From assembly GCA_902765855.1 (NCBI GenBank), contig CACXBF010000006.1, positions 1-64,000 of the forward strand: a DNA stretch of 64,000 nucleotides, read 5' to 3'. Source of the stretch: an uncultured Ruminococcus sp. GTDB lineage: Bacteria; Bacillota; Clostridia; Oscillospirales; Acutalibacteraceae. Every line of letters starts with the position of its first letter. Positions within the stretch are counted from its first letter, which is position 1. The notes under the pieces are model-generated. The model worked only from the letters and a program-made list of their open reading frames with translations. It made no database searches and was not told the DNA's origin. Below are positions 1 through 64,000 of this stretch, piece by piece. A program made the translations under genes and the position numbers.

Positions 1-50
1 TGTTGATATAATTCTACGGCATTTCTTTTGTACTCATAACTATAACGCAT
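1..50 (-). CDS. IS3-family transposase OrfA, first 16 codons only
   Basis: Only the 5' end of this gene lies in the window; the rest is beyond position 1. The minus strand reads ATG CGT TAT AGT TAT GAG TAC AAA (MRYSYEYKRNAVELYQ), which resembles the start of IS3/IS150-type OrfA helix-turn-helix proteins. A GGAGGG Shine-Dalgarno sits 8 bases upstream of the ATG. The family is inferred from these few residues together with the nearby IS-like terminus. Confidence 0.5.
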   Translation of the reverse strand, partial: MRYSYEYKRNAVELYQ

Positions 51-94
51 AAAAATAACCCTCCTTACTGGTTTTGTCCAGCAAAGAGGGTACA
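1..94. mobile_element. Terminal part of an IS3-family (IS150-like) insertion sequence
   Basis: Read on the minus strand from 94, the sequence starts TGTACCCTCTTTGCTGGACA. This looks like the TGTAC...GGACA terminal inverted repeats of IS150-group elements and lies just upstream of the OrfA start. The probable element end is therefore near 94. The other end and any target duplication are outside the window. Confidence 0.5.
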
Positions 95-142
95 TATCAT
101 TATTTGGCAGCTATTTTTTAACAAGATTACGGAAAATTAAAT

Positions 143-203
143 AATAGAGCATATAAATGGCAAAAATCATTTTTAATGATAGCCAAATATATGCTCTATT
201 TTT
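143..203. terminator. Long AT-rich hairpin, probable bidirectional terminator
   Basis: A perfect 13-bp stem (143-155 with 188-200) encloses further paired segments (GGC/GCC and ATCATT/AATGAT) and is followed by a T run; an A-rich tract precedes it. It separates the IS end from the promoter at 339. Nothing else codable is seen in 95-447. Confidence 0.6.
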
Positions 204-338
204 AATGTATTTATTAAAATTTTTAGATTTAAGCTTATTCAAAATAGCGATTAGCAATTAATTGGTTTCATATGGGACAAAATCTTACATTTTATTTATT
301 TCATTATTTGTAAATATTATTATAATTTTGTTAAACAG

Positions 339-367
339 TTGAAATTATACAAATTTTACGGTATAAT
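339..367 (+). promoter_or_regulatory. SigA-type promoter of the 448-4245 cluster
   Basis: TTGAAA at 339-344 and TATAAT at 362-367 are separated by exactly 17 bp. No other clear promoter is seen before the four following genes, so they probably form one transcript. Confidence 0.7.
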
Positions 368-447
368 ATATTAGCAAAGTGTTGCGGCTGACTATTTTCT
401 AAATTAATCTTTCAAAAATTAGTTTAATAGACTGCTATAATGAATTT

Positions 448-1251
448 ATGAAGGTGATATATATCAGTACCGGTGCATGGATATTTCTTGGCATAGTATG
501 TGCCTTATTGATAATTGGAGTAGTTATTACATATAAAGTAAAGAGAAAAATAAAAGATTTTTCTCGACAGGCTTTCGGAACAGACAGCTTGCTTGAGGGA
601 TATAAACAAACAAAAGAAAGTCTTGCAGAAACTCCTCGCTCTCTTCATGCTATGACAAATGCACTTTTGCCTGCAATAAGCCGAGATTTTCCGGAGTTTG
701 ATTATGCACAATTTCGCCAAAAGGCTGAAAATATGCTTCGTGCATATTTTAATTCAATAGAAGCTAAAGATCTCAAAGAGCTTGAAGCTGTTTCTGCGAC
801 GGACAGCATTAAGGATAAGGTTCAGGGAATTATTTCAGACCTCGAATCTATGAATAGAACTCAACACTTTGACGAGGTCACTATACATAAAACCGAAATA
901 GCCAATTATGAAACCAAAAGGGGCTATTGTGTAATCACACTTGAATCGGCTGTCGGACTTTATAATTTTATCACAGATGAAACCGGTAAGGTTGTAGGCG
1001 GAGATAAATCTCTGAAACGACAGACGGTCTATTCTCAGGAGCTTGTCTATATTCAGGACCCTGATAAGATGCAACAGGCAGGTTTCTACTTTTCAATCAG
1101 TCTTTCTTGCCCTAACTGTGGTGCTCCGATTAAAAAACTCGGAACGAAATTCTGTGAATACTGCGGTTCTGGCGTTAAAGAAATAAATATCAGAAGCTGG
1201 AGCTTCAACGATATAAAAGAACTAAATACGCAAACTAAAAAATATTATTAA
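448..1251 (+). CDS. Membrane-anchored Tim44-like protein with C-terminal zinc ribbon
   Basis: Residues 9-30 form one hydrophobic membrane segment, followed by a basic stretch (KVKRKIKDF). A soluble central domain (about 75-200) resembles Tim44-like/YdjH-type domains, and residues about 220-240 hold a CPNCG...CEYCG zinc ribbon. It is first in a cluster with an SPFH protein and a YdjG-like zinc-ribbon protein, which parallels the Bacillus ydjGHI genes associated with PspA-type envelope stress. The N-out/N-in topology is not settled. No good Shine-Dalgarno precedes the ATG at 448, so translation initiation is uncertain. Role in membrane stress is inference from context. Confidence 0.6.
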   Translation: MKVIYISTGAWIFLGIVCALLIIGVVITYKVKRKIKDFSRQAFGTDSLLEGYKQTKESLAETPRSLHAMTNALLPAISRDFPEFDYAQFRQKAENMLRAYFNSIEAKDLKELEAVSATDSIKDKVQGIISDLESMNRTQHFDEVTIHKTEIANYETKRGYCVITLESAVGLYNFITDETGKVVGGDKSLKRQTVYSQELVYIQDPDKMQQAGFYFSISLSCPNCGAPIKKLGTKFCEYCGSGVKEINIRSWSFNDIKELNTQTKKYY

Positions 1252-1268
1252 ATGGGAGATGTTTTATT

Positions 1269-2702
1269 ATGGGTATTATCAGAGCAACTATTGATGCAAT
1301 CGGCGGCGGTCTTGCTGATTCGTGGTTGGAGGTTATCGAACCGTCAGAAATGGATATGAGAACTGTCTTTGCACCTGGTGTATCAGTTCCACAGGGCAGA
1401 AATGATAAGCGTAACAGCAATACAAAGGGTACTTCAAACACAGTTTCCAACGGTTCTATCATTCATGTTTATGAGCATCAGATGATGATTCTCGTAGACG
1501 GCGGTGCTATTGTTGACTACACAGCTGAACCTGGTTACTTCAAGGTTGATAACTCCTCCTTGCCATCACTTTTTAATGGTCAGTTTGGTGCAAGCGTTAA
1601 AGAAACATTTAACCGTATCAAATTTGGCGGTACAACTCCTGGTGTTCAGAAGGTATTCTACATAAATACTGCTGAAATGGCTGGTATTAACTTCGGTACA
1701 AAGACACCTATCAACTATTATGATGGTGTTTACGACATGGATTTGAATGTTCGTGCTTTTGGTAAATTCTCAATCGCACTTACAGAAAACCCACTCGAAT
1801 TCTATAAAAAGGTTATTCCGACATCTGCTGTTACAAACAATGAGGCTGTCGATATTGGTGACCTTATCAACGAAAACTACATTATGGAGTTCCTTGATGC
1901 TCTCCAGCAGGCTCTCACAGAAATTTCTGCTAATAATGTAAGAATTTCTCAGATAAGCACAAGAGCTAACAGAGACCTCCTCAAGAGTACAATTTCCGAC
2001 CTCCTCTATGAATCCTGGAGAAGAGACCGTGGTATCGTTATCGGCGATGTAGGTGTTACAGTTTCCTACGACGACGAAACAAAGAAGATTCTTACAGAAC
2101 GCAACAAGGGTGCTATGCTCAAGGACGCAACCATCAGAGAAGGTTATGTACAGGGTTCTGTCGCAAGAGGTCTTGAGGCAGCCGGTAGCAACGCAAATGG
2201 TTCTATGGCTGGCTTTATGGGTATGGGCATTGGTATGAATGCAGGCGGTAACTTTATGGGTGCTGCTTCTAACAACAATATGCAGCAGATGCAGATGCAA
2301 CAGCAGGCACAGCAACAAGCTCAACAGCAGGCTGCTTATCAGCAACAACAGCAGCAGGCACAACCTCAACAGCCACAGCAGCAACAATCTGCTCCAGAAC
2401 CAACTCCTGCACCAGCAGCAGAAGGTTGGACTTGTTCTTGCGGTAAGACCGGCAACACAGGCAAATTCTGTGCAGAATGTGGCTCGCCAAAGCCAGCTCC
2501 TGTTGATAATGGTCCATGGACTTGTCCTGAATGCGGAGGCCAGAATACTGGAAAATTCTGTGCTAACTGCGGAACAAAAAAACCAGAAAAGCCAAAGAAG
2601 ATCAAGTGCGACAAGTGCGGATACGAGCCTGATATGAGCGGTCCTATTCCAAAGTTCTGCCCGAACTGCGGCGACCCAATCAATGAAAGCGATATGATTT
2701 AA
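1269..2702 (+). CDS. SPFH/Band-7 domain protein (YdjI-like) with C-terminal zinc ribbons
   Basis: The first about 330 residues match SPFH 'virion core protein' YdjI-type proteins, which assemble as membrane-associated scaffolds. A Q-rich low-complexity linker (about 335-385, encoded by CAG/CAA runs) leads to three zinc-ribbon modules with paired CxC/CxxC knuckles (about 393-410, 417-435, 443-470). The start at 1269 has a GGGAGATG ribosome site 8 bases upstream and follows the previous gene by 17 bp. Neighbouring genes also end or begin in zinc ribbons, suggesting a shared membrane complex. No transmembrane helix is evident. Confidence 0.8.
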   Translation: MGIIRATIDAIGGGLADSWLEVIEPSEMDMRTVFAPGVSVPQGRNDKRNSNTKGTSNTVSNGSIIHVYEHQMMILVDGGAIVDYTAEPGYFKVDNSSLPSLFNGQFGASVKETFNRIKFGGTTPGVQKVFYINTAEMAGINFGTKTPINYYDGVYDMDLNVRAFGKFSIALTENPLEFYKKVIPTSAVTNNEAVDIGDLINENYIMEFLDALQQALTEISANNVRISQISTRANRDLLKSTISDLLYESWRRDRGIVIGDVGVTVSYDDETKKILTERNKGAMLKDATIREGYVQGSVARGLEAAGSNANGSMAGFMGMGIGMNAGGNFMGAASNNNMQQMQMQQQAQQQAQQQAAYQQQQQQAQPQQPQQQQSAPEPTPAPAAEGWTCSCGKTGNTGKFCAECGSPKPAPVDNGPWTCPECGGQNTGKFCANCGTKKPEKPKKIKCDKCGYEPDMSGPIPKFCPNCGDPINESDMI

Positions 2703-2734
2703 TGCTTTGCTAAAATTTAATGGAAGGTAGGTAG

Positions 2735-2754
2735 CCCTGCCTTAATCGGCGGGG
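2735..2754 (+). promoter_or_regulatory. Hairpin that pairs with the ribosome-binding site of the 2765 gene
   Basis: CCCTGCC (2735-2741) can pair with GGCGGGG (2748-2754) across a 6-base loop, with one G-U pair. The right arm contains the GGGG of the GGGGTG Shine-Dalgarno before the ATG at 2765. The structure would mask the site; regulation is inferred. Confidence 0.4.
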
Positions 2755-2764
2755 TGTAAAGCTT

Positions 2765-3835
2765 ATGAGTACAGTTGCATATAAGTGTATAAACTGCGGC
2801 GGTCCACTTGAATTTAATCCTGCAAAGCAGATGTTCTCTTGCGAATACTGTAGAAGTGACTTTACTGAAAAGGAACTTAAAGACCATTTCGGCGAGCTTG
2901 ATGAGGAGCTTAACGACGAAGCTAACAAGGTTGATGAAACTCAAGCCGAAGACAATGAATTTGGTTTTGGCGGTGTGCTTTTCTCTTGCCCGAACTGCGG
3001 TGCGGAGATTGTCACAGACGAAACAACAGCGGCTACCGAGTGCGTATATTGTCATAGTCCGGTCGTTCTTTCGGGCAGACTTGCAGGCAATATGAAACCC
3101 AATCTTGTTATTCCGTTTGGTTTTACAGAAAAAGATGCAAAAGAAAAATTCTATGCTATGTGCAAGAAAAAGTGGTTCTTGCCAAGGGATTTTGTTTCGG
3201 ACGCACACATAGACAAGATGAAAGGCGTCTACTATCCATATTGGCTTGTAGATTCAGATAAAGCAGGTTCTTGCAACGCTACCGGTAAAAAATACAGAAC
3301 ATGGCGTTCAGGCGATTATGAGTATAAAGAGACAAAAACTTATTCTATTTCAAGAATGGGTAATATAGCTTTCCATAAGTTCCCACAGTCAGCTCTCAGT
3401 AAGGAAGACCACCAAATGATGAAATTCGTCAATCCTTACGATAATGAGGCCTTAACCGATTTCTCTATGTCTTATCTTTCAGGTTTCCAAGCTGAAAAGC
3501 GTGATACAGAGAGGGCAGATGTTCAGGAGCAGGTTGATAAGGAACTTCTCGAATACTCAAAGAAAATATTTAAGGACACAATGTCACAGTATGACAGCGT
3601 AACCCTCGACAATATTCATATGAATACAGTTCAGGAAGATTGGAAATATGCACTTTTCCCGGTTTGGCTTATGACCTATACATATAAGGATAAGCAAAAG
3701 ATTTTTGCTATAAATGGTCAAACAGGTAAGACCTATGGTGAATTGCCATGCTCACTCGGAAAGCTTGCACTTTTCGGAGCAGGATTATTCGTAGTGCTTA
3801 GTGCGATAATTTTCGGATTGGGGTATTGTCTATGA
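2765..3835 (+). CDS. YdjG-like protein with two zinc ribbons and a C-terminal membrane helix
   Basis: Zinc ribbons at about residues 8-31 (CINCG...CEYC) and 76-100 (CPNCG...CVYC) resemble the TFIIB-type ribbons of YdjG. They are followed by a soluble domain with a GVYYPYWLVD-type motif (about 155-165), and residues about 330-354 form one hydrophobic C-terminal helix. In Bacillus, YdjG and YdjH are reported to recruit a PspA homologue to the membrane. No PspA gene is seen here. The start is ATG with a GGGGTG ribosome site that lies in a small hairpin. The stop overlaps the next start (ATGA), so translation is probably coupled. Confidence 0.65.
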   Translation: MSTVAYKCINCGGPLEFNPAKQMFSCEYCRSDFTEKELKDHFGELDEELNDEANKVDETQAEDNEFGFGGVLFSCPNCGAEIVTDETTAATECVYCHSPVVLSGRLAGNMKPNLVIPFGFTEKDAKEKFYAMCKKKWFLPRDFVSDAHIDKMKGVYYPYWLVDSDKAGSCNATGKKYRTWRSGDYEYKETKTYSISRMGNIAFHKFPQSALSKEDHQMMKFVNPYDNEALTDFSMSYLSGFQAEKRDTERADVQEQVDKELLEYSKKIFKDTMSQYDSVTLDNIHMNTVQEDWKYALFPVWLMTYTYKDKQKIFAINGQTGKTYGELPCSLGKLALFGAGLFVVLSAIIFGLGYCL

Positions 3836-4245
3836 GAAATATATTAAAAAAATCCTCCGTACTTATAGCGGTACTTATGGTTGCAATGCTTTTTGCGGGA
3901 ATAAGCTGTTTTGCATATGAGCAGGAAGCTATTCCGACTGAAGCAGAAGCTTCTGTTAGCGAAATTACAGATAACGAAGCAGTAGAAACTCAAGAGATTC
4001 AAATTTATGAATCCAAAAGTTCAGAAGATAAATCTCTCGGAAAGAATCTTGCAATGGGGATTGGTTCTGGCTTTGTAATTGCCTTGATTGTGTGTATCTG
4101 CATTTATTTTTCATATAAAAAGCATGGTGCAACAGAGCCGTATAAGTATGATGAAAACGCAAAGCTCACACTTATAGATTCATCTGATGTGCTTGTTAAT
4201 ACACACATTGAAAAACGCAAGATAGAAAAAGATAATAACGATTAA
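3832..4245 (+). CDS. Small signal-peptide membrane protein, possible remnant of a TPM-domain protein
   Basis: 137 residues: an N-terminal signal sequence (about 1-27), an acidic Ser/Glu/Thr-rich exported segment, one membrane helix (about 71-95) and a charged cytosolic tail. The tail (NAKLTLIDSSDVLVNTHIEK) resembles the tails of clostridial TPM_phosphatase-domain proteins, but the TPM domain that should sit between signal peptide and helix is absent. The ATG at 3832 overlaps the previous stop. The similarity is weak, so the TPM relation is inference. Confidence 0.5.
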   Translation: MRNILKKSSVLIAVLMVAMLFAGISCFAYEQEAIPTEAEASVSEITDNEAVETQEIQIYESKSSEDKSLGKNLAMGIGSGFVIALIVCICIYFSYKKHGATEPYKYDENAKLTLIDSSDVLVNTHIEKRKIEKDNND

Positions 4246-4274
4246 CAACTTTTGATGTAATACTATATCAATAC

Positions 4275-4317
4275 AAAACGGCTTGAAATCTGGAATCACA
4301 GATTTTAAGCCGTTTTT
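4275..4317 (+). terminator. Rho-independent terminator of the 448-4245 cluster
   Basis: AAACGGCTT-AAATCTG pairs with CAGATTT-AAGCCGTTT around a 6-base loop, followed by TTTTT. It lies 30 bp after the last gene. Confidence 0.85.
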
Positions 4318-4320
4318 ATG

Positions 4321-4353
4321 TAAAAATAAAACTCCGTTTACATAAAAACGGAG
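4321..4353 (-). terminator. Terminator for the minus-strand gene ending at 4367
   Basis: Read on the minus strand, CTCCGTTTTTATGTAAACGGAG forms a stem-loop followed by a T-rich tail. It sits back to back with the plus-strand terminator. Confidence 0.75.
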
Positions 4354-4366
4354 CAATTTATGAATT

Positions 4367-5023
4367 TTATAGCGATAATAAATCGGTAATATTATCTATA
4401 TCAAGATACCAAGTACCGTCTATTTTTATAAAGCACATTTCTGAGCTTGTTGAATTTTTTTCTGCATTAGCAGCTTTAACTTCTGTTATAACAGTTGCTT
4501 TAGCAGCTTCTTCTATTGTTGCTGTAGAACCATATTTATTATTATATTCATTAGTAAGTTTTGTGAGACTTTTTTCGTCTTTATAAAGTACCTCGCTTTG
4601 TACCTCATAAACAATTTTAAAATCCGTTCCATATTTCTTTTTATTGCTGCGATTTTCTTGCCACAGCTTATCTTCACAATCAAGAACCATATCATCGTAT
4701 TTTTTATAATTTTTATTTGTACTTAAAGTGTAATTTATATAATCTTTTGGCAAAATTTCCATATATTCATTGACGTCTATTTCCTGAATAGCATTAAGCT
4801 CTTTCTCTATAACCATTGTATAGCTATTCTGATTAGGAAAAAAGTCCATGCACATAATAATTACCATTGTCGTTATAAATAAAACGGCAAGCACACTTAT
4901 TATGGCGAGAATTACTGTGTGCCTTTTACTTGGTTTGGTTTCAGCTTCGCTGACCTCCGCACCGCAGAAGCCACAGTATTTACGCCCTTTTTCTATGGAT
5001 TTTCCGCATTTTGTGCAGACCAT
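4367..5023 (-). CDS. Zinc-ribbon membrane protein of unknown function
   Basis: An N-terminal zinc ribbon (CTKCGKSIEKGRKYCGFCG, residues 3-21) is followed by a basic linker and one membrane helix (about 36-60). An extracytoplasmic domain of about 150 residues ends in a sequence with a WYLDIDN motif, as in uncharacterised clostridial zinc_ribbon_2 proteins. I prefer the ATG at 5023, which has AGGGTG 6 bases upstream, over the in-frame GTG at 5032. It faces the YdjGHI-like cluster convergently; a functional link is unproven. Confidence 0.6.
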   Translation of the reverse strand: MVCTKCGKSIEKGRKYCGFCGAEVSEAETKPSKRHTVILAIISVLAVLFITTMVIIMCMDFFPNQNSYTMVIEKELNAIQEIDVNEYMEILPKDYINYTLSTNKNYKKYDDMVLDCEDKLWQENRSNKKKYGTDFKIVYEVQSEVLYKDEKSLTKLTNEYNNKYGSTATIEEAAKATVITEVKAANAEKNSTSSEMCFIKIDGTWYLDIDNITDLLSL

Positions 5024-5073
5024 TTCAATCACCCTAAGTAAGATTATGCTACTATTGTAGTTTATTAGTTTAC

Positions 5074-5907
5074 TTATTTAGAAATTTTCTTTTCTATAAT
5101 ATTCGCCGCTTCATCGGCCGGCTCATTTATAACAGTCTCTATTCTGCCGTTATCAGAAATTTTTGCAAACTCCGAATCTATTGGGAATCTTGCAAGAATA
5201 TCAATATCATAAGTTTTGGCTACTTCATCGAGCTTGCTTTCACCAAAAGGATAGAGTCGCTTTCCGCAATCGGGACATTCAAGATAGCTCATATTCTCAA
5301 TAACGCCCAAAATCGGAATATTCATCATCTTAGCCATTTTAACAGCTTTTTCTACAATCATAGAGACAAGCTCTTGTGGAGAAGTTACTATAATGATTCC
5401 GTCAAGCGGAATAGACTGGAAAACTGTCAGCGGAACATCGCCTGTCCCTGGCGGCATATCCACAAACATATAGTCGATATTATCCCAATGTGCTTCACCC
5501 CAAAATTGCTTAACTGCACCTGCTATCATAGGTCCACGCCAAACAATCGGGTCACTCTCATTATCAAGTATGAGATTAGCAGAGATAATTTCTATTCCTG
5601 TTTCGCTTGTTGCTGGTTCGAGTCCTTTATCACCACCGATAAGCCTTCCTTTAATACCAAAAGCCTTTGGAATTGACGGACCTGTAATATCAGCATCGAG
5701 TATAGCGGTTTTATAGCCTTTTCTATTGAACATAACGGCAAGTGTAGAGGTTACGAGTGATTTTCCAACTCCACCCTTACCGCTTACTATTCCTATGACA
5801 TGCTTAACACTACTATATTCATTGAGTTTTTCGAGAAAGCTTTCTTTCTCACGAGATTCGCAATTTGCAGAACACGAGCTGCAATCGTGTGTACATTCTT
5901 CAGACAT
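5074..5907 (-). CDS. mrp: Mrp/NBP35-family P-loop ATPase (iron-sulfur cluster carrier)
   Basis: The protein has a deviant Walker A motif GKGGVGKS (about residues 43-50), a DADITGPS switch and DMPPGTGD Walker B-type motif, and the paired CPDCG cysteines (about 217-220) that hold a bridging Fe-S cluster in the ApbC/Mrp family. The N-terminus carries extra cysteines (CTHDCSSCSANC, residues 5-16), as in clostridial NBP35-like forms. Length (277) is normal. The ATG has an AGGGGGT ribosome site. The expected role is transfer of Fe-S clusters to apo-proteins in the cytosol. Confidence 0.92.
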   Translation of the reverse strand: MSEECTHDCSSCSANCESREKESFLEKLNEYSSVKHVIGIVSGKGGVGKSLVTSTLAVMFNRKGYKTAILDADITGPSIPKAFGIKGRLIGGDKGLEPATSETGIEIISANLILDNESDPIVWRGPMIAGAVKQFWGEAHWDNIDYMFVDMPPGTGDVPLTVFQSIPLDGIIIVTSPQELVSMIVEKAVKMAKMMNIPILGVIENMSYLECPDCGKRLYPFGESKLDEVAKTYDIDILARFPIDSEFAKISDNGRIETVINEPADEAANIIEKKISK

Positions 5908-5957
5908 CTACTTTACCCCCTAAGGTAAATATTATTATTCTTAACAAAGGGAATAAA

Positions 5958-6530
5958 TTATTCCTTATCTTCACTGTTATCATTTTCAGAATCAGTGTTT
6001 ATATCGTCATCATCATCGTCATGAATAACAATTTCGCTGCTGCCATCAGATTCAACAGTAAATTCATCATCGTTAATTTCATCGTCTATTGTGTTTGTAT
6101 CTTGCTGAACAGAATCAGAATTATCTATCTCATATCCGCTAAGGAAAGTATATGGAATGCCATATCCAAGAACGATAGACGCAAGATATATGATAGGCGA
6201 ACATGAAACAATTTCTGCTGATAGAGGAAGCTGGCTTATCAAAGCCGCGAGAATTATATAGAGTGCAGGCAAATCCATAATTATGAGAGTGGCAGGAGAA
6301 AATCTTATAACCTGTTTGCCATCACCAACACGGGTTGCATAGAAAAGAAAAAGTCCAAACAAAACGAAAACAATTATGCAAAGCAATGCACGAAGCCAAA
6401 CCTGACCTACCTTGTCAATCATATTCATGAAAAAGTATGAGCAAATTAAAAATGCAGTTACAAGTATAGCGGAGAAGATTAATCCTCCTGTATTTTTCTT
6501 ACGGGTAGATTTATTTTTGTTATTTTTCAA
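5958..6530 (-). CDS. Four-helix membrane protein with acidic C-terminal tail, unknown function
   Basis: A lysine-rich N-terminus is followed by about four hydrophobic helices (roughly 17-38, 46-65, 78-100 and 106-128), then a highly acidic tail rich in Asp and Glu from about 135 to the end. I recognise no family. The ATG at 6539 is only 1 base from GGAGG, so the in-frame TTG at 6530 (10 bases away) is the more likely start. It lies 50 bp upstream of mrp and could be cotranscribed with it. Confidence 0.55.
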   Translation of the reverse strand: MKNNKNKSTRKKNTGGLIFSAILVTAFLICSYFFMNMIDKVGQVWLRALLCIIVFVLFGLFLFYATRVGDGKQVIRFSPATLIIMDLPALYIILAALISQLPLSAEIVSCSPIIYLASIVLGYGIPYTFLSGYEIDNSDSVQQDTNTIDDEINDDEFTVESDGSSEIVIHDDDDDDINTDSENDNSEDKE

Positions 6531-6666
6531 AGCAATCATTCCTCCAAATTAATATAATATACATTTTATCACAGTTAATTATAATATAATGTCAAAATAG
6601 AATTAAAAATACAAGAAATGTAATAGTAGACTATGTTTGCCAAATTAACAGCAAAACTAAAAATAA

Positions 6667-7596
6667 TTATTCAGCGTTGCTAATCAATTTAGCAACCAAG
6701 CAATACCAACCCTTGTCTGTGCGGGTTTCAATGATTTTAAGTGTTTTTGGTAAGGCAGAAAGAACATCTTCAAGGCGAGAATCTATTATTCCACTCATAA
6801 TATAAACGGTGTCCTTGTGCATATGCTTTTCTATATCGCCCGAAAGCATAATAATTGCATCAGCTACTATATTTGCTGTAATTATATCATATGTTCCGGT
6901 TACTTCATCAGCCAGATTGCCGTGAATAGCTGTATATCTCTCAGAAACACCATTTCTTTCAGCATTTTCTACTGAAGCTTTAACCGCAAGCTCATCGATA
7001 TCTATGCCGATTGCATTTTTTGCACCAAGTAAAAGTGATGCAACCGCCAAAATTCCACTACCGCAACCAACATCAAGAACGGTTGCTCCATCATTAACAT
7101 ATTTTTCGAGAGCCTCAAGACAAAGGCGAGTTGTTTCGTGAGTACCTGTTCCAAAAGCAATGCCGGGTTCAAGATGAAGGACAGTTCTGCCCTTAGGGTC
7201 GTAGTCGTCACGCCATACAGGACGAATAAGCAATTTTTCACCAATTTCTATCGGATAGAAATACTTCTTCCAATTATCAAGACAAGCCTCAACATCGCAC
7301 TTATCCGTAAGAATCTTAAAGTTGATATTTTCTGCACGAAAACGTTCCTCAAGAAAAGCTGTTGCCTCAGCAGGATTATCCTCAGGGCTTATATATATGT
7401 GTATTCTTGCAGTTTCACGATTTTTCGCAAGAAGTTCTTCATCAATAAGGTCTATCTTTGCTATTTCAAGAACTTCCTCTTCAAGCGAGCTATAATCTTC
7501 AATATATATTCCATAGGGAACAGTCATAACTGCGATATTCTCTGCACGCTCAACATCTTTAGCGGCAACCTCGGCTATAATTTCTGTCCAATCCAT
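6667..7596 (-). CDS. prmA: Ribosomal protein L11 methyltransferase
   Basis: PrmA trimethylates lysines and the N-terminus of ribosomal protein L11 using S-adenosylmethionine. The C-terminal half has the class I SAM-binding motif VLDVGCGSGILAVAS (about residues 170-184) and a downstream NIVAD motif. The N-terminal about 110 residues match the substrate-recognition domain, and GTGTHETTRLCLEAL (about 147-161) is a family signature. Length 309 is typical. The start has AAAGGAAG upstream. Confidence 0.93.
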   Translation of the reverse strand: MDWTEIIAEVAAKDVERAENIAVMTVPYGIYIEDYSSLEEEVLEIAKIDLIDEELLAKNRETARIHIYISPEDNPAEATAFLEERFRAENINFKILTDKCDVEACLDNWKKYFYPIEIGEKLLIRPVWRDDYDPKGRTVLHLEPGIAFGTGTHETTRLCLEALEKYVNDGATVLDVGCGSGILAVASLLLGAKNAIGIDIDELAVKASVENAERNGVSERYTAIHGNLADEVTGTYDIITANIVADAIIMLSGDIEKHMHKDTVYIMSGIIDSRLEDVLSALPKTLKIIETRTDKGWYCLVAKLISNAE

Positions 7597-7624
7597 AATC
7601 TACTTCCTTTCTAACCTTAAAATA

Positions 7625-7656
7625 AAGGGAAAACCTACAAAAGAGGTTTTCCCCTT
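7625..7656 (-). terminator. Terminator after the binding-protein gene
   Basis: Minus-strand AAGGGGAAAACCT pairs with AGGTTTTCCC around a 7-base loop and is followed by TTTATTTT. It sits between the end of the 7671 gene and the prmA start. Confidence 0.7.
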
Positions 7657-7670
7657 AAATATATTATTTA

Positions 7671-8927
7671 TTATTCTGTTTGTGAATCCTCAGAATTTTC
7701 TCCTAAGCCCCAAAGGTTAAGATACTGCTTTTTGAAGGTCTTTGTGAACATCTTTTCTATAAGTGGAGTATCGTCGTTTGTTTCTTCATTAGAACTTTCT
7801 TCATCACTTGAAGACTCTGTAGAATTTTCGCTATTCTCAAGCTTTTTGACATTATCATATGAAATCATCATAAATGGGATATTTGGAGTTTCGGGGTTAT
7901 CTTCGCCATTAAGTACTCTAAGAACATAATCAACAGCATTATAAGCAGTCCACTCATAGCTTTCGCTGATAGCTGTTGCAACATTACCATTCTGAACCTG
8001 TGTGAAAAGTTCTGTGCTTCCGCCCCTTGCAAGAAGTGTTACTCTTGATATAGCCTGCGTCATTTCAAGGGCGTCAACGCTATCCTTAAGCATATTGTCG
8101 TGAAGAACAATAACGCAATTAATATTTGTATCTCTCTCTAAAGCTTTCTTTACTGCATCAGAAATATTTACTGCTGTATTTGAGCTTTCTATTGAAAGTT
8201 CTGTGCAGTAGCCATCTGAATATTTTGAAAGCTCGTCTGTGACAGCCTTTTTTATCTCATCAGCATAACTTACATCTGATGGTGTTACAAGAAGTGCATT
8301 AACCTTACCTTCTTTTTCAACAATAGCATAGTCCGCCAATGCTTTAGCTTCTGCTGCATAGTCGGTTGTTATGCTTGAATCTACAAAGTGGTCTTTTGTG
8401 CCGACTTGTGTATTATCAAGGCTTATAATTTTTAAACCATTTGCCTGAGCTGTTTCAATAGAAAGAGAAATTTTGTCTTTATTGATATTTCCGATAAGTA
8501 TTACAGCTGAGCACTGGTCAGAAACGGCATTTTCAAGTGCAGAAATATGAGAATTTGATGTTCCGTCAGTATCGTAAATAAGTACATCCTTAAAGCCCAC
8601 TTCTTTTGCAACAGACTTTAATTCCTGTGAGATATAAGATGAATAGGTATTATTGTTTGAATCTGAAATAACCGCTATTTTTTTATTTTTAGAGATTTTC
8701 TTTGCGTCAATAGATTTTGTGGCATTAAATTTTGGCTGTGATTTATATGCCTCAAGTTCAGCAGAAAGTGTAGCAAATTTTTCCTTACTTGCTACTGCAT
8801 TATTTGTAGATTTTGATTCTGTAACTGATTCTGTAGCAGAACCATTTCCATTATCCTTACAACCAGAAAGCATCGCAACAGATGACAAAACCATAGCTGA
8901 AAGCAATACTGCTAAAATTCTCTTCAT
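7671..8927 (-). CDS. Periplasmic-binding-protein-like lipoprotein (sugar ABC / LacI-type fold)
   Basis: A lipoprotein signal peptide with lipobox LSGC (Cys about residue 23) leads to a Ser/Thr-rich linker. A type I periplasmic-binding fold follows (about 60-370; repeated VILIGN, LISLDNT and INCVIVLHDN strands), as in ribose/galactose-type solute receptors. The C-terminus carries a Ser/Glu-rich segment (about 365-390). No permease or ATPase gene is adjacent, so it may serve an ABC transporter elsewhere or act as a sensor. Substrate cannot be named. The start has GGAGG. Confidence 0.75.
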   Translation of the reverse strand: MKRILAVLLSAMVLSSVAMLSGCKDNGNGSATESVTESKSTNNAVASKEKFATLSAELEAYKSQPKFNATKSIDAKKISKNKKIAVISDSNNNTYSSYISQELKSVAKEVGFKDVLIYDTDGTSNSHISALENAVSDQCSAVILIGNINKDKISLSIETAQANGLKIISLDNTQVGTKDHFVDSSITTDYAAEAKALADYAIVEKEGKVNALLVTPSDVSYADEIKKAVTDELSKYSDGYCTELSIESSNTAVNISDAVKKALERDTNINCVIVLHDNMLKDSVDALEMTQAISRVTLLARGGSTELFTQVQNGNVATAISESYEWTAYNAVDYVLRVLNGEDNPETPNIPFMMISYDNVKKLENSENSTESSSDEESSNEETNDDTPLIEKMFTKTFKKQYLNLWGLGENSEDSQTE

Positions 8928-9052
8928 TTATAATTTCCTCCCATTTTCCCAACTATCAACATCTGTCAGTAAAACAGCACATTATTACGCAAATTTATTA
9001 TACTTCCACATCTCATTCATGTCAATAAACATAATTGTAACATTACAATTTA

Positions 9053-10036
9053 TTAACACTTAATATCCTCAATAAAGCTTTTCATTGCTTCATTTACTTC
9101 CGGAGGATAAACTATTGCAACAGGTTCTGAAAGTCCCAAAAGCCATGCAAAGAATTGTCTGCTGACAGCGACCTTTGCACCGACAACATAGTAATCATCA
9201 TAATTTCCGCATATATCAAGACTGCTTCCGAATTGGTCAACAAAAACATCAACCAATCTGCTCGGAATTTTCATCTTAACATAACATTCCTCGCCACCAA
9301 ACATTCCAAAGATTTTTGAGGAATAACTTTCTATATCAAACTCCCTGAAATCATTGTTCTTAATCCGAGCATTGTCTGAAACAGTAGTGTTTCTCATTCT
9401 GTCAACTCTGAAATGTTTAATAATCTGGTCCTTATGGTCAAAGCCTATAAGATAATAATTTCCGTCGCTCCAGCTTACTCCCCAAGGAGAAACTTCATAG
9501 AAGCTTCCTTGATGTTTAAAAGCCATTGCCGGTTTATTATTTTCGTCAATTATCCACTTGAAATATTTGAATTTTACCGCTCTATCAAGATTTATCGCAT
9601 TATGAATTGTATCTATCGCATAGTAGATGGTTTCATTCATACTTTTAACACGGTTTTTCACAAAAACCTGCCTTTTAAGCAATTCCGCCTGATAAATGCT
9701 TGTCAGACATTCAAGCTTAGATATGAGCTCCTCTGTTTTTTTGAGTGTAAAAAATCTCGAACAGCCAACAGCGTCTATCAATAATTTAAGCTCCGAAAGC
9801 TGAAACTCTCTATTACCGACATAATATTTAACCGTGTCAGACTTTGTGCTCAGAATATCCATTCCGCTCTCTTTAAGAGCGTTAATATCGTCGTAAAAAG
9901 TCTTTCTGCCAAATTCAAAGCCTTTTTCAGCTAAAATCTGTTCTATCTCTATTCGAGAAAGAGCGTGTTCTTCATCTGTATATTTAAGTAAATATTCTCT
10001 GAGATAAAGCAATCTTTTCTTTTGTTCAGAAGCCAT
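9053..10036 (-). CDS. WYL-domain transcriptional regulator with N-terminal HTH
   Basis: Residues about 1-65 form a winged helix (YLREYLLKYTDEEHALS...IEQILAEKG). Residues about 140-230 carry the WYL ligand-binding fold, with VSPWGVSWSDGNYYLIGFD where WYL proteins have the PYGLVY.GYYLLG motif, followed by a WCX-type C-terminal region. Such proteins often control DNA-repair or stress genes, but the target here is unknown. It is monocistronic, and an AAAGG ribosome site precedes the ATG. Confidence 0.85.
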   Translation of the reverse strand: MASEQKKRLLYLREYLLKYTDEEHALSRIEIEQILAEKGFEFGRKTFYDDINALKESGMDILSTKSDTVKYYVGNREFQLSELKLLIDAVGCSRFFTLKKTEELISKLECLTSIYQAELLKRQVFVKNRVKSMNETIYYAIDTIHNAINLDRAVKFKYFKWIIDENNKPAMAFKHQGSFYEVSPWGVSWSDGNYYLIGFDHKDQIIKHFRVDRMRNTTVSDNARIKNNDFREFDIESYSSKIFGMFGGEECYVKMKIPSRLVDVFVDQFGSSLDICGNYDDYYVVGAKVAVSRQFFAWLLGLSEPVAIVYPPEVNEAMKSFIEDIKC

Positions 10037-10059
10037 TATATAAACCTTTCTATGCTGAG

Positions 10060-10135
10060 GACGCTGACCTTAAAGCCTGCGAGGGACACTGTTTCTCTAC
10101 CCTGCAAGCCTTTGAAAAAACTTGAGCGTGATTTT
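10060..10135. repeat. Degenerate copy of the genome's palindromic intergenic repeat
   Basis: Fragments such as GCGAGGGACACTG...CCCTGCAAGCCTTTGAAA match modules of the larger repeats at 15796, 20285 and elsewhere. The rest of 10037-10308 shows only a 10-codon ORF (ATG at 10249) behind a good ribosome site and is otherwise unassigned. Confidence 0.5.
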
Positions 10136-10308
10136 TAAATTTCTATCAGGCTCAAATTAAATTATCGAGCAATAGAGGTGACAAAACCCTAACCCTAATT
10201 AATAAAATGTAATTATCACAAAATAAATTACAAGGAGAAAGGTCAGAATGTCATACATTAAACTTTTACATCACAAATAGTGATAATTTTAGCTATAGAG
10301 CCTTCGTA

Positions 10309-10998
10309 TCAATTTGCTGTTTCAAGCAGGTTACTTACCTTTTCCAAAACACGAATATCATTTTCGTGCTTACAAAGTTTTTGAGCCTGGTCCATAGTTA
10401 CCCAGCGGTAATAATCAATCTCCCGCCGTTGAATACTTACTTTGTCACTATTTGTTTCGGCAAGAAAGAATACAACCTTTTTGCTTGTCCTGCCGAATGG
10501 GTGATATATTCCCGTTTCTCTGAAATCTGACTTGAAATGTACATCAAGTCCTGTTTCTTCTTTAATTTCTCGTGCGGCGGTCTGCTTTTCGCTTTCTCCA
10601 TTTTCTATATGTCCTTTAGGAAAACTCCAACAGCGACCATTGCGGTTTTTGACAAGAAGATATTTTATAGCGTCTTTCGAACGATAAAAAACTACTGCGC
10701 CGCAAGATTTTTCATATAAGCAAATCATATGTGAAATTTCAGTATGAGCCATAGCAACACGCTTACGGATTTCAGGTTCATAAAATATTTCTCCAAGAGG
10801 TGCGGCAACAAGCTTTTTTGTAGAGGAATTTTCAATAAATTCCTCTGCAATGATAACGCACTGCTCGCTTGTTTTTAGCTTGTGGTTTGTAAGTATGTAA
10901 ACCTTATAATTCATACCCTTTTCGCGATAATAACCGAAATAAATCGAGCCTTCGGATATTGTGCCGAATATTTCTATATCAAGTTTTCTTCCTAACAA
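10309..10998 (-). CDS. Nudix hydrolase with an N-terminal extension
   Basis: Residues about 125-147 hold a complete Nudix box (GHIENGE...REIKEETGL, pattern GX5EX7REUXEEXGU). The surrounding WSFPKGH and later YRWVTMDQA motifs resemble diadenosine-tetraphosphatase/MutT-like enzymes that cleave nucleoside diphosphate derivatives. About 90 extra N-terminal residues of unknown function precede the domain. The ATG at 11007 abuts AAAGGAG with no spacer, so the in-frame TTG at 10998 (9-base spacer) is the better start. The substrate is not predictable. Confidence 0.8.
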   Translation of the reverse strand: MLGRKLDIEIFGTISEGSIYFGYYREKGMNYKVYILTNHKLKTSEQCVIIAEEFIENSSTKKLVAAPLGEIFYEPEIRKRVAMAHTEISHMICLYEKSCGAVVFYRSKDAIKYLLVKNRNGRCWSFPKGHIENGESEKQTAAREIKEETGLDVHFKSDFRETGIYHPFGRTSKKVVFFLAETNSDKVSIQRREIDYYRWVTMDQAQKLCKHENDIRVLEKVSNLLETAN

Positions 10999-11033
10999 TA
11001 TGCACATCTCCTTTCGGCTTTAAATTTCTGGTT

Positions 11034-12308
11034 TTATGTCATATCAGAAAGGGCGCTAATTTGCTCTTTCTCGTTAGCTGTATTTATACCATTTATGAAA
11101 AGGACATCAGTTATACTATGGTTATAGCAATAGCCTGTCAAAGAACCTTCAAAAAGCCTTGCGTCAATTATATGAACTTCGTCATAATTTTCCATAAAGT
11201 ATGGGGCAAGCTCGGAACCATAGCTATCCTTTACAATACAAAGGCGTTTGCCGGTGCTTTTACCTGTATTAATTTTAAAAAGGGAAACATCTCCATAGCA
11301 AAATATATCTCGTGCATTTTTTGCGGAAACTGAGTTATTGATGAAAGAAACTGTTTCTTCCCCGCTATTTTTAGTTTTCCAGATACCGCATTGATAATTG
11401 TTTCCGAAGTTATAATATGCGACAGTATCAGGATTTTTCAAGAGGTCGGCATTGCCTTTTTTATTTTTGTCAGTTTTTGTCGAAGAAATAAGTCCGCCCA
11501 AAAATCCCTCTATCTGCTTTTTTTCTACCCCTGAAAAATCAGTTGCGGTAAGTCCTGCATTTTCACAAAATTCTTTATAAGCGTAATATGCTCCGAGAGA
11601 AGTCCAGTTTTCATCGGTATTATAGTAAATATATTCGTTTTTCTTGTTCTTGAGAGCATTTTCTACATCTATAAAGCTAATTCTTTCAGAAAGATTATTG
11701 CTGATAATCTGAAGATTAGCTTTTTCATTGGCATTGTTTTCTTTTTGAAGCTTATCAAGAGAAACTGTGCTATGTGTAGGAACAATAATTGAATAAATAC
11801 TTACGCTTGAATCGAGCGTTGAGGCGATAGCATTCAGACTATTTGCGTATTTTAAAGCGCTTTCGTCAGAACCCTTAAAGCTTGAATAACCTATATTTTT
11901 GTATATAAATACATTTCCGTCAAGATAGCCTGTGTCCTCTTTTTGACTTGTTTCGGGCTTTGAACTTTCAGCTTTGGAATTTTCTTTTTTTGATGTTTCA
12001 GACTTTGAACTTTCTGCCTTACTTTCTGGTTTAGAGCTTTCGACCTTGCTTATAGTTGAAGATTCCGCTGAGGACTCTGTGCTTATAAAGTTTTTCTTTG
12101 AAATATCGACTAATTTCGGAATATATACAGAGCAGCAGAATATAACAAGCGAAGTTGCAGCTACAACAGCAAAAGATAAAGCTACAGCCTTGCCTAAGCC
12201 TGTTCCCTGAGAACCTGTTGAAGCAGAATATCTTTTGTAATGATTATACCCGCGATATGAGGAAGTTCTTTTAATTTTATTGCGTCTATTAATATGATTT
12301 TTGCTCAT
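11034..12308 (-). CDS. DHHW-family (AlgX/SGNH-like) membrane-anchored protein
   Basis: A basic N-terminus is followed by one membrane helix (about residues 40-65) and a Ser/Lys/Glu low-complexity linker built of SKPESKAESS-type repeats (about 80-125). An extracellular DHHW domain follows. Family motifs are recognisable: VPTHS, YNTDENWTSLGAYYAY (DENW replaces the usual DHHW), KDSYGSELAPYF and the final LFINGIN. Related proteins are linked to cell-envelope polysaccharide acetylation or secretion. The ATG at 12308 has GGGAG 5 bases upstream and is preferred over the upstream ATG at 12344. Confidence 0.75.
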   Translation of the reverse strand: MSKNHINRRNKIKRTSSYRGYNHYKRYSASTGSQGTGLGKAVALSFAVVAATSLVIFCCSVYIPKLVDISKKNFISTESSAESSTISKVESSKPESKAESSKSETSKKENSKAESSKPETSQKEDTGYLDGNVFIYKNIGYSSFKGSDESALKYANSLNAIASTLDSSVSIYSIIVPTHSTVSLDKLQKENNANEKANLQIISNNLSERISFIDVENALKNKKNEYIYYNTDENWTSLGAYYAYKEFCENAGLTATDFSGVEKKQIEGFLGGLISSTKTDKNKKGNADLLKNPDTVAYYNFGNNYQCGIWKTKNSGEETVSFINNSVSAKNARDIFCYGDVSLFKINTGKSTGKRLCIVKDSYGSELAPYFMENYDEVHIIDARLFEGSLTGYCYNHSITDVLFINGINTANEKEQISALSDMT

Positions 12309-12560
12309 TTTTTCTCCCTTCATATCCCATATGAATATAACCAAAGTATAATTTTAGAAAATACTGTCGATTTCTGATAATTCCCTACCTTATATTATAT
12401 AATGAACAGTAATGGAACACAAGCAATTTTGAATATAAAGTCCGTAGAAAATTACGCAAAAATCCGCACAATATTTCGACAGATTTTTAATATACGCTGA
12501 TAGACATTTATTTTCATATATGATATATTTGTGTTTGGTATAAATATAAAGGGGAATTTA

Positions 12561-13676
12561 ATGATGATATTTACGAAAATAGTGGGTTTTGCTAAGAAAA
12601 ATGTTGTTCTTATGGTAGCAATTCTTGCAGCGGTGATTACATCTTTTATTATACCTCCTGACGGACAATATATTTCATACTTCGATTTCAAGACATTGAG
12701 TTGTTTGTTTTGTGTTCTTGCGGTTGTATGCGCCTTAAAGAATGTAAATTTCTTTTATATCCTCGCACAGAGAATAGTCAAATCTTGTCGGAATATTCGC
12801 GCGTCAATTCTTACTCTTGTTTATATAACTTTTATCGGTTCAATGCTTATCGCTAATGATATGGCATTGCTTACATTTTTGCCTCTTGGATATTTTGTGC
12901 TTGAAAGCACAGGAAAACAAAAGTATATGGCGTTTACATTTATTATGCAGAATATTGCCGCAAATCTCGGAGGTATGCTTACTCCCTTTGGAAATCCACA
13001 AAACCTATATCTATATACAAAGTATAATATAAACGATTATGAATTTGTCGGGATAATGTTTGTTCCGTTTGCTGTTTCGGTAATTCTCATAACTATTTGT
13101 TGTCTGTTCGTAAAGAAAGAACCGCTTGAGATTTCCGAGAAAACCGAAAGCTTTAACAAAAAACGCACTATCCTATATGCTATTCTTTTTGTACTTGCAA
13201 TAGCAATAGTATTTCGAGGAATACCCTACTATGTAGGTCTAATAGTGATACCCATCGTTTTGCTTTTTGCCGACCGAAAAGCACTTAAAATGGTTGATTA
13301 CCCGTTATTACTGACCTTTGCTGCATTTTTTATTTTTGCAGGAAATATGGCAAGAATAGACGCCGTTCGGAATCTTTTCTCTTGGTTACTTGAACAAAAC
13401 ACTCTACTCTTTAGTGCGATTTCGTGTCAGGTGATAAGTAATGTTCCGTCTGCAATATTGCTTTCTCAGTTTACGGATAATTACAGAGAATTGCTTGTAG
13501 GTGTAAATATCGGTGGCACAGGAACCCTAATAGCCTCTCTTGCAAGTTTGATTACATTCAGAGAGTATACTAAACATAATCCGACTAAGGTTAAATCCTA
13601 CATAGGAATGTTTTCAGCGTTTAACTTTGGCTTTTTGATAATTTTGCTTATTGTTTCATCGTTGTTATTCCACTAA
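12561..13676 (+). CDS. Multi-helix anion permease (ArsB/NhaD, ion-transporter superfamily)
   Basis: The protein is almost entirely hydrophobic, with about ten membrane helices. It contains the conserved NDMALLTFLP stretch (about residues 98-107) and GGMLTPFGNPQNLYLY (about 137-152), which match the SLC13/ArsB/CitMHS ion-transporter fold. The second half repeats the architecture (SNVPSAILLSQF; GGTGTLIASLAS). Substrate is unknown: dicarboxylate, arsenite or sodium/proton exchange are all possible. The ATG at 12561 has AAGGGG 6 bases upstream and is better supported than the upstream ATG at 12531. Confidence 0.75.
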   Translation: MMIFTKIVGFAKKNVVLMVAILAAVITSFIIPPDGQYISYFDFKTLSCLFCVLAVVCALKNVNFFYILAQRIVKSCRNIRASILTLVYITFIGSMLIANDMALLTFLPLGYFVLESTGKQKYMAFTFIMQNIAANLGGMLTPFGNPQNLYLYTKYNINDYEFVGIMFVPFAVSVILITICCLFVKKEPLEISEKTESFNKKRTILYAILFVLAIAIVFRGIPYYVGLIVIPIVLLFADRKALKMVDYPLLLTFAAFFIFAGNMARIDAVRNLFSWLLEQNTLLFSAISCQVISNVPSAILLSQFTDNYRELLVGVNIGGTGTLIASLASLITFREYTKHNPTKVKSYIGMFSAFNFGFLIILLIVSSLLFH

Positions 13677-13744
13677 ATAAAGACTAACCATAATAACTAT
13701 TCTAAACTTTAATTTACTTCTATTGCACCACAAAATAATTTATT

Positions 13745-13776
13745 GGGAACGATTTTTTTCGTTCCCTTTTATAATG
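13745..13776 (+). terminator. Terminator after the permease gene
   Basis: GGGAACGA pairs with TCGTTCCC around a T-only loop, followed by TTTTAT. Confidence 0.8.
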
Positions 13777-13777
13777 C

Positions 13778-13804
13778 TTGAAATATACGGAAAAATGGTA
13801 TAAT
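13778..13804 (+). promoter_or_regulatory. metG promoter, extended -10 type
   Basis: TATAAT at 13799-13804 is preceded by TG at -15/-14 (TGGTATAAT), and a TTGAAA lies 15 bp upstream. The leader is short (about 35 nt), so a T-box or S-box riboswitch is absent. Confidence 0.6.
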
Positions 13805-13846
13805 ATATGTATGTATATAACTTAATGTAGGAAGTAGGAGGATATT

Positions 13847-15784
13847 ATGGATAAGAAAACATTCTATATAACAACACCGATTTATTATCCGTCAGGCAAT
13901 CCGCATATCGGACATTGTTATACTACGGTTGCCTGCGATTCTATCGCAAGATATAAGCGTATGCAGGGCTACGATGTAATGTTCTTGACAGGCACAGATG
14001 AACATGGTCTTAAAATAGAGCAAAAAGCCGCTGAGAAGGGCGTAACTCCAAAGGAATATGTTGATGAAATCGTTGCTATTTTTAAAAACCTTTGGAAATA
14101 TATGAACATAAGCTATGATAGATATATCCGTACAACTGACGATTATCATGTAAAAAGTGTTCAGAAAATTTTCAAAAAGCTTTATGATAAGGGTTATATC
14201 TATAAGGGTGAATATAAGGGCAAATACTGCACTCCTTGCGAAAGTTTCTGGACTGAATCTCAGCTCAAAGACGGCAAATGCCCGGATTGCGGCCGTGATG
14301 TTGTAGAAGCTAAGGAAGAAGCATATTTCTTTAAGATGGCTCCTTTTGCTGACAGAATTGAAAAGCTCCTCACAGAAACAGACTATCTCCGTCCAAAGAC
14401 TCGTGCAGTAGAGCTTGTCAATAACTTTATCAAGCCAGGTCTTGAGGATTTGTGCGTATCAAGAACAAGCTTTAAGTGGGGTATACCTGTAACTTTCGAT
14501 ACAAACCATGTTGTCTATGTTTGGATTGACGCACTTTCAAACTATATAACTGCTCTTGGCTATGAGAATGACCAATATGACGATTACAAAAAATATTGGC
14601 CTGCTGATGTTCATATGGTTGCAAAGGATATTATGCGTTTCCACGCTATAATCTGGCCTGCAATGCTTATGGCTCTTGAAGAACCACTTCCTAAGCATCT
14701 TGCTGTTCATGGTTGGATTACTTTCAACGGTGAAAAGATGAGTAAATCACTCGGAAATGTTGTTGACCCTCTCGTTCTTGGCGAAAGATATGGTGCAGAC
14801 GCTATTCGTTATCATATCCTCAGAGAAATGGCTCTCGGTTCGGATAGCTCATTCTCTAACGAAATTATGATTAAACGCATTAACTCCGACCTTGCAAACG
14901 GTCTTGGCAACCTTGTTTCAAGAACCGTTGCAATGGTAGAAAAATATTTTGGTGGAACTCTCCCGACAGAGCGTGAAAGTGGTGAATTTGACGAAAGTCT
15001 TATCGAAACTGCAAAGGCTCTCCGTCCTGCTGTTGATGATTATGTTGAAAAAACACAGCTTAATAATGCTCTTGCAGAAATATTCAAAGTTGTTTCTCGT
15101 GCAAATAAGTATATTGATGAAACTACACCTTGGATTCTTGCAAAAGACGAAAATAACAAGATTCGTCTTGCTACTGTACTCTACAATCTTCTTGAAACAA
15201 TTCGTATTATCTCAACACTTCTTTCTGCATTTATGCCTACAACTATGCCAAGTATCTGGGAACAGATTGGTGCTTCTAAGGAAGATGTAAGCTATGAGAA
15301 TGCAGCTAAATTCGGCGTGCTTCCTTTAGATGTTACTGTTAAGAAGGGTGAAGTTCTCTTCCCAAGAATTGATGTTGATAAGGAAATTGAAGAACTTAAC
15401 GCACTTATTGCTAAAAATCAGCCTAAAGAAACAGCAAAGCCCAAAATAGAAGGTCTTGCTCAGATTGGTATAGATGATTTCGCAAAGGTAGAACTCAGAG
15501 CTGCAAAGATTCTTGCTTGTGAGCCTGTCAAGAAGTCCAAAAAGCTTTTGAAACTAACGCTTGATGATGGTGAAGGCGAAAGAACTGTCGCAAGCGGAAT
15601 TTCACAATATTATAAGCCTGATGAATTAGTCGGAAAGACAATCGTTCTTGTTGCAAATCTCAAGCCTGCAAAGCTTTGTGGAGTTGAGAGCAATGGTATG
15701 ATTCTTGCCGCTGATTGTGGAGAAGATGATGTAAAGGTATTGTTCCTTGATGATTCAATCCCGGCAGGTAGCCGAATCCGTTGA
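13847..15784 (+). CDS. metG: Methionyl-tRNA synthetase
   Basis: The enzyme charges tRNA-Met in the cytosol. It shows the class I HIGH signature (PHIGHCYT, about residues 19-26), a zinc knuckle pair (CTPC...CPDCG, about 126-148), the KMSKS loop (about 297-301) and a C-terminal EMAP/OB-type tRNA-binding domain (about 540-645, from IDDFAKVELRAAKI). Length 645 is normal for the Bacillus-type enzyme. A GGAGG ribosome site precedes the ATG. tatD lies downstream, as in many Firmicutes, but a repeat element separates them. Confidence 0.97.
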   Translation: MDKKTFYITTPIYYPSGNPHIGHCYTTVACDSIARYKRMQGYDVMFLTGTDEHGLKIEQKAAEKGVTPKEYVDEIVAIFKNLWKYMNISYDRYIRTTDDYHVKSVQKIFKKLYDKGYIYKGEYKGKYCTPCESFWTESQLKDGKCPDCGRDVVEAKEEAYFFKMAPFADRIEKLLTETDYLRPKTRAVELVNNFIKPGLEDLCVSRTSFKWGIPVTFDTNHVVYVWIDALSNYITALGYENDQYDDYKKYWPADVHMVAKDIMRFHAIIWPAMLMALEEPLPKHLAVHGWITFNGEKMSKSLGNVVDPLVLGERYGADAIRYHILREMALGSDSSFSNEIMIKRINSDLANGLGNLVSRTVAMVEKYFGGTLPTERESGEFDESLIETAKALRPAVDDYVEKTQLNNALAEIFKVVSRANKYIDETTPWILAKDENNKIRLATVLYNLLETIRIISTLLSAFMPTTMPSIWEQIGASKEDVSYENAAKFGVLPLDVTVKKGEVLFPRIDVDKEIEELNALIAKNQPKETAKPKIEGLAQIGIDDFAKVELRAAKILACEPVKKSKKLLKLTLDDGEGERTVASGISQYYKPDELVGKTIVLVANLKPAKLCGVESNGMILAADCGEDDVKVLFLDDSIPAGSRIR

Positions 15785-15795
15785 TTAGCTAATGC

Positions 15796-15950
15796 ACTTC
15801 TCTAAGACACTTAAAAGTTTCGCTCGAGCCTTTGTAAAGGCTCGCAGGGCCGAGGGACAGAGTCCCTCGTGGGTTTTAAGGGCAAAGCCCTTAACATTCT
15901 TTACACTCTAAGTGCGGACTTTGTCCACCCTTAATGACTAATGTTGCTAA
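15796..15950. repeat. Palindromic intergenic repeat, left half-unit
   Basis: It begins with the terminal sequence CTTCTCTAAGACACTTAAAA. A chain of short hairpins follows: CGAGCCTTT/AAAGGCTCG, GAGGGAC/GTCCCTC, AAGGGC/GCCCTT and GGACTTTGTCC. It ends near ACTAATGTTGCTAAT. It occupies the whole metG-tatD gap and may act as a terminator. Confidence 0.8.
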
Positions 15951-15994
15951 TATACAAATAATCAGCCTATTATAAATTTCTAACGGAGAATTAT

Positions 15995-16756
15995 ATGCAA
16001 AATATTTTTGATACTCACGCACATTATGATGACAGCAAGTTTGATGATGACCGCACTACTTTGCTCGAAACACTTCCTCAAAAAGGTGTGTGTAATGTTG
16101 TGAATCAGGCAACAGACCTCAAAACAGCTCAAATCTCTATCGGATTTGCGGAAAAATATGATTATATTTATGCGGCTGTAGGAATTCACCCAGAAAATCT
16201 CGATGGCTTGCCTGATAATTATATTTCCGTTTTGCGTGAGCTTACAAAGCATAAAAAGGTTGTCGCAATCGGCGAAATAGGACTTGACTACTACTATGAT
16301 ATTCCAAAGGATTTTCAGTTTAGAGTTTTCGAGGAACAGCTCGCCCTTGCAAATAAGCTTTCTATGCCTGTATGTATTCATGACAGAGAGGCTCACGGCG
16401 ATACGCTTTCTTTACTGCAAAAATATAAGCCAAAGGGCGTTGTACATTGTTTTTCTGGAAGTAAAGAAATGGCTCGTGATATCTTGAAACTCGGAATGTA
16501 TATAGGAGTCGGCGGAGTAGCTACCTTCAAAAACGCACGAAAGGCAATAGAGGTAATTGAGGAAACACCACTTGAAAGAATAGTCCTTGAAACAGATGCA
16601 CCCTATCTTGCACCTGTACCATTCAGAGGCAAGCGAAACGATTCTTCAATGATAGTTTATATAGCTCAAAAAATTGCAGAAATTAAAAAACTTTCAACAG
16701 AAGAAATTCTGAAAATCACCTGTGAAAACGCGAGAAAAATGTATGAAATAAATTAA
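15995..16756 (+). CDS. tatD: TatD-family metal-dependent DNase/hydrolase
   Basis: The TIM-barrel amidohydrolase motifs are present: DTHAHYD at the N-terminus, GIHPEN (about residues 68-73), GEIGLDYYY (about 91-99), CIHDREA, VHCFSGS and ETDAPYLAP (about 203-211). Length 253 is typical. Family members degrade DNA or process 3' ends in repair. The ATG follows ACGGAG. Position after metG is a conserved arrangement. Confidence 0.93.
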   Translation: MQNIFDTHAHYDDSKFDDDRTTLLETLPQKGVCNVVNQATDLKTAQISIGFAEKYDYIYAAVGIHPENLDGLPDNYISVLRELTKHKKVVAIGEIGLDYYYDIPKDFQFRVFEEQLALANKLSMPVCIHDREAHGDTLSLLQKYKPKGVVHCFSGSKEMARDILKLGMYIGVGGVATFKNARKAIEVIEETPLERIVLETDAPYLAPVPFRGKRNDSSMIVYIAQKIAEIKKLSTEEILKITCENARKMYEIN

Positions 16757-16927
16757 AAATTCGCTCGGGTCTTTTCTTTGAGCTATTATTAACTAATATC
16801 TATCATAAAATCTATACTAAATTAACAGCAAACTTTTGCAGCAGTTTTTGTTGTATAAAATAAACTTAGTAACTTATTGCTGAATTTATTATAAACATCT
16901 TTTAAAAAGACGAGGAGGACACAAATT

Positions 16928-17680
16928 ATGAGAGCATTGATAACCGGGGCAAGCTCAGGAATGGGGCGAGATATGGCAAGAGTTTTGTCGTGTATGGGCT
17001 GGGAGCTTTTCCTTGTTGCAAGGAGAGCCGATAGACTTCTCGAAATCAAACAAGAGCTTGGTGACAAAACGGTTTGTATTCGCTGTGACATTTCTAAGGA
17101 AGAAGAATGCAGAAAGCTTTATGAGGTTCTCAAGGATAAGGAAATAGATATGGTTATCAATAACGCAGGCTTTGGTTACTGCGGAGAATTTGTTTCTTCA
17201 ACTCTCGAAAATGACCTCGCAATGATAGATACAAATGTAAGGGCCGTTCATATACTGACAAAATTATTTCTAAAGGATTTTGTTTCAAAAAACAGCGGAA
17301 GAATATTAAATGTTGCGTCTATGGCAGGTTTTATGCCTGGTCCAATGATGGCAACATATTACGCAACAAAAAATTATGTTACGAGCCTTTCAAGAGCTGT
17401 TTCATATGAGCTTAAAGAAATGGGAAGTGCAGTTACAGTTACAGCGTTTTGTCCGGGACCTGTTAATACTGAATTTAATCAGGTTGCGGGGGTAAGCTTT
17501 GCAACAGCCTCAATAGAAAGCAAAACGGCCGCAAGAATGGCTATCACAGACGCACTCAACGGAAAGCGTGTTTCTATCCCTACATTTAAAATGAAGCTGG
17601 TTCGTTTTGGGGCAAGACTTGCTCCCGATTGTCTGCTTCTAAAAATATGCAGTAATATTCAACAAAAGAAAATAAACTAA
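16928..17680 (+). CDS. Short-chain dehydrogenase/reductase
   Basis: A Rossmann fold is indicated by TGASSGMG (residues 7-14, NAD(P) binding), NNAGFGYCG (about 80-88) and the catalytic Ser plus YxxxK (YYATK, about 146-150). A PGPVNTEF motif follows at about 178-185. The sequence resembles the DltE/YqjQ-like SDR group, but the substrate is unknown. GAGGAGG precedes the ATG. The gene appears monocistronic, with a strong terminator behind it. Confidence 0.88.
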   Translation: MRALITGASSGMGRDMARVLSCMGWELFLVARRADRLLEIKQELGDKTVCIRCDISKEEECRKLYEVLKDKEIDMVINNAGFGYCGEFVSSTLENDLAMIDTNVRAVHILTKLFLKDFVSKNSGRILNVASMAGFMPGPMMATYYATKNYVTSLSRAVSYELKEMGSAVTVTAFCPGPVNTEFNQVAGVSFATASIESKTAARMAITDALNGKRVSIPTFKMKLVRFGARLAPDCLLLKICSNIQQKKIN

Positions 17681-17694
17681 ATTGTCTATTAAAA

Positions 17695-17745
17695 AACTGC
17701 ACCAAATCGTATCTATGTTATTGATTTGGTGCAGTTTTTATTTGA
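17695..17745 (+). terminator. Terminator after the SDR gene
   Basis: CTGCACCAAATC pairs perfectly with GATTTGGTGCAG (12 bp), followed by TTTTTATTT. Confidence 0.9.
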
Positions 17746-17838
17746 AATTATTGAATTTTAATGATGAAGAAGTAGTTACTGAACGACCTAAATATTCATT
17801 TGATACACAGTTTATAAATTTAAGCTGTATATTTTGAA

Positions 17839-19005
17839 TTATGCTTTTTCGCCAATCATAAATTCTATTTCAGGGTGCATTTCTGTAAGGGCTTTAATAA
17901 TGGTTTCCTTTGCATTTGTATGGGATATAGGGTCTATTTCATTGTGAAAGCTTAAGTCGAAAAGGATATAAGTTTTCGCATACCCTTTTGTTATGCGAAA
18001 ATGTTTTACCGAAATCAGCTGGTCTATGGATTTTACAGCTTTTAGTACATCTTTATATATCGGTGTGGTTATCTTTCGGTCAACCTCAATCGGGTCTGCA
18101 TGAATTGTAATTTCACAACCGAATTTTGTATGAATTTTGTCCTCAAGTTCATCAACGATATTGTGTGCGGTCATAAGGTCTATATTTGCAGGGAGTTCGG
18201 CGTGCAGAGAGGCAACTATGTGTGTTGCACCGTAGCTATGTACGAGAACATCGTGTAGGCCGAGAACTCTTTCGTCTTCCAGAACGGTCTTTTCAATTTC
18301 AGCGACAAATTCGCTGTCGGGAGCTTCTCCGATAAGTGGATTGAGGGATTCTGCAGCACTCTTAAAGCCGGCAACAATGACAAAGCAAGCAACAAGCATA
18401 CCAATATATGCGTCAAGGTTTATTCCTGTGAGCATACCGATAACAATTCCAATTATGACAGCGGAGGTTGCTATGCAGTCGCTGAGGGAATCTATTGAAG
18501 TTGCGTGTAGGGCAGAGGAATTGAGTTTTTTACTGAGCTTTCTGTTGAATAGCGACATCCATAGCTTGACCAAAATAGAAAATATCAAGACGATGATTGA
18601 TATAATGCTAAAATCGGTTTCTGATGGATTTATTGCGGTGTCGATAGATGAGCGGAAAAGTTCAGCTCCGACAAGCATAATCACAAGCGAGATAAGCAGA
18701 CCTGTGATATATTCGATTCTGCCGTGACCATAGGGATGTTCTTGGTCGGCGGATTTTCCGGCCATTTTAAAGCCGACAAGGGTTATAACCGATGAGGCCG
18801 CGTCTGTGAGATTGTTTATAGCGTCGGCAGTGATGGATATAGCGCCGGTTAAAATACCTGTAATAAGCTTTGAAATGCAGAGAATTATATTGCATATTAT
18901 TCCGACAATTCCTGCCATAGCTCCATATGAACGCCGAACTATACGATTATTTATGTTTTCGCTGTCTTTGATAAAAGTCCGAACCAAAAAATCCGTCATA
19001 ATCAT
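17839..19005 (-). CDS. Cation diffusion facilitator (CDF) metal transporter
   Basis: The membrane region has about six helices with the CDF signature ADAINNLTDAASS (about residues 59-71; the metal-site D/N-x3-D) and a matching HATSIDSLSDC segment (about 166-176). Residues about 210-390 form an extended cytosolic C-terminal domain with histidine-containing motifs (GLHDVLVHSYG, HAD). Members export Zn, Mn, Fe or Co in exchange for protons. The metal cannot be called. The start is ATG at 19005 (AAGG 5 bases upstream); GTG 19011 and ATG 18999 are alternatives. Confidence 0.9.
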   Translation of the reverse strand: MIMTDFLVRTFIKDSENINNRIVRRSYGAMAGIVGIICNIILCISKLITGILTGAISITADAINNLTDAASSVITLVGFKMAGKSADQEHPYGHGRIEYITGLLISLVIMLVGAELFRSSIDTAINPSETDFSIISIIVLIFSILVKLWMSLFNRKLSKKLNSSALHATSIDSLSDCIATSAVIIGIVIGMLTGINLDAYIGMLVACFVIVAGFKSAAESLNPLIGEAPDSEFVAEIEKTVLEDERVLGLHDVLVHSYGATHIVASLHAELPANIDLMTAHNIVDELEDKIHTKFGCEITIHADPIEVDRKITTPIYKDVLKAVKSIDQLISVKHFRITKGYAKTYILFDLSFHNEIDPISHTNAKETIIKALTEMHPEIEFMIGEKA

Positions 19006-19313
19006 TCGCACCTTGTTAATAGTATAATTCTTATATTATATCATATTAAAAGTGTGAAATCAATAATTATATTGAAGATATTTTGTTTTTAGGCTTAAAT
19101 ATATAAATTCGAGAGAAATTAGTTTTATTTTTAAATTTGTATATGGACAAATTGCCCAATTTATAATATAATTAAGAAAGTATAGTGTATTATGATATGA
19201 TTATGATTTAAAATAGTACATTTGGATAATTATTTTAAGCTTTCTCTGTTAGTAGCTATAAAAATGTAATTATCACTTAATTTAATGCTTCAAATAAAGA
19301 GAGGAAAGTTAAG

Positions 19314-19814
19314 ATGGAGATTCAATTCACACCTATTGTAACACAGAAACAAGCGTCAGAGCTTGCAAAGGTTGCAGAGAAAATTTATTATGATTATTAT
19401 GCAGGTCTTATCGGCGAAGAAAATGTCAAATATATGCTCGCAGAATATCAGACAGCTAATTCTGTTATAGAGCAAATCAGAACTCGCAAGCATAATTATT
19501 ACGAAATCTTCTGTGATGGGGAATTTTGCGGATATTTCGATATAATGTATGAAGGCAGACGAGTTATTCTCGATAAAATCTATGTTAGTAAGGAATATAG
19601 AAAAAAGGGCATAGCAAGATATGTTGTTGCACATATAGAAAAGCTTTGTCAATCAGTTAATGCGAATAAGATTATCGTAGATATTCTTGTTAAGAATGAG
19701 GCTGCTTGTATAGCATATGAACACTTAGGCTTTGTTAAGCTTAAAGAGGGAGTTATGACTCTCGGAAACGGTTTCCAGACAGAATATGCTGAGATGGAAA
19801 AGAAAATAAAATAA
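19314..19814 (+). CDS. GNAT-family N-acetyltransferase
   Basis: The acetyl-CoA loop EYRKKGIARYVV (about residues 95-106, R/QxxGxG/A pattern) and the following helix and strand (LVKNEAACIAYEHLGF) are typical of GNAT enzymes. The acceptor is unknown. GAGAGGAAAG precedes the ATG. The about 300 bp upstream (19012-19313) are AT-rich, with no gene seen. The next gene begins 15 bp downstream, suggesting one transcript. Confidence 0.85.
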   Translation: MEIQFTPIVTQKQASELAKVAEKIYYDYYAGLIGEENVKYMLAEYQTANSVIEQIRTRKHNYYEIFCDGEFCGYFDIMYEGRRVILDKIYVSKEYRKKGIARYVVAHIEKLCQSVNANKIIVDILVKNEAACIAYEHLGFVKLKEGVMTLGNGFQTEYAEMEKKIK

Positions 19815-19829
19815 AAATAAGGTGATTAT

Positions 19830-20180
19830 ATGGGCAAGAAGTTAAAAAACTATGTGCTTTATTTAGAAGCACTTCTTGCGGATAGGTCTAAGATAGAGGA
19901 TATAGAAAAGTTAAAGCACGATATTTTGTTAGAGATTGGTTTCTGGCAACACGAAAGGCTTATACATCTTCTTATAACGATATTATTTTCGCTTTTGCTT
20001 ATGTCTATGATAATAGTAAGCTTTTTCTATGCGACTATTCAATCACTTGCACTGACCTTATTGCTTTTGTGCTTAGAGATTCCATATATTCGTCACTATT
20101 ATATATTAGAAAACAATACTCAAAAGTTATATCGTATTTATGAGCAGTTTGCCGAGGTCGGTGGCTGTGACGAAAAATAA
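19830..20180 (+). CDS. Small protein with two membrane helices, unknown function
   Basis: 116 residues: a charged N-terminal helix (about 1-40), two adjacent hydrophobic helices (about 46-65 and 69-87) and a polar tail. I recognise no family. AAGGTG lies 6 bases before the ATG. A terminator follows directly, ending the GNAT transcript. Confidence 0.6.
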   Translation: MGKKLKNYVLYLEALLADRSKIEDIEKLKHDILLEIGFWQHERLIHLLITILFSLLLMSMIIVSFFYATIQSLALTLLLLCLEIPYIRHYYILENNTQKLYRIYEQFAEVGGCDEK

Positions 20181-20187
20181 TTTATTC

Positions 20188-20219
20188 AAAGCTGAACCTT
20201 AGATGGTTCGGCTTTTTTG
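20188..20219 (+). terminator. Terminator of the GNAT/small membrane protein transcript
   Basis: AAGCTGAACC pairs with GGTTCGGCTT (one mismatch) around a 6-base loop, followed by TTTTTTG. Confidence 0.85.
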
Positions 20220-20284
20220 TTTTTAGAAAATAAAATAATAGCCATTCAGGCTCAAATATGCTATAATGTAAGTGCAATTAATCT

Positions 20285-20835
20285 AAAGACTTCCACAAGA
20301 CAGTTAAAAGTTTCGCTCGAGGCGGCGAGCCGCCGCCCCCAATACACGGAATCGATCGACAAGTCTCGCTCGGTTGTTGGTAAGGAAAACTTGTTGACGC
20401 GGTCGAAGAAATTAGCAATGAAATACCGCTTGGTTAATAAACTTCTCCAAGACAATTAAAAGTTTCGCTCGAGCCTTTTTAAAGGCTCGCAGGGTTGAGG
20501 GACGGAGTCCCTCATGGGTTTTAAGGGCAACGCCCTTAACCTGTCTTGCCCCTAAATTTCTTTTGGTAGCAACATTAGTCAACAAGGGCGGACAAAGTCC
20601 GCACTTTAGGAACAAAGAGATGTTAAGGGCTTCGCCCTTAAGCGGCGAGCCGCTGCCCCCAAGACGCATAATCGTTCGGTAAGCCTCACTCGACATCTGC
20701 AAGGGAAGTTTATTGCTGCGAATAAAGTAATTACCAATGAGTTACCAAAGGCTCTGCCGTAGGTGACTACCTTTGGAAACCGCAAGCCTTTAAAAAGGCT
20801 TGACCTAAACTTTGAGTGTATTGGGAAAGATTGCT
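20285..20835. repeat. Composite palindromic intergenic repeat array
   Basis: At least two units are joined: a GGCGGCGAGCCGCC-type module near 20320-20345, and a unit starting TTCTCCAAGACAATTAAAAG near 20445 whose inner hairpins run to a right end near 20832. Short ORFs across it are by-products of palindromes. No gene is seen from 20220 to 20890. Confidence 0.8.
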
Positions 20836-20893
20836 AACTAATCGGTAGTTCATTGGCAGTTTATTATATATAAGAGTGTTAGCAACACGCATC

Positions 20894-20922
20894 TTGACAA
20901 ATAAACCGATAGCGTATACAAT
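20894..20922 (+). promoter_or_regulatory. glnA promoter
   Basis: TTGACA at 20894-20899 and TACAAT at 20917-20922 with 17-bp spacing give a near-consensus SigA promoter. The predicted leader is about 90 nt. Confidence 0.8.
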
Positions 20923-20958
20923 AAATAGGATATGCACACATGGATTTTATTCGGGCTT

Positions 20959-20991
20959 CTGCTGAGATAATGGCTTTATCTGATATGGCAG
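20959..20991 (+). promoter_or_regulatory. Hairpin in the glnA leader, possible ANTAR target
   Basis: AGATAA (20965-20970) pairs with TTATCT (20976-20981), inside an outer CTGC/GCAG pairing (20959-20962 with 20988-20991). ANTAR proteins bind leader hairpins, and the ANTAR gene lies next to glnA. However, the canonical twin hexaloop motif is not evident. Confidence 0.3.
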
Positions 20992-21017
20992 AATTTCCGA
21001 GAAAAGGAGGGGCTTGT

Positions 21018-22304
21018 TTGAGATATACTGAAAAAGAAGTTCTGCAATTTATCGAGGAAAACGATGTTAAGTTTGTAAGACTTATGTTTTTCGATATTTT
21101 TGGTACAACTAAAAATATTTCGATAATGGCAGATGAGCTTCCTGCTGCTTTTAAAAAGGGTGTTACCTTTAATGCTTCTGCTATTGGAGGCTTTGAGGGC
21201 TTTGACGCAGACCTTGTGCTTGTGCCGGACCCTGCAACACTTGCTGTCTTGCCGTGGCGACCACAGCACGGCAGAGTTGTAAGACTTTTCTGCACGATAA
21301 CTTATCAGAACGGTGTGCCTTTTGATGCAGATGTCCGTATGGTACTTAAAAAGGCTATGAAAAGAGCCGCATCTGTCGGTCTGACCTGTAATATCGACCT
21401 TGAATGTGAATTTTATCTATTCAAGACAGATGATGACGGCAACCCTACAAAATTGCCGTATGATAACGCAGGCTATCTCGATATTGCACCGCTTGATAAG
21501 GGCGAGAATGTCCGCCGTCAGATTTGCTTCACACTCGAGCAAATGGAGATGACTCCGCTTTCATCTCATCATGAGAGAGGTCCGGGACAGAATGAAATCG
21601 ACTTTATGTATTCTGACCCACTAACCGCAGCCGATAACTTCTCTATGTTTAAGGCTATGGTTAAAACTATCGCAAATTCAAACGGACTTTTTGCTTCATT
21701 TATGCCAAAGCCGCTTGATGATAAGAACGGAAACAGTATGCACATCAATGTTATGATTGAAAGATATGGCTATAACATATTCAAAAAGAAGGACGGCGAG
21801 CTTAATACAACAGCTGGTTACTTTATCGCAGGTGTGCTTAAAAGAATTTCTGAGATTACTGCTTTCCTTAATCCTATCGAAAATTCATATAAGCGTTTCA
21901 ATACCGACCTCAAGGGTGGCAGTGTTGGCTGGGCTTACGGAAGTAATATGGATATAATCAGAGTTATTTCCTCTGAGCGTGATAATGCCAAGCTACAGAT
22001 TATTTCGCCGGACCCTGCCTGCAACCCATATCTTGCCTTTGCGTTGATAATTAACGCAGGTCTTGATGGTGTAGAGGCTCGTGAGGAACTTCCTGCCCCT
22101 TCTGTCGGAATGAGCAAGCTTGCTTTGCCGTCATCGCTCGAATCAGCAATAAATCTTGCAGAGAAAAGCGAATTTATTAAATCAATTATTCCAGAAAAGC
22201 TTTTTGAGAGCTATATAAGCCATAAACGACAAGAGCTTGAACTTTCTAAGAGAAGTGATGAGATAAAGCTTGCAACAGACCACAAGTATTTTGAAATTCT
22301 ATAA
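21018..22304 (+). CDS. glnA: Glutamine synthetase, type I
   Basis: The enzyme makes glutamine from glutamate, ammonia and ATP. The sequence shows the N-terminal beta-grasp domain (FVRLMFFDIFG), the PDPATLAVLPWRP segment, the LECEFYLF metal site, HHERGPGQNEID, the GNSMHINV segment of the catalytic region and SPDPACNPYLAFA. I choose TTG at 21018 because AGGAGGGG lies 5 bases upstream and the protein then begins at RYTEKEV like other GlnA proteins (428 aa). The in-frame ATG at 20940 would add 26 unrelated residues and lacks a ribosome site. The ANTAR gene follows. Confidence 0.93.
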   Translation: MRYTEKEVLQFIEENDVKFVRLMFFDIFGTTKNISIMADELPAAFKKGVTFNASAIGGFEGFDADLVLVPDPATLAVLPWRPQHGRVVRLFCTITYQNGVPFDADVRMVLKKAMKRAASVGLTCNIDLECEFYLFKTDDDGNPTKLPYDNAGYLDIAPLDKGENVRRQICFTLEQMEMTPLSSHHERGPGQNEIDFMYSDPLTAADNFSMFKAMVKTIANSNGLFASFMPKPLDDKNGNSMHINVMIERYGYNIFKKKDGELNTTAGYFIAGVLKRISEITAFLNPIENSYKRFNTDLKGGSVGWAYGSNMDIIRVISSERDNAKLQIISPDPACNPYLAFALIINAGLDGVEAREELPAPSVGMSKLALPSSLESAINLAEKSEFIKSIIPEKLFESYISHKRQELELSKRSDEIKLATDHKYFEIL

Positions 22305-22373
22305 GAAATATTTCATTTAATACTTGATAGAATTATCAGGATTATGTACAATAGATAGAAAGGGTGTCGGCAC

Positions 22374-22943
22374 TTGGACAATGTTCTTCTTGTGTCCAAA
22401 TCAGAGAAAAGTACCGATTCTTTGTCGGGACTGCTTCGTGAAATCTCAAGTCCCACTATCGACATTGTAAGGAGCGGTTCGGAGGCTCGGCGAATATTAC
22501 TCGAAAAAGAATACGATTTCGTTTTTATCAATACGCCGCTCACTGACGAGTTCGGTGACGGTCTGTCGATATATGTTTCCGAAAATACTCATGCAGGCGT
22601 TGTCCTGCTTGTCAAGGCAGAGATTGAGGAACAGGCAGAGGCTAAAACAGAGGACTATGGTGTTTTCGTTTTGCCAAAGCCGCTGAGCAAACATCTGATG
22701 TTTAAATCAATTAAGCTTCTTGAGGCGACAAAACACCGTCTTGAAGGAGTTCGTAAAGAAAATATCAAACTTCAGAAGAAGATTGAGGATATAAGAACAA
22801 TCAACAGGGCAAAATATGTGCTTATGGAGTATCTCTCTATGAGCGAACCGCAATCGCACAGGTATCTTGAGCGACAGGCTATGGACCAGCGAATAACAAA
22901 GGTCGAGGTCGCAAAGAGAATCCTTAGCACCTATGAGAACTGA
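22374..22943 (+). CDS. ANTAR-domain response-regulator-like antiterminator
   Basis: Residues about 1-115 resemble a receiver domain, but the phospho-acceptor aspartate region reads FVFINTPL, with Asn where Asp is expected, so it is probably a pseudo-receiver. A coiled linker leads to a C-terminal ANTAR domain (about 135-185: INRAKYVLMEYLSMSEPQSH...), which binds RNA hairpins to prevent termination. Placement after glnA is a recurrent clostridial arrangement implying control of nitrogen genes. TTG start with AAAGGGTG 7 bases upstream. Confidence 0.85.
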   Translation: MDNVLLVSKSEKSTDSLSGLLREISSPTIDIVRSGSEARRILLEKEYDFVFINTPLTDEFGDGLSIYVSENTHAGVVLLVKAEIEEQAEAKTEDYGVFVLPKPLSKHLMFKSIKLLEATKHRLEGVRKENIKLQKKIEDIRTINRAKYVLMEYLSMSEPQSHRYLERQAMDQRITKVEVAKRILSTYEN

Positions 22944-23054
22944 TTGAGAGCTTATAGATGAGCCACAAGGCTCGAAAATTGTAGAAAATATGCTTTTAAT
23001 GCAAATTGGGTAACTGCTTTGCTTAAATATACACACGAAAGGAATGGTCAAAGA

Positions 23055-24134
23055 ATGGAACAAAAGGCATACCTTACCTTAGAGAACGGTGATGTTTTTG
23101 AGGGTTATTCTTTCGGAGCCCAAACCGAAACCACAGGAGAGCTTGTCTTTACTACTGCTATGACAGGCTATCTTGAAACACTTACCGACCCAAGCTACTA
23201 TGGACAAATTGTCTGCCAGACATTTCCGCTTATTGGTAACTATGGGGTTATTAAACCTGACTTTGAAAGCAAAAAGCCGGCTTTGAAGGCTTATATCGTA
23301 AGAGAATGGTGTCAGCAACCCTCAAACTTTAGGTGTGAGGGACAGCTTGACACTTTTTTAAAGGAGGCAGGCATTCCTGCTCTCTATGGAATCGATACAA
23401 GACATCTTACGAAAATCGTTCGTGAATACGGTGTTATGAACGCTCGTATATCCTTCGAGAAGGTTTCAGAAGATGTTATCAAGAATGAAATCAAGCCTTA
23501 TAAGATAGTTGATGCCGTAAAGTCCGTAACCTGCTCTGATTTTGAAACATATCAGGCAGAGGACGAGAAATTCAAGGTCGTTCTTTGGGACATCGGTGCT
23601 AAGTATAATATCAGAAGAGAGCTTGTAAAGCGTGGCTGCACAGTTACAGTCGTGCCTGCAAGCACAACAGCAGAGCAGATTAAGGCACTCAATCCTGATG
23701 GCATTATGCTCTCTAATGGTCCTGGCGACCCGGAGGAAAATGTTGAGATGATTGCCGAGCTTAAAAAGCTTTGTGACGCTAAGATTCCTACTTTCGGAAT
23801 CTGCCTCGGACATCAAGTCCTCGCACTTTCACAGGGTGCTAAGACTGAAAAGCTCAAGTATGGTCATCGTGGAGCAAACCAGCCGGCTGTAGAAGTAGGC
23901 ACAGGCAGAGTTTATATCACAAGCCAGAACCACGGCTATGCCGTTATCGCTTCATCTTTGCCGGCAAATGCAAAGGAAAGCTTTATTAACGCAAATGACG
24001 GTACTTGCGAGGGCGTAACATATACAGATATGCCAGCTTTTTCCGTACAGTTCCACCCGGAGGCTTGCGGTGGTCCACAGGATACATCATTCCTTTTCGA
24101 TAGATTTATAAATATGATGAAGGAGGGTAAATGA
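23055..24134 (+). CDS. carA: Carbamoyl-phosphate synthase small subunit
   Basis: CarA hydrolyses glutamine and passes ammonia to CarB. The N-terminal CPSase_sm_chain domain (LENGDVFEGYSFG, TGYLETLTDPSYYGQIV) is followed by a class I glutamine amidotransferase domain with the nucleophile in FGICLGHQ (about residue 248) and the catalytic HPEA near the C-terminus. The ATG at 23055 matches the usual N-terminus; an in-frame TTG upstream at 23019 is unlikely. It ends 1 bp before carB, so the two are translationally coupled. Confidence 0.95.
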   Translation: MEQKAYLTLENGDVFEGYSFGAQTETTGELVFTTAMTGYLETLTDPSYYGQIVCQTFPLIGNYGVIKPDFESKKPALKAYIVREWCQQPSNFRCEGQLDTFLKEAGIPALYGIDTRHLTKIVREYGVMNARISFEKVSEDVIKNEIKPYKIVDAVKSVTCSDFETYQAEDEKFKVVLWDIGAKYNIRRELVKRGCTVTVVPASTTAEQIKALNPDGIMLSNGPGDPEENVEMIAELKKLCDAKIPTFGICLGHQVLALSQGAKTEKLKYGHRGANQPAVEVGTGRVYITSQNHGYAVIASSLPANAKESFINANDGTCEGVTYTDMPAFSVQFHPEACGGPQDTSFLFDRFINMMKEGK

Positions 24135-24135
24135 G

Positions 24136-29792
<5,657 letters not shown>

Positions 29793-29814
29793 GGGAGAAC
29801 TTGTTCGCTTGCTC

Positions 29815-30225
29815 GGAAGTTTGAAAGCAACATTAGTTAATAAGGGCGGACAAAGTCCGCCCTTTGGGGGCAAAGAGATGTTAAGGGCGTTGCCCTTAAA
29901 ACCCACCAAAGGCTCCGCCTTTGGAAACTGCAAGCTTTTGAAAAAGCTTGAGCAAAACTTTTGAGTGTCTTAGAGAAGTGCGTTAGCTAAGCGGTAGCTC
30001 ATTGGGAATTTCCCAGACTGCGTCAATAAACTTCCCTTGGTGGTGGCGGCTCGCCACCGAACTATGTTCGCCCGTTCGGTAGCTCATTGGGAATTTCCTC
30101 GACCGCGTCAACTATCTTACCACGCTCACTACGAGCGAGACTTGTCGAGCGATTCCGCGTCTTGTCCTGTGCGGTCACGCACCGCGTCTTGGCGGTGGCG
30201 GCTCGCCACCGCCCTTAACAACAAA
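29815..30225. repeat. Composite palindromic intergenic repeat
   Basis: Several modules are joined: GGGCGGACAAAGTCCGCCC, AAGGGCGTTGCCCTT, CCAAAGGCTCCGCCTTTGG, a right end with CTTAGAGAAGTGCGTTAGC, and outer modules containing GACCGCGTCAA and GGCGGTGGCGGCTCGCCACC. It fills the pyrG-dapL gap and may both terminate pyrG transcription and separate dapL. Confidence 0.8.
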
Positions 30226-30248
30226 TTATTATAAAGGTGGTTAGTAAA

Positions 30249-31463
30249 ATGCCAAAGTTAAACGAAAATTATCTTAAACTCGAAAAGAATTATCTTTTTA
30301 TCAATATTGCTAAGAAGATTAACGAGTATATCAAAAATAATCCTGATAAAAAGGATAGAATTATCCGTATGGGTATCGGTGATGTTACCCTGCCTATCGC
30401 ACCTTGCGTTGTTGAAGCAGTTAAAAAGGGTGCTGACGAAATGGGCGTTAAGGAAACCTTTAAGGGCTATGAGGATAGCGGTACAGGCTACGACTTCCTG
30501 AAAGAGGCTGTTGCTGGCTACTACAAGAGCTTTGGCGTTGACATTGCCACTGACGAAATCAGAATAAGCGACGGTGCGAAGTCTGACTGCGGAAACATTG
30601 TTGATATTTTTGGCGATGATAATGTTGTGCTTATCACAGACCCGGCATATCCTGTTTATGTAGATTCTAACCTTATGAACGGCAGAAAGGTTATCTATGC
30701 TGATTCTACTGAGGAAAACGGCTTCTCCGCTGTTCCGGACCCATCAGTTCACGCTGATATTATCTACCTTTGCTCACCGAATAACCCAACAGGTGCAGCT
30801 TTCAAGACAAGCGAACTCAAGGCTTGGATTGATTATGCTATTGCAAACGAAGCTGTTATTATCTACGACGCAGCTTACGAAGCATTCATCACAGAGGACG
30901 ATGTTCCGAGAAGTATCTTTGCCGTAGAGGGTGCAAGAAAGTGTGCTATTGAGATATGCTCACTCTCTAAAACAGCAGGCTTCACAGGTATGCGTTGCGG
31001 ATATACAGTTATCCCGAATGAACTTGAGTTCAAGGCTTCTAATGGCGAAGTCGTTAAAATTTCACAGCTTTGGGGCAGACGAGAGGGCAGTAAGTTCAAT
31101 GGTGTTTCATACCCTGTTCAGTGTGGTGCTGCCGCTGTATTCTCTGAGGAAGGTCAGAAGCAGTGCAAAATTAACCTCGAATACTACAAGGAAAATGCCC
31201 GTATCATCGCAGAAACTCTCGATGAACTCGGTATCTGGTATTCAGGCGGTAAGAACTCCCCATATATCTGGCTTCGTTGCCCGAACGACATGAAGTCTTG
31301 GGATTTCTTCGATTTGCTCCTTGAGAAGGCTAATGTTGTCGGCACACCAGGTGCAGGCTTTGGTAAGAATGGCGAAGGCTATTTCCGCCTTACATCATTC
31401 GGCGACAGAGATAAGACAATAGAGGCTATGGCAAGAGTTAAAGAGCTTATCAAGAGCCTTTAA
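30249..31463 (+). CDS. dapL: LL-diaminopimelate aminotransferase
   Basis: DapL converts tetrahydrodipicolinate directly to LL-diaminopimelate, the substrate of DapF, using pyridoxal phosphate. Motifs include RMGIGDVTLPI (about residues 40-50), FKGYEDSGTGYDFL, CSPNNPTGAAF (about 178-188), the PLP lysine in SLSKTAGFTGMRCGY (about 238-252) and a C-terminal arginine in GYFRLTSFGDRD. The ATG at 30249 has AAGGTGG 8 bases upstream; the in-frame GTG at 30237 overlaps this site. Its proximity to the carB-dapF fusion groups two successive lysine-pathway steps. Confidence 0.94.
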   Translation: MPKLNENYLKLEKNYLFINIAKKINEYIKNNPDKKDRIIRMGIGDVTLPIAPCVVEAVKKGADEMGVKETFKGYEDSGTGYDFLKEAVAGYYKSFGVDIATDEIRISDGAKSDCGNIVDIFGDDNVVLITDPAYPVYVDSNLMNGRKVIYADSTEENGFSAVPDPSVHADIIYLCSPNNPTGAAFKTSELKAWIDYAIANEAVIIYDAAYEAFITEDDVPRSIFAVEGARKCAIEICSLSKTAGFTGMRCGYTVIPNELEFKASNGEVVKISQLWGRREGSKFNGVSYPVQCGAAAVFSEEGQKQCKINLEYYKENARIIAETLDELGIWYSGGKNSPYIWLRCPNDMKSWDFFDLLLEKANVVGTPGAGFGKNGEGYFRLTSFGDRDKTIEAMARVKELIKSL

Positions 31464-31478
31464 TTAAATAAAAATTAT

Positions 31479-31514
31479 TCCCGGCAGGCTGATATGGTCT
31501 GTCGGGATTTTTTT
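31479..31514 (+). terminator. dapL terminator
   Basis: TCCCGGCAG pairs with CTGTCGGGA (one G-U) around an 11-base loop, followed by seven T residues. Confidence 0.9.
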
Positions 31515-31555
31515 GTCTGTATTCAGCAAAATAGTAAATATTTTCAAAGCAGTCT

Positions 31556-31612
31556 AAGCCGATAGGGTTGCAGGTGATACCCTCGGAAATATTACAGCTT
31601 AAAAAGGCATAA
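31556..31612 (+). pseudogene. Relic of the 3' end of a second tyrosine integrase
   Basis: The stretch reads GCC GAT AGG GTT GCA GGT GAT ACC CTC GGA AAT ATT, encoding ADRVAGDTLGNI. This is the same peptide found near the end of the intact integrase at 32050. A short deletion follows, then AGCTTAAAAAGGCATAA, identical to that gene's last codons but out of frame. It lies on the opposite strand, outside the current element. It is therefore a decayed remnant of a related integration. Confidence 0.75.
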
Positions 31613-31620
31613 AATAGAAT

Positions 31621-31664
31621 GCTGCTGTTTACGCTCTTTTAGCGTTCAGTAGCCTTTGTTTTTT
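31621..31664 (+). terminator. Terminator behind the integrase relic
   Basis: GCTGCTG-TTT-ACGCT pairs with AGCGT-T-CAGTAGC (one G-U pair) and is followed by TTTGTTTTTT. The intact integrase also has a terminator of similar design after its stop. Confidence 0.8.
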
Positions 31665-31701
31665 CGCAATAGTAGACAAATCGACTTTTTTAGGTATAAA
31701 A

Positions 31702-31733
31702 AATCAAGCCCATTTCCGAAGAAAGGCTTGATT
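31702..31733 (-). terminator. Copy of the tRNA-operon terminator left of the element
   Basis: AATCAAGCC/GGCTTGATT forms the stem on the minus strand with a following T run. It is nearly identical to the terminator just downstream of tRNA-Thr at 41108-41139. It represents chromosomal or older-element sequence displaced from the tRNA. Confidence 0.7.
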
Positions 31734-31834
31734 AAGTGGTTAAGTTTACTGCTAACATACTCATATTCAGACGCGTGAAGATAACTTAAAACAGAAAATG
31801 CCCCGCACGCGTAATGCGTGTCGAGGCACTCGAC

Positions 31835-31879
31835 TGGAGCTGATAGGCAGGCTCGAACTGCCGACCTCATCCTTACCAA
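31835..31879. repeat. attL: 45-bp copy of the tRNA-Thr 3' end
   Basis: Identical over 45 bp to 41153-41197, covering the T arm, acceptor 3' strand, CCA and part of the anticodon stem of tRNA-Thr. The sequences diverge immediately beyond (ACCAAT versus ACCAAG). This is the displaced att copy created by integrase-mediated insertion into the tRNA gene. Confidence 0.93.
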
Positions 31880-31984
31880 TGTTATTTGTACCGTTTTGTG
31901 ATGTTTTGCAATGTGTAGAAAATGGCTTGTTTATGCGGTTTTTATACTGTTATAATGATGTAAACCTTTTTAATTTCAATAAAA

Positions 31985-32017
31985 TAAAGACCAAGTAAAG
32001 ACCAAATAAAGACCAAA
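31985..32017. repeat. Three 11-bp direct repeats, probable integrase arm sites (left)
   Basis: TAAAGACCAAG, TAAAGACCAAA and TAAAGACCAAA run head to tail between attL and the integrase. Two more copies lie beside attR at 41064-41085. Tyrosine integrases with an N-terminal arm-binding domain use such repeats to build the intasome. Confidence 0.65.
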
Positions 32018-32046
32018 AATAAAAGCTACTCTTACAAGTAGCCTTT
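32018..32046 (-). terminator. Integrase terminator
   Basis: On the minus strand, GCTACTTGTAAGAGTAGC forms a 6-bp stem flanked by A-rich and T-rich tracts (AATAAAG...TTTTATTTTT), directly after the integrase stop. Confidence 0.75.
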
Positions 32047-32049
32047 ATT

Positions 32050-33237
32050 TTATGCCTTTTTAAGTTGTAAATCACTTACAATATTGCCGAGGGTATCACC
32101 TGCCACCCTGTCGGCTTCCTCTATGGCGTGGACGTATCTATTTGTTGTGGTTATTTGAGCGTGTCCCAGTCGAGCAGATACATTCTTGATATTAGCACCG
32201 CTCACGAGTAGTAAGGTTGCCGAAGTGTGTCGGAGTGCGTGGAACTTCTTGTGCGGTAGTCCGTTTCTTTTCAGGAAGTCCGAAAACATAAGTGTTGGTG
32301 AAGTTGGATATATAACGCTTCCGTCACTTTGGATAAATACCCAGTTAGCACCTTTCCAAGCTGTGCCGAGCTTTAAGCGTATTTCCGCCTGTTGTGCCTG
32401 CCAACGCTTCAATAGCTTTATGCAGTATTCAGGAATAGCCACTTTTCGGCTTTCGTGTGTCTTTGTGTCCTTAGTTTGAATAGGTTCACCCTTGATTTTA
32501 TAAAGACTCTTGCTAATGTGTATAGTCCGCTCATTGAAATTTATATCCGACCATTCGAGAGCGGCAAGCTCCCCACGCCTGCACCCTGTATTTATTGCAA
32601 GGTGTATAAGAACTTGAAACATAAGCGGTTCATTATCCAAACATTGGAGCATTTCTGCAAGCTCTTCCTTGCTATATATTTCTGTTGTCTGCTCTCCCAT
32701 TGCGGGGAGCTTTATTTTTTGGCTATCGGCGGGATTTGAAGCAATCAGTTCAAGCCTGTAAGCATTGTGTAGAATAGATTGAAGCACAACATAGTAACGG
32801 CGTACTGTCGCAGGTTTATAGGGCTTTCCCTTGCCGTCAAGGCGGTATTCTCCAGAAGTAAGAGCATTAACGAATTTCTGAATGTGCAGGGGCTTAATAT
32901 CCTTTAATTTCAGATGACCGAGAGCGGGGATAATTAGTTCCCGAATAATACGCTTATAATTCTCAAGCGTGGTTACTGAAATCTCGCCCTGAACATTTTC
33001 GAGGTATTGAGGAATGAAGTCCGCAAGTCTAAGACTTCCGCAGGCTGAAACTGTTCCATTTTGTACCCGTTCTTCAAAAAGCGTTGCCTGCTTTTTAACT
33101 TCCTTTTCAATCTGCCTTGCAGTCATTCCATTTTCAGGCTTCCAAGTCATAGACTGAACTAATTGTTTTCCGCTCACATCATAACCACAAGATACCCTTA
33201 TACGGTAGCTGTCACCTCTTTTGGTTATCGTTGCCAT
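32050..33237 (-). CDS. int: Tyrosine recombinase integrase of the element
   Basis: Residues about 1-60 form the arm-DNA-binding domain (MATITKRGDSYRIRVSCGYD) and about 70-165 the SAM-like core-binding domain. The C-terminal catalytic domain shows the R-K-HxxR-H-Y set: TGCRRGELAALEWSDI, FHALRHTSATLL, LGHAQITTTNRYVHA with the final Tyr nucleophile. At 395 residues it is of normal length. ATG 33237 is preferred, since the GTG at 33246 is too close to AAGGA. It lies next to attL and reads toward it, as expected for a tRNA-site integrase. The repressor gene is 14 bp upstream. Confidence 0.95.
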   Translation of the reverse strand: MATITKRGDSYRIRVSCGYDVSGKQLVQSMTWKPENGMTARQIEKEVKKQATLFEERVQNGTVSACGSLRLADFIPQYLENVQGEISVTTLENYKRIIRELIIPALGHLKLKDIKPLHIQKFVNALTSGEYRLDGKGKPYKPATVRRYYVVLQSILHNAYRLELIASNPADSQKIKLPAMGEQTTEIYSKEELAEMLQCLDNEPLMFQVLIHLAINTGCRRGELAALEWSDINFNERTIHISKSLYKIKGEPIQTKDTKTHESRKVAIPEYCIKLLKRWQAQQAEIRLKLGTAWKGANWVFIQSDGSVIYPTSPTLMFSDFLKRNGLPHKKFHALRHTSATLLLVSGANIKNVSARLGHAQITTTNRYVHAIEEADRVAGDTLGNIVSDLQLKKA

Positions 33238-33251
33238 TGCTTTCACCGTCC

Positions 33252-33824
33252 TTAAAATGGTAAATCATCGTCGCTTATTATTGATAACTTGCTATTATCG
33301 ACAATTTGTTTTATTTTGTTTTTGTTAATTACTTTCCCACTATCTGTTATTAAAATTTTATCACTGTATTTTTTTATCAAACCATTGATTAAATCGTTTT
33401 TCATTTCGGGAGTCATTAACTTGGTTATTTGTTCCATTCGCTGAATAGAACTGTATTCATCAATAAATAATTTTATATTACTTGGTATTTCAGCATTCAA
33501 ATAACATAATGTTTCAGCAAAATTTGTTTTAGTATTTGCTGTTATATCGAACTTGTCCATTAAATTCAATATATTTAACAATATAGTTGCTGTTTCGCTT
33601 CCGCCTGTGTTTACTTTTTTCTCTATTCCACATAACCAGTCAAGCGAAACGCCAAGAGCAACCGCAATTTTTGCAGCACTTTCAAGCGTTGGAGCTTTTG
33701 TCCCCTTTTCGTAATATGATATTGCAGTAGATGTAACTCCCGACTTTTCGGATAACTCTTTATAATTTAGCTTTGCCGCTTGCCTTGTTTCGGTTAATCT
33801 TTCAGAAAATATTTTCAAATCCAT
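33252..33824 (-). CDS. XRE-family repressor with N-terminal HTH
   Basis: Residues about 5-62 form a Cro/CI-type helix-turn-helix (RLTETRQAAKLNYKELSEKSGVTSTAISYYEKG...). A C-terminal domain of about 120 residues has no family I recognise. It sits upstream of int in the same direction and is divergent from the excisionase/primase genes, the position of a master repressor (Stl/CI-like). The ATG follows AAAAGGTG. Three AGAAAAATATT repeats in its upstream region may be its operators. Confidence 0.85.
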   Translation of the reverse strand: MDLKIFSERLTETRQAAKLNYKELSEKSGVTSTAISYYEKGTKAPTLESAAKIAVALGVSLDWLCGIEKKVNTGGSETATILLNILNLMDKFDITANTKTNFAETLCYLNAEIPSNIKLFIDEYSSIQRMEQITKLMTPEMKNDLINGLIKKYSDKILITDSGKVINKNKIKQIVDNSKLSIISDDDLPF

Positions 33825-33890
33825 AAAAACACACCTTTTACATCTTTTCTTTTATTTTATATTTTATTTTTGAATAAGTCAATAAAAAAA

Positions 33891-33977
33891 GAAAAATATT
33901 TTTTTCTTTTATAATTGAAATTTATAGAAAAATATTTCGCTTTTTGCGAAAAAATTCGCCTTTTTAGAAAAAATATT
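33891..33977. promoter_or_regulatory. Candidate repressor operators
   Basis: GAAAAATATT (33891-33900), AGAAAAATATT (33926-33936) and AGAAAAAATATT (33966-33977) recur about 35-40 bp apart between the repressor start and the divergent promoter. AT-richness makes chance repeats possible. Confidence 0.35.
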
Positions 33978-34023
33978 GATATTTTAATTAAAATATAGCT
34001 AAGCTATAAAAAACTAACAAATG

Positions 34024-34052
34024 TTGACAAACAAAAAAGTAGAGAGTATAAT
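34024..34052 (+). promoter_or_regulatory. Rightward promoter of the element
   Basis: TTGACA (34024-34029) and TATAAT (34047-34052) with exactly 17-bp spacing form a consensus promoter. It leads into the small ORF at 34080 and probably the replication genes. Confidence 0.85.
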
Positions 34053-34079
34053 AAAATAAAAAGAAAAGAGGTGATTTTA

Positions 34080-34250
34080 ATGTTGGATTTATCCAAGTTA
34101 ACAGATAAAGAAAAAGCGGTTGTACTTGCAAGGCGTGAGTATATGCGAAAGTGGAGAACTGCAAACCCTGACAAACAAAAAGAATACAGCGACCGATTTT
34201 TTGAAAAACAGATGAAGGAACAGCAGAAGAAAAATTTATTACAATCTTAA
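34080..34250 (+). CDS. 56-residue charged protein of the element
   Basis: It encodes MLDLSKLTDKEKAVVLARRE and continues through YMRKWRTANPDKQKEY to a Lys/Gln-rich end. Similar short Arg/Lys-rich ORFs containing a YMRKWRxxNPDK motif are frequent in clostridial phage and island early regions; function is unknown. AGAGGTG lies 7 bases before the ATG and the consensus promoter at 34024 is directly upstream, so expression is likely when the repressor is relieved. Confidence 0.7.
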   Translation: MLDLSKLTDKEKAVVLARREYMRKWRTANPDKQKEYSDRFFEKQMKEQQKKNLLQS

Positions 34251-34292
34251 TGATTGAATAGTTAAGTTTATACAATCTAAGGCACAAATAAA

Positions 34293-34392
34293 GCCGTCTA
34301 AGGTGCTGCAACACCCCAAACGGCAAAAGAAAAGCGAACCCATACGAAAAAATCCGCTCTCGGTTATATTTTAACATTCGGGAGCGGTTTTG
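34293..34392 (+). terminator. Two consecutive hairpins before the excisionase-like gene
   Basis: First, GCCGT...GGTG-CTGCAA-CACC...ACGGC (34293-34324). Second, CCGCTC (34354-34359) pairs with GAGCGG (34382-34387), followed by TTTTG. The second looks like a terminator or attenuator between the 56-residue ORF and the gene at 34428. It also contains the element's recurrent GAGAGCGG-type motif. Confidence 0.5.
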
Positions 34393-34427
34393 TAAATCTT
34401 AAAACTGAAAGGATTGACTAAAAAATT

Positions 34428-34763
34428 ATGGAAAACAATACATCAGCCTATAAAAATTACATACCACAAGTAGAACCTTATACCGTTCCCAGAGTTATAG
34501 GCATTAAGCAAGCCGCCGCTGAATTTGGCATATCTGAATATGCTATCCGCCGTTGGATAAAGTCGGGACAGCTCCCAGTAATAACCTGTGGCAAGCGTTT
34601 TCTTGTAAATTGCACTGTGCTTTCTAAGTTTTTAGAAAACAGCTCTCGCTTTCAAGCTGACAAGCCTAAGCATGTTGCTATTGATGATAAGGGGCAGATA
34701 TATTCCGCTCTCGATATGACCGCACAACGCAAGCATAGCAGTAAAATTAGACCTATTTATTAA
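34428..34763 (+). CDS. Excisionase-like MerR-type helix-turn-helix protein
   Basis: Residues about 20-65 contain VIGIKQAAAEFGISEYAIRR followed by WIKSGQLPVITCGKRFLV, a winged-helix fold of the Xis/MerR ('helix-turn-helix domain 17') class with the R-x-W-I-x-x-G-x-L-P signature. Such proteins direct excision or activate early genes. It is the first regulatory gene rightward and lies 12 bp before the primase gene. The ribosome site AAAGGA is about 13 bases from the ATG, longer than usual. Confidence 0.75.
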   Translation: MENNTSAYKNYIPQVEPYTVPRVIGIKQAAAEFGISEYAIRRWIKSGQLPVITCGKRFLVNCTVLSKFLENSSRFQADKPKHVAIDDKGQIYSALDMTAQRKHSSKIRPIY

Positions 34764-34775
34764 GGCGGTGTCAGC

Positions 34776-36617
34776 TTGAACAATAAAGAAAAAATAGAGC
34801 AAATACAAAAAACTGCTTTAGAAGATATTTTAGACCTACAAGAATACAAAGCCCTAAAACCATTTTTATACAAAGGCAGAGAAAATGCAATACCGCTCAC
34901 CGAACATTTTTCGGAGCTTGAAAACAAGGGTGTTAGTATTGATATTATAAATGCTTTAGCCGAAAAACTTTGTCTTTACGGAAATATCGAGAAAGGCTTT
35001 TATCTCCCGAGTGACAGCGATTTTGAATACGAAACCGCCCTTAAATCAGCCGAGAAAAATGTTCTTGACGAGAACGTCAGAAAATATATAAGGTCGTTAG
35101 AAAGTATAGAGGAAATACAAGATTTTCAGGCTGAAATTTCAGAATTTGCGATTAAGCAAAAACACAAGAAAGATTTAACCGACTTGGTGAAGACAGCTAT
35201 TACACAGCTTAAAAAACGAATAAGGGAATACGAGCAAGCCGAACGAATGGAAAAATACAGACAGCAACGCTCAAGGCGAGAATCAAGACTTCCTGACTGG
35301 GCATACCTTGACAACAAGGACAGACCACGCATAGACGAAAGGCTTTACATAGAACACCTTATAAATGAATGTGGCGAGGTGCGTTGCTGGAACGGTAAGC
35401 TGAGAACACTAAAGGGCTTGTTTCGTGACAATGAAGCTCTTAATCTTATTCAGAATGAAATTTCACAAGTAATAAACTATAAGATTGCAAATACTGCTTG
35501 TGATATTCTCAAGGCTCTTAAAAATCGTTGTTACTGCGAAGAACCGCCGCTCGACAGAAAACACATATATTTTCAGAATGGAACTCTTAAAGTTGATGAT
35601 AAAGGCTTATTTACTGTTTTTTCAGAGCAAAAAGAATTTTGCAGAAACAGACTTTTAACTAACTACAATCCGAACGCACCCGAGCCGAAAATGTTCCTTA
35701 AATATATGAACGACCTCTACACTTCCGAACAGATACGCACAATAAAGCAGTATTTGGGCTATTGCTTTATACCGACAAACAGACTGCAAATATGCTTGCA
35801 TATTTACGGTTTAGGCGGTAGCGGTAAGAGCCAGTTGGGCGGCATTATGGCGAAAATTTTCGGTGAAGAAAACAGCACTATTGATAAAATATCCAAGCTC
35901 GGAAAGACTTTCGGGGCGGCGAATATCGAAAATAAGCTGCTTTTTATCGACGATGATGTAACAGAGCAGGCACTTGAAAGGACTGAATTTTTTAAGTCTA
36001 TTGTTACCGCTCCCGATGACGTCAAGCAGGAGTTTGAAGCCAAGTACAAGCAGGAAAATCGCATAATGCCTTATTCAAGGTTTCTTACCTTTGGAAATTT
36101 CACTTTCCGCAGTCTTTACGATAATACAGACGGTTTTTATAGGAGAATATTGGTTCTTGAATGTAAGCCTGCTCCTGTCGACCGCCAAAAGATAAAGAAT
36201 CTTGATGAGAAAATTTTCAGAAGTGAAGCCGAAAGCATTGTTAAATGGTGCGTTGAGGGCTTAAACGATTTAATACAAAACGATTGGGAGCTGTATATTT
36301 CTGACAGCGTTAAAACTCATTCAGATAACCTGAAATATTCCGATGACAGCGTAGAACAATACATAACCGAGAGCGGAAATGTTTGCAGAGGTGCAGGATA
36401 CAGAATAGCAACTTGCGACCTTTTTCAGGATTATTGCCAATTTTGCGAGGATAACTCTCTTATAGCAGTAAAGCAAAGAACTTTTGCACAAACTCTTAAA
36501 GAAAGAGTGGGAAAGTATAAAATCAACCCAACAAACCACACCAACAAAATAAGGGATAACAGAGAAGTTAGGGGCTTTGTGGGCATAGCCTTAAAAAATA
36601 CCGATAATATATATTGA
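34776..36617 (+). CDS. P4-family (D5-like) primase-helicase replication protein
   Basis: The C-terminal half is an SF3-type helicase: Walker A GLGGSGKSQ (about residues 345-353), Walker B LLFIDDDV (about 387-394) and the following motif RFLTFGNF (about 428-435). The D5_N domain precedes it (about 200-340), and a P4-type winged C-terminus follows (DSVEQYI...FQDYCQFC). The N-terminal 150 residues are helical and charged; no primase active site is obvious, so it may be helicase only. TTG start with AAGGCGGTG upstream. Immediately downstream lie iterons, fitting an origin-binding replication initiator. Confidence 0.88.
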   Translation: MNNKEKIEQIQKTALEDILDLQEYKALKPFLYKGRENAIPLTEHFSELENKGVSIDIINALAEKLCLYGNIEKGFYLPSDSDFEYETALKSAEKNVLDENVRKYIRSLESIEEIQDFQAEISEFAIKQKHKKDLTDLVKTAITQLKKRIREYEQAERMEKYRQQRSRRESRLPDWAYLDNKDRPRIDERLYIEHLINECGEVRCWNGKLRTLKGLFRDNEALNLIQNEISQVINYKIANTACDILKALKNRCYCEEPPLDRKHIYFQNGTLKVDDKGLFTVFSEQKEFCRNRLLTNYNPNAPEPKMFLKYMNDLYTSEQIRTIKQYLGYCFIPTNRLQICLHIYGLGGSGKSQLGGIMAKIFGEENSTIDKISKLGKTFGAANIENKLLFIDDDVTEQALERTEFFKSIVTAPDDVKQEFEAKYKQENRIMPYSRFLTFGNFTFRSLYDNTDGFYRRILVLECKPAPVDRQKIKNLDEKIFRSEAESIVKWCVEGLNDLIQNDWELYISDSVKTHSDNLKYSDDSVEQYITESGNVCRGAGYRIATCDLFQDYCQFCEDNSLIAVKQRTFAQTLKERVGKYKINPTNHTNKIRDNREVRGFVGIALKNTDNIY

Positions 36618-36620
36618 TTG

Positions 36621-36942
36621 TTTCGGACACTTTATAAATTCTGTTTCGGACACATAAAACGCCGTTTCGGACACTTCTCGGACACTTTGAAAATACCTTT
36701 AACACCGCATAAATACTCGGCTTTTTAACATTTCGGACATATGGACACTTAAAAAACTATTCTCTATTATATAGCAAAAAAAATCTCTATATACACTTTT
36801 ATTCAAGTATGTGTGTTTTTTTATTTATATATTATATATAGTTTTCGGGTAGCGTCCGAAGCGTCCAAGTGTCCGAACCCCAGTATTTATGCGGATTTAC
36901 AAGTTTTTTAAGTGTCCTGCAAGTGTCCGAAAGTGTCCGAAA
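36621..36942. promoter_or_regulatory. Candidate replication origin: inverted iteron arrays around an AT-rich core
   Basis: The left arm has TTTCGGACAC at 36621, 36644 and 36665, with variants at 36676 and 36731. The right arm carries the inverse, GTGTCCGAAA, at 36923 (one base short) and 36933, with variants near 36852 and 36869. Between them, about 36750-36845 is extremely AT-rich (TATATAG, TTTATTTATATATTATATA), as in a duplex-unwinding element. It directly follows the helicase gene, as in P4-like and PICI replicons. Confidence 0.7.
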
Positions 36943-36985
36943 ATACCAATTACTGGAATACACAGCAGGAAAGGACTAATTATTT

Positions 36986-37516
36986 ATGACAGAAAATATA
37001 AATATTTGGAAATTAAACCGAGGAATTAGAAAGGCAAAGAAAAGTCTTGAGCGTAAGCATAAAGATGAATTTATACCATATAGAGCAAGTCTTAGGCTTA
37101 TGTGTGAAAAATATGCAATGCCTGAATATTTTACCCCTATTCGCAATAGAATTTATAATGAAGCAGACAAAAACGAGCTAAAAATGGACTATATTTACAT
37201 TAGCTTAAATGACCTTGAAGATATATATTTAGACAGCACAAGCATAATTGCTTTTTGGGATATTCTCAAAGGTTATTTTGACATAGAGTTTTTAAAAGAA
37301 TTCAGGCATTGGTTATCATCTATGAATAATGAGGAAAAATTCTACTGGGATTTTACCAAAGCAATAAAAACAGCGAAAATATCTCAGCTTGAAGAGCATA
37401 AACAAGCGTATGAAAAATATAATAAGGTAAATAAAACTGATATGTGTAACAGGCTTTTAGCTATTGTAAATTCTGAAATTGACCGCCGAAAACTGTTCAA
37501 GCTCATAAAGCTTTAA
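36986..37516 (+). CDS. Hypothetical element protein, mostly helical
   Basis: 176 residues rich in Lys, Glu and aromatic residues, with no signal peptide, membrane helix or recognisable motif. The N-terminus is strongly basic (RGIRKAKKSLERKHK). An AAAGGA ribosome site precedes the ATG. It lies just beyond the candidate origin and is the last rightward gene before the non-coding region, so a role in replication or phage interference is possible but unsupported. Confidence 0.65.
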   Translation: MTENINIWKLNRGIRKAKKSLERKHKDEFIPYRASLRLMCEKYAMPEYFTPIRNRIYNEADKNELKMDYIYISLNDLEDIYLDSTSIIAFWDILKGYFDIEFLKEFRHWLSSMNNEEKFYWDFTKAIKTAKISQLEEHKQAYEKYNKVNKTDMCNRLLAIVNSEIDRRKLFKLIKL

Positions 37517-37557
37517 TATTTCAGCACAGCTCTTTTATAGGGCTGTGTTTTTCTTTT

Positions 37558-37628
37558 CCGCTCTCAAATTATTGGAATATATTGGAGTATGTTGGAGTAT
37601 GTTGGAGAATGTTGGAGTATGAGAGCGG
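37558..37628. repeat. Five tandem 10-bp repeats between inverted octamers
   Basis: TTGGAATATA, TTGGAGTATG (twice), TTGGAGAATG and TTGGAGTATG occupy 37572-37621. CCGCTCTC (37558-37565) and GAGAGCGG (37621-37628) flank them as an inverted pair. Iteron-like spacing of 10 bp places repeats on one helix face. Confidence 0.75.
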
Positions 37629-38053
37629 TATAGTTTTAGTTCAGTTTTTAATCGAACCAAGAGCGAACCAAGAGCCAAGCTCCAGGATTGAAGCCGTGAG
37701 GAAGCCGAGAGATAAAGACTATAAAGACCGCTCTCGTTGATGATAGTAGCTTCACCTTGACGGCCTAACTTAAAGTTAGACCGTTCTCGTTGATGATGTA
37801 CATTCCATAATTTGATGTTTTCAAGGTTGCCATTTCGTCCGCCTTTGCTTACAGGCACATTCCCATTTTGGGAATCTGTCGCTTAATAACATCTTGTAGG
37901 AGTCATTAAAACAGTGATACCTTTACAACTCATTCCCTCAACACTAATAATTAACCAGCCGAACGAAATTCGTACGCTTGGTATAACAAGACCGCAGGGC
38001 GGTGTTTCAAAGACTGTCACCCTCCTCACCGAGAGCGGATACCTAATGCTTAT

Positions 38054-38200
38054 ATAGAATAGTCCTATTTTGCCCATAATTGGCTTGAGAGCGGTTTTAT
38101 ATAATAATCAAGATAATTTAATGCTAAATTCAGCATAGGCTTACAGTGGCTATTAACGGCAAAAGAATGCTTTCCGAAAAAGCGGAAACCATTCCGACAG
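38054..38200. repeat. Structured 147-bp unit, copy A
   Basis: Aligns nearly end to end with 38541-38687, with close identity in the first 50 bp (ATAGAATAG...CTTGAGAGCGGTTTTATATA) and at the end (TTCCGACAG). Its terminal hairpin (38165-38194) has 11 of 12 positions paired. Confidence 0.85.
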
Positions 38201-38540
38201 TCCATACGAATTTGTGGGCAACTATTTAACTTAATAATTTCGTACGAAATCCATACGAAGTTATTGAGAGTCCGCCGAGCGGACTCCTCAAAATTGAGGA
38301 CTGCTGAAAGTTTAGCAGTGAAAACTTGAGGACGGCTCAAAATTGAGCCGTAAAAACTTGAGAAAACCTGAAATAATTTGACATCAAGGTATATAGTGTT
38401 TTACGACCTACCATTTTAACCCGCTCATTTTTGAGCGAAACACCTAACTTGAAGTTAGAGCGTTAGAGTGTAGATTGAATCACCTACCCCTTATATAGTG
38501 GTATCAGTTTAGCTCATATAAATAATAACAATTAATAACA

Positions 38541-38687
38541 ATAGAATAGCCCTATTTCGTCCAGAATTGGCTTGAGAGCGGTTTTATATAACATTCAAGA
38601 AAGAAATACGGTTAAATTCAATCTAAGCTCACAAGGGCTATAAACAGCAAAAGAACGCTGTACGAAAAATGTACGGCGTTCCGACAG
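38541..38687. repeat. Structured 147-bp unit, copy B
   Basis: Second copy of the unit at 38054, 487 bp downstream. The terminal hairpin (38653-38681) keeps its pairing while bases differ: T-A to C-G, T-A to G-C and C-G to A-T relative to copy A. A third, partial copy of the first 25 bp lies at 38809-38833. Confidence 0.85.
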
Positions 38688-39174
38688 CTTCCCCTAATTC
38701 TGGGGAAACCTATTCATTTTCAGATGTACGAATTTCGTTCGGCTGGCTACCGCATTTCACCGTAGCCTTAACCCGCTAATTTTTAAGCAAGTTGGATATT
38801 GTTTGTGGAATAGCTCTATTTTGCCCAGAATTGCCCTGTAACGCATTTTATTCAGATTTTCATATAATTTACCTCTGAACACATCAAGTCGTTTGTGAGG
38901 CTTTAAAGCCAAATTATAAACAAGTGCAAGTCTTGAAAATAAATGGCGTTTTTTTCGTGCAACTTCATAAATAAGCATAAGTCTTGTAAATAAAAGGAGT
39001 TTTTTCCACAGAACAGAGCCGCCCGATGTGGCTATACCTTTGCGGAAACTTTTCAGCCTGCCCCCTTACCTCCAGTAAAGCCGAGAGCGGTATAATTCCG
39101 CTCCCAATAAACAAAGAAAAGAGCGACAAGCCGAAGCCTACCGCTCTCAAAAATACTGCTTTTTACAGCATTTT

Positions 39175-39393
39175 TTAAACTATCTTATCAAGATTATCCC
39201 AGTCAATCTCATTAGCGGAAATATATCCGCTTTGCTCTGCTTCCTCAATCTCTTTGCGTTCCTTTGGTGTTACCTTTGTAAAATCAGGATCCCACGCAAG
39301 TACCAATTTTTTGATAAGCTCATATGCTAAATCTTTGTCACTATCCGGAAGCATATCAATCATTTCAGCTATTTGTGCAGTCTTAGCAGTCAT
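39175..39393 (-). CDS. RelB-like antitoxin
   Basis: 72 residues starting with an amphipathic helix (MTAKTAQIAEMIDMLPDSDK), then LAYELIKKLVLAWDPDFTKV and an acidic Glu-rich tail. This resembles small antitoxins paired with RelE-type toxins in clostridia. It is 12 bp downstream of the toxin, an inverted order relative to most relBE operons. AGGAGG lies 5 bases before the ATG. No obvious DNA-binding domain is present; that function may lie in the ribbon-helix-helix protein upstream. Confidence 0.7.
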   Translation of the reverse strand: MTAKTAQIAEMIDMLPDSDKDLAYELIKKLVLAWDPDFTKVTPKERKEIEEAEQSGYISANEIDWDNLDKIV

Positions 39394-39405
39394 AAATAAA
39401 ACCTC

Positions 39406-39666
39406 CTATTTATAAATATCACCACGAGAGCCAATGTCAATAATATATACAATTTCAATTTCGCCATTAACTCCGTATTTATATATTACTCTATACTTTC
39501 CAACTCTAAGCCTTTGCCTACCGTCATTATACCCTTTCATAACTTTTATATCACCTTGTGGCGGTGATAAAGTCAATCCTTTTATAGCTTCTCTTATTCT
39601 TTTAACGGTTGATTTTTCAGTCTTAGAAAGAAATTTAAGTGAACTCTTTGAATATACTATCTCCAC
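39406..39666 (-). CDS. RelE/ParE-family toxin
   Basis: 86 residues with the RelE fold signatures: VEIVYSKSSLKFLSK at the N-terminus, the IREAIKGL helix, GDIKVMKGY and the strand RLRVGKYRVIYKY with conserved Arg and Tyr, ending in YIIDIGSRGDIYK. Such toxins cleave mRNA on the ribosome. I choose GTG at 39666, with AGAGGAG 7 bases upstream; an upstream ATG would overlap the preceding gene by about 38 bp. It lies between two small proteins, either of which could neutralise it. Confidence 0.88.
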   Translation of the reverse strand: MEIVYSKSSLKFLSKTEKSTVKRIREAIKGLTLSPPQGDIKVMKGYNDGRQRLRVGKYRVIYKYGVNGEIEIVYIIDIGSRGDIYK

Positions 39667-39670
39667 TATC

Positions 39671-39865
39671 TTACTCCTCTCCGCTCTCACGCTGAATAGT
39701 TTCGTCAATAGCTCTCTTGATAAAGCCGTTCAGGCTCTCGCCCTTGCGGTCGGCGTGGGCTTGTATTGTGGCTTTAGAACCCTTTTTCACTCTAACCTTA
39801 ATTTCGTCATAGGCTTTTGCGTTATATTTGGCTACTGCTTTTCTTTGCGATTCTGATATTGACAT
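39671..39865 (-). CDS. Ribbon-helix-helix (Arc/CopG-like) protein
   Basis: 64 residues: VAKYNAKAYDEIKVRVKKGS followed by KATIQAHADRKGESLNGFIK, which matches Arc-type RHH DNA-binding proteins with the beta strand (DEIKVRVKKG) and SLNGFIKRAI helix. It is first in the toxin operon and ends 4 bp before the toxin GTG. It is likely the autorepressor, and possibly the antitoxin itself. AGGAAAGGTGG precedes the ATG. Confidence 0.8.
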   Translation of the reverse strand: MSISESQRKAVAKYNAKAYDEIKVRVKKGSKATIQAHADRKGESLNGFIKRAIDETIQRESGEE

Positions 39866-39897
39866 TTTAACGCCACCTTTCCTATTTTACATAAATA

Positions 39898-39926
39898 ATT
39901 ATATCATAATTGTTATACTGTGTCCA
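39898..39926 (-). promoter_or_regulatory. Promoter of the toxin-antitoxin operon
   Basis: On the minus strand TGGACA and TATAAT are separated by 17 bp. Similar ACTGGACACAGTATA / ACTGGGTACAATTTG / AATGGGTACAGTAGTA motifs lie at 39914-39928 (-), 39942-39956 (-) and 39983-39998 (+). They may be operators for the RHH protein acting on both divergent promoters. Confidence 0.65.
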
Positions 39927-39974
39927 GTAGCAAAATGCACAAATTGTACCCAGTATATTCGTTAATTATACCGA

Positions 39975-40003
39975 TTGAATAATAATGGGTACAGTAGTAT
40001 AAT
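39975..40003 (+). promoter_or_regulatory. Promoter of the HIRAN gene
   Basis: TTGAAT (39975-39980) and TATAAT (39998-40003), spaced 17 bp, face right, divergent from the toxin-antitoxin promoter. Confidence 0.7.
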
Positions 40004-40045
40004 ATAGACAGTTAAGGAAACCGAGAGCGGAAAGAGGTGCTTAAA

Positions 40046-40468
40046 ATGTTCAACCGTTCAATTATTTGCAAGACTGCTAATAAGCTAAGAAAAAACGGAT
40101 ATACACTTTCACAAGCGTTCAGAATGTCGTGGAAGCTTGCCAAAGCTAAGGCGGTTGTAAAGGTTGCAGGCGTTAGCATAGGCAATAGACAAAGAGCTAT
40201 TGAACATCTTAGAGAATATGCCCTCGATTCAATCAAGGTTACCTTGACAAGAGAGAAAGCCAACACACACGATAGCAACGCAATAGCTGTTAATATATCC
40301 GTAAATGCTTCACAGCCTGTGAAAGTTGGGTATATTCCCGCTCCCGTAGCCTCCTTGCTTAGTGGTGTTATAGACACCATATCGGGCATTAAGGCAAGCG
40401 TACAGGCTATTACAGGCGGTTACTATGAGGATATGCTTAGTGGTTTAAGGCTTTCGCTGTCATTCTGA
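40046..40468 (+). CDS. Small HIRAN-domain protein
   Basis: 140 residues. After a basic N-terminal helix (about 1-45), the segment VKVAGVSIGNRQRAIEHL followed by VTLTREKANTHDSNAIAVNI and VKVGYIPAPVASLL matches the HIRAN fold, which binds 3' ends or damaged and stalled DNA forks. Standalone HIRAN proteins occur on bacterial mobile elements. ATG at 40046 has AAGAGGTG 7 bases upstream; the in-frame GTG at 40037 falls inside that site. It may act in element replication or defence. Confidence 0.7.
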   Translation: MFNRSIICKTANKLRKNGYTLSQAFRMSWKLAKAKAVVKVAGVSIGNRQRAIEHLREYALDSIKVTLTREKANTHDSNAIAVNISVNASQPVKVGYIPAPVASLLSGVIDTISGIKASVQAITGGYYEDMLSGLRLSLSF

Positions 40469-40517
40469 AAGGGGTCACGTTTCAAATGATACCCTTGAAA
40501 GGAGATGAATATATTAT

Positions 40518-40694
40518 ATGCAAAGTCTAATACTTAGCCCACAGGATATAGCTACGCTTCTGCTATTGAATGTTGCTGTGCTTAATGTCATTGAGGGCAA
40601 TATGTCAGAAGATGTTATTGACGAGCTTAAAACCTTGCAATCAGAGTTAGAACAAATACTTTACAAAGACGGAAGCCCTGTATTTCAAATGTGA
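40518..40694 (+). CDS. Hypothetical 58-residue protein
   Basis: The sequence starts MQSLILSPQDIATLLLLNVA and continues with an acidic helical part (EDVIDELKTLQSELEQIL). AAAGGAG lies 13 bases upstream, a long spacing. It lies 49 bp after the HIRAN gene and 35 bp before the next small ORF, suggesting one transcript. No family recognised. Confidence 0.5.
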   Translation: MQSLILSPQDIATLLLLNVAVLNVIEGNMSEDVIDELKTLQSELEQILYKDGSPVFQM

Positions 40695-40729
40695 GAAAAT
40701 GTTAGAGAATTTGAAAGGAGTTTTAGAAA

Positions 40730-40933
40730 ATGGATTTAAAAACACGAAATGAACTTGAAAATTTACTTGTAGAATTTAGCGGGGTTAATCAGCTTATGCT
40801 AATGCTTTCCGATTGTGCTTTAGAGGGCTGCAATTCAATGGATTACTACCCTAACGGAATTAGCAGTATATCAACACTTGCAAACAACTGTTATAATAAA
40901 CTAAGAGCAATCGTATATGGCAATGATGAATAA
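40730..40933 (+). CDS. Hypothetical 67-residue element protein
   Basis: An acidic, helical small protein (starts MDLKTRNELENLLVEFSGVN) with two cysteines near the middle (DCALEGC). GAAAGGAG precedes the ATG. It is the last gene before attR. No family recognised; its small size and place suggest an accessory island gene. Confidence 0.55.
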   Translation: MDLKTRNELENLLVEFSGVNQLMLMLSDCALEGCNSMDYYPNGISSISTLANNCYNKLRAIVYGNDE

Positions 40934-41063
40934 TCTTCTAAGCTGTCGCAATAGCGGCGGCTTTTTTGCTACTATCCCCCCGAGGGAGAGCGGAGTTATT
41001 ACCTGAATTTCTGACACCTGACAGGCGCCTATTTAAGCACAAATAATTCCCAAAATGAGAAAA

Positions 41064-41085
41064 CAAAGACCAAATAAAGACCAAA
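41064..41085. repeat. Two 11-bp direct repeats, probable integrase arm sites (right)
   Basis: CAAAGACCAAA and TAAAGACCAAA match the three copies at 31985-32017, placing the same motif at both ends of the element. Confidence 0.65.
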
Positions 41086-41102
41086 TTCATATTTTTAGGC
41101 AT

Positions 41103-41139
41103 AAAAAAATCAAGCCCACTTGCGAAGAAAGGCTTGATT
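41103..41139 (-). terminator. Terminator of the tRNA cluster
   Basis: Minus-strand AATCAAGCC...GGCTTGATT stem followed by seven T residues, 14 bp after tRNA-Thr. It is carried by the element, so integration restores both the tRNA 3' end and a terminator. Confidence 0.8.
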
Positions 41140-41152
41140 AAGCGGTTTTTAA

Positions 41153-41228
<76 letters not shown>

Positions 41229-41233
41229 AAAAT

Positions 41234-41310
41234 TGGCGACCCGGATCGGGTTCGAACCGACGACCTCTAGCGTGACAGGCTAGCGTTCTAACCAACTGAA
41301 CTACCGGGCC
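41234..41310 (-). tRNA. tRNA-Asp (GTC)
   Basis: The minus strand starts GGCCCGGTAGTTCAGTTGG; anticodon stem CTAGC/GCTAG encloses CTGTCAC with anticodon GTC. T loop GGTTCGAACCC and CCA are present. 77 nt. Confidence 0.97.
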
Positions 41311-41313
41311 AAA

Positions 41314-41389
41314 TGGCAGGGGCAGAAGGACTTGAACCCTCGGCACGCGGTTTTGGAGACCGCTGCTCTACCAACTGAGCTATACCCCT
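41314..41389 (-). tRNA. tRNA-Trp (CCA)
   Basis: The minus strand starts AGGGGTATAGCTCAGTTGG; anticodon stem GCGGT/ACCGC encloses CTCCAAA with anticodon CCA. Encoded CCA end. First of the Trp-Asp-Thr transcript. Confidence 0.97.
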
Positions 41390-41473
41390 ATGTGAGCCGA
41401 ATATAATATTATCATATTCGGCGTAGTTTGTCAAGAATTTTTTGAGATATTTTATATAATGAAGACTGAGAAA

Positions 41474-42799
41474 TTATCCTGCAGCTTTAGCCTTATCGGA
41501 GAACATAAGAGTTAAGGTTTCGTAATCGCAGTCACCGGATTGCTTGAGTTTGTTGGCTTTTTGGAAAGCCTTTACGGACTTTTGAGTGACTTCTCCGTAG
41601 TAACCGGACTTTTCTTCTTTGAAGTATCCGAGAACCTCAAGGCGATTTTGAACCTTCTTGATATCGTCCTCAATGTCGCCGAACTCAAAGAACATATCTT
41701 TAGTTATTTTTAAGGAAGTATCGGCTTTAACCTTTGTGGTATTAGCTTTGCTTGATTCAGCTTTACTTGATTCGGCCTTGCTTGATTCGGTCTTGCTTGA
41801 TTCAGCCTTGCTTGATTCGGTCTTGCTTGATTCAGCTTTGCTTGATTCGGTCTTGCTTGATTCAGCTTTGCTTGACTCGGCCTTACTCGATTCATCTTTC
41901 TTTGTGGGGTCTTCCGGATTGATAGAAACCGAAGGATACATAATTTCAATCATATCCGTAAGAGCTTCTACAAGAGAATTTCCCTGACGAGAAAAAAGCT
42001 TTGATGAAAGCTCATAAACCTGTTTATTCTTAACGGCAGAAAAGTCTTTGAAAAGCTCGCTTTTCATAATCTTATCTTTAACGCCTATATCACAGAAGAT
42101 ATATTGCGGATTTGCAAGCTTTAGTGCATTGAAAGCCTCGTCATCAGCAACACCGGCTTTGCAGACATTAACGGCATTGAGATATTCAAAGAGCTTGCCA
42201 GAAGGCGTATCGTCCTTGAGTGAAGTGCCTTTTTCGTCATATAGATAGCAAGCAGTTACAAGAACCTTGCTTTCTGGAATGAGTCTTTGTAGGTCGTCCA
42301 TAGTTACAGAGAGAGTTTCGGCTCTTTCCTCACCGATTTCTCTGCCTGTTGTTTCGCCTGCCATAACCGCACCAACATTTCCGAAAAGGTCGCTGATACC
42401 GCTCATACTTGTCGCAGGAACGAAGGTGATTACTGTAAATCCCGATTCGTTCAGCTTAGTAAGCTGTTCCTTTGGCATATCGCTGTCGGCAAATATAACG
42501 TCAGGGCTTAGTGCAGAAATCTTTTCGAGGTCGGGTTTTAGCTTAGAGCCGACCGTTTTGACGCCTGAAATTTCTTCCTGAGTACACTCATCAGATCTAC
42601 CCTCTATCTTCTTGATAAATCCGCAGGAAACGAGAATATCTGCAATAGAATCCGAAAGTACGACAACTCTGTCGGGGGCTTTACTTATTGTAATGTTGGC
42701 CAATTTCACAGGATATTCTTCAGAACGGTTTGAATTACAAGCCGCCGCTGAAAGCACCATACCTGCCGCAAGTGCCAGTGCAACAATTTTCTTAAACAT
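41474..42799 (-). CDS. BtuF/FhuD-like binding lipoprotein with Ser-Lys-Glu repeat linker and peptidoglycan-binding domain
   Basis: A signal peptide with AAC lipobox (Cys about 21) leads to a type III periplasmic-binding domain (about 35-295: APDRVVVLSDSIADILVSCG, LSPDVIFADSDMP). A tandem SSKAE/SSKTE pentapeptide linker follows (about 305-355, at least ten repeats), then a PG_binding_1 domain (about 370-435: VQNRLEVLGYFKEEKSGYYG, VKAFQKANKL). Binding proteins of this fold normally carry iron-siderophores, haem or cobalamin, but no permease genes are adjacent. The cell-wall domain suggests it is anchored at peptidoglycan, perhaps as a sensor. ATG with GAAAGGAAA upstream. Confidence 0.8.
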   Translation of the reverse strand: MFKKIVALALAAGMVLSAAACNSNRSEEYPVKLANITISKAPDRVVVLSDSIADILVSCGFIKKIEGRSDECTQEEISGVKTVGSKLKPDLEKISALSPDVIFADSDMPKEQLTKLNESGFTVITFVPATSMSGISDLFGNVGAVMAGETTGREIGEERAETLSVTMDDLQRLIPESKVLVTACYLYDEKGTSLKDDTPSGKLFEYLNAVNVCKAGVADDEAFNALKLANPQYIFCDIGVKDKIMKSELFKDFSAVKNKQVYELSSKLFSRQGNSLVEALTDMIEIMYPSVSINPEDPTKKDESSKAESSKAESSKTESSKAESSKTESSKAESSKTESSKAESSKAESSKANTTKVKADTSLKITKDMFFEFGDIEDDIKKVQNRLEVLGYFKEEKSGYYGEVTQKSVKAFQKANKLKQSGDCDYETLTLMFSDKAKAAG

Positions 42800-42823
42800 T
42801 TTACATTTCCTTTCTGAAAAAGG

Positions 42824-44074
42824 TTAATTGTTTTTAAGCTGTCTTGCCTCTGCTATAGCGACAAATTGCTTTGCACATCTCGGAGAACGACCGCCACGTT
42901 CCAAAGCCCACTGTTCAGCCTCGTTTTCAAGGGTTTCTATATCTATTTCAAGACCTTTTTCATTTGCAAGTGAACGAACAATCTCAAGATAGTTTTCTTT
43001 ATCAGGAACGCTGAAATTAACTGCAAGACCAAATCTATCGGAGAGCGAGAGGGTTTCTTGCATAGTATCATTTCTGTGCATATCGTCGTTGCCTCTGTCA
43101 GAATAGGTTTCTTTAATGAGGTGACGGCGGTTAGATGTTGCATAAATGAGAGTATTGTCAGGGCGAGCCGCAAGACCGCCCTCAAGAACAGCCTTGAGCT
43201 GTGCATAAGTTTTATCGTCAGTAGAGAACGAAAGGTCATCTATGAAGATGATAAATTTAAGCGGTAGGGCCGCAATTTTGTCTACAAGTATAGGAAAGTC
43301 TCCGAGCCTGTCCTTAGGCATTTCTACCATTCTAAGACCGTCCTTATAGAATTCATTGAGGATAGCCTTTACAGTTGAGGACTTGCCTGTTCCTCTGTCG
43401 CCATAGAGCAAACAGTTATTGCAGTGTATGCCGTTAAGGAAAGCCTTAGTGTTATCAACAACAAGCCCACGCTGTATCTCGTAGCCCTTGAGTGAGGAAA
43501 TAGAGATTTTATCAGGGTGTACGACAGGTTCAATACTGCCGTTTCTCCATATAAAGGCTCTGTATCTTGCAAACATACCACAGCCATTTTTTGCATAATA
43601 ATTTACAAGCCTGTCTACACATTCTCTTAGAGTAGCAAATTCCTCACAAGGCTTACCAGTACCCCATCTTGGCAACGAATGTTCAAAAGAACCAAGCTCA
43701 TCTCTGTGTTCGTAGCCGAGAAGAATTTGTTCAGGGGTAATTCGGCTAATTTTAATGATAGCGGCAATATCACGCTTAGTTGCGGATAAAGCCTCTGCGG
43801 AAAGTTCATTTATGCGGTTATCTGCTGCAAGCATAGAAAAACGGTTCTCGTCAAAGAGAGCGGTTTCTGTTATACAGCCTGCAAAATTGCTGGCGAAACC
43901 TCTATCACTAAGAACTTGGAAAAATTCTCCCCAAGCGCCGGCAAATTCGATAGGTTCTTTATCGAGCGAGCAAAGCAGCTTAAAGAAAGCCTTAGGCACA
44001 GTGCGGTTTAATATTCCTCTGTATATTGAAAGTGACGACATCAAAAGTGTCGCCTCTCTTGCTAAACTTATCAT
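42824..44074 (-). CDS. DUF815-family AAA-type ATPase
   Basis: The C-terminal half contains Walker A GDRGTGKSS (about residues 229-237), Walker B FIIFIDDLSF (about 268-277) and a sensor region YATSNRRHLIKE, all typical of DUF815 ATPases. The N-terminal about 190 residues are helical and less conserved. Function is unknown in the family. It lies 24 bp upstream of the binding lipoprotein in the same direction, so the two may be cotranscribed. AGAGAGGA precedes the ATG. Confidence 0.85.
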   Translation of the reverse strand: MISLAREATLLMSSLSIYRGILNRTVPKAFFKLLCSLDKEPIEFAGAWGEFFQVLSDRGFASNFAGCITETALFDENRFSMLAADNRINELSAEALSATKRDIAAIIKISRITPEQILLGYEHRDELGSFEHSLPRWGTGKPCEEFATLRECVDRLVNYYAKNGCGMFARYRAFIWRNGSIEPVVHPDKISISSLKGYEIQRGLVVDNTKAFLNGIHCNNCLLYGDRGTGKSSTVKAILNEFYKDGLRMVEMPKDRLGDFPILVDKIAALPLKFIIFIDDLSFSTDDKTYAQLKAVLEGGLAARPDNTLIYATSNRRHLIKETYSDRGNDDMHRNDTMQETLSLSDRFGLAVNFSVPDKENYLEIVRSLANEKGLEIDIETLENEAEQWALERGGRSPRCAKQFVAIAEARQLKNN

Positions 44075-44089
44075 TATAAATCCTCTCTT

Positions 44090-44345
44090 TCTATGTTAAG
44101 GGCTTTGTCCTTAAAACCCACGAGAGACATTGTCCCTCAACCCTGCAAGCTTTTAATTGTCTTTGAAAAAATAATTTGACTAAACGGCAATTCATTACTA
44201 ATTTTTTAATCAGCAACAATAAACTTTTCATGCAAGTTTCGAGCGAGACTTGTCGCAGGTAGTTGCCTGATGTGATTTTGCTTCTCGTTCTGTGCGGTTA
44301 CGCACCGCATCTTGATAGCGGAGGCACTTCGCCACACGCCACTTA
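44090..44345. repeat. Palindromic intergenic repeat, degenerate
   Basis: Contains GTTAAGGGCTTTGTCCTTAA, GAGGGACATTGTCCCTC, CGAGCGAGACTTGTCG and GCGGTTACGCACCGC modules of the family seen at 47175 and elsewhere. No gene seen in 44075-44398. Confidence 0.75.
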
Positions 44346-44398
44346 TGCACTAATTTTACGACATTTTAACATATAAGTCAAGATAAGGTAAAGTCTGC

Positions 44399-44983
44399 TT
44401 ATTGCTCAATAACTGTGATTTTCTTTAGTATTCCTGTGTTTGGATAATATTCTATATCAATATAATTGATATGGTGTAGGTATGAAGTATTGCTGACATA
44501 TGAATTATTTACATCTATTGCATTATTATTTTCAAGATAGCTGAGTGTATTTTTATCAAGTCTGAGAGCCTCTTCTTTATTTTTGTTATCGGCAAAATAT
44601 ATGCTCTTGTTGTTTTCCTTGCCGATTACTGAATAATCGCTCGTTATAACGCTTGTAGTCTTATTCTTGAAATCATTTATATAAGGCATACCTAAGTACC
44701 CTTCACCGATAACACAGCCGAGCATAATTATTGTAATAATTGCAAATCCAAAGGATAGAGCTTTTCGTTTTATGCAGCTTATTATAAAGGCAATTACACT
44801 TATAATTCCTGTGAGCATTTGCAGAACGAAAGAAATGCTAAGTGCATAGAAATAAATATCGCCAACCATAGGTAACATTATCTTAATAACCAATTGTAAA
44901 GCGGTAATCAGCAGAAATATAACAAAGCACCAGACGGATAATTTCATAGCACCGCCAGAATCTTGTTTCTTTGAATTTTTCAT
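44399..44983 (-). CDS. Membrane protein of unknown function
   Basis: About four membrane helices in the first 105 residues, then a soluble C-terminal domain of about 85 residues with NKSIYFADNKNKEEALRLDK. No family recognised. AAGGGGAG lies 7 bases before the ATG. It is divergent from spoIIP; the gap 44984-45179 carries the AT-rich promoter regions. Confidence 0.6.
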   Translation of the reverse strand: MKNSKKQDSGGAMKLSVWCFVIFLLITALQLVIKIMLPMVGDIYFYALSISFVLQMLTGIISVIAFIISCIKRKALSFGFAIITIIMLGCVIGEGYLGMPYINDFKNKTTSVITSDYSVIGKENNKSIYFADNKNKEEALRLDKNTLSYLENNNAIDVNNSYVSNTSYLHHINYIDIEYYPNTGILKKITVIEQ

Positions 44984-45179
44984 AAGAATCTCCCCTTAGC
45001 TTTTACTAAATAATACCACATCATAAGATAAAAGACAATAAAAACCGTTCTTTTGCGGAATATATTCCCAAAAATTTCATACGTTTAAAATAAATTTCAT
45101 ATCATACATAAATTTTCTTTTTTCGCAGAATACTTCGGCTATGATATAAGCAGTGGATATATCTTCGAGGAGGAGCAAT

Positions 45180-46328
45180 ATGAAGAAAAAACAAATTAAA
45201 AGCATTAAAAAATTTATTCCGCATATATCGGCGTCTTTGTTGTCGGTTCTTGCGGTGGTTTGTGTGATATTCAGAGTAATTAGTTCTCCTCCTGACTATA
45301 ACGAGGCTATGGTTTTTGCAGCTAAACTTTCTTTGCCGACAGGTAATACCTCGATGAGCGATACTGAAGAAACAAGCAAAGTTGAAAATCAAGAGCCAAG
45401 CGAAATATCAGAAGATAAAAAACAGGAATCCTCCCAAAAGCCACCTAAAAAAGCAGATGCAGTCCCAGTAAATGCAGAACTTTCAGAGCCTACCGAAGAA
45501 GAACTTGCAGAATATGATAAGGCTCACGAGGGCGAAAATAAATATACTGTCTATGAAACGAATATAACGGGCGCAGGGAAGAAGTATGATAATTTTTATG
45601 TCAAGAATAATGCCTCTGCGGATATAGATATAGGCGAGGAATTAAGCGAAGAACTTGGCTTTAAAGTCGAAAAAACCGACCAGCCACAAGTTTTGATAGT
45701 ACATACGCACACAGGAGAAAGCTATCTTAAATACGATACAGGATATTATTATGAAAGCTACTATCCAAGAACAGATGATAATAACGAAAATGTATGTGCG
45801 GTTGGTGCGGCTATAACAAAATCTCTCAATAAGCGTGGCATAAAGACCATACACGATACCACAAAGCACGATGAAAGCTATAACGGAGCTTATGATAATA
45901 GTATGGAAACCATTCAAAGCTATCTTGAAAAATATCCATCAATAAAGGTGGTTTTGGATATTCATAGAGATGCGTTCAGTACAGATGAGGACGGTGCTAT
46001 GAAAAAACCGACCTTTACGACTGCTGATGGGCAAAAGGCGGCACAGATAATGATTATGGCGGGTTGCGATGTTGATGGAGTAAGAGACTTTCCGGAATGG
46101 CGATATAATCTTCGTTTCGCACTAAGGCTACAGCAGACGGCAGAAACGCTATATCCGGGTATGACCAGACCGCTGAATTTCGGAGATTTCGTATATAATA
46201 TGAATGCGAATACAGGTTCGTTACTTATAGAAGTCGGCACGGACGGCAATAGCTTAAATGAAGTTAAGCTTGCAGGTAGTTTACTTGGCAACGCTTTAGC
46301 AGAGTGCCTTGAAGAAAGTGCGAAATAA
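45180..46328 (+). CDS. spoIIP: Stage II sporulation protein P
   Basis: SpoIIP is the amidase/endopeptidase that, with SpoIID and SpoIIM, thins septal peptidoglycan during engulfment. It has an N-terminal membrane anchor (about 13-35), a Glu/Ser/Pro-rich linker, and a C-terminal amidase domain with VLIVHTHTGESY (about 172-183), VVLDIHRDAF (about 260-269) and a late LLIEVGTDGN containing the catalytic Glu. ATG at 45180 has GAGGAGGAG 4 bases upstream; an upstream in-frame start would put extra residues before the anchor. Mother-cell SigE control is expected, but I could not fix a promoter. Confidence 0.92.
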   Translation: MKKKQIKSIKKFIPHISASLLSVLAVVCVIFRVISSPPDYNEAMVFAAKLSLPTGNTSMSDTEETSKVENQEPSEISEDKKQESSQKPPKKADAVPVNAELSEPTEEELAEYDKAHEGENKYTVYETNITGAGKKYDNFYVKNNASADIDIGEELSEELGFKVEKTDQPQVLIVHTHTGESYLKYDTGYYYESYYPRTDDNNENVCAVGAAITKSLNKRGIKTIHDTTKHDESYNGAYDNSMETIQSYLEKYPSIKVVLDIHRDAFSTDEDGAMKKPTFTTADGQKAAQIMIMAGCDVDGVRDFPEWRYNLRFALRLQQTAETLYPGMTRPLNFGDFVYNMNANTGSLLIEVGTDGNSLNEVKLAGSLLGNALAECLEESAK

Positions 46329-46364
46329 CTCTCTCTAAGATGTGGTAGAAGAAATTATCAATAA

Positions 46365-46740
46365 ACTGTTGATTAGCTAAAAAACTGCCCAAAAGACACT
46401 CAAGGTTCAGTTCGAGAGGTAGTGTCCCTCGTGGATTTTAAGGGCGACACCTTTAACATCTCTTTCTCTTAATGGTGAACTTTGTTTGGCGGAGTGCCTC
46501 CGCAATCAAGATGCGTAGTTGCTCGGCAAACCTCGCTCGATACTTTCAAGGGTAGTTAATTGTCGCAGATTAAAAAATTATCAATGAACTGTCATTTAGA
46601 CAAAAAATTTCTTTAGCTTCAACGGTTGTTCATTGCTAATTTCTTCGATCTCGTCAACAATCTCACCTTGCGAGTGTCGAGGTTTTGCTTGAAAAACTGA
46701 TTTCGCGTCTTGACAGCAGAGGCACTCCGTCATTTATTTT
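46365..46740. repeat. Palindromic intergenic repeat, degenerate composite
   Basis: Contains AAGACACTCAAGGTTCAGTT, GAGGTAGTGTCCCTC, TTAAGGGCGACACCTTTAA and GGCGGAGTGCCTCCGC modules. No gene is seen between spoIIP and 46810. Confidence 0.7.
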
Positions 46741-46809
46741 CCAATAACCCTTTTATATAGCTTGTTTTTGTGGTAAAATTATTCTTAAATAATGTGCGAG
46801 GTGAGGATT

Positions 46810-47142
46810 TTGAAAAGGCTTTCGGCTTTTATCGCAATAATTCTTTCGGTTATGGCTATTGTAGTGCCGAGCTTTGAGGCATTCGCACTATCTGATTATA
46901 AAATAGAAAATACTGTCGAGCTTTCTATACCTGATAATATCGGCATAGAAATTCCAAAAACAAATGAAGGCGTTTCTATACTTGGCATAATAATGTGGGC
47001 GTTGGTGGCTGTTGTGGTTATGGCGGCTCTGATTGTAATTTTTGCGAATATAAGCGGAGCAAATTCGATAGATAAATCTGTACGCCGAGAACGCTATAAG
47101 AAAAAGCCTATGAAAAAAAGCAAGTATTCCAAATATAAATAA
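46810..47142 (+). CDS. Small exported/membrane protein, unknown function
   Basis: 110 residues: signal peptide (about 1-26, ending SFEAFA), a short exported segment, a membrane helix (about 57-82) and a very basic Lys/Arg/Tyr tail (KKKPMKKSKYSKYK). I choose TTG at 46810, since GAGGTG lies 6 bases upstream; the ATG at 46792 precedes this site. It lies between spoIIP and spoIIE but no sporulation family is recognised. Confidence 0.55.
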   Translation: MKRLSAFIAIILSVMAIVVPSFEAFALSDYKIENTVELSIPDNIGIEIPKTNEGVSILGIIMWALVAVVVMAALIVIFANISGANSIDKSVRRERYKKKPMKKSKYSKYK

Positions 47143-47174
47143 AGATGGTTTGCATCTATGATTAGTGAATAGAT

Positions 47175-47491
47175 TTCTCTAAGATAATTAAAAGTTTCGC
47201 TCGAGCCTTTTTAAAGGCTCACAGTTTCCAAAGGCGGAGCCTTTGTTGGGTGTTAAGGGCAATGCTCTTAACATTTTTTGCTCATAAGGGAGGACTATGT
47301 CCGCCCTTATTTACTAATGTTGTTAACAAAAGAAAATGAATCGGCGGATAAAATCCGCCGATTTTAAGAAAAAATAAATGTTGGGCAAAGCCCAAAGGTG
47401 TTTCGCTCTCTGCGGAGAGCGACAAGGGCGTTGCCCTTGACCTACGAGCCTTTGAAAAGGCTCGAGCGAAACTTTTAATTTTCTTAGAGAA
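47175..47491. repeat. Complete MITE-like palindromic repeat with 31-bp terminal inverted repeats
   Basis: The left end (47175-47205, TTCTCTAAGATAATTAAAAG...) and right end (47461-47491) are inverted copies with one mismatch. Between them are the family hairpins: CCAAAGGCGGAGCCTTTG, AAGGGCAATGCTCTT, GGCGGATAAAATCCGCC, TTGGGCAAAGCCCAA, CGCTCTCTGCGGAGAGCG and AAGGGCGTTGCCCTT. It encodes no protein. This is the clearest full unit in the window. Confidence 0.85.
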
Positions 47492-47594
47492 GTGCGTTAG
47501 CTAAGCGGTAGTTTAGCCCTTTGCGTGGATAAACTTCTTATGCTTATTACAAGCAAAACTTTTATTTTTAATGATTTTGGGAAATTACCAATTT

Positions 47595-47627
47595 TTGACA
47601 ATTATTTTATTTCCCGTGCGTTACAAT
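47595..47627 (+). promoter_or_regulatory. spoIIE promoter with 21-bp spacing and 0A-like box
   Basis: TTGACA (47595-47600) and TACAAT (47622-47627) are separated by 21 bp, the unusual spacing known for Spo0A-activated SigA promoters of Bacillus spoIIE and spoIIG. The reverse strand over the -35 reads ATTGTCAAAA, close to the 0A-box consensus TTTGTCRAAA. Confidence 0.65.
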
Positions 47628-47667
47628 ATCAATCATAAAGACTGTTTAATTGAAAAGGACTGATATT

Positions 47668-50010
47668 GTGAGAGAATTGGTAATGAGAATAAGAGGTGGC
47701 TGTGGACAAGCTTTCGGGAATATTGCTTCTCGTGGAGCATTTGTTCAGATGGTTTATTTTATTTCAGGATTTATAGCTGCTCGTGCGGCTGTTTTTGGCT
47801 CGTATGCTCCATTCGGCATATCTATTATGGCGGCAGCACCATTCAAAAATATGCTTGCAAGCGTGTTGGGAGCGTCTATTGGCTACTGTACTATAAGCGG
47901 TACAGGAAATACTATCCGCTATGTTACGGCTATGATTGCACTTGCGGCAATAAGATGGACTCTCAATGACATTGCAAGAATCCGTAAAAGCAAGCTGTTT
48001 GCACCGATAATAACACTTATGGCTCTCATAGCAACGGGCTTGGCTATGATGAGCGTCAGCGGATTTTCGGGCAGAAGTATGGTGCTTTATATGATAGAAG
48101 CGGTACTTGGTTCAGCGGGAGCATATTTTCTTTCAAGGACTATAACAATATCCTATGGTACAAAAAGTCTTGGAATGTTATCTATACCAGAAATTTCTTG
48201 TCTTGTGCTTTCACTCTGTATAATGATACTGTCGTTTTCAAGTATAACGATAGGTTCGCTTTCTATCGGAAGAATTTTATCAGTAGTTGCCATACTCTTC
48301 TGTGCGAGGTATGGCAGTATTTCGGGAGGTGCTATTGCAGGAATTTCAGCAGGAATAGTAATGAGCCTTTCAAGCTCGGAAATGAGTTTTCTTGCGGGTT
48401 CATACGCTTTTGGCGGACTTATGGCAGGTATGTTTTCAACAGCGGGCAGACTTGCCTCAGCCATAGCGTTTATACTATGCAACGGCATAATTTCTATGCA
48501 GACAGGAAATTTAACACTTGTAATACTTGGACTTTACGAAGTATTAGCGGCAAGCTTGATATTTATAATTTTGCCAAAGGATACGGGAAGATTTCTCGGT
48601 GCGATATTTATGGAAAAGGATAGCGATACACGCTGTGAAGGTTTGCGAAGGTCCGTTATTATGCGTTTAGACTTTGCATCTAAAGCACTTTCTGATGTTT
48701 CAAGCGATGTTGAAGATGTCGCACAAAAGCTTGCGGAGGTAGTTTCGCCGGATATGAGCGGAGTTTATAAGAAAGCCGTTTCTGAAACCTGTAAACGCTG
48801 TGGACTTAAAACCTATTGTTGGGAGAGGGAACACGGTGCAACGATTGCAAGCTTTGATTGTCTTGATGAAGTTTTACGAAAAAATGGAGAAGTAACAGAG
48901 GACGATTTTCGACAAGATTTCCGCAAACGCTGTTGCAAGATACATGAAATGGCTAATGCCGTCAACTGCAATTACGATAATTATATTACCTACGAGGCGG
49001 CTCAACGCAGAGTTGATGAGGTTCGTGCGGTTGTTGCGGGACAGTTTTGCGGTTTAGGCGAAATTCTCGGAGAAATGGCTGAAGAATACGAAAGCTACGA
49101 AAGATTTGATACAGACGCCGCACACAGAATAAGCGTTATGATGAAGGACGAGGGCTATGTTCCTATGGATATAAGCTGTCGTATAGATAGACTTGGCAGA
49201 ATGAGCGTTGAGATTGAAACCGCCGATACGGAAAGAAGTGTGCTGAAAAGGTCCGTTCTGACAAGAGAGGTTTCTAAGCTTTGCGGAAGAAGATTTGAAA
49301 ATCCGGCTGTTACTATGGTTAACGGCAGATGTAGGATAGTTTTCAGCGAAAGACCTGTCTATGATGTTGATATTGCAACGGCTCAACATATTTGTGGAAA
49401 CGGCAGGCTTTGCGGTGACCATTTCAAGTATTTCTGCGACGGTATGGGCAGAATGGTAGCTGTGATAAGTGACGGTATGGGAACAGGCGGCAGAGCGGCT
49501 GTTGATGGAAGTATGGCGTCAAGTATAATTGCAAAGTTAATTAAAGCGGGTTTAGGCTTTGATTGTGCTTTAAAGGTTGTAAATTCTGCATTGATGGTTA
49601 AATCGGGTGATGAATCACTTGCCACCCTTGATGTGCTTTCCTTTGATATGTTTACAGGCGGGATTGAGCTTATGAAAGCCGGAGCGCCTATGACCTTTAT
49701 CAGAAAGGGTGGAAAGGTTTTCTCTATAGAATCACCGTCACTGCCCGTAGGAATCTTGCCGAATGTTGAATTTTCGTATAGTACAGAGGCTTTACTGCCT
49801 GGAGATATAGTAGTTATGCTTTCTGATGGTGCGGTTGCTACGGGAGAAGATTGGATAGCAAATATTATTCGTAATTGGAATAAAAGTTCGCAAGAGTTGG
49901 CGAATTTGATTACGGATGAGGCAACGGCGAGGAGAAGTGACGGGCACGATGATGATATAACGGTTTTGACGATGATAGTGCAGTCTGCGAATGGTGAAGA
50001 AGATGAATAA
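47668..50010 (+). CDS. spoIIE: Stage II sporulation protein E, PP2C phosphatase
   Basis: SpoIIE sits at the polar septum and dephosphorylates SpoIIAA to activate SigF in the forespore. The first about 310 residues contain roughly ten membrane helices, the middle about 230 residues form the regulatory/oligomerisation region with several Cys motifs (CKRCGLKTYCWER), and the C-terminus is a PP2C domain with DGMGTGGRA (about 606-614), SDGAVATG and GHDDDITVL metal-site motifs. 780 residues is normal. GTG at 47668 with AAAGG 9 bases upstream is the preferred start. Confidence 0.95.
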   Translation: MRELVMRIRGGCGQAFGNIASRGAFVQMVYFISGFIAARAAVFGSYAPFGISIMAAAPFKNMLASVLGASIGYCTISGTGNTIRYVTAMIALAAIRWTLNDIARIRKSKLFAPIITLMALIATGLAMMSVSGFSGRSMVLYMIEAVLGSAGAYFLSRTITISYGTKSLGMLSIPEISCLVLSLCIMILSFSSITIGSLSIGRILSVVAILFCARYGSISGGAIAGISAGIVMSLSSSEMSFLAGSYAFGGLMAGMFSTAGRLASAIAFILCNGIISMQTGNLTLVILGLYEVLAASLIFIILPKDTGRFLGAIFMEKDSDTRCEGLRRSVIMRLDFASKALSDVSSDVEDVAQKLAEVVSPDMSGVYKKAVSETCKRCGLKTYCWEREHGATIASFDCLDEVLRKNGEVTEDDFRQDFRKRCCKIHEMANAVNCNYDNYITYEAAQRRVDEVRAVVAGQFCGLGEILGEMAEEYESYERFDTDAAHRISVMMKDEGYVPMDISCRIDRLGRMSVEIETADTERSVLKRSVLTREVSKLCGRRFENPAVTMVNGRCRIVFSERPVYDVDIATAQHICGNGRLCGDHFKYFCDGMGRMVAVISDGMGTGGRAAVDGSMASSIIAKLIKAGLGFDCALKVVNSALMVKSGDESLATLDVLSFDMFTGGIELMKAGAPMTFIRKGGKVFSIESPSLPVGILPNVEFSYSTEALLPGDIVVMLSDGAVATGEDWIANIIRNWNKSSQELANLITDEATARRSDGHDDDITVLTMIVQSANGEEDE

Positions 50011-50530
50011 GCGGCGAGCCGCCGCCGTCAAGACGCGTAATCGCTCGACAAGTCTAGCTCGACACTTATAAGAGAAGTTTGTTGACGCGGTCGAAGAAAC
50101 TACCGCGTAGCTAACAAACTACCCTTAGACAATTAAAAGTTTTGCTCAAGCTTTTTCAAAAGCTTACGGATTCCAAAGGCGGAGCCTTTGGTGGGTTTTA
50201 AGGGCAACGCCCTTAACATCTCTTGCCCCTAAAGGGCGGACAAAGTCCGCCCTTATTGACTAATGTTGCTAATGAGAGAAAATTAAGCGGTGGACGAAGT
50301 CCACCGCTTAAGGAGCAAAGAATGTTGGGCAAAGCCCAAAGGTGTTTCGCTCTCTGCGGAGAGCGACCAAAGGCTCTGCCTTTGGAAACTGCAAGCCTTT
50401 GAAAAGGCTTGACCTAAACTTTGAGTGTCTTAGATAAGTGCATCAGCTAAGCGGTAGTTCACTTGGAATTACTTCCACCACATCAATAAGTTTTCCTTAC
50501 ACAGACCGAGCGAAACTTTTAATTTTTGTT
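50010..50530. repeat. Composite palindromic intergenic repeat
   Basis: An outer GGCGGCGAGCCGCCGCC module and the GTTGACGCGGTCGAAGAAAC motif lead into a near-complete unit (about 50125-50436). It has hairpins CCAAAGGCGGAGCCTTTGG, AAGGGCAACGCCCTT, GGGCGGACAAAGTCCGCCC, GCGGTGGACGAAGTCCACCGC and GCTCTCTGCGGAGAGC. The ends are less alike than in the 47175 copy. Confidence 0.8.
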
Positions 50531-50541
50531 CAACTCACGAA

Positions 50542-50580
50542 AAAGGCTGAGAACCAATGAAAGTTCCCAGCCTTTTGTTT
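50542..50580 (-). terminator. DUF2325 gene terminator
   Basis: AAAGGCTGGGAAC pairs with GTTCTCAGCCTTT on the minus strand (one mismatch), with T-rich sequence on both sides, so it may work in both directions. Confidence 0.85.
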
Positions 50581-50864
50581 TAAGCACCAATCTGTTCAGA
50601 GAGGATTTTGTTAAGAGCGGTAGCACTGCTTGAATGACAGCGACAGACAGGTATATTACTGCGTTTCGCCTCGCCTAAGGCACTGATTACCATTTTGTGA
50701 GAAACGGTGTTTGTAAAAAGAATTAGTAGGTCGGGATTTCCCATTTTTTTATCTAAAGCACCTCGTTCTTTAACGAATATTTTCGCTTTGCAACCGTAAT
50801 TCTTGCATATATCTTCATACTGACAAACCATTCTTTCGTTTCCGCCAACGATAACAATACTCAT
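50580..50864 (-). CDS. DUF2325-domain protein
   Basis: 94 residues matching DUF2325: MSIVIVGGNERMVCQYEDIC at the N-terminus, NPDLLILFTNTVSHKMV in the middle and a Cys/His/Ser-rich PVCRCHSSSATALNKIL at the end. Function is not known; family members often occur near ferrous-iron transport genes, though none is here. AAAGGTG precedes the ATG. Palindromic operator-like sites lie upstream. Confidence 0.85.
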   Translation of the reverse strand: MSIVIVGGNERMVCQYEDICKNYGCKAKIFVKERGALDKKMGNPDLLILFTNTVSHKMVISALGEAKRSNIPVCRCHSSSATALNKILSEQIGA

Positions 50865-50934
50865 TTTGCATCACCTTTCTTTGAATAAATCGAGTGTATG
50901 TGCGGTTATAAAAAATATATAAAAAACTCCCCTT

Positions 50935-50950
50935 GTTAGTTAAAACTAAC
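50935..50950. promoter_or_regulatory. Operator-like inverted repeat 1
   Basis: GTTAGTT-AA-AACTAAC is a perfect 7-2-7 inverted repeat upstream of the DUF2325 gene, reminiscent of metal-dependent repressor sites. A second site is at 51015. Confidence 0.5.
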
Positions 50951-51014
50951 CACTTACTAATTAAATAGACGCTTCTACAAAGAAGCCCCTTGAATAATAA
51001 AATATATCAAGTTA

Positions 51015-51030
51015 GTTAGTTTTAACTAAT
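51015..51030. promoter_or_regulatory. Operator-like inverted repeat 2
   Basis: GTTAGTT-TT-AACTAAT repeats the same half-sites with one mismatch, 80 bp from the first. It sits between the DUF2325 gene and the ABC transporter promoter. Confidence 0.5.
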
Positions 51031-51150
51031 GCAACCATATGATACCATTACTTTCTTAATATGTCAAGTATTATGTTAGAATATTCTTATTGATAATTCC
51101 TATATTTCCTATATAAATCAAATATAAATTCAAAATATTATAAATTTTTC

Positions 51151-51179
51151 TTGACAATAAATTGTAAAATAGTTATACT
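51151..51179 (+). promoter_or_regulatory. ABC transporter promoter
   Basis: TTGACA (51151-51156) and TATACT (51174-51179) with 17-bp spacing, about 40 bp before the start codon. Confidence 0.8.
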
Positions 51180-51221
51180 TGTATTATCACGATGATACAA
51201 AATAACTTCAAGGAGGAAACT

Positions 51222-52130
51222 ATGGAATACGCATTAAGAACTTTTGAGCTCACAAAAAAATATGGCGAAAAATTAGCAGTAAATAATGTTAATATGAATA
51301 TCCGAAAAGGCGAAGTATATGGTTTTGTCGGAAAAAATGGTGCAGGTAAGACAACTCTTATCCGCCTTGTACTTGGTCTTGCAAATCCAACATCAGGTAG
51401 TTTTGAATTTTTCGGAGGAATGGATAGCTATAAAGCTCGTGCCAAAATCGGCAATCTTATCGAAAGCCCAGCAATATATCCGAATATGACAGGCAAGCAG
51501 AACCTCACTATATTCTGTAAAATGCTTGGCATAAATGAGGATTTAATTCCTGAACTTCTTAACCTTGTCGGACTTAGTGATGTTGGTAAGAAAAAAGCAA
51601 GAGATTATTCTCTCGGTATGAAGCAAAGACTTGGTATAGCAATCGCCCTCATAGGCGACCCGGAATTTCTCATACTCGATGAACCTATCAACGGTCTTGA
51701 CCCGTCAGGAATTATCGAGGTTCGTGACCTCATCATCAAACTAAATAAGGAACTTGGAAAAACTGTCCTTATTTCAAGCCACATTTTAGGAGAGCTTAGC
51801 AAACTTTCTACTTGCTATGGCATTATCAGTAACGGTAAGCTTGTAGAGGAACTTACCCACGAGGAGCTTATAAGCAGATGTACAGCAACTACTGTTATCA
51901 AAACAAATAATCCTGAAAAGGCAAAGCAGATTATTTCAAATCTTCTTGCGGATAAATACGAAAAGGTTCCAGAACTTTCCATAAATAATAACAATGAAGT
52001 TGTTATTGGTTCAGCTATTGATGATACGGGTTCAATCACAAAGGCTCTATTTACAAATGATGTAGTCGTAGAATCTCTGACCACAGCTGGCAGTGATTTT
52101 GAAAATTACTTCGTTGAGAGAATGGGTTGA
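51222..52130 (+). CDS. ABC transporter ATP-binding protein (BcrA/antimicrobial-peptide type)
   Basis: Walker A GKNGAGKTT (about residues 38-46), signature YSLGMKQR (about 130-137), Walker B FLILDEPINGLDP (about 150-162) and the switch His in SSHILGEL are all present. The C-terminal extension of about 80 residues is typical of BcrA/SpaF-like exporters of lantibiotics or bacitracin. ATG at 51222 follows AAGGAGGAAACT. The permease gene begins 26 bp downstream. Substrate unknown. Confidence 0.9.
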   Translation: MEYALRTFELTKKYGEKLAVNNVNMNIRKGEVYGFVGKNGAGKTTLIRLVLGLANPTSGSFEFFGGMDSYKARAKIGNLIESPAIYPNMTGKQNLTIFCKMLGINEDLIPELLNLVGLSDVGKKKARDYSLGMKQRLGIAIALIGDPEFLILDEPINGLDPSGIIEVRDLIIKLNKELGKTVLISSHILGELSKLSTCYGIISNGKLVEELTHEELISRCTATTVIKTNNPEKAKQIISNLLADKYEKVPELSINNNNEVVIGSAIDDTGSITKALFTNDVVVESLTTAGSDFENYFVERMG

Positions 52131-52156
52131 TAGTTTTTAAGAAAGGCGGTATAATA

Positions 52157-52981
52157 ATGCAAAATCTATTAAAATCAGATTTTTACAAGCTTTTCCGAAT
52201 GAAAAGTTTTTATGTATGTTGTATAATTTCCGCTGCAATAGCAGCAATAGCAATGTTTATTAGTTCACAATTAAATCAAATGATGGAAGACATCAGTAAT
52301 TCGGTAATGACAATAGAAAATGTTTTACCAACTATGTTATCTCCAGCATCGACTGATTATTTTATACTTATAATAATCGGTGTCTGTCTTTTCATTACAA
52401 TAGAGTATAACGCAGGAACTCTTAAAAATATTGCCGCCAGAGGTTTTAAGAGAGAATACATATTCTTATCAAAGCTTATTGTTTGCATAGTAGAGGCTTT
52501 GATAATTACACTTTGCTTTGCAGTAAGCTGTGTTATTTTCGGTTTGATTTTTCTTGGAACTCCAGCAGGCGGTTTTGGTGATGGATACTTTGCAGAACTT
52601 TTCACTACATATGGGGTAGATATTCTTATACTTATAGGTTATGTATCACTTATAGCTATGATTGCCTACTTAATTCGTACAAACGGTGGTACTATTGCAA
52701 TAACACTTTGTGTACATTATCTTATTCCAATAATTATTAATATGTTTAATGTTTTAACTATTATGAATGATGCTTCTGATTCAGATTTAGAAAAAGTGGT
52801 GTCATATAATAATAATCAATATGGGCAAATTGCTTATTATTGGATAGGAACATTAGGCGGAACAGTTTCCGAAAGCTATCATAATGGAACGATATATATA
52901 CCGATATTGGTAGCTCTTGCATATATAGCTGTAAGCATTATAATAGGTATGTCAGTATTCAAAAAGAGAGATATTAAGTAA
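52157..52981 (+). CDS. ABC-2 type permease
   Basis: About six membrane helices (first at about 18-38, last at about 247-268). It has the N-terminal LLKSDFYKLFRMKSFYVCCI motif and an EYNAGTLKNIAARG cytosolic stretch, seen in BcrB/SpaE-type permeases. It pairs with the upstream ATPase to form an efflux or self-protection transporter. ATG at 52157 has AAAGGCGG 7 bases upstream. A strong terminator follows. Confidence 0.85.
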   Translation: MQNLLKSDFYKLFRMKSFYVCCIISAAIAAIAMFISSQLNQMMEDISNSVMTIENVLPTMLSPASTDYFILIIIGVCLFITIEYNAGTLKNIAARGFKREYIFLSKLIVCIVEALIITLCFAVSCVIFGLIFLGTPAGGFGDGYFAELFTTYGVDILILIGYVSLIAMIAYLIRTNGGTIAITLCVHYLIPIIINMFNVLTIMNDASDSDLEKVVSYNNNQYGQIAYYWIGTLGGTVSESYHNGTIYIPILVALAYIAVSIIIGMSVFKKRDIK

Positions 52982-52998
52982 TATCAGAGATATAAAAA

Positions 52999-53030
52999 AT
53001 CCCGCAACTTATATTGGTTGCGGGATTTTT
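52999..53030 (+). terminator. ABC transporter terminator
   Basis: ATCCCGCAAC pairs perfectly with GTTGCGGGAT around an 8-base loop, followed by TTTT. Confidence 0.9.
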
Positions 53031-53039
53031 GCTGTTATT

Positions 53040-53375
53040 TATGGATTTTGTTGCTAACGAAAGAATTAAGCGGTGGACTATGTCCACAGCTTAAGAAGAA
53101 ATAGATGTTATTGCTCTAACACTCACCAAAGGTTACGCCTTAGGTGACTACCTTTGGAAACTGAAAACCTTTGAAAAGGCTCGAGCAAAACTTTATAATT
53201 GCCTTAGAGAAATCTGTTCGCTAAGCGGTAGCTCATTGCTAATTTCTTAATCCGTGTCAATAAATTACCCTTGCAAATGTCGAGAAATTACGCATCTTGT
53301 CCTGTGTGCTCACGCACCGCATCTGGGTAGCGGCGGCTCGCCGCCTTAAGTAAAATTTTTGATTGTCTTAGGGGA
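53040..53375. repeat. Palindromic intergenic repeat, degenerate
   Basis: Contains AAGCGGTGGACTATGTCCAC, CCAAAGG...CCTTTGG, CTTAGAGAAATCTG...GCTAAGCGGTAGC and GGCGGCTCGCCGCC modules. No gene seen between the ABC transporter and aguA. Confidence 0.75.
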
Positions 53376-53385
53376 GAATTGTCGT

Positions 53386-54492
53386 TTATTTTATGAAAGG
53401 CATACCAAGAGGTATTTGTTGTGTCAGACAATGAAAATTACCGCCGCCAATAAGAATATCTCTCGCATAAATACCAATAATCTCTCTTGTCGGGAATAGT
53501 GATGTAAGAATATCCCGTGCGATTTTATCATTTTTATCATTAAAAAATGGCATAACGATTGCAGCGTTTGAGATATAGAAATTGACATAAGATGCGGCAA
53601 GTCGTTCGTTTGGTGTTCTCGTCGGAAGACCGTCCATTGTATCAAGACCTTCACATTCGTTTTTGGTAATAAATATAGGTTTAGGTAAAGGGAGCTTGTG
53701 GATAGTGAATTTTTTGCCATCAGAGGTTGTTGAATTTTCAAGGACTTTCAGACAGGCTGAAGAAAGCTCATATTGCGGGTCGTTTTCGTCATCAGTCCAT
53801 GCAAGAACGATGTCTGTTTCAGAGGTAAAGGCACAGATATTATCAATATGACCGTTAGTTTCGTCATTGTATATTCCGTATGGTAGCCAGATGACCTTTT
53901 CTGCACCGAGAGTATCTTTGAGCTTTTTCTCAATTTCAGCTTTTGTCATATGGGAGTTTCTGCCCTCACTCAAAAGACATTCCTCAGTTGTAAGTATAGT
54001 GCCTGCACCATTTGAATGAATAGAACCTCCTTCAAGAATAAAATCTCTCTCATCATATATATCAACATCGTAGAGGTCGCAAAGTTTTCTTGCAAGCTGG
54101 CGGTCACGCTCCCAAGGAAAATAAAGGCCGTCAGTAAGACCGCCCCAAGCGTTGAAATTCCAATCTATTCCACGAATGATTTTGCCGTTGGTTACGAAAG
54201 TAGGGGCAGTATCTCTTGCCCAGGAATCATCTGTTGAAAGTTCCACAACACGAATATTTTCCGCAAGCATAGCACGAGCATTGTTATATTGAGCCTCAGA
54301 TGTGAGAACGGTCAACTTTTCTGACCTTGCTATAATTTCAGCAGCCTTTATAAAAGCCTTTCGTGCCGAATATCCGCCATATTGCCACGAATCGCCACGC
54401 TCAGGCCAAATCATTATACAGCCGTAGTGTGGAGCAAATTCAGCAGGCATATAGAATCCATCATTTTTCGGAATTGACTTTATTGTTTTCAT
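53386..54492 (-). CDS. aguA: Agmatine deiminase
   Basis: AguA hydrolyses agmatine to N-carbamoylputrescine and ammonia. The pentein-fold motifs are visible: IMIWPERGDSWQYGG (about residues 26-40), DDSWARDTAPTFV (about 87-99), FILEGGSIHSNG (about 151-162), NDETNGHIDNI with the catalytic His (about 208-218) and GGNFHCLTQQ with the nucleophilic Cys (about 352-361). Length 368 is typical. No putrescine-carbamoyltransferase or antiporter gene is adjacent, so it may serve polyamine synthesis rather than energy generation. GGGAG precedes the ATG. Confidence 0.95.
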   Translation of the reverse strand: MKTIKSIPKNDGFYMPAEFAPHYGCIMIWPERGDSWQYGGYSARKAFIKAAEIIARSEKLTVLTSEAQYNNARAMLAENIRVVELSTDDSWARDTAPTFVTNGKIIRGIDWNFNAWGGLTDGLYFPWERDRQLARKLCDLYDVDIYDERDFILEGGSIHSNGAGTILTTEECLLSEGRNSHMTKAEIEKKLKDTLGAEKVIWLPYGIYNDETNGHIDNICAFTSETDIVLAWTDDENDPQYELSSACLKVLENSTTSDGKKFTIHKLPLPKPIFITKNECEGLDTMDGLPTRTPNERLAASYVNFYISNAAIVMPFFNDKNDKIARDILTSLFPTREIIGIYARDILIGGGNFHCLTQQIPLGMPFIK

Positions 54493-54526
54493 AGCAATCT
54501 CCCTACAAAAATGTTATTATATATTT

Positions 54527-54555
54527 ATTATATCAAATTCAGATATTACAATCAA
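54527..54555 (-). promoter_or_regulatory. aguA promoter
   Basis: Minus-strand TTGATT and TATAAT separated by 17 bp, about 35 bp upstream of the start codon. Confidence 0.7.
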
Positions 54556-54734
54556 GCATTGCAATTTATGATACTCGACAAATATTAGGGATTATGTTAT
54601 ACTGTGTATTATTAAATTAAATCTGACGATTTTAATAATATTATTGTTATTTATCTATTAAGTAAAATATACTTTGAAAATCAGGCTATAATATTTCTAA
54701 GGACATAAAATAAATTTGGAAAAGAGATGCTATC

Positions 54735-55778
54735 TTGGAAAAGAAATTTTTTGATAAAGAGAGTAAGGAACAGTTTAAGGTAATGCTTTTTCTGCTAATA
54801 ATAATCTGTGTATTATTTACGCTTTGCTATCTTCTTAGCTCAAATTCTAATAATAAAGCAACAAATTCTTCTGCAAATACCTCATCAGAAACCACTTCTG
54901 TTGTTTCTAGTAAAAGCAATGTTGAAAGCAAAACTCCAAGTAAAGCTGAATCTTCTAAGCCTAATGTTCAGCCGGCACCAAGGCTTGATGGCACGCAGCA
55001 AGCTATAAAACTAAATAACAGTGATGTTCATAAAGGTAGCTTGATACTCGTCAATAAGGATAATCCTTCATATGTTGACGGCGAGGAGGCGGTTTCACTC
55101 TATGACTATAAAACAAACACATATACTGTTGCTGATACGAATGTTATGATAAATAAGTCTATTGTTGATGCAACAAATAAGATGTTTGATGATTTTTATA
55201 GTATTTATGGTGAAAGCGACCTTTATATAGCTTGTGCATACAGAAGTTATGCTACTCAGAAGGGGCTTTATCAAGATGAACTCAATAGTGACCCGGAGGC
55301 GGGTGTAAATCTTGTTGCACCTCCGGGATATAGTGACCATCAGACAGGCTATGTTTTTGATATAGACCACTATAATGCTACGGATAAGAGTGGTATTGCT
55401 TTTGACGGAACAGGCAATGATGAATGGTTCTTGAATAATTGTGCAAATTATGGCTTTATAGTGCGTTATCCTGAAGATAAAGTAGATGTAACAGGATATT
55501 ACTATGAACCTTGGCATTATCGTTATGTTGGTATACCTCATGCAATATATATGAAGCAGAATAATCTTTGCCTTGAGGAATATCTTGATAAGATTAAGAG
55601 TAATACAAAGGATAATCCATTAACGGTAAGTGCAGAAGATGGCACAACATGGAGTATGTGGTATGAGAAAGCATATGAAGATGGAGATATAACTCAGATA
55701 GCTATTCCAAAGGATTGTGATTATGAGGTTTCGGGAAATAATGTAGATGGTTTCATCATAACTGTTAAGTCTAAATAA
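54735..55778 (+). CDS. VanY/LdcB-type D-alanyl-D-alanine carboxypeptidase
   Basis: An N-terminal membrane anchor (about 15-35) is followed by a Ser/Asn/Lys low-complexity linker (about 38-80) and an extracellular M15B peptidase domain (about 125-280). Zinc and catalytic motifs are SDHQTGYVFDIDH (about 199-211) and EPWHYRYVGIPHA (about 257-269). It trims peptidoglycan stem peptides. A C-terminal segment of about 60 residues follows the peptidase. TTG start with GGAAAAGAG upstream. No vancomycin-resistance genes are nearby. Confidence 0.88.
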   Translation: MEKKFFDKESKEQFKVMLFLLIIICVLFTLCYLLSSNSNNKATNSSANTSSETTSVVSSKSNVESKTPSKAESSKPNVQPAPRLDGTQQAIKLNNSDVHKGSLILVNKDNPSYVDGEEAVSLYDYKTNTYTVADTNVMINKSIVDATNKMFDDFYSIYGESDLYIACAYRSYATQKGLYQDELNSDPEAGVNLVAPPGYSDHQTGYVFDIDHYNATDKSGIAFDGTGNDEWFLNNCANYGFIVRYPEDKVDVTGYYYEPWHYRYVGIPHAIYMKQNNLCLEEYLDKIKSNTKDNPLTVSAEDGTTWSMWYEKAYEDGDITQIAIPKDCDYEVSGNNVDGFIITVKSK

Positions 55779-55789
55779 TAAGTTAAGAT

Positions 55790-56060
55790 AATTAAAAGTT
55801 TTGCTTAAGACGGCGGGCCGCCGTTCCCAAGATGCGGTGCGTGACTGCCCAGGACAAGACGCGTAATCGCTCGATAAGTCTCTTTCGACATTCTCAATCG
55901 GCTTATATTGCTGCGGAGAAAGTAATTACCGATTAACTACCGTTTAGATAATTTTGTCTTTCCCAAGACAATTAAAAGTTTCGTGCGAGCCTTTCAAAGG
56001 CTCGCAGTGTTGAGGGATAACGTCACTCGTGGGTTTTAAGTGCAAAGCTCTTGACATCAA
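55790..56060. repeat. Palindromic intergenic repeat, two partial units
   Basis: An AATTAAAAGTTTTGCTTAAG start with GGCGGGCCGCC, then a second left end (TCCCAAGACAATTAAAAGTT at about 55971) with CGAGCCTTTCAAAGGCTCG and degenerate GAGGGA...TCACTC hairpins. Confidence 0.75.
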
Positions 56061-56125
56061 AAACGAAAAAATTCGATTAAATTGGTAAACCGTACTAAAT
56101 AATTAGTGCATAATTTGTCAGTATG

Positions 56126-56149
56126 TGCTATAATATGTTTGTTATAGCA
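56126..56149 (+). promoter_or_regulatory. rsmD promoter, extended -10 inside an inverted repeat
   Basis: TGCTATAAT (TATAAT at 56129-56134) has a TG extension but no good -35. TGCTATAA (56126-56133) and TTATAGCA (56142-56149) form an 8-bp inverted repeat over the start region. Confidence 0.5.
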
Positions 56150-56195
56150 TTTATAAAATTATTTTTTAGAAAATAAGTAAAGGAAGTGAAACCGA

Positions 56196-56741
56196 ATGAG
56201 AGTTATTACAGGTAAGGCGGGCGGAAGGAAGCTCGAAACGCTTAGTGGCAACGATGTCAGACCTACTACAGATATGGTTAAGGAGGCTGTTTTCTCAATT
56301 ATTCAGTTTGAACTTGAGGGCAGAGTATTTCTTGATTTATTTGCAGGCTCAGGACAAATGGGTATAGAGGCTCTTAGCAGAGGAGCGAAGAAAGCTATAC
56401 TGGTCGATTCCTCAAAGAGTTCACTTGCTGTTATAAACCGTAACCTCGAAACAACCGGGCTTTCTGAAAATGCCGAGGTTAAGTCATCTGATTCGATTTC
56501 ATATTTAAAGGGCTGTGACGAGAAATTTGATATTGCTTTTCTTGACCCGCCTTATAGAAAGGGTTTGCTTGAGAAAGCCCTCGATATTTTGCCTATATTT
56601 ATGAATAGAACAGGAAAAATAATCTGCGAACACCCAAGAGATGAAGAACTTCCAAATCAGATTGGGGAGTTTGTTATGAAAAAACAATATCGTTATGGCA
56701 AGATTATGCTAACAGCTTATGTTCACGAAAGTATGTTATAA
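56196..56741 (+). CDS. rsmD: 16S rRNA (guanine-966-N2)-methyltransferase
   Basis: RsmD modifies G966 of 16S rRNA. The sequence begins MRVITGKAGGRKL, has the RPTTDMVKEAVFS motif, SAM motif FLDLFAGSGQMGIEALSRGA (about residues 44-63) and the catalytic FLDPPYRKG (about 113-121). Length 181 is typical. GGAAGTG precedes the ATG. The conserved rsmD-coaD pair follows. Confidence 0.94.
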   Translation: MRVITGKAGGRKLETLSGNDVRPTTDMVKEAVFSIIQFELEGRVFLDLFAGSGQMGIEALSRGAKKAILVDSSKSSLAVINRNLETTGLSENAEVKSSDSISYLKGCDEKFDIAFLDPPYRKGLLEKALDILPIFMNRTGKIICEHPRDEELPNQIGEFVMKKQYRYGKIMLTAYVHESML

Positions 56742-56767
56742 TAAACATTCAGAGGGTGGTCGGATAG

Positions 56768-57250
56768 ATGAAAACAGTTATTTGTTCAGGTAGCTTTGAC
56801 CCTGTTACCGTAGGACATATTGATATTATTACAAGAGCTTCAAAGATGTTTGATAAAATTATCGTAGCAGTTTTACATAATATGAATAAAAAAGCTTGCT
56901 TTACAGCAGAAGAAAGAGTAAGGCTTTTAGAAAAAGCAACAGCAGACTTACCGAATGTTGAGGTTACAAGTTTTGATGGCTTGCTTGCAGATTTTGCGGC
57001 ACAGAAAAATGCAACTGCAATAGTCAGAGGACTTCGTGCTTTGTCTGATTTTGAATATGAATTTCAGATGGCGCTTACAAATAAAAAGCTTAATCCTGAG
57101 CTTGAAACAATCTTTCTTACCACAAGGTCAGAGAATATGTTCCTAAGCTCAAGTATAGTAAAACAAGTGGCACAGCTCGGCGGAGATATATCGTCATTTG
57201 TCCCCGAATGTGTTCACGATGAAATTATAGAAAGGTTGAGAAAGGATTAG
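56768..57250 (+). CDS. coaD: Phosphopantetheine adenylyltransferase
   Basis: CoaD makes dephospho-CoA from ATP and phosphopantetheine. It shows SGSFDPVTVGHIDII (about residues 5-19; HxGH-like T/HIGH nucleotide motif), VRGLRALSDFEYEFQMA (about 89-105) and the late SSSIVKQVAQLGGDIS (about 128-143). 160 residues is standard. GAGGGTGG precedes the ATG. Confidence 0.96.
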   Translation: MKTVICSGSFDPVTVGHIDIITRASKMFDKIIVAVLHNMNKKACFTAEERVRLLEKATADLPNVEVTSFDGLLADFAAQKNATAIVRGLRALSDFEYEFQMALTNKKLNPELETIFLTTRSENMFLSSSIVKQVAQLGGDISSFVPECVHDEIIERLRKD

Positions 57251-57255
57251 TCGTT

Positions 57256-57720
57256 ATGAATAATATTAGTGTAGAAACAATGATAAATGACCTCTATGAG
57301 ATGATAGATGCTTCGGCGAAGCTGCCGCTCAGTAAAGATAAGGCAATAGTAAGTGTGACCGGCTTTAAGGATATACTTGATGAGATTAAGGCTAATCTTC
57401 CGCAAGAAATCCGTCAGGCAAGAGGAATAGTTGCCGATAGGAATAGAATCATAAGTCAGGCAAATCAAGAGGCGGAGGCTATAATTCATTCTGCTGAAGA
57501 TAGAGCGAGAAAGATGGTAGCCAAGAGCGAGATAGTCCGACAAGCACAGCACCGTTCAAGCGAGATGATAAGCGATGCAAAAATGAAATCAGGCGAAATG
57601 AGAAAAGCTGCGGCGGAATACATAGATGATATTATGAAGCAAGCCGATGACGATATGAGTAAGACGCTTGCAGAACTTAAAAAAGCAAGACAGAATATAA
57701 AGGCATCGCAGAGAAAGTAA
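57256..57720 (+). CDS. Coiled-coil protein downstream of coaD
   Basis: 154 residues, nearly all helical from about 45 onward, rich in Ala, Glu, Arg and Lys, resembling the b-subunit-like/DivIVA-like coiled-coil proteins often annotated beside coaD in clostridia. No enzymatic motif. It starts 5 bp after coaD, so translation is coupled. Function unknown, possibly cell-division or membrane scaffolding. Confidence 0.65.
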   Translation: MNNISVETMINDLYEMIDASAKLPLSKDKAIVSVTGFKDILDEIKANLPQEIRQARGIVADRNRIISQANQEAEAIIHSAEDRARKMVAKSEIVRQAQHRSSEMISDAKMKSGEMRKAAAEYIDDIMKQADDDMSKTLAELKKARQNIKASQRK

Positions 57721-57845
57721 AAACTTTAAAACAAATAAAAGTTTTTAATTTTTTTCAAGGATAGTTGCCTATGGCAGAGTATTTGTTTACTTTTCGCAGA
57801 TAGCTAAATCCTACCCTTGATATTACCTATAATTTCTAAGAGCTG

Positions 57846-57881
57846 AGCGGCGTTTTCATCAGTGAAATTCGCCGCTTATTT
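57846..57881 (+). terminator. rsmD-coaD operon terminator
   Basis: AGCGGCG pairs with CGCCGCT, and an inner TTTCA/TGAAA pairing extends the stem; TTATTTAAT follows. Confidence 0.65.
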
Positions 57882-57896
57882 AATCAATATGAGTTT

Positions 57897-58135
57897 GATA
57901 GACAATTAAAAGTTTTGTTCAAGCTTTTTCAAAAGCTTACAGTTTCCAAAGGTAGTTGTAGTTACCTACGGCAGAGCCTTTGGGCGATCTTCGCATGGAA
58001 CGAAACACTTTATGCTTCACAAAGCGCAGGAGGGTAGAAAAACATCTCTGTGGAATATTTTTTGTAGAGAACCCTCACAGGGGGTTCCCTGACAGAGTGC
58101 CTCCGCAGTCAAAATGTGTTTCACTTTGTTATTAA
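57897..58135. repeat. Palindromic intergenic repeat, variant module set
   Basis: The left end (TAGACAATTAAAAGTTTTG, AAGCTTTTTCAAAAGCTT) is followed by CCAAAGGTAGTTG...GCCTTTGG and a second module (GAACGAAACACTTTATGC, CAGGAGGGTAGAAAAACATC, GGAACCCCC-type hairpin). The second module also occurs at about 63750. Confidence 0.75.
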
Positions 58136-58156
58136 ATTATTTATGGAGGATAGCAG

Positions 58157-59524
58157 ATGAAAAAAACCGCTTCAAGAATTGTATATGTTCTGTTTTTTAT
58201 TGTTTTAACGGCAGTTTTCACCTGCTGTACAATCTATTTTCTAAATCTTGGCAGATCTACTATTATAGATAATAATTTTGCAAATCCTGATACTATAAAC
58301 GCCGTGAATATAGATGGTGACGATACGGGACTTTCTTATCGCCAAATAACATTAGAAGATTTTTCTCAATCTCCATATTATCAACCGATTAAAACAACAA
58401 AAGGCAGAGAATCATTGAATTCAGATTCAGAAAAGAAACTTTATGACCTGATTTCTAAAAGCGTTACGGTCATAAGCGAAACTAAGGATGAGAACGACCA
58501 CTATCGTACCGAGAGAGTTAATATCAAAGGTGTGCATATGTCAGAAAGTGAAATTCGCCGTTCAATTAATGCCTTTGTTTTTGATAATCCTCAGATATTC
58601 TGGCTTGATAATCTTTTTGGCTATGCCTATGTTGGCGAGGATACTATGGCGGAATTTTATTCTGTAATATCTGCCGATGAGTGTGAGAAAAAGTATGGTG
58701 TGCTTAATAGTGCCATAAATAGGGTTATGGCATCTCTTGAGGACGGAATGAGCGAATTTGAGAGAGAAAAGTTTATGCACGATTTCGTAATAAATAACTG
58801 TATATATAAAGGTACGGTTGCGAGTCTTAGCGATGGTTGGGAATATTTTTCTTCATATGGTTCTATTGTTAAAGGTGAGGCTGTCTGTGAGGGTTATGCG
58901 AAATCTATGCAGCTTTTATTAAATCTCAGCGGCATAGAATGTATGACCATTCGTGGCGATAGTGAGGGCGTAGGTCATATGTGGAATGTTGTTAAAATAG
59001 ATGATAAATGGTATCATCTTGATTCTACATGGGACGATACAACCAATGGTGCAATTTATGATTTCTTTAATGTTGATGACGAGATGATAAAAACAAGCCA
59101 TACTATAAGCCCGATTGTTGATGAGGTAAGTCTTGACCAAAGTAAAGAAAATGACTTGAGATACAATTTCTTTATTCCGAAATGTACATCGACACAGGCT
59201 GGGTATTATTCAAAAAATGCGGCGGTAATTACAACATTTGACGAGGAAACTAATAATAAGGTTATTTCAGCTTTGATAAGTGCCGCAAACAGTAAGGAAA
59301 AGTATCTTCCGATAATGTTTGGCAAGGAAATGCAATATGAGGAGTATATAAATACTCTGTTCTTTAATCAGCCATATAAGTTTTATTCCTATGTTAATTC
59401 GGCAAACGAACAGCTTGACGATGAGCATAAAATCGACAGAGATGGACTTTCCATTGTAAAGAACGAAAACGCATCACTTGTAAGAGTCGTTTTAGCTTAT
59501 ACCAGCGATAGCGAAGAATCTTAG
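58157..59524 (+). CDS. Membrane-anchored transglutaminase-like (cysteine protease fold) protein
   Basis: One N-terminal membrane helix (about residues 8-32) is followed by an extracellular region. A transglutaminase-core triad is visible at about 235-295: Cys in GEAVCEGYAKSMQLLL, His in GVGHMWNVVKI and Asp in WYHLDSTWDD. Such domains cleave or crosslink peptides in the envelope; the substrate is unknown. GGAGGATAG precedes the ATG. folE starts 16 bp after the stop, so it may be read into the folate operon. Confidence 0.82.
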   Translation: MKKTASRIVYVLFFIVLTAVFTCCTIYFLNLGRSTIIDNNFANPDTINAVNIDGDDTGLSYRQITLEDFSQSPYYQPIKTTKGRESLNSDSEKKLYDLISKSVTVISETKDENDHYRTERVNIKGVHMSESEIRRSINAFVFDNPQIFWLDNLFGYAYVGEDTMAEFYSVISADECEKKYGVLNSAINRVMASLEDGMSEFEREKFMHDFVINNCIYKGTVASLSDGWEYFSSYGSIVKGEAVCEGYAKSMQLLLNLSGIECMTIRGDSEGVGHMWNVVKIDDKWYHLDSTWDDTTNGAIYDFFNVDDEMIKTSHTISPIVDEVSLDQSKENDLRYNFFIPKCTSTQAGYYSKNAAVITTFDEETNNKVISALISAANSKEKYLPIMFGKEMQYEEYINTLFFNQPYKFYSYVNSANEQLDDEHKIDRDGLSIVKNENASLVRVVLAYTSDSEES

Positions 59525-59540
59525 AGAGAGGGATTAGCAG

Positions 59541-60107
59541 ATGATAGATAAACAAAGAGTAGAAGCTGCCGTAAAGGAACTTTTAGCAGCAGTCGGAGAA
59601 GATGTCGATAGAGAGGGCTTGCTCGAAACGCCAAAGAGAGTAGCTAATATGTATGAGGAAATTTTTGCAGGCTTAGACGACAACCCTAAGAAATATCTCA
59701 AGATATTCAATGTTCCGGAACAGGAGCAAGAGCTTGTAATAGTTCGTGATATACCGATGTATTCAGTGTGCGAGCATCATCTTTTGCCTTTTGTAGGAGT
59801 AGCACATATTGCATATATACCTAAGAATGGAAAGATAATCGGTTTATCAAAATTTGCGAGAATAGTAAGTTGTTTCGCAAAAAAGCCGCAGGTTCAGGAG
59901 AGATTAACAACAGAAATTGCAGATTTCTTATATGATAATTTAGAGCCTTTGGGTGTGGCGGTTGTTATAGAGGCGGAACATTTGTGTATGACAATGCGAG
60001 GAGCGAGAGCAGCTGGTGCTAAGACGATGACATCTGCATTAAGAGGAGCAATCAGGACTGATGCAAAGACAAGAGCTGAAGTAATGTCGCTTTTGACAAA
60101 TAAATAA
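59541..60107 (+). CDS. folE: GTP cyclohydrolase I
   Basis: FolE converts GTP to dihydroneopterin triphosphate, the first folate step. Zinc-site motif [10 protein letters not shown] (about residues 75-84), SKFARIV (about 101-107), QERLT and the late [10 protein letters not shown] (Cys about 146) are all present. Length 188 is typical. It is first of the folate genes in this cluster. Confidence 0.96.
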
Positions 60108-60125
60108 AAATTTGTTGGTGAAATT

Positions 60126-60677
60126 ATGAATTTAGAAATCGATATTTCAAATGTTGTTATAAAAACAGAAAGACTTATATTACGCCCTTGGAAAGAAACC
60201 GACTTAGATGATTTTTTTGAATACGCAAGTGTTGATGGAGTTGGAGAAATGGCAGGTTGGCCTCATCATAAAAGCAAAGAGGAATCTAAATTGATTATAG
60301 ATTCTTTTATAAATGACAAGAAAACTTTTGCTATCGAATATAAAGGCAAAGTTATCGGTTCATTAGGTATTGAAGAGTACAATGAAAATACACTACCTGA
60401 GTTTAAAGATAAAAAAGTTAGAGAATTAGGCTTTGTATTATCCAAGGATTATTGGGGTAAAGGATTTATGCCAGAAGCCGTAAAAGGAGTTATTGATTAT
60501 CTATTTAATCAACTTCAGCTTGATATTATTGTTTGCTGTCATTTTGCAAATAATATTCAATCTAAAAGAGTACAGGAAAAATGCGGTTTCAAGTTTTATA
60601 AAAAAAGAAGATATGGAACAGGATATGGTACTATAGAAGATGATTGCATAAATATATTATGCAAAAATGAGGTCTGA
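60126..60677 (+). CDS. RimJ/RimL-type GNAT acetyltransferase
   Basis: N-terminal KTERLILRPWKETDLDDFF and the acetyl-CoA loop VLSKDYWGKGFMPEAVKGVI (about residues 117-136) plus NIQSKRVQEKCGF identify a ribosomal-protein or small-molecule N-acetyltransferase. It lies between folE and folP although no folate step needs an acetyltransferase. The AT-rich, Lys-rich sequence differs from its neighbours and may be a later insertion. It overlaps no neighbour once the folP start at 60691 is used. Confidence 0.85.
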   Translation: MNLEIDISNVVIKTERLILRPWKETDLDDFFEYASVDGVGEMAGWPHHKSKEESKLIIDSFINDKKTFAIEYKGKVIGSLGIEEYNENTLPEFKDKKVRELGFVLSKDYWGKGFMPEAVKGVIDYLFNQLQLDIIVCCHFANNIQSKRVQEKCGFKFYKKRRYGTGYGTIEDDCINILCKNEV

Positions 60678-60690
60678 TTTGGAGGCAAAA

Positions 60691-61506
60691 ATGCAAAAGG
60701 TATTTAAAGCAAGAAACTATACTCTCCCACTTGGTGAAAAAACTTATGTTATGGGCATACTCAATGTCACCCCAGATTCATTCTCCGACGGCGGAAAATG
60801 GTTTGACATAGATTCCGCAGTAGAACACGCTCTACAAATGCAGAATGACGGAGCGGATATTATTGATATAGGTGCTCAATCCACCCGTCCTGGATATACA
60901 AAAATTTCTGCTGAGGAGGAAGAAAACCGTCTGATTCCTTTCTTAAAGGCTGTCAGAAAGGCTGTAAGCGTGCCGATTTCTATTGATACATTCTATCCTT
61001 CTGTTGCCGAAAAATCCCTTGAATACGGTGCAGATATAATTAACGATGTTACAGGCTATGTAGACGAGGAAATGTATAGAATCTCCGCAAAATCCGATTG
61101 TGGCTGTATTATTATGCACGATAAAGCAGACGGCATTAAAGAATTTTTTGAATCCGTTATAGAAAAGTGCGATAAATATGGTATAGCAAGGGAAAGAGTT
61201 TGTCTTGACCCAGGCATAGGCTTTAACAAAACGCATAGTATGAATCTTGAAATCCTCAGAGAATGTGGAAAATATCGTGTAGATGAATGTGCAATTCTCA
61301 TAGGTGCTTCAAGAAAGAGAGTTATAGGTGCGGCTTGTGGAAATCCACCATTTGACCAAAGACTTGCAGGAACTATTGCGGCACATACGCTTTCTATTGC
61401 GTCAGGAGCAGATATTATAAGAGTACACGATGTTGCAGAGTCGGTTCAAGCAGCAAAGGTAGCGGATTCTATTGTGAGGGGATATAATGGACAAGATTGC
61501 TATTAA
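60691..61506 (+). CDS. folP: Dihydropteroate synthase
   Basis: FolP joins p-aminobenzoate to hydroxymethyldihydropterin diphosphate and is the sulfonamide target. Motifs: MGILNVTPDSFSDGGKW (about residues 20-36), DIGAQSTRPGY (about 61-71), NDVTGY and the C-terminal IRVHDV. The ATG at 60691 has GGAGG 5 bases upstream; ATG 60667 lies within the previous gene. The 3' end overlaps folB by 20 bp. Confidence 0.96.
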   Translation: MQKVFKARNYTLPLGEKTYVMGILNVTPDSFSDGGKWFDIDSAVEHALQMQNDGADIIDIGAQSTRPGYTKISAEEEENRLIPFLKAVRKAVSVPISIDTFYPSVAEKSLEYGADIINDVTGYVDEEMYRISAKSDCGCIIMHDKADGIKEFFESVIEKCDKYGIARERVCLDPGIGFNKTHSMNLEILRECGKYRVDECAILIGASRKRVIGAACGNPPFDQRLAGTIAAHTLSIASGADIIRVHDVAESVQAAKVADSIVRGYNGQDCY

Positions 61507-61855
61507 GGACTTGAGGATATATGCCTATCACGGTGTGCGAGATTTCGAGAAAGAGCGAGGACAGCTATTTATATTAGATGTTGATATTTTTGCTGATTTG
61601 AGCAAGGCTTGCCTAACAGATAATCTTGAAGCTACAATAAACTATTCACAGGCGACGCAGAGTATAAAACGAGTTATGACCGAAAATCGCTATGATTTAA
61701 TTGAAGCGGCGGCACAGGCTGTTGCAGACTGTATTCTTACGGAATTTAGCCTTGCTAAGAGTGTAAGAGTTTGCTTGAAAAAGCCTAATGCACCGATAGC
61801 GGCAGATTTTGGATATGTTGCAGTTGATATTACAAGAAGTAGGGAGTCTGAATAA
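61487..61855 (+). CDS. folB: Dihydroneopterin aldolase
   Basis: FolB cleaves dihydroneopterin to hydroxymethyldihydropterin and glycolaldehyde. It begins MDKIAIKDLRIYAYHGVRDF with the catalytic YHGV, and has NYSQ (about 49-52), LIEAAAQ (about 70-76) with the active Glu, and a late KKPNAP. 122 residues is typical. Start overlaps folP; folK starts immediately after the stop. Confidence 0.94.
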   Translation: MDKIAIKDLRIYAYHGVRDFEKERGQLFILDVDIFADLSKACLTDNLEATINYSQATQSIKRVMTENRYDLIEAAAQAVADCILTEFSLAKSVRVCLKKPNAPIAADFGYVAVDITRSRESE

Positions 61856-62341
61856 ATGAGAAAGGCTGTACTTTGTTTAGGCACGAATATAGGCAATCGT
61901 CTTGAAAATCTCAATGGAGCGATTGAGGCATTATCGTTTTTGATTGATACAGAGCTTGTCAAAGCTTCAGCAATCTATGAAACAGAGCCGTTTGAAACAC
62001 CCGATGAACAGCAGAATTTCTATAATTGTTGTGTTATGATAGAAACCGAGCTTTCGCCGGAAATGCTTATGGGAGCTTGTTTAGGTATTGAAGCTAAAAT
62101 GGGCAGACTTCGCCCTTATAAAAATTCTCCGAGAATTATAGATATTGATATAATTCTTATTGAGAATGAAACTCGAAATGATAAAGCACTTACACTTCCA
62201 CATCCAAGATTTCTTGAAAGGGCATTTGTAATGGTTCCGCTTCTTGATATTTTTCCGAATGGAAATGCTTTCGGGATTGATTTCAAGAAAAGTCTTTCAA
62301 TCTTCGATACTTCTGGTATAAATAAGGTAGGTCTATTGTGA
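61856..62341 (+). CDS. folK: HPPK, 2-amino-4-hydroxy-6-hydroxymethyldihydropteridine diphosphokinase
   Basis: FolK pyrophosphorylates the pterin for FolP. Motifs: CLGTNIGNRLENL (about residues 6-18), YETEPFETPDEQQNFYNC (about 40-57) and SPRIIDIDIILIE (about 90-102), ending with LPHPRFLERAFVMVPL. 161 residues is standard. The stop overlaps the next GTG. Confidence 0.95.
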   Translation: MRKAVLCLGTNIGNRLENLNGAIEALSFLIDTELVKASAIYETEPFETPDEQQNFYNCCVMIETELSPEMLMGACLGIEAKMGRLRPYKNSPRIIDIDIILIENETRNDKALTLPHPRFLERAFVMVPLLDIFPNGNAFGIDFKKSLSIFDTSGINKVGLL

Positions 62342-62961
62342 ATTTATTAGATTTATTTTTTCCAAGGAAATGTCCGTATTGCTTAAAACTGATTAACAGA
62401 GGAGAACTTGAATGTGCTGAATGTCGTTCAGAATTTCCCAAAGAGCCTTATATAAGAACTTTACCGAGCGGAAACAAGTGTGTTTCCGCTTTTATGTATG
62501 ACAGCAAGGTTCGTGAGGCTTTAACAAGATATAAATTTCGTGGAAAACGAGAGTTTTATAAAAGCTTTGGTGCGATTCTTGCAAATGTAATTGCCGATGG
62601 TGAGATTATAGCTGATATTGTAACGAGTGTACCGCTTTCAAAAAAGCGTTTGCGTGTGCGAGGTTATAATCAATCCGAACTTATAGCAAGAGAGCTTGCA
62701 AAGATTCTTGAGTTAGATTACGCAGAAACTCTCATAAAATGTTGTGATAATCTCGAACAGCATACTTTAAACCACGATGTTCGTGCGGAAAATATTATCG
62801 GAGTTTATAAGGTAATAGATAAAATAAATTTGCAAGGAAAGAAAATTTTGCTTATAGATGATATTGTCACAACTGGCTATACGCTTTCAGAATGTTGCCG
62901 AGTACTTTCAGAAAGCGAAAATATAAATATAACTTGTGCAACATTAGCAACGGCTTTATAA
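62338..62961 (+). CDS. comF: ComF-family phosphoribosyltransferase-like protein
   Basis: An N-terminal zinc ribbon (CPYCLKL...CAEC, about residues 12-29) precedes a type I phosphoribosyltransferase domain with the PRPP loop LLIDDIVTTGYTLSECC (about 174-190). ComF acts in natural competence, handling incoming single-stranded DNA; other roles are possible. GTG start overlapping the folK stop (GTGA). 207 residues, normal. Confidence 0.88.
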   Translation: MNLLDLFFPRKCPYCLKLINRGELECAECRSEFPKEPYIRTLPSGNKCVSAFMYDSKVREALTRYKFRGKREFYKSFGAILANVIADGEIIADIVTSVPLSKKRLRVRGYNQSELIARELAKILELDYAETLIKCCDNLEQHTLNHDVRAENIIGVYKVIDKINLQGKKILLIDDIVTTGYTLSECCRVLSESENINITCATLATAL

Positions 62962-63127
62962 GAATTTCCAAATAAGGTAAAATTGTTTAAAAGAAACAAA
63001 TAATTCAATTTATACAAATTTACAAAAATAAGTCATTATTATACAGCTATTCTGTTAAAAAGTCAATATAATGTTAAATAAACGAAACTATAGTAACAAA
63101 ATTGTTAATGGAAATTACAGGAAAATA

Positions 63128-63136
63128 TGGTATAAT
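63128..63136 (+). promoter_or_regulatory. Extended -10 promoter of the DUF6514 gene
   Basis: TGGTATAAT with no convincing -35 at 17 bp. The A/T-rich gap 62962-63120 upstream shows no other feature. Confidence 0.5.
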
Positions 63137-63183
63137 AATATTTGTGCTAAGGGGATGGAAATAAAAACGAAAGCTGTGATAAT

Positions 63184-63402
63184 TTGAAATATTATTCGAT
63201 AACAGTTACAGAACTATACGACGATGAACTCAAACAACTAACTACCTACGGAATCGAATATAACAACGGCGAAAGAAAATTTACAATTGCAGATATAAGC
63301 ACAGATTACGGGCAATTAAAACAGCTTGTAGACCTTTGCAACGAACTTGAGCTTGAGGTATCTCAGCTTAATGATGTAGTGGAAGATTTTCTCTCTGAAT
63401 AA
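63184..63402 (+). CDS. DUF6514-like small protein
   Basis: 72 residues: KYYSITVTELYDDELKQLTT then YGIEYNNGERKFTIADIS and a helical, acidic end with LVDLCNELELEVSQLNDVVE. This resembles the DUF6514 family of Oscillospiraceae, function unknown. No start other than TTG at 63184 is available in frame, and it lacks its own ribosome site. A 10-codon ORF (ATG 63156) ends in TGA overlapping this TTG, so translation may depend on reinitiation. Confidence 0.6.
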   Translation: MKYYSITVTELYDDELKQLTTYGIEYNNGERKFTIADISTDYGQLKQLVDLCNELELEVSQLNDVVEDFLSE

Positions 63403-63424
63403 CTGAATTTAAGCTCCATATGAA

Positions 63425-63845
63425 TTAAAAGTTTCGCACAAGGCGGCGTGTCGCCGCTATCAAGATGCGAAATTGCGTCATGTGACTACTTACTAAAATT
63501 CTTGATAGTAGTTTATTAGGAAGGTTTGTTGACGCGATCGAAGAAACTACAGATTAGTTAATAAGCTTTTTTAAGACAGTTAAAAAGTTTCGCTCAAGCT
63601 GTTTGCGACGAGCAACTACTTCCAGGATGCGTTCTAATTTTTTGCTAAATTTTCAAATTACTATTCTCGTCTAAGTTATTTATGAGCCAAATTATTTTAT
63701 GCTCTTAGGACAAGAGCAACTCCCTTGTAGCTCTCTGCAGAGAGCGAAACACTTTATCTTTCTCAAAAATACAGGAGAGTAGAAAAACATTCTTTTAGTA
63801 GGGAATCCTCGTATAGGATTTTCTAAAAAATAGATGTTAACTAAA
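63425..63845. repeat. Palindromic intergenic repeat, composite and degenerate
   Basis: Contains AATTAAAAGTTTCGCACAAG, GGCGGCGTGTCGCCGC, GTTGACGCGATCGAAGAAAC, CTCTCTGCAGAGAG and the GCGAAACACTTTAT/CAGGAGAGTAGAAAAACAT module also seen near 58010. No gene is seen from 63403 to the window end. Confidence 0.7.
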
Positions 63846-63875
63846 AACTTAAATTTTATGGTGTAGTTTTAAATT

Positions 63876-63915
63876 GGTAAGGTTTGGTATAACCTTGCCG
63901 TTTTTTCTTTTTCTA
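63876..63915 (+). terminator. Rho-independent terminator near the window end
   Basis: GGTAAGGTT pairs with AACCTTGCC (one G-U) around a 6-base loop, followed by GTTTTTTCTTTTT. It would stop transcription that crosses the repeat from the DUF6514 gene. Confidence 0.75.
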
Positions 63916-64000
63916 TAAAAGTTGTAGATAATATCTTTATAGTTTAGCTTTATTTTATTGTCGAATTATGATATAATAAAAAATCATAAAAAACTTGATT

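Follow-up and report, generated by a model that had tools for sequence, protein, structure and literature searches.

The hairpin-rich segment around 37955-38746 of the 64,000-nucleotide stretch of uncultured Ruminococcus DNA analysed here (the window) is probably a non-coding mosaic cargo, made of palindromic units and antirepressor debris and carried by a PICI-like integrative element; we put the probability of this reading at about 0.58. An earlier note on this DNA had proposed a large structured RNA at this place. The mosaic is favoured by the homology of parts of the segment to ORF6N and Bro-N antirepressors, by copies of its unit, by a partial paralogue on another contig (C20), by the lack of a whole relative, by a ~330-bp repeat of the same genome that shows the same property, and by a fold that is almost equally strong on both strands. 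We count against it the compensatory changes, a leader that is more conserved than the sequence downstream, a promoter-like site found in both copies, weak plus-strand signs and a folding rank of 17 among 1,138 windows.

Building blocks of the segment

The perfect 21-bp inverted repeat that brackets this gene-poor segment (arms 37955-37975 and 38726-38746) can be extended to arms of 24 nt (37952-37975 and 38726-38749), which are 96% complementary and spaced by 750 nt. The repeat had been claimed before and is borne out: when the 1,301-bp region was dinucleotide-shuffled 500 times, no repeat with separated arms exceeded 14; a looser count allowing palindrome-type overlapping arms reached up to 20 in 300 shuffles, which is the wrong null for separated arms. 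Likewise, the two copies of a structured unit reported earlier were recovered. A unit of ~130 nt recurs with a first block of 60 nt at 90% identity (38054-38113 and 38541-38600) and a second of 57 nt at 79% (38125-38181 and 38613-38669). On the basis of repeat comparison, folding and a local-hairpin scan, we delimit unit A at 38054-38200, with a hairpin at 38165-38194, and unit B at 38541-38690, with a hairpin at 38653-38681, both on the plus strand. A degenerate third copy in the same orientation (38805-38871) is 63% identical over 38805-38864, and its part 38808-38871 shares 88% identity with sequence from a genome of the same genus (G084). Windowed folding and the hairpin scan place the densest hairpin cluster, including three related tandem hairpins, at 38230-38360, and a hairpin pair follows at 38410-38475 (folding z -5.2).

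Parts of the segment and its flank derive from broken antirepressor genes. At the 5' arm, a plus-strand ORF6N remnant (37949-38051, NEIRT...LLTESGYLML) was recognized by DNA and blastp alignment: it is 72% identical in DNA to an intact gene on another contig (L014:408-1181; genome-wide E=1.9e-6), itself ORF6N by Pfam (E=9.5e-16), and 18/32 residues match in blastp, while its own Pfam score (E=0.29) is below cut-off. Upstream, a Bro-N remnant on the minus strand (37709-37786) matches a phage Bro-N protein at 19/26 residues in blastp and the PHROG anti-repressor family at E=0.002, with a nucleotide match in addition and a sub-threshold Pfam score of E=0.029. Pfam alone misses both remnants, and the identification comes from the alignments taken together. 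The likeness to phage ORF6N and Bro-N antirepressors is thus one of local homology; unlike those genes, what is present here are fragments only, in opposite orientations and under the Pfam cut-off. The view that the region is gene-free holds in so far as none of five overlapping ORFs of the window that were compared with Pfam reaches a cut-off, but has to make room for the sub-threshold ORF6N remnant.

The sole sizeable relative of the segment is the partial paralogue on contig C20 of its own genome, which is 76% identical over window positions 37877-38181 and lacks the remainder; it lies ~2 kb from another integrase ORF, read by eye as a tyrosine integrase. The leader at 37877-37954 (plus strand) is nearly identical in C20, whereas downstream of the 5' arm the similarity becomes patchy before returning in unit A. 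The leader ends in the promoter-like site TTTACA-18-AATAAT (37922-37951), the top-scoring such site in both regions, although the same scan finds promoter-like sites about as frequently in shuffles. The closing stem has no counterpart in C20, and an 801-nt stretch of C20 folds little better than shuffles (z -1.9). Differences between copies by codon position (13/86, 15/84 and 9/83; 9/48, 12/49 and 7/46) reveal no third-position excess, so a 118-aa ORF of C20 does not behave as a conserved protein and was rejected as such. This ORF had no match in PHROGs, Pfam or a phage tblastn search, and its in-frame matches in the window contain stops. In the DNA beside the C20 paralogue (L013:5370-10056), inspection by eye suggested two ORFs resembling DNA methyltransferases, one that may encode a restriction enzyme and one resembling a dGTPase, which are possibly defence cargo.

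The mosaic would have three kinds of building block: antirepressor genes reduced to fragments (Bro-N upstream, on the minus strand; ORF6N at the 5' arm, on the plus strand), the palindrome-bearing ~130-nt unit, present twice and once in degenerate form, and short palindromes of a few recurrent types. The 5' arm lies inside the ORF6N-like remnant, and the 3' arm repeats the same letters in inverted orientation. The 21-bp stem may have originated when ~24 nt of ORF6N-like sequence were copied in inverted orientation to a place 750 nt away, as template switching in replication could do. The hairpins would then reflect palindromic DNA undergoing duplication and recombination among the elements of this genome. 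A transcript from the shared leader would fold, though not necessarily under selection as a single 0.8-kb RNA. The remnants, the unit copies, the paralogue, the missing codon-position signal and the absence of a convincing Rfam match are observed, whereas we infer in which order the events took place, how the copying occurred and that the segment lacks a function.

Folding and compensatory changes

The predicted fold is strong on either strand, with -254.8 kcal/mol (z -11.0) for the 801 nt of the plus strand and -257.5 kcal/mol (z -12.2) for the minus strand, each against 20 shuffles. In 200-nt windows, folding peaks at 38201 (z -8.0 on the plus and -6.2 on the minus strand) and is strongest at ~38100-38500, and the mean z between 30 and 43 kb is -3.1 in the segment compared to -0.75 outside. 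These local z-scores agree with the proposal that hairpin density is far above that of the surroundings, but perfect stems of at least 7 pairs do not, as the 800-base bin 37601-38400 contains 3, while elsewhere in the window a bin can have as many as 9. Nor does the rank in the genome: among 1,138 windows of 800 nt, drawn from the present window and from 20 further 20-kb stretches of this genome, the segment's own 800 nt, added by hand at the exact position, rank 17 after GC adjustment (z -3.2). For 600-nt windows covering the segment the best rank is 46 of 1,510, and five of the six strongest of all these 1,510 windows overlap listed places of a dispersed stem-closed repeat described below. 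At least as striking in folding are an iteron stretch at 36701-36900 (z -8.4) and a copy of that repeat at 47.15-47.5 kb. The number of hairpins, put at ten or more in the earlier note, depends on how they are counted: the predicted whole-segment fold has 21 hairpin loops, but a local search requiring 7 or more Watson-Crick pairs with no more than 2 mismatches gives 5 hairpins, and only 2 hairpins in the segment have a perfect stem of at least 7 pairs.

Two signs weakly favour a plus-strand RNA. The local stems contain three G.T and no A.C mismatches, and unpaired T on the minus strand amounts to 0.427 compared to 0.371 in shuffles (sd 0.011). A strand call from unpaired A on the plus strand, only ~1 sd above shuffles, was discarded as uninformative.

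The terminal hairpin of the unit keeps its pairing despite differing letters, with 11 of 12 pairs in A, 12 in B and 9 in C20. Between A and B, 9 letters have changed, yet all 12 pairs are present in B and 11 in A. Under an equal number of random changes, pairs would be kept to this extent with P ~8.5e-5 for A to B, 0.014 for A to C20 and 0.0061 for B to C20, and the three tandem hairpins at ~38281-38351 gave simulation values of 0.011 to 0.042; these P values come from a simple simulation and are optimistic, because the hairpins were picked after inspection. Of all the results, these compensatory changes are the one that debris alone leaves unexplained. The earlier note had allowed that the hairpins might be decayed mobile-element fragments, and part of the segment is indeed antirepressor debris, but compensatory changes are not what debris by itself would predict.

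It is conceivable, if rather unlikely, that the functional part is the unit of ~130-150 nt shared by A, B and C20, acting either as a small structured RNA or, at the DNA level, as a hairpin bound by a protein, with the 0.8-kb frame being incidental. With the same limited likelihood, its scaffold would be fixed and its terminal hairpin would vary in letters but stay paired. Such an arrangement is consistent with the unit alignment, in which identity is high across the first ~115 columns before the letters diverge and the pairing is kept; 8/35 predicted pairs are doubly changed among A, B and C20, 6 of them in the terminal hairpin. The leader with its promoter-like site common to the segment and C20, the lack of a coding signal and the fold of unit B (z -3.3) fit as well. 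However, there are three copies only, from a single genome, the fold of A is weak (z -1.7), and in C20 the hairpin has 3 mismatches and the unit a z of 0.0. A covariance model of the unit gave matches at E <= 10 in 44/200 family genomes, own included, of which 3 were strong and all in the own genome. The best match elsewhere scored 30.5 bits. No convincing relative emerged in these 200 genomes, and we rejected the unit as an RNA family by this model; in the four weaker matches that we inspected, agreement is largely confined to the terminal hairpin, and the best of the four resembles a common terminator. A mobile hairpin motif, CCGAAAAA-n-CGG, was also rejected, with 3, 5 and 5 matches on both strands of three genus genomes compared to 1, 6 and 11 for the reversed-pattern control.

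Relatives and the case for a single large RNA

Another family of stem-closed DNA occurs in this genome. A hairpin-packed, dispersed repeat of ~330 bp with a long terminal inverted repeat lies at 47150-47500, and also at 50124-50441, 29820-29977 and 15782-15950. Within its own genome blastn gives no fewer than 109 matches, a lower bound as 40/239 candidates were scored, and 18/120 family genomes, own included, have matches to it; a limited literature search found no mention of it. Over 9 copies, 26/72 of its predicted pairs have double changes, more than in the hairpin of the segment, and in the alignment some hairpin modules seem swapped between ends. Similar stem-closed, hairpin-rich architecture thus arises in this genome outside the segment. 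Because this repeat keeps its pairing as letters change, covariation becomes weaker as proof of one large RNA, although an RNA function is not itself disproved by it. The segment resembles REP/BIME or MITE-like repeats in that its palindromes are duplicated within and between loci, in a host genome with a high-copy stem-closed family. It differs in its low copy number (two units, one degenerate copy and one paralogue) and in that copies of its unit were found in or beside integrative elements.

Searches for relatives and known RNA classes yielded little. No full-length relative was found in the own genome or among 300 family genomes; 5/300, own included, had partial matches, which outside the own genome comprised ~28-172 bases only. 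No exact match to the 20-base core of the unit turned up in genome_contigs or viral_contigs, collections that may omit records of the own or a near-identical genome, and three further patterns had 0 in viral_contigs. Nucleotide searches gave no match in 'plasmids' and one of 47 bases in 'phages'. A gene-free region of G084 (L016:8757-9573) was rejected as a relative, given its moderate fold (z -4.3) and only short shared stretches.

ROOL RNAs are encoded in phages and prophages, often near tRNA islands, and GOLLD RNAs have a conserved 3' region. The segment is similar to both in being long, non-coding and rich in hairpins, in belonging to a mobile element and in having tRNAs ~2.4 kb off. At the Rfam gathering score, the whole window contains three tRNAs only, and at E <= 10 the 12 listings for 37500-39180 are all far under the gathering score, with ROOL and GOLLD absent. 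As described in the part of the source available to us, both have Rfam profiles, and these classes rest on covariation analysis of genomic and metagenomic sequences (PMC12286853). The segment differs from them in that neither is among its E <= 10 listings, the nearby tRNAs are host genes, no conserved family was found and part of it is gene debris.

We consider it doubtful that the segment is a single 0.8-kb RNA belonging to a new class, with its start near 37957 and the 21-bp repeat as its closing stem. In its fullest form, an improbable one to a similar degree, this would be a satellite-element RNA transcribed on the plus strand from the leader 37877-37954, with two ~130-nt modules bearing hypervariable but paired terminal hairpins. 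The z of -11, the closing stem, a promoter-like site that ends at 37951 immediately ahead of the 5' arm, and the weak plus-strand signs of mismatch types and minus-strand unpaired T all point in this direction. Set against them are the missing full-length relative, the absence of the closing stem from C20, a minus strand that folds equally well, an arm that sits in an antirepressor remnant, the lack of a plus-strand terminator-like site from the 3' arm to 39300, and the mere ~1 sd by which unpaired A on the plus strand exceeds shuffles. Of the original proposal, then, the fold is real and one helix has compensatory changes in three copies, but the whole-length structure was encountered once, and the closing stem and strong fold are absent from the only sizeable relative; covariation can be followed only in the unit (A, B and C20), as the searches found no full-length homologue. 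If there is a real RNA here, it is more likely unit-sized than 0.8 kb long.

The host integrative element

The segment resides in a 9,318-bp element bounded by two identical 45-bp repeats, the left one (31835-31879) identical to the 3' end of tRNA-Thr and the right one (41153-41197) located in tRNA-Thr. On the minus strand, the element encodes a tyrosine integrase (32050-33246; Pfam Phage_integrase, E=1.3e-29) and a C1/Cro-type regulator (33252-33824; HTH_3, E=1.2e-14). Plus-strand genes comprise an HTH_17 protein by Pfam (34428-34763), presumably excisionase-like, and a pri-rep-like primase-helicase (34776-36617; Pfam DUF5906; PHROG 864 DNA primase, E=2.3e-53), whose relatives occur in 48/300 family genomes, own included, while pattern searches found none in genome_contigs or viral_contigs. 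A probable replication origin follows at 36613-36950 (fold z -8.4), where GGACACTT iterons, four per orientation, surround a 73% A+T stretch (36691-36860) with one iteron inside it. A 176-aa plus-strand ORF of no assigned function (36986-37516; no Pfam match) has matches in 2/200 family genomes, own included, and none by pattern in viral_contigs. A ParE-like toxin is encoded on the minus strand (39406-39708; ParE_toxin, E=6.4e-07), and the small ORFs on either side, with no Pfam match, are candidate antitoxins.

In G084, the sequences on the outer sides of the attachment repeats directly adjoin each other, and the trio of tRNA genes is there as well, indicating a site without the element and that the tRNAs are host genes. 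The description of a mobile element next to tRNAs is right about the element, but the tRNAs are chromosomal, and the analogy with phage-borne tRNA islands is weak.

Several further features were seen in and around the element. The 8-mer GAGAGCGG/CCGCTCTC occurs 16 times in the 9.3-kb element (31881-41152) compared to 4 times in the remaining 54.4 kb of the window, and several copies form inverted pairs; we read the excess as coming partly from repeats and ESG codons in the antirepressor-type remnants. At 37572-37621 lies a tandem 10-bp repeat, TTGGAGTATG, with inverted CCGCTCTCA/TGAGAGCGG on its flanks. Just beyond the left attachment repeat (31556-31616), inverted fragments of 38 nt (92%) and 25 nt (96%) resemble the 3' end of the integrase gene, perhaps a trace of an earlier integration. 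Moreover, 38988-39255 (94%) and 39342-39422 (99%) match DNA beside the element-free tRNA-Thr site of G084 and are perhaps the remnant of a related element.

Gram-positive PICIs are typically ~15 kb and are characterized by phage-dependent induction, packaging and interference. To our knowledge, their attachment sites are never occupied by prophages, and PICI-specific orthologues exist. As in PICIs, the integrase and the C1-type regulator of the element point away from its replication gene, and the modules keep the order of integrase, master regulator and replication. Gram-positive PICI origins, as far as the portion of the source consulted describes them, lie directly 3' of the replication gene, with iteron sets around an A+T-rich stretch (PMC6092414). 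The same placement, with two iteron sets flanking the A+T-rich stretch and one iteron inside it, is found here. No phage structural or lytic gene appeared among 10 element ORFs compared with Pfam, 3 of them also with PHROGs. In contrast to the usual ~15 kb, the element is 9.3 kb, at odds with the size of a typical PICI. Judged from its sequence, it appears satellite-like with a PICI-like gene order. That the segment is a replication or packaging site of this satellite-like element, an origin or a set of single-strand hairpins ~1.3 kb from the replication gene, is very improbable, as the iterons round the A+T-rich stretch directly 3' of the primase gene (36613-36950) are the better origin candidate.

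Palindromic repeat DNA and gene debris can show strong predicted folds, long closing stems and even compensatory changes, so that such features alone do not prove a functional large RNA. Should the RNA reading nevertheless be true, phage satellites would gain a class of structured RNA, and there would be a small system for asking what role such RNAs play.
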